A DNA stretch of 10,540 bases, taken from assembly GCA_016209155.1 (NCBI GenBank), contig JACQWU010000185.1, forward strand, positions 1 through 10,540. Reading direction: 5' to 3'. Numbering within the stretch: the stretch's first letter is position 1; each line of letters opens with the position of its first letter. Below are positions 1 through 10,540 of this stretch, piece by piece. The DNA is from Candidatus Desantisiibacteriota bacterium (lineage in GTDB: Bacteria; JACRDZ01). Below the pieces are notes generated by a model that was given only the letters and a program-made list of their open reading frames with translations, was not told the DNA's origin and did no database searches. The translations under genes and the position numbers were made by a program.

Positions 1-822
1 CATGAATTTTCTACTATACCCGGAGTTCTGGAAGATACTGTTGAGATAATTTTAAATATAAAGAAACTGCTCGTTAAAATGAACGGAAAAGGTCCGGAAA
101 AATTATATATTTCCTATGAAGGTTCAAAGGAAATTAAAGGTTCTGATATTAAATGTTCTGCTGATGTTGAAATTCTAAATCCTGATTTGCATATCATGAC
201 ATTAAGTGAGGATGCTAAAATTAATATGGAATTGGAAGTTACATCAGGAAGAGGATATCTATCTGTTGAAAAAACTAAAAAACAGGATAAACCAATTGGT
301 GTTATTCCGATAGATGCGGTTTATTCCCCGGTGCGTAAAGTGGCATATAGTATTGAAAACACAAGAATCGGTCAGCGCACGGATTACGACAGATTAATCC
401 TTGAAGTAACTACCACCGGCAGTATTTCACCTGAAGATGCCGTAGCTTATTCAGCAAAAATATTAAAAGATCACCTGACTGTTTTTATAAATTTAGAAGA
501 AGAACAGCCTGTTGAAGAAGTAAAAGAAGTAAAAGAGGAAGAAGACAAATTAATTGAACTATTAAATAAAAGTGTGGATGAACTTGAGCTTTCTGTCAGA
601 TCATATAATTGTCTTAAAGCTTCAAATATAAAAAGCATAAAAGATCTTGTACAGCGTTCTGAAGGTGAAATGCTGAAGTTTAGAAATTTTGGAAGAAAAT
701 CTTTAACAGAAATAAAAGAAATCCTTCATTCTATGGGATTTTCTTTTAATATGAAACTGGATGCGTCAGGCAGACCCGTTAAAAAGGATAAAGAGGAAGT
801 CGAAAATGAGACACAGGATTAA
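1..822 (+). CDS. rpoA: DNA-directed RNA polymerase subunit alpha (5' end outside window)
   Basis: Alpha subunit of RNA polymerase; it nucleates core assembly and contacts UP elements and activators. The frame is open from base 1 and begins inside the N-terminal domain with the family motif HEFSTIPGVLEDTVEIILN, so roughly the first 60-65 residues lie upstream of the window. An in-frame ATG at 79 is internal and is not the real start. The N-terminal dimerisation/assembly domain ends near the acidic, Glu/Lys-rich linker (about bases 496-546). The complete C-terminal domain follows, with the VRSYNCLK segment carrying the DNA-contacting Arg and with FRNFGRKSLTEIKEIL. The gene ends with TGA-free, normal alpha-CTD sequence at TAA 822 and overlaps rplQ by 17 bases, the usual rpoA-rplQ arrangement. 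The identification is secure. Confidence 0.97.
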   Translation, partial: HEFSTIPGVLEDTVEIILNIKKLLVKMNGKGPEKLYISYEGSKEIKGSDIKCSADVEILNPDLHIMTLSEDAKINMELEVTSGRGYLSVEKTKKQDKPIGVIPIDAVYSPVRKVAYSIENTRIGQRTDYDRLILEVTTTGSISPEDAVAYSAKILKDHLTVFINLEEEQPVEEVKEVKEEEDKLIELLNKSVDELELSVRSYNCLKASNIKSIKDLVQRSEGEMLKFRNFGRKSLTEIKEILHSMGFSFNMKLDASGRPVKKDKEEVENETQD

Positions 823-1156
823 AGGTAGAAAATTAAATGTTGATTCCAGTCATAGAAAAGCTTTATTGAAAAATTTGGTAATTGCTTTATTTAATGAAGA
901 GCGTATTATTACTACTGATCAGAAATCTAAAGAAGCAAAGAGACTTGCAGAAAAACTTATTACTATCGCAAAACAAAATAATTTGCATGCAAGACGCGAA
1001 GTTATAAAGCATATCAATAATAAAGAAGTTATGAAAAAATTATTTGAAAATATTGCACCGAGATATACCGATAGACAGGGTGGTTACACCAGGATATTGA
1101 AGCTTGGCTATCGTAAAGGTGATGCGGCTTCACTATCACTTTTTGAATTGGTGTAA
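806..1156 (+). CDS. rplQ: 50S ribosomal protein L17
   Basis: Large-subunit ribosomal protein L17, 116 residues, close to the usual 115-130. It starts with the family signature MRHRIKGRKLNVDSSHRKAL and continues through the conserved RIITTDQKSKEAKRLAEKLI and the C-terminal GGYTRILKLGYRKGDAA motif. The ATG at 806 is chosen over an in-frame ATG at 761 because the family begins exactly at MRHR. A GAGGAAG ribosome-binding sequence sits just upstream, inside the 3' end of rpoA. The 15 extra codons from 761 are simply out-of-frame rpoA sequence. The 17-base overlap with rpoA points to translational coupling in the ribosomal operon. Confidence 0.97.
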   Translation: MRHRIKGRKLNVDSSHRKALLKNLVIALFNEERIITTDQKSKEAKRLAEKLITIAKQNNLHARREVIKHINNKEVMKKLFENIAPRYTDRQGGYTRILKLGYRKGDAASLSLFELV

Positions 1157-1178
1157 TTGATATAAATAGTATACAATT

Positions 1179-2330
1179 ATGATTAAGATTACACAGGCAT
1201 TGGATATAATTCTTAATTCTATTAAAATACTTCCGCCGGAAGAAGTTCATCTTGAGGATGCATTGAATAGAATCCTTCGGGAAGATATCTCTGCTGATAT
1301 GGATATTCCGCCTTTTGATAATTCGGCAATGGATGGTTATGCGGTAAAAGCAGAAGATATAAAAAATGCTTCAATTAAGAAGCCTGTATATCTTAAAGTA
1401 ATAGATGATATCCCCGCAGGTTATATATCAGGTAAAATATTAAATTATCAGGAAGCTTCGCTTATAATGACAGGAGCCCCGATCCCAGACGGAGCTGATT
1501 GTGTAATTATTGTTGAACATACACATAAGACTCATGACCCGAATCATGTTGAAATTTTTTTCCCCGGAAAATGTAAAGATAATATCAGATTTAAGGGTGA
1601 AGACATAAAAAAGGGAGAAACAGCTTTAAATGCCGGTACAACAATTAAATCTTCCGATATTGGACTATTAGCCGCCCTGGGTAAGTCCAAAATAAAAGTC
1701 GGCAAAAAACCTGTTGTCTCAATTATTGGTACAGGGGATGAGCTTATAGATATTGAAAAATCTCTTGTCCCGGGGAAGATTCGATGCAGTACAAAAGAAG
1801 ATGTTGTTTCCCATTTGAATAAAGGGAAGGAAGCGGATGTATTTATTACCACAGGCGGCATTTCTGTCGGTAAGTATGATGTAGTAAAAGATGCAATGAA
1901 AAGCCTCGGCGGAGAATTTAAATTCTGGCAGATAGCTATGAAACCCGGAAAACCTTTTGCATTTTGTATTTGGGAAGGTAAGCCGATGTTTGGTTTACCC
2001 GGAAATCCTATCTCTTCAGCAATATCTTTTGAACAATTTGTACGTCCTGCTCTTCTTTTAATGTCAGGGAAAAAAGATATTTCACTTCCAATAATTGCTG
2101 CTATACTTGATAGCGATATAACTAAAAAACCCGGGGTAAAATATTTTGCCAGATGTAAAGTTTATATCAAAGACGGAGAATTTAGAGCGGAAATACAGGG
2201 ACCTCACGGATCAAATATGCTGAAACCATTAACCAGAAGTAACGGACTGGTTGTAATGGAGGAAGACTCTACTATAGCAAAACGCGGTGAAAAAGTAGAA
2301 GTGCAATTGATAGATAATATAAATTTTTGA
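1179..2330 (+). CDS. moeA: Molybdopterin molybdenumtransferase MoeA, with internal deletion
   Basis: MoeA inserts molybdate into adenylylated molybdopterin in the last step of molybdenum cofactor synthesis. Landmarks seen: PPFDNSAMDGYA (residues 44-55), the MTGAPIPDGAD motif (97-107), GTGDEL (184-189), ITTGGISVGKYD (223-234), MKPGKPFAF (254-262), GLPGNPISS (272-280) and a complete C-terminal domain IV. It is 383 residues long against about 400-410 for the family. Between GKIRCS (199-204) and TKEDVV (205 on) about 25 residues expected in the MPT-binding domain are missing: the strand/helix holding the usual Asn/Ser-rich loop and the acidic RDD-type turn. The frame is otherwise intact. The start lies 22 bases after rplQ with no clear Shine-Dalgarno. 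Its place next to rplQ is unusual, and no other cofactor genes are visible. The family call is secure; whether it is active is doubtful. Confidence 0.93.
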   Translation: MIKITQALDIILNSIKILPPEEVHLEDALNRILREDISADMDIPPFDNSAMDGYAVKAEDIKNASIKKPVYLKVIDDIPAGYISGKILNYQEASLIMTGAPIPDGADCVIIVEHTHKTHDPNHVEIFFPGKCKDNIRFKGEDIKKGETALNAGTTIKSSDIGLLAALGKSKIKVGKKPVVSIIGTGDELIDIEKSLVPGKIRCSTKEDVVSHLNKGKEADVFITTGGISVGKYDVVKDAMKSLGGEFKFWQIAMKPGKPFAFCIWEGKPMFGLPGNPISSAISFEQFVRPALLLMSGKKDISLPIIAAILDSDITKKPGVKYFARCKVYIKDGEFRAEIQGPHGSNMLKPLTRSNGLVVMEEDSTIAKRGEKVEVQLIDNINF

Positions 2331-2416
2331 ATTTTAGTATAACAGATTAAAAAAGATCTAAATATAAATACAAATATTCCGAATAATTAAATGAAGTAAA
2401 AAAATAATTTTTTATC

Positions 2417-2448
2417 TTGACTTTTTTATTGTTATATATTATTATAAT
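2417..2448 (+). promoter_or_regulatory. Sigma-70-type promoter for the M23 peptidase gene
   Basis: TTGACT at 2417-2422 is followed after 17 bases by TATTAT (2440-2445), overlapping a perfect TATAAT at 2443-2448 (20-base spacing). It lies in the very AT-rich 190-base gap after moeA and about 70 bases ahead of the peptidase start. It indicates that the peptidase is transcribed separately from the ribosomal operon. AT-rich DNA produces such matches by chance, so support is moderate. Confidence 0.55.
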
Positions 2449-2518
2449 TTCAATTATAAAACTATCAAAATGCTGGAAATCATTTTTAAATCTTATCTTC
2501 GGAAGGTAATAAAACCGC

Positions 2519-3472
2519 ATGAAAAAAGAGCCATTAACAGTAATGGTTGTACCTCATACTAATTCAAAAGTATATAATTTTAAAATACCTATAATATATG
2601 TGTATGCCTTAATTTCCGTTCTTGGAATTTCCTTGCTTTCTTCAATGTATTTTTTATATGATTACAGTAAGTTGAGAAATGAGATTTCTGTTATCTCCCC
2701 TTATAATACAGAACTGATAAAAAAGAATCAAAATCTTTCAAAAGATAAAAAATTTCAGGAAGAAGAACTTAAAAAATTAAATAAGATTCTTGTGCAGCTT
2801 AAAAAATTTGATAATAAATTAAGAATAATGACAGGTCTTGAAATAAGAAAAGAGGATGATAAAAAGGATGTTGGCGGACAGGGAGGTCCTTTTACAAATG
2901 AGGATACAGTAAATTTACCCAGAGAAAAAATGTATTTCAGTCCAATGAATTCAGGAAATCTGCCATTAGGTAACAATCCATATAAGCAGACTTTGCGGGA
3001 ATTTTTGCTTTTGGAAAATAGCTTTCAGGAATTACAGGGATTTTTAGAAGAACAGGAAGATCAGTTGTCTTCTACCCCTTCTATCTGGCCTGTTGAAGGA
3101 TGGGTAATTTCAGAGTATGGCCGCAGGGTATCTCCGTTTACCGGTGGAATGGAAATGCATGAAGGTATTGATATTTCCGGTGTAATAGGTACTCCGGTCA
3201 GAGCTGCTGCCGACGGTGTTGTGGAATTTGCAGGCAGTAAACGTAATTTTGGTAATGTAGTTATTATTGATCATAGCTATGGATTTAAGACATTTTACAG
3301 CCATAATGAAAAACTTAATGTAAGATCCGGTCAGAAAATAAAACGCGGTCAGATAGTTGCCACTTTAGGAAATTCAGGAAAAAGCATACGTCCTCATTTG
3401 CACTATGAAGTCCTTGTAAAAGGCGCAAAATTAAATCCACGGAAATATTTAATTGATAAATTGATTGAATAA
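2519..3472 (+). CDS. Membrane-anchored M23 (LytM-type) peptidoglycan endopeptidase
   Basis: Predicted zinc metallopeptidase of family M23 acting on peptide cross-bridges of the cell wall, or a regulator of other hydrolases. An N-terminal cytoplasmic stretch of about 22 residues, with the VPHTNSKVYNFKIP leader typical of this subgroup, precedes one membrane segment (about 24-48, IPIIYVYALISVLGISLL). A charged coiled-coil region (about 50-105) and a low-complexity linker come next. The catalytic LytM domain spans about 188-312. Zinc ligands are all present: H214-x3-D218 in MHEGIDIS and H295 of HLHYE; H262 and H293 match the catalytic histidines. It is therefore predicted active and extracytoplasmic. 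The start at 2519 is preceded by GGAAGG at 2501-2506, a slightly long spacing. It ends 80 bases from the convergent HD-GYP gene. The specific substrate cannot be told. Confidence 0.9.
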   Translation: MKKEPLTVMVVPHTNSKVYNFKIPIIYVYALISVLGISLLSSMYFLYDYSKLRNEISVISPYNTELIKKNQNLSKDKKFQEEELKKLNKILVQLKKFDNKLRIMTGLEIRKEDDKKDVGGQGGPFTNEDTVNLPREKMYFSPMNSGNLPLGNNPYKQTLREFLLLENSFQELQGFLEEQEDQLSSTPSIWPVEGWVISEYGRRVSPFTGGMEMHEGIDISGVIGTPVRAAADGVVEFAGSKRNFGNVVIIDHSYGFKTFYSHNEKLNVRSGQKIKRGQIVATLGNSGKSIRPHLHYEVLVKGAKLNPRKYLIDKLIE

Positions 3473-3552
3473 AAGATAAATTTTTTAACTTGTTTTCCTA
3501 TTTACATCCAAACAGAGACATAAGATGCACTGTCTGTCTGCCGCGGTTTTCT

Positions 3553-4743
3553 TCATTTTTTTTCGAATTTAAATTTTTTGCTGGTAAAAAGTCTCCAGCA
3601 GATATCCACAACAGTAGGTTCATAAAGAATGCCTTTGTTTTTTGAAATTTCTTCTAAAGCTTCCCCGATACCATGTCCTGGCCGATATGGTCTGTGAGAG
3701 GACATTGCTTCAACAACATCAGCAACTCCTAAAATTTTTGCTTCAAGAACAATATGTTCCCCTTTTAAACCTAAAGGATATCCGGAACCATCCAATCTTT
3801 CGTGATGCTGCAGTATAATATCCGCAACTGACCAGGGGAACTCAATCGGTTTTAATATATCAAATCCAATCTTGGGGTGAGTTTTTATCATTAACATTTC
3901 CAAATCATTCAACTTACCCGGTTTACTGAGAATTTCTGAAGGGACAGATATTTTGCCGATATCATGAATAGCCCCTGCCATGCGTATTGCTTCAATCTTT
4001 TCCTTTGAAAGCCCCATCTCTTTTGCTATCATACGGGCAAGATCTGACACCCGCTTTTGATGCCCGGCTGTATAGGGATCCCTTAGTTCTATTGTCAATG
4101 ACATAGCTTCAATAACCCCGCCCAATGCTTTTCTCAATTTTTCCAGAGTTTCTTTAAGATCCTCCTGCCCCTGTCTGCTATTTTCTTCTACTCCAATAGC
4201 CGCGGATATAATTCCAAAAATTTTCTTTTCACTATTATTTGGAATAAAATCTTTTTGATAAACCACACATAAAGAACCAATACTGGTATTATTAAATTTT
4301 ACTGCCTGTCCGACATAAGTCTTAAGTTTATAGAAAATTACATTCGGGTCAGTTTTAGCATAAATGGAATCTGATAAATTACGAATTACCATAATATCGT
4401 CGCATTTATTTTTAATCACATCGTAACAAATATGCCCTTCAGGTTTATCCACTGGACAATAGTCGCCAGGTGTATGCCACTGGCCCCATGAGTATAGCAT
4501 ACCTTTATCAATACGGTTATAAAGCGCGCAGGTTGCGCCCATAAGTTCCCCGCAAAGACAAGTCAGTTGATTGATATTTTTCAGCGGATCTTCGCAAAAT
4601 CCCTGAAGACATTTATTTATCATTTTTAGATTTTTTTCAATAAGTTTGTTTTCAATTTCAAAATTCTCTAACTCAGTAATACGATTGCGTGATTCAGTTA
4701 ATTCTTTTATTAATTGATCCATCATCCTATCTTTATTTTCCAT
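3553..4743 (-). CDS. GAF-like sensor / HD-GYP c-di-GMP phosphodiesterase
   Basis: Predicted cytosolic enzyme that hydrolyses cyclic di-GMP (396 residues, no membrane segment). A short N-terminal coiled coil (about 5-40) leads into a GAF-like domain (about 42-190), then a helical linker and the HD-GYP domain (about 205-390). Metal and catalytic residues are intact: H228 in RDPYTAGHQKR, the HD pair H260-D261 with K264, H289, H313-H314, the GYP motif 321-323 in HHERLDGSGYP, and D342. The sensor part carries many cysteines (C45, C50, C62, C64, C72, C96, C106, C114), suggesting a redox or metal input, though this is inference. The start has a good site (AAGGGGAGA about 8 bases upstream), itself just downstream of a 24-bp palindrome. 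It is co-directional with the histidine kinase gene 96 bases upstream and is a likely output of that cluster. Confidence 0.92.
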   Translation of the reverse strand: MENKDRMMDQLIKELTESRNRITELENFEIENKLIEKNLKMINKCLQGFCEDPLKNINQLTCLCGELMGATCALYNRIDKGMLYSWGQWHTPGDYCPVDKPEGHICYDVIKNKCDDIMVIRNLSDSIYAKTDPNVIFYKLKTYVGQAVKFNNTSIGSLCVVYQKDFIPNNSEKKIFGIISAAIGVEENSRQGQEDLKETLEKLRKALGGVIEAMSLTIELRDPYTAGHQKRVSDLARMIAKEMGLSKEKIEAIRMAGAIHDIGKISVPSEILSKPGKLNDLEMLMIKTHPKIGFDILKPIEFPWSVADIILQHHERLDGSGYPLGLKGEHIVLEAKILGVADVVEAMSSHRPYRPGHGIGEALEEISKNKGILYEPTVVDICWRLFTSKKFKFEKK

Positions 4744-4758
4744 TTAATTGTCTCCCCT

Positions 4759-4782
4759 TATAATTTCAAATTTGAAATTATA
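4759..4782. promoter_or_regulatory. Perfect 24-bp palindrome upstream of the HD-GYP gene
   Basis: The half-site TATAATTTCAAA is followed directly by its exact complement TTTGAAATTATA. It lies 16 bases before the HD-GYP start, next to its Shine-Dalgarno, in the gap after the histidine kinase gene. On the minus strand its first six bases are TATAAT, with a TTGAAT 19 bases further upstream, so it may be an operator overlapping a -10 box. No T-run follows on the minus strand, so it is not a standard terminator. The palindrome is certain; the role is inferred. Confidence 0.55.
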
Positions 4783-4839
4783 GGTTACGATTCATTCCTA
4801 TATTCAATTTATTTTTCACAGTACGGTACAAATCCACTT

Positions 4840-5907
4840 TTAAATTCCTGGCGGTAAGGTTATAATAAATGTGGTTCCTTTACCTACTTCACTTTTAAAC
4901 TCTATACTGCCTTTATGTTCCTCAATAATCTGATAACACACAGAAAGCCCTAAACCGGTTCCTCCCAGTGCCTCTTTAGTGGTAAAAAAAGGTTCAAATA
5001 TTTTAGAACGATTTTCCTCTTTAATTCCACAGCCTGTATCGCTAATTTCAATACTTACCCCTTGTATTTTATCACTTTCTTTATCAACAATATTTGCTGC
5101 TTTTATCTTTACCTCTCCACTCCCATTGATGGATTGCTGTGCATTTAAAATAATATTAGTAAAAACCTGCTGAAGTAAATTAGATATCCCTTTAATCTTA
5201 ATTAAATCAGGCTGAATATCAATAAATACTTTTATGTTTTTCATCTTAAGTAAATGATCGATAATACAAAGAGTATCCTCAATAACCTTATTTATTTCAA
5301 TAGGGTTAATATCAATAGAACCCGCCTTTCTGGAAAACTTGAGTAAATTTTCAACTATTTTTTTACAACGAATAGATTCTTTTTCAATATCTTCAATATA
5401 CTTTTTGCAGGACTTAAAATCATCAATGCTAAAATTGGGTTTTTCAAATTTTTCTAATATGTATTGAATATACCCTAAAATCCCGCCTAAAGGATTATTC
5501 AATTCATGAGCTACGCCCGCCCCAAGCTGTCCGACTGCCGCCATTTTAGCTGATTGAAGAAGCTGTGCATTTGCTTCCTTTAATTGTTTAGTCCTTTCTT
5601 CTACTTTTTGTTCCAATGTATCTTTTAAGCGCGCCAGATCTTCTTTTTCTTTCCTCTCTTTTATCAATTCCTTTTGGAAATAAATATTTTTATGCGCTGC
5701 TGCTGTCGCGATTGTTCCAATTGTTTTAATATAACCGCCCTTTTTTTTCAGCATTTCGCATATTTCACCAAATTCCTCTATAGAATAAAACGTTTTAGCT
5801 GAAAGATGTGCGTCTTCTATGGCTTTATAAATAGTTTTTTCTGCTGCTTCAATTCCTATAGAATCTTTAAGTAAATCAATCAAGGTTTGGATATCTATTT
5901 GCACCAT
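4840..5907 (-). CDS. Soluble histidine kinase
   Basis: Predicted sensor histidine kinase of 355 residues with no membrane segment, so it senses a cytosolic signal or a partner protein. An N-terminal, mostly helical domain of about 80 residues (ending EICEMLKKKGGYIKTIG), of a kind I do not recognise with certainty, is followed by a coiled coil (about 80-120). The HisKA helix GAGVAHELNNPLGG carries the phosphorylated His (about residue 134). The catalytic domain has the N box (NIILNAQQS), G1 box (DTGCGI), F box (FEPFFTTK) and G2 box (GGTGLGLS), so it should be active. The frame opens at a GTG at 5931, but that codon lies in a repeat. The ATG at 5907 has AAGGGG 4 bases before it and is preferred. 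It lies between the FIST and HD-GYP genes on the same strand. The likely phosphoacceptor is the REC-GGDEF protein of the cluster (inference). Confidence 0.92.
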   Translation of the reverse strand: MVQIDIQTLIDLLKDSIGIEAAEKTIYKAIEDAHLSAKTFYSIEEFGEICEMLKKKGGYIKTIGTIATAAAHKNIYFQKELIKERKEKEDLARLKDTLEQKVEERTKQLKEANAQLLQSAKMAAVGQLGAGVAHELNNPLGGILGYIQYILEKFEKPNFSIDDFKSCKKYIEDIEKESIRCKKIVENLLKFSRKAGSIDINPIEINKVIEDTLCIIDHLLKMKNIKVFIDIQPDLIKIKGISNLLQQVFTNIILNAQQSINGSGEVKIKAANIVDKESDKIQGVSIEISDTGCGIKEENRSKIFEPFFTTKEALGGTGLGLSVCYQIIEEHKGSIEFKSEVGKGTTFIITLPPGI

Positions 5908-5921
5908 ATTTCCCCTTATTT

Positions 5922-5949
5922 GTAGAGACACAAAATATTGCGTCTCTAC
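5922..5949. repeat. Imperfect palindromic repeat with GTAGAGAC ends
   Basis: GTAGAGAC at 5922-5929 and its exact complement GTCTCTAC at 5942-5949 enclose CAAAATATTG-type sequence. The 28 bases form an inverted repeat with only two mismatched pairs. It fills most of the 66-base gap between the FIST stop and the histidine kinase start and contains the spurious GTG start of the kinase frame. From memory, near-identical GTAGAGAC palindromes are dispersed in several bacterial genomes. In-window copy number is one, so its being a family member is inference. Confidence 0.6.
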
Positions 5950-5973
5950 GCAGTTCGCAGCATATTATCCATA

Positions 5974-6870
5974 TTATTCAGGAAACAGTAAAACAACAGT
6001 AGTAGTATTATGAAACCCGCTTAATTGTCCTAATTCCATGGCTATCTCACCATATGTTTCAAAACCTATAAAAGGTACTTTGAGTACTTTCCCAAATTCA
6101 TTAACTGCCCTGGAAAAATCGTCTCCTAATATTACTGCGCGGCAGACACAATCAAAAACTATTGCTCCTGCGAGCTTTACACCTCTGCAAGCCGAGAGCG
6201 CTATCTCAGCGGCTTTTCTTGCGGAAATAATTTGATCCTGCTGAGGGCTTTCCATTACTCGTAAAACCATCCCTTCGCTCATCGTACACGGAAAATTAAT
6301 AGGACCCTTTGTGGTTGTGGTTCCGCCAAGCCATCTTATTTTGTAATCTGTTCCGGTAAGAAGACCTGCTTCATATCGAGTGAAAAAAGTTTGTATTGCT
6401 TCAACATCTGTCATTTTATCAACATCAATTCCAATACTTTTAGCATTCTTCCTGGTATACTCTTTCCATACCTCAAAAGCAGGTTTACCATCAATCTCAT
6501 AGACAATATTTCCCTCTGCTTTAGTTATTGTCAGTGGCGGGCTGATTGGTGAATGTCCATGTTTTACACCAATCGCTACAGGTATTCGTGAAGCAATCAT
6601 GGCCAAACTAACAGCATTAGAAGAAATATCATTATTGTTAAATACTTTTGTCTCTTTAAATTTAAGATCGTCTCCGGCTGCTCCTCCTGAGAATTTTATA
6701 TTGGGACCTAACGCTTCAAGCGCAGACAGCACTGATTCTTCTCCCTTTCCTGCTAACCCGTCTATTAGCATTACCGCTGAAAGATATGGATAATTTTCTA
6801 TTATTGATGGGAATTCACTACTTGCATCCTTAAGTGTTTTTATTTCATCTTCTTTTAAACCTTTGCCCAT
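5974..6870 (-). CDS. FIST-domain sensory protein, N-terminally truncated
   Basis: The remaining 298 residues are the bulk of a FIST protein, a predicted small-ligand sensor family that often partners histidine kinases and c-di-GMP enzymes. Seen: the end of FIST_N with SGGAAGDD (61-68), then FIST_C with [16 protein letters not shown] (236-251), [19 protein letters not shown] and the closing [10 protein letters not shown]. Family members usually have roughly 380-400 residues, so about 80-100 N-terminal residues are missing. The ATG at 6868-6870 has no ribosome-binding site and lies inside a guanylate kinase fragment: the first codons (MGKG) come from gmk DNA in another frame, and a stop sits three codons upstream. 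Translation could occur only by coupling to the fragment, whose stop overlaps by 16 bases. The rest shows no frameshift, suggesting a recent break. It is probably a pseudogene. Confidence 0.85.
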
Positions 6871-7100
6871 TCCAAGAATTTATTTTTTTGTCTCAAGTGG
6901 ATAAATTCAGTTTTAGTGACAAAAAAATATTCCCGGCCATTTCTTTCACCCTCTCTTTTCGGCCGGGTAGTTACTGAAACAGAACACACCAAATCCGAAA
7001 AATGATGGAGAAGCTCTTTTCCTAGGGTGGTTTTTCCACAACCTGAAGGCCCGGAGATAACAAAGAGCAAACCTTTCCTCTGTGAAAACTTTTGAACCAA
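6855..7100 (-). pseudogene. gmk: Guanylate kinase 5' fragment
   Basis: The 81 residues match the N-terminal 40% of guanylate kinase (ATP + GMP to ADP + GDP; about 200 residues when complete). Seen: the P-loop [10 protein letters not shown] (16-25), the GMP-binding run [20 protein letters not shown] and the FLEWAKV segment. After that Val the family would continue HGNYYGT, but a TAA comes at once and the DNA changes to FIST sequence (junction about 6858-6866). The lid and the C-terminal half are absent, so it cannot be an active kinase. It begins with TTG at 7100, directly after the stop of the remA fragment and behind the purine-rich GAGGAGGAGAAGG. A complete gmk must exist elsewhere, since the enzyme is essential in most bacteria. 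Confidence 0.85.
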
Positions 7101-7190
7101 CTAAACCTTCTCCTCCTCAATCCTCTCCGCTAATGTCTGGGGCTGTATTCCCGAAAGGATGATTTTTATCTCCCTTACTTTCTGATTTTT
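7101..7190 (-). pseudogene. remA: RemA (DUF370) 3' fragment
   Basis: A short frame upstream of the gmk fragment reads IKIILSGIQPQTLAERI then EEEKV and a TAG. This resembles the C-terminus of RemA/DUF370 proteins (of the type HVILSALQPETLAxRF). RemA genes commonly sit directly before gmk, which supports the call despite the shortness. Only about 25-30 of roughly 85-90 residues remain. The frame is continuous with the REC-GGDEF gene but separated from it by that gene's TAG at 7197-7199. The exact left breakpoint (about 7170-7196) cannot be set by eye. Confidence 0.55.
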
Positions 7191-7196
7191 TTTACT

Positions 7197-8138
7197 CTAA
7201 TTTTCCTCTATAGATTTATCAAAAAAACATACCCTGCCTTTCCCTTTTGCTTTTGCCAGGTACATCGCCTGATCTGCTTTTAATAATAATCCATTATTAT
7301 CTTTGGCATCATCAGGATAAACGGCTAATCCAATGCTTAAAGTCATTTTTTTCTTTGGTAAAACATCAATATAACTAAACTGAGCCCCGCTAATCGATTT
7401 TATAATACGATTTGTTACTTCCATTGCTTCATCTTTTTTAACTTCAGGTAAAATTACAACAAATTCATCTCCGCCATATCTAAATGCAAAATCAACTTTT
7501 CTAATAGAATTGTACAGTAATTGTCCAATCCTTCTTAATATTTCATCTCCGGCAAGGTGACTATTATCATCATTATATTTCTTAAAATCATCGATATCTA
7601 TTAATAATATAATAAAACTCCGGTTATAGCGCTGGCTTCTGTCTATTTCTCTTGTAAGTACCTCATCAAGGTATCTGCGATTATATAATCCTGTTAATCC
7701 ATCAAGAATTGCTAATTCCTTATACTTTTCTTTTTCTTTAATTAATAAATGCTCTTTTAATGCCCTGGAAATAACTATCCTTAATTCATCCAAATCAAAA
7801 GGTTTAGACAAATAATCATATGCCCCCTCCAGCAAGGCTTCTTTAACTGTTTCTATGGATGGGTAAGCAGTTATTACAATAATAGTTGCAAGTTGATTTA
7901 TTTTTTTAATTCTCTTTATCACTTCAATACCATTAAGTCCCAGCATTTTTAAATCCGTTATTACAATTTCAAATGGTGTTTTTTCAAACTGAGCCAGAGC
8001 AAGTTCACCATCAGATGTAGCAAATACATCAAATCCGCCTTCAGATAAAACATCCACAATTAAACTGCGTATAATTTTTTCATCATCAACAACAAGAACT
8101 TTAGGTTTTACTAAACCAGATTCATTTTTAGTAGCCAA
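7197..8138 (-). CDS. Response regulator with GGDEF output (diguanylate cyclase)
   Basis: Predicted phosphorylation-controlled cyclase making cyclic di-GMP from two GTP (313 residues, PleD/WspR-like single-REC form). The receiver domain (about 12-126) has the acidic pair D18-D19, phosphoacceptor D62 (ITDLKM), T90 and K112 (SKPF). A helical linker follows. The GGDEF domain (about 143-308) has DGLTGLYNRR, the metal-binding DIDDFKKYND, an intact RYGGDEF (220-226) and the product-inhibition site RxxD at R213-D216, five residues before GGDEF. It should be active and feedback-inhibited. The start is a TTG at 8136-8138 with AGGGAG 7 bases upstream; no in-frame ATG fits better. It heads the minus-strand signalling cluster. 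The histidine kinase at 4840-5907 is the only visible candidate partner. No degeneration is seen. Confidence 0.94.
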   Translation of the reverse strand: MATKNESGLVKPKVLVVDDEKIIRSLIVDVLSEGGFDVFATSDGELALAQFEKTPFEIVITDLKMLGLNGIEVIKRIKKINQLATIIVITAYPSIETVKEALLEGAYDYLSKPFDLDELRIVISRALKEHLLIKEKEKYKELAILDGLTGLYNRRYLDEVLTREIDRSQRYNRSFIILLIDIDDFKKYNDDNSHLAGDEILRRIGQLLYNSIRKVDFAFRYGGDEFVVILPEVKKDEAMEVTNRIIKSISGAQFSYIDVLPKKKMTLSIGLAVYPDDAKDNNGLLLKADQAMYLAKAKGKGRVCFFDKSIEEN

Positions 8139-8205
8139 GATTATGCTCCCTGTATAATTTAAAATCGAACTATTCCTTGATGTTCTCCCTCGAGGTTGTA
8201 TATTT

Positions 8206-8270
8206 TAGATTGCTTTGCTTTCAGCTCGCAATAACGTCATTGCGAGAGCGTATGCTTTCTAAGCAATCTA
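8206..8270. repeat. Palindromic dispersed repeat, copy 1
   Basis: TAGATTGCTT at 8206-8215 pairs exactly with AAGCAATCTA at 8261-8270. Inside, CTCGCAAT at 8225-8232 pairs exactly with ATTGCGAG at 8239-8246 around a 6-base loop. The 65-base unit could fold as a long hairpin, like small non-autonomous repeats of the CGTCATTGCGAG type known from several bacterial genomes (from memory). It contains no gene. Confidence 0.7.
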
Positions 8271-8511
8271 ATCATTATTATTTTTAGATATCTCGAAGCT
8301 GGATAGTAATCCAGCCGCTACATAAATCCTCTATAACTAAATAAATTGATTTGACCCAGTCTGTGTGCCTCGAGGTAATTCATTGTCAAATAAAATTAAG
8401 GTGAAATTTTTTTGACAATATAAGCTAATGATAAATTATTTCGACATAATTATTTTAAATCTTTAATATACATTTTAAAATCGATAGCTTTTTTCCTTTT
8501 GCCCCAGTCCA

Positions 8512-8610
8512 ATTGTGAACGAAGTGAAGTAATCTCAAAACCAGCTATACGCGATGACATATATCACCATTGATATGGATTGCTTCGTCGTTTCACTCCT
8601 CGCAATGACA
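8512..8610. repeat. Palindromic dispersed repeat, copy 2 (composite)
   Basis: The left end ATTGTGAACGAAGTGAAG (8512-8529) runs on to TAATCTC, and the right end at 8577-8610 reads GGATTGCTTCGTCG then TTTCACTCCTCGCAATGACA. The two are degenerate inverted copies of one ATTGCGAG...GAAGCAATCTC unit, the same family as copy 1. Between them lies ATATCA-CCAT-TGATAT, a small perfect hairpin at 8561-8576. The left end is more diverged than the right. Confidence 0.65.
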
Positions 8611-8640
8611 GATTCCACCAATAACTGAGGCGGTACCGAA

Positions 8641-8715
8641 TGATAAATTATTTTCTTGACAATTATTTTTAATATAAATTATATTGTACTGCTGTAAAGT
8701 ATTTTAACTTTACAG
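8641..8715 (+). promoter_or_regulatory. lysA promoter with adjacent hairpin/operator
   Basis: TTGACA at 8656-8661, an 18-base spacer and TATATT at 8680-8685 make a strong sigma-70-type promoter. Where transcription should start there is a perfect inverted repeat, CTGTAAAGT (8692-8700), 6-base loop, ACTTTACAG (8707-8715). This could be a repressor operator or a hairpin at the mRNA 5' end. The same unit recurs at 10101-10175 in front of the ylxM-like gene, with about six substitutions and one indel over 75 bases. It leaves a leader of about 140 bases before lysA. I see no lysine riboswitch in it. Confidence 0.7.
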
Positions 8716-8836
8716 GAGTATATAAAAGAATTGCGAGCATAAGCAAAAAAAGGTTATAAAAAATTAATAATTAATTTTTAAGGTTTCTCTGTGGTTAATT
8801 TTTGATATTATCTCAAAATAGAACAGGATAAATTGT

Positions 8837-10087
8837 ATGATAGAAAAGAAACTTCCCTTTGCTAAAAAGCAAATAGAAAAAATTATGGAAAATTTTACAA
8901 CGCCTTTTCACTTATACGATGAAAAGGCAATTAGAGAGAATGCTAAAAGCCTGATTAAATCCTTTTCATGGGTAAACAATTTTAAAGAATATTATGCGGT
9001 AAAAGCCTGTCCTAATCCATATATTCTTAAGCTTTTAAAAGAGGAGGGTTTTGGCGCAGACTGTAGTTCATTGCCGGAGCTTTTACTTGCTGAAAAAGCA
9101 GGAATTAAAGGTGAAAATATAATGTTTACATCTAATGATACACCTGCTGAGGAATATGTAAAGGCTTTGGAATTGGGCGCGATAATTAATCTTGATGATA
9201 TAACTCATATTGATTTTCTTGAGAAAACAGCCGGAGTCCCTGATTTAATAAGCTTTAGATATAATCCGGGCCCTTTAAGAAGAGGAAATGCCATAATCGG
9301 TCAACCTGAAGAAGCTAAATACGGATTAACAAAAGATCAACTTTTCGAAGCGTATAAAACAGTCATGAATAAAGGTGTAAAAAGATTTGGATTACATACT
9401 ATGATAGCGTCAAATGAACTTAATCCGGATTATTTTGTAGAAACAGCAAAAATGTTGTTTGAGCTGGTAATAGAAATATATAAAAAATTTGATATCCGGA
9501 TAGAATTTGTTAATTTAGGCGGAGGTTTTGGTATCCCTTACAAATTAGATCAGAGTCCTCTTAACATACAATATATTGCTGATAATATAAAAAACGTTTA
9601 TGATAAAATTATAAAAGCTAATAAGCTTCATCCACTTAAAATATTTATGGAAAGCGGAAGAATGATAACAGGTCCATATGGATATCTGGTATCAAAAGTT
9701 ATACATATAAAAAATACTTATAAAAAATATGCCGGGCTTGATGCCTGCATGGCGGATCTCATGCGTCCGGCTTTATACGGCGCTTATCACCATATAACAA
9801 TTTTAGGAAAAGAAAATAATTCTTTAAATTATACTTATGATGTGACCGGTTCTTTGTGTGAGAATAACGACAAATTTGCAATAAATCGTAATCTCCCTGA
9901 GATTGATATCGGAGATATAGCAGTAATCCACGATTCAGGCGCGCATGGATATGCAATGGGATTTAATTATAACGGGAAACTCAGATCAAAGGAACTTCTA
10001 CTCAAAACAAATGGCGAAATAGAATTAATAAGACGCGCAGAAACAGTAAATGATTATTTCTCAACCCTGGATTTTTCAAAACTGTAA
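8837..10087 (+). CDS. lysA: Diaminopimelate decarboxylase
   Basis: Fold-III PLP enzyme that decarboxylates meso-diaminopimelate to L-lysine, the last step of lysine synthesis (416 residues, full length). Seen: the PLP lysine K56 in YYAVKACPNP; DCSSLPELLLAEKAG (75-89); H187 in FGLH; the glycine-rich phosphate loop NLGGGFGIP (226-234); ESGR (272-275) in the GRxxxGPYG region; and C341-E342 in VTGSLCENNDKFA, the equivalent of the CESGD substrate motif. The closing HDSGAHGYAMGFNYNGKLR also fits. The sequence resembles the LysA subgroup I know from clostridia rather than the E. coli type. The start ATG at 8837 has ACAGGA about 8 bases upstream. No other lysine genes are adjacent; it stands as a single unit between two copies of one promoter. 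A related decarboxylase with other specificity is possible but less likely. Confidence 0.9.
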   Translation: MIEKKLPFAKKQIEKIMENFTTPFHLYDEKAIRENAKSLIKSFSWVNNFKEYYAVKACPNPYILKLLKEEGFGADCSSLPELLLAEKAGIKGENIMFTSNDTPAEEYVKALELGAIINLDDITHIDFLEKTAGVPDLISFRYNPGPLRRGNAIIGQPEEAKYGLTKDQLFEAYKTVMNKGVKRFGLHTMIASNELNPDYFVETAKMLFELVIEIYKKFDIRIEFVNLGGGFGIPYKLDQSPLNIQYIADNIKNVYDKIIKANKLHPLKIFMESGRMITGPYGYLVSKVIHIKNTYKKYAGLDACMADLMRPALYGAYHHITILGKENNSLNYTYDVTGSLCENNDKFAINRNLPEIDIGDIAVIHDSGAHGYAMGFNYNGKLRSKELLLKTNGEIELIRRAETVNDYFSTLDFSKL

Positions 10088-10100
10088 TATTTAAAGATAC

Positions 10101-10175
10101 TGATAAAATTATTTTCTTGACAATTATTGTTAATATAAATTATACTATATTACTGTAAAGTATTTTTACTTTACA
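10101..10175 (+). promoter_or_regulatory. ylxM promoter, second copy of the lysA promoter/hairpin
   Basis: TTGACA at 10117-10122, an 18-base spacer and TATACT at 10141-10146 are followed by TGTAAAGT (10154-10161), a 6-base loop and ACTTTACA (10168-10175). It is nearly identical to 8641-8715, including the hairpin arms, while most differences fall between the -10 box and the hairpin. Conservation of both arms suggests the hairpin matters. It begins 14 bases after the lysA stop. Confidence 0.7.
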
Positions 10176-10202
10176 TATATGAAAGTATCAGGGAGGGCTG
10201 AT

Positions 10203-10540
10203 TTGCATCCTCAGAAGATGGCTGATTTAAACCTTTTGCTGGATTTTTATGGGGATCTGCTTACTGAACATCAGTATAATATTTTGTTTTTGTGGTGCAA
10301 TCATGATTTATCTTTTGGTGAAATATCCATGATTACTTCTTTATCAAGACAGGCTGTATATGACATCCTAAAGCAGGGACAAAAAAAACTGTATGATTTT
10401 GAAGAAAAACTGCATCTTTTAAAAGATAGAAAAAGCATAAAAAAAGATTTTAATAATCTTGATAAAAATGATGAATTAAAAAAATATCTTGATAGGGCTA
10501 TTAAAGACATTCAATTAAATGCTTTTTGTGGGATACAAAT
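10203..10540 (+). CDS. ylxM: YlxM/p13-like helix-turn-helix protein (3' end outside window)
   Basis: Putative DNA-binding protein of the YlxM family, usually encoded just before ffh and thought to modulate the signal recognition particle pathway. The visible 112 codons give LNLLLDFYGDLLTEHQYNI, then the helix-turn-helix LSFGEISMITSLSRQAVYDI with the family hallmark SRQAVYD, a predicted helix QKKLYDFEEKLHLL and a Lys-rich tail. Start: TTG at 10203-10205 has GGGAGGG 5 bases upstream and gives the same spacing to LDFY as B. subtilis YlxM. An ATG at 10179 lies next to the hairpin without a ribosome-binding site, and an ATG at 10218 is too far from one. The frame is open to the window end; ffh may follow, which is inference. 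Confidence 0.8.
   Translation, partial: MHPQKMADLNLLLDFYGDLLTEHQYNILFLWCNHDLSFGEISMITSLSRQAVYDILKQGQKKLYDFEEKLHLLKDRKSIKKDFNNLDKNDELKKYLDRAIKDIQLNAFCGIQ

Follow-up and report, generated by a model that had tools for sequence, protein, structure and literature searches.

Autorepressors act through palindromic operators placed over their own promoters, and ribosomal-protein operons are under autogenous control that acts on the mRNA leader. The fold of region 4 of sigma factors (sigma-4) reads the −35 box, TTGACA. Proteins of the YlxM/UPF0122 family (PF04297; structures 1S7O and 1XSV) are treated in the open-access papers found as accessory proteins of the signal recognition particle (SRP) or as putative helix-turn-helix (HTH) proteins; in Streptococcus mutans, according to PMC8546722, citing Williams 2014, YlxM has the accessory role, with Ffh and the SRP RNA as its binding partners. 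The ylxM promoter of Bacillus subtilis was chosen in one study after promoters with regulators annotated in DBTBS had been excluded (PMC7042180). Our search of open-access full text found neither autoregulation by YlxM nor a DNA target for it, and such a target is proposed here. In most Bacillota the gene adjoins ffh, and it does so in many phyla without cultured members.

The locus described here lies in contig C86 of a 3.08-Mb assembly (79% complete); the window is the whole stretch that was analysed, 10,540 bp. It carries, at the promoter of ylxM, a 22-bp inverted pair that we propose as a candidate operator for YlxM itself. As with autorepressors, the palindrome lies over the −35 or the +1 of the putative regulator's own gene and the targets are few; YlxM differs from typical autorepressors in having a sigma-4-like HTH, a link to the SRP, a half-site that can double as a −35 box and conservation over many phyla. 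With sigma-70 region 4 (for example, Escherichia coli sigmaE4 bound to DNA, PDB 2H27) it has the HTH fold and the Pfam signal in common, and the half-site cTTnACA is like TTGACA, but YlxM stands alone, without the other sigma regions, and its proposed site is a 22-bp inverted pair. The likeness to the autogenous control of ribosomal-protein operons is that an operon for protein synthesis or targeting would be balanced by its own product, although YlxM would act on DNA at initiation and the mRNA leader would not be involved.

Table 1 Features of the repeated promoter region, lysA and ylxM in the window
Feature	Position	Strand	Remarks
Promoter–operator unit before lysA (putative)	8645..8714	+	91% identical to 10106–10175
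lysA promoter	8656..8685	+	TTGACA 8656–8661, 18 nt, TATATT 8680–8685
Second candidate YlxM box, lysA promoter	8693..8714	+	TGTAAAGT-ATTTTA-ACTTTACA; exact match, in 70-nt repeat
122-nt stretch, box to lysA	8715..8836	+	Alignment with ylxM unit runs past the box
lysA, diaminopimelate decarboxylase	8837..10087	+	Between both boxes; TIGR01048 above cut-off
Promoter–operator unit before ylxM (putative)	10106..10175	+	70-nt repeat
ylxM promoter	10117..10146	+	TTGACA 10117–10122, 18 nt, TATACT 10141–10146
Candidate YlxM box, ylxM promoter	10154..10175	+	TGTAAAGT-ATTTTT-ACTTTACA; exact match
ylxM	10179..10538	+	Open at contig end; Pfam UPF0122 1.7e-20, NCBIfam YlxM

The preliminary description of the window had pointed to two near-identical promoter–hairpin units in the same direction, and these are confirmed as a direct repeat of 70 nt (8645–8714 and 10106–10175; 91% identical), the copies lying 1461 nt apart (Table 1). 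Each unit contains, as described, TTGACA, an 18-nt spacer, a −10 box and the perfect palindrome TGTAAAGT-N6-ACTTTACA, which begins 7 nt past the −10 box. None of the 6 differences between the copies touches the −35 box or either arm of the palindrome, in agreement with the earlier remark that the arms are unchanged while neighbouring bases differ. By chance, 0.09 matches to the palindrome with ≤3 mismatches are expected in the window, and none of the shuffled sequences gave two; in the whole assembly the only exact copies are these two (0.004 expected from base composition). The promoter class that we propose, with TGTnAAG-N8-CTTnACA in the ylxM core promoter or leader, is represented at 10154–10175. 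A weaker partial copy had also been placed near 8429, which we could not substantiate: the likeness amounts to 15 nt of identity (8427–8441 with 8639–8653) and a further 32 nt at 72%, and includes no palindrome. Searches of the window yielded no RNA element or riboswitch match in Rfam and no terminator.

A lack of further genomic copies near promoters had been named beforehand as evidence against a regulatory element. Literally this is what the genome search returned, there being no exact copy beyond the two, but it is misleading as a refutation because a genome normally has just one or two promoters with this operator. A search for a larger regulon in the window's genome found none, the three sites with 2 mismatches sitting within or beside unrelated genes. 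One of these three (G000:C128:3184–3205, corresponding to L003 1501–1522; TTTAAAGTTTTTTTACTTGACA) has its right half, CTTGACA, in the −35 position of a promoter-like sequence, upstream of an uncharacterised ORF of secreted type, and is a possible third, weak target. A reading of the palindrome as a CRP-like operator (AAAGT-N6-ACTTT) was considered and dropped, the conserved bases being TGTnAAG/CTTnACA.

The phylum is sparsely sampled and three other genomes were compared, of which G001 and G003 (bacterium STD1_102), the nearest genomes that have ylxM, belong to the same phylum as the window and to a different family. Each of these two has exactly one exact palindrome, situated between the −10 box and the ylxM ATG, with arms identical to those of the window at 16/16 positions; the DNA further upstream of ylxM shows 12–30% ungapped identity, which is about chance. 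Their ylxM promoters read TTGACA-N16/17-TATAAT or TATACT with the box 3 nt later, and ylxM stands directly before ffh in both, as in most other loci. The third genome, G002, has ffh and no ylxM, and the palindrome is absent genome-wide, the region upstream of ffh included. Judged from this pattern, the palindrome is evidently an old feature of ylxM, which makes the copy at lysA, by the same comparison, the secondary one.

The consensus TGTAAAG-N8-CTTTACA was derived within the window's phylum alone and then tested out of sample, on the ylxM loci of 27 genomic regions from other phyla. At spacer 8, 18/27 ylxM upstream regions had a match with ≤3 mismatches in 14 positions (≤2 mismatches in 10/27; 1 or 0 in 5/27); with any of the remaining spacers between 0 and 20, such matches were present in 0–3 of the 27 regions, and control tiles from the same loci gave 3/324 with ≤3 mismatches and 0/324 with ≤2 (upstream regions versus tiles, Fisher p about 9e-21). 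In most of the loci without a spacer-8 box, ylxM lies behind ffh or ftsY, where there is no room for a promoter (L124, L140 and L142), or apart from ffh (L139 and L148), or the palindrome has spacer 7 (L143 and L144) or takes the form of a 21-bp variant (L134). Clostridia carry the spacer-8 box in 24/30 loci, a count in which two loci cut at contig ends, with coordinates off (L238 and L253), stand as misses; 22 of the boxes have ≤2 mismatches, several are perfect, and a perfect spacer-7 form occurs in three more loci. In Bacilli, 13/30 loci show a single-mismatch site at spacer 8, usually together with another site, of spacer 7, in which the right half forms the −35 box; a spacer-7 site with ≤2 mismatches occurs in 10/30. 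Among the Bacilli examined, no box was found at Streptococcus-like and Staphylococcus-like loci, these labels being a reading of the protein sequences.

Genome-wide, the site is specific in the Bacilli. In one genus, all 19 genomes contain a single TGTMAAG-N8-CTTDACA site apiece, directly before ylxM–ffh in 10/10 fetched loci. Across 40 genomes of one family, TGTWAAG-N8-CTTWACA has 66 sites (8 for the reversed-pattern control), 63 of which have the sequence type of the ylxM or rpsP promoter, as was confirmed in 29 of the 30 loci fetched. At rpsP, the box (for example, TGTAAAGAAAAAAACCTTTACA) is situated in the ffh–rpsP gap with its right half positioned as the −35 box; in the Bacilli loci L215–L220 and L222 this second box, perfect or near-perfect, overlaps the rpsP −35 region, and S16 and the genes behind rpsP may, on this placement, share control with ffh in Bacilli. 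Among 290 diverse genomes, the strict pattern matched in 25; several of the matches away from ylxM fall within coding sequence, and in those of the 290 genomes that have no ylxM, none lies near ffh.

The product of the window's ylxM is a member of YlxM/UPF0122 by both sequence and fold: it scores 73.5 bits against PF04297 (cut-off, 22.7) and 80.4 against NCBIfam YlxM (cut-off, 80), and its AF2 model (pLDDT 90) matches 1S7O and 1XSV, with an rmsd to 1S7O of 0.9–1.3 Å over 79–80 columns. Below the YlxM structures come weaker matches of the model to sigma-4 domains, among them sigmaE4 in complex with −35 DNA. The Pfam cut-off for Sigma70_r4 is passed by the YlxM of L191, L177, L128 and L133, and that for r4_2 by the YlxM of L141; the window's own protein gives a weak 12.4 bits against Sigma70_r4. 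YlxM proteins (about 90–145 amino acids, HTH domain only) had no match to sigma factor region 2, and their recognition-helix motif, SRQAVxD, is strongly conserved. The start of ylxM is most likely at 10179, because the ATG, 3 nt past the box and continued by AAAGT, agrees with G001 and G003, in which the distance is the same and the ATG is followed by AAAGC; an alternative TTG start near 10203, with GGGAGG upstream, is possible. The contig ends inside ylxM, and the assembly's ffh is found on another contig, C127, which opens, ahead of ffh, with the final part of a ylxM-like ORF that differs from the window's ylxM, so a second ylxM copy or a binning mix is possible. A frameshift or in-frame stop near residue 253 interrupts this ffh, the only one in the assembly (L152; G000:C127).

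The site is conserved across phyla, sits in core promoters and is tied to ylxM, whose product has the sigma-4 fold. From these observations together we consider it highly probable that the palindrome is the YlxM operator, at which a dimer would repress ylxM–ffh (and in Bacilli also rpsP), and that the promoter was copied to lysA. That YlxM is the binder, that it binds as a dimer and represses, and that lysA responds, we infer from sequence comparison. YlxM, as a small HTH protein of the sigma-4 fold, would recognise −35-like half-sites—CTT(G/T/A)ACA resembles TTGACA—and a dimer would occupy the two inverted half-sites, TGTnAAG … CTTnACA, over 22 bp at its own promoter. The AAG and CTT elements lie 11 bp apart centre to centre, or one helical turn, a spacing that would suit an HTH dimer. 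Bound YlxM would block RNA polymerase, leaving the ylxM–ffh transcript autorepressed; the neighbouring rpsP promoter would be a second target in Bacilli, and in the window's genome the duplicated ylxM promoter and operator would now also drive lysA, bringing it under YlxM control. An operator of an undescribed regulon had been among the readings suggested at the outset, and the other genomes support it strongly, the regulon of the window's own genome being just two sites.

Where the site lies in the promoter bears on whether it works as DNA or RNA. In the 66 scored sites, the right half fits best as the −35 box in 28 and the site falls just after the −10 box in 35, with a tie in 3, and both positions are compatible with steric repression. 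Because it overlaps the −35 box or directly follows the −10 box, the site is best taken as a DNA operator rather than an mRNA hairpin. The preliminary description had offered a 5′ hairpin stabilising the lysA and ylxM transcripts, and in the window, with the palindrome 7 nt past the −10 box, the whole of it could be transcribed; but in G001 and G003 the distance is 3 nt, which puts the expected start inside the left arm, and in many genomes the site overlaps the −35 box and is thus untranscribed, so that what is conserved is not a hairpin in the mRNA. With a sequence that is conserved instead of covarying, and matches no Rfam family, such a hairpin is very improbable. An operator for a different conserved regulator of the SRP gene cluster, with YlxM a mere passenger in the operon, would agree with the accessory role given to S. 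mutans YlxM in PMC8546722; the rpsP box of Bacilli shows that the site can function apart from ylxM, and the Streptococcus-like and Staphylococcus-like loci without a box count against the YlxM reading. We nevertheless think this unlikely, as in many phyla the box goes with ylxM, the gene for an HTH protein: in G002, ffh is present and both ylxM and the box are absent, matches in ylxM-less genomes are not near ffh, and there is no box where ylxM stands directly behind ffh or ftsY, or apart from ffh.

Returning to YlxM as the probable regulator, we infer for the window's lineage a duplication of the ylxM promoter together with its operator, with lysA ending up behind one copy, which would put lysA under YlxM control through the copied operator. 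The gene has probably moved often, because its relatives are scattered (Spirochaetes, Methanolobus, DPANN archaea and others) and the nearest lysA, 85% identical and found in G003, lies at an unrelated place without the box. Downstream of the lysA box, TATATAAAAGAAT (about 8719–8731) is possibly what remains of a ylxM start (TATATGAAAGTAT), the comparison being TATATAAAAG against TATATGAAAG; we treat this as tentative because the stretch is short and AT-rich. The box-free place of the G003 lysA and the possible decayed start both favour the earlier proposal that the duplication was left as lysA arrived, though they do not fix the order of events. A promoter duplication that accompanied the arrival neutrally, giving the lysA copy no regulatory role, is a serious possibility, which we rate a little short of even: it fits the location of lysA in G003 and a repeat recent enough for 91% identity, but it applies to the lysA copy only and leaves the cross-phylum conservation of the ylxM copy unexplained.

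With one or two occurrences per genome, at the ylxM and rpsP promoters, the 22-bp site gives the obscure HTH protein YlxM a testable DNA target. If the YlxM operator reading is true, a sigma-4-like domain would act on paired −35-like elements to repress transcription, and the loop would have been lost in predictable lineages (Streptococcus-like and Staphylococcus-like). Going further, and with rather more doubt than belief, we suggest that YlxM acts widely as a repressor, sigma-4-like and standing alone, at paired inverted −35-like sites, that its free form reports the balance of the SRP and sets the transcription of ylxM–ffh and, in Bacilli, rpsP, which would give the SRP a feedback loop at the level of DNA, and that lysA, a lysine-biosynthesis gene, was captured by this switch in the lineage of the window. 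The role of free YlxM as such a reporter is speculation; it could have one because S. mutans YlxM, according to PMC8546722, binds Ffh and SRP RNA.

The window has other peculiarities around and upstream of the repeat. Stretches such as TTGCTTCGTCGTTTCACTCCTCGCAATGACAG at 8200–8290 and 8570–8620, which look like a dispersed repeat of the GTCATTGCGAGGAGTGAAACGACGAAGCAATC type, flank in two parts the region upstream of lysA. Between them, an inverted repeat at 8382–8419 (ATTGTCAAATAAAATT / AAATTTTTTTGACAAT; 88% paired) encloses another TTGACA upstream of lysA and has a spacing unlike that of the YlxM box. On the minus strand, an 81-amino-acid ORF (6855–7100) matches guanylate kinase and nothing beyond its first 73 positions out of 180, and the ORF that overlaps it (5974–6870) begins midway in a FIST_N domain; the pair looks like two truncated genes fused by a deletion, or an assembly chimera.
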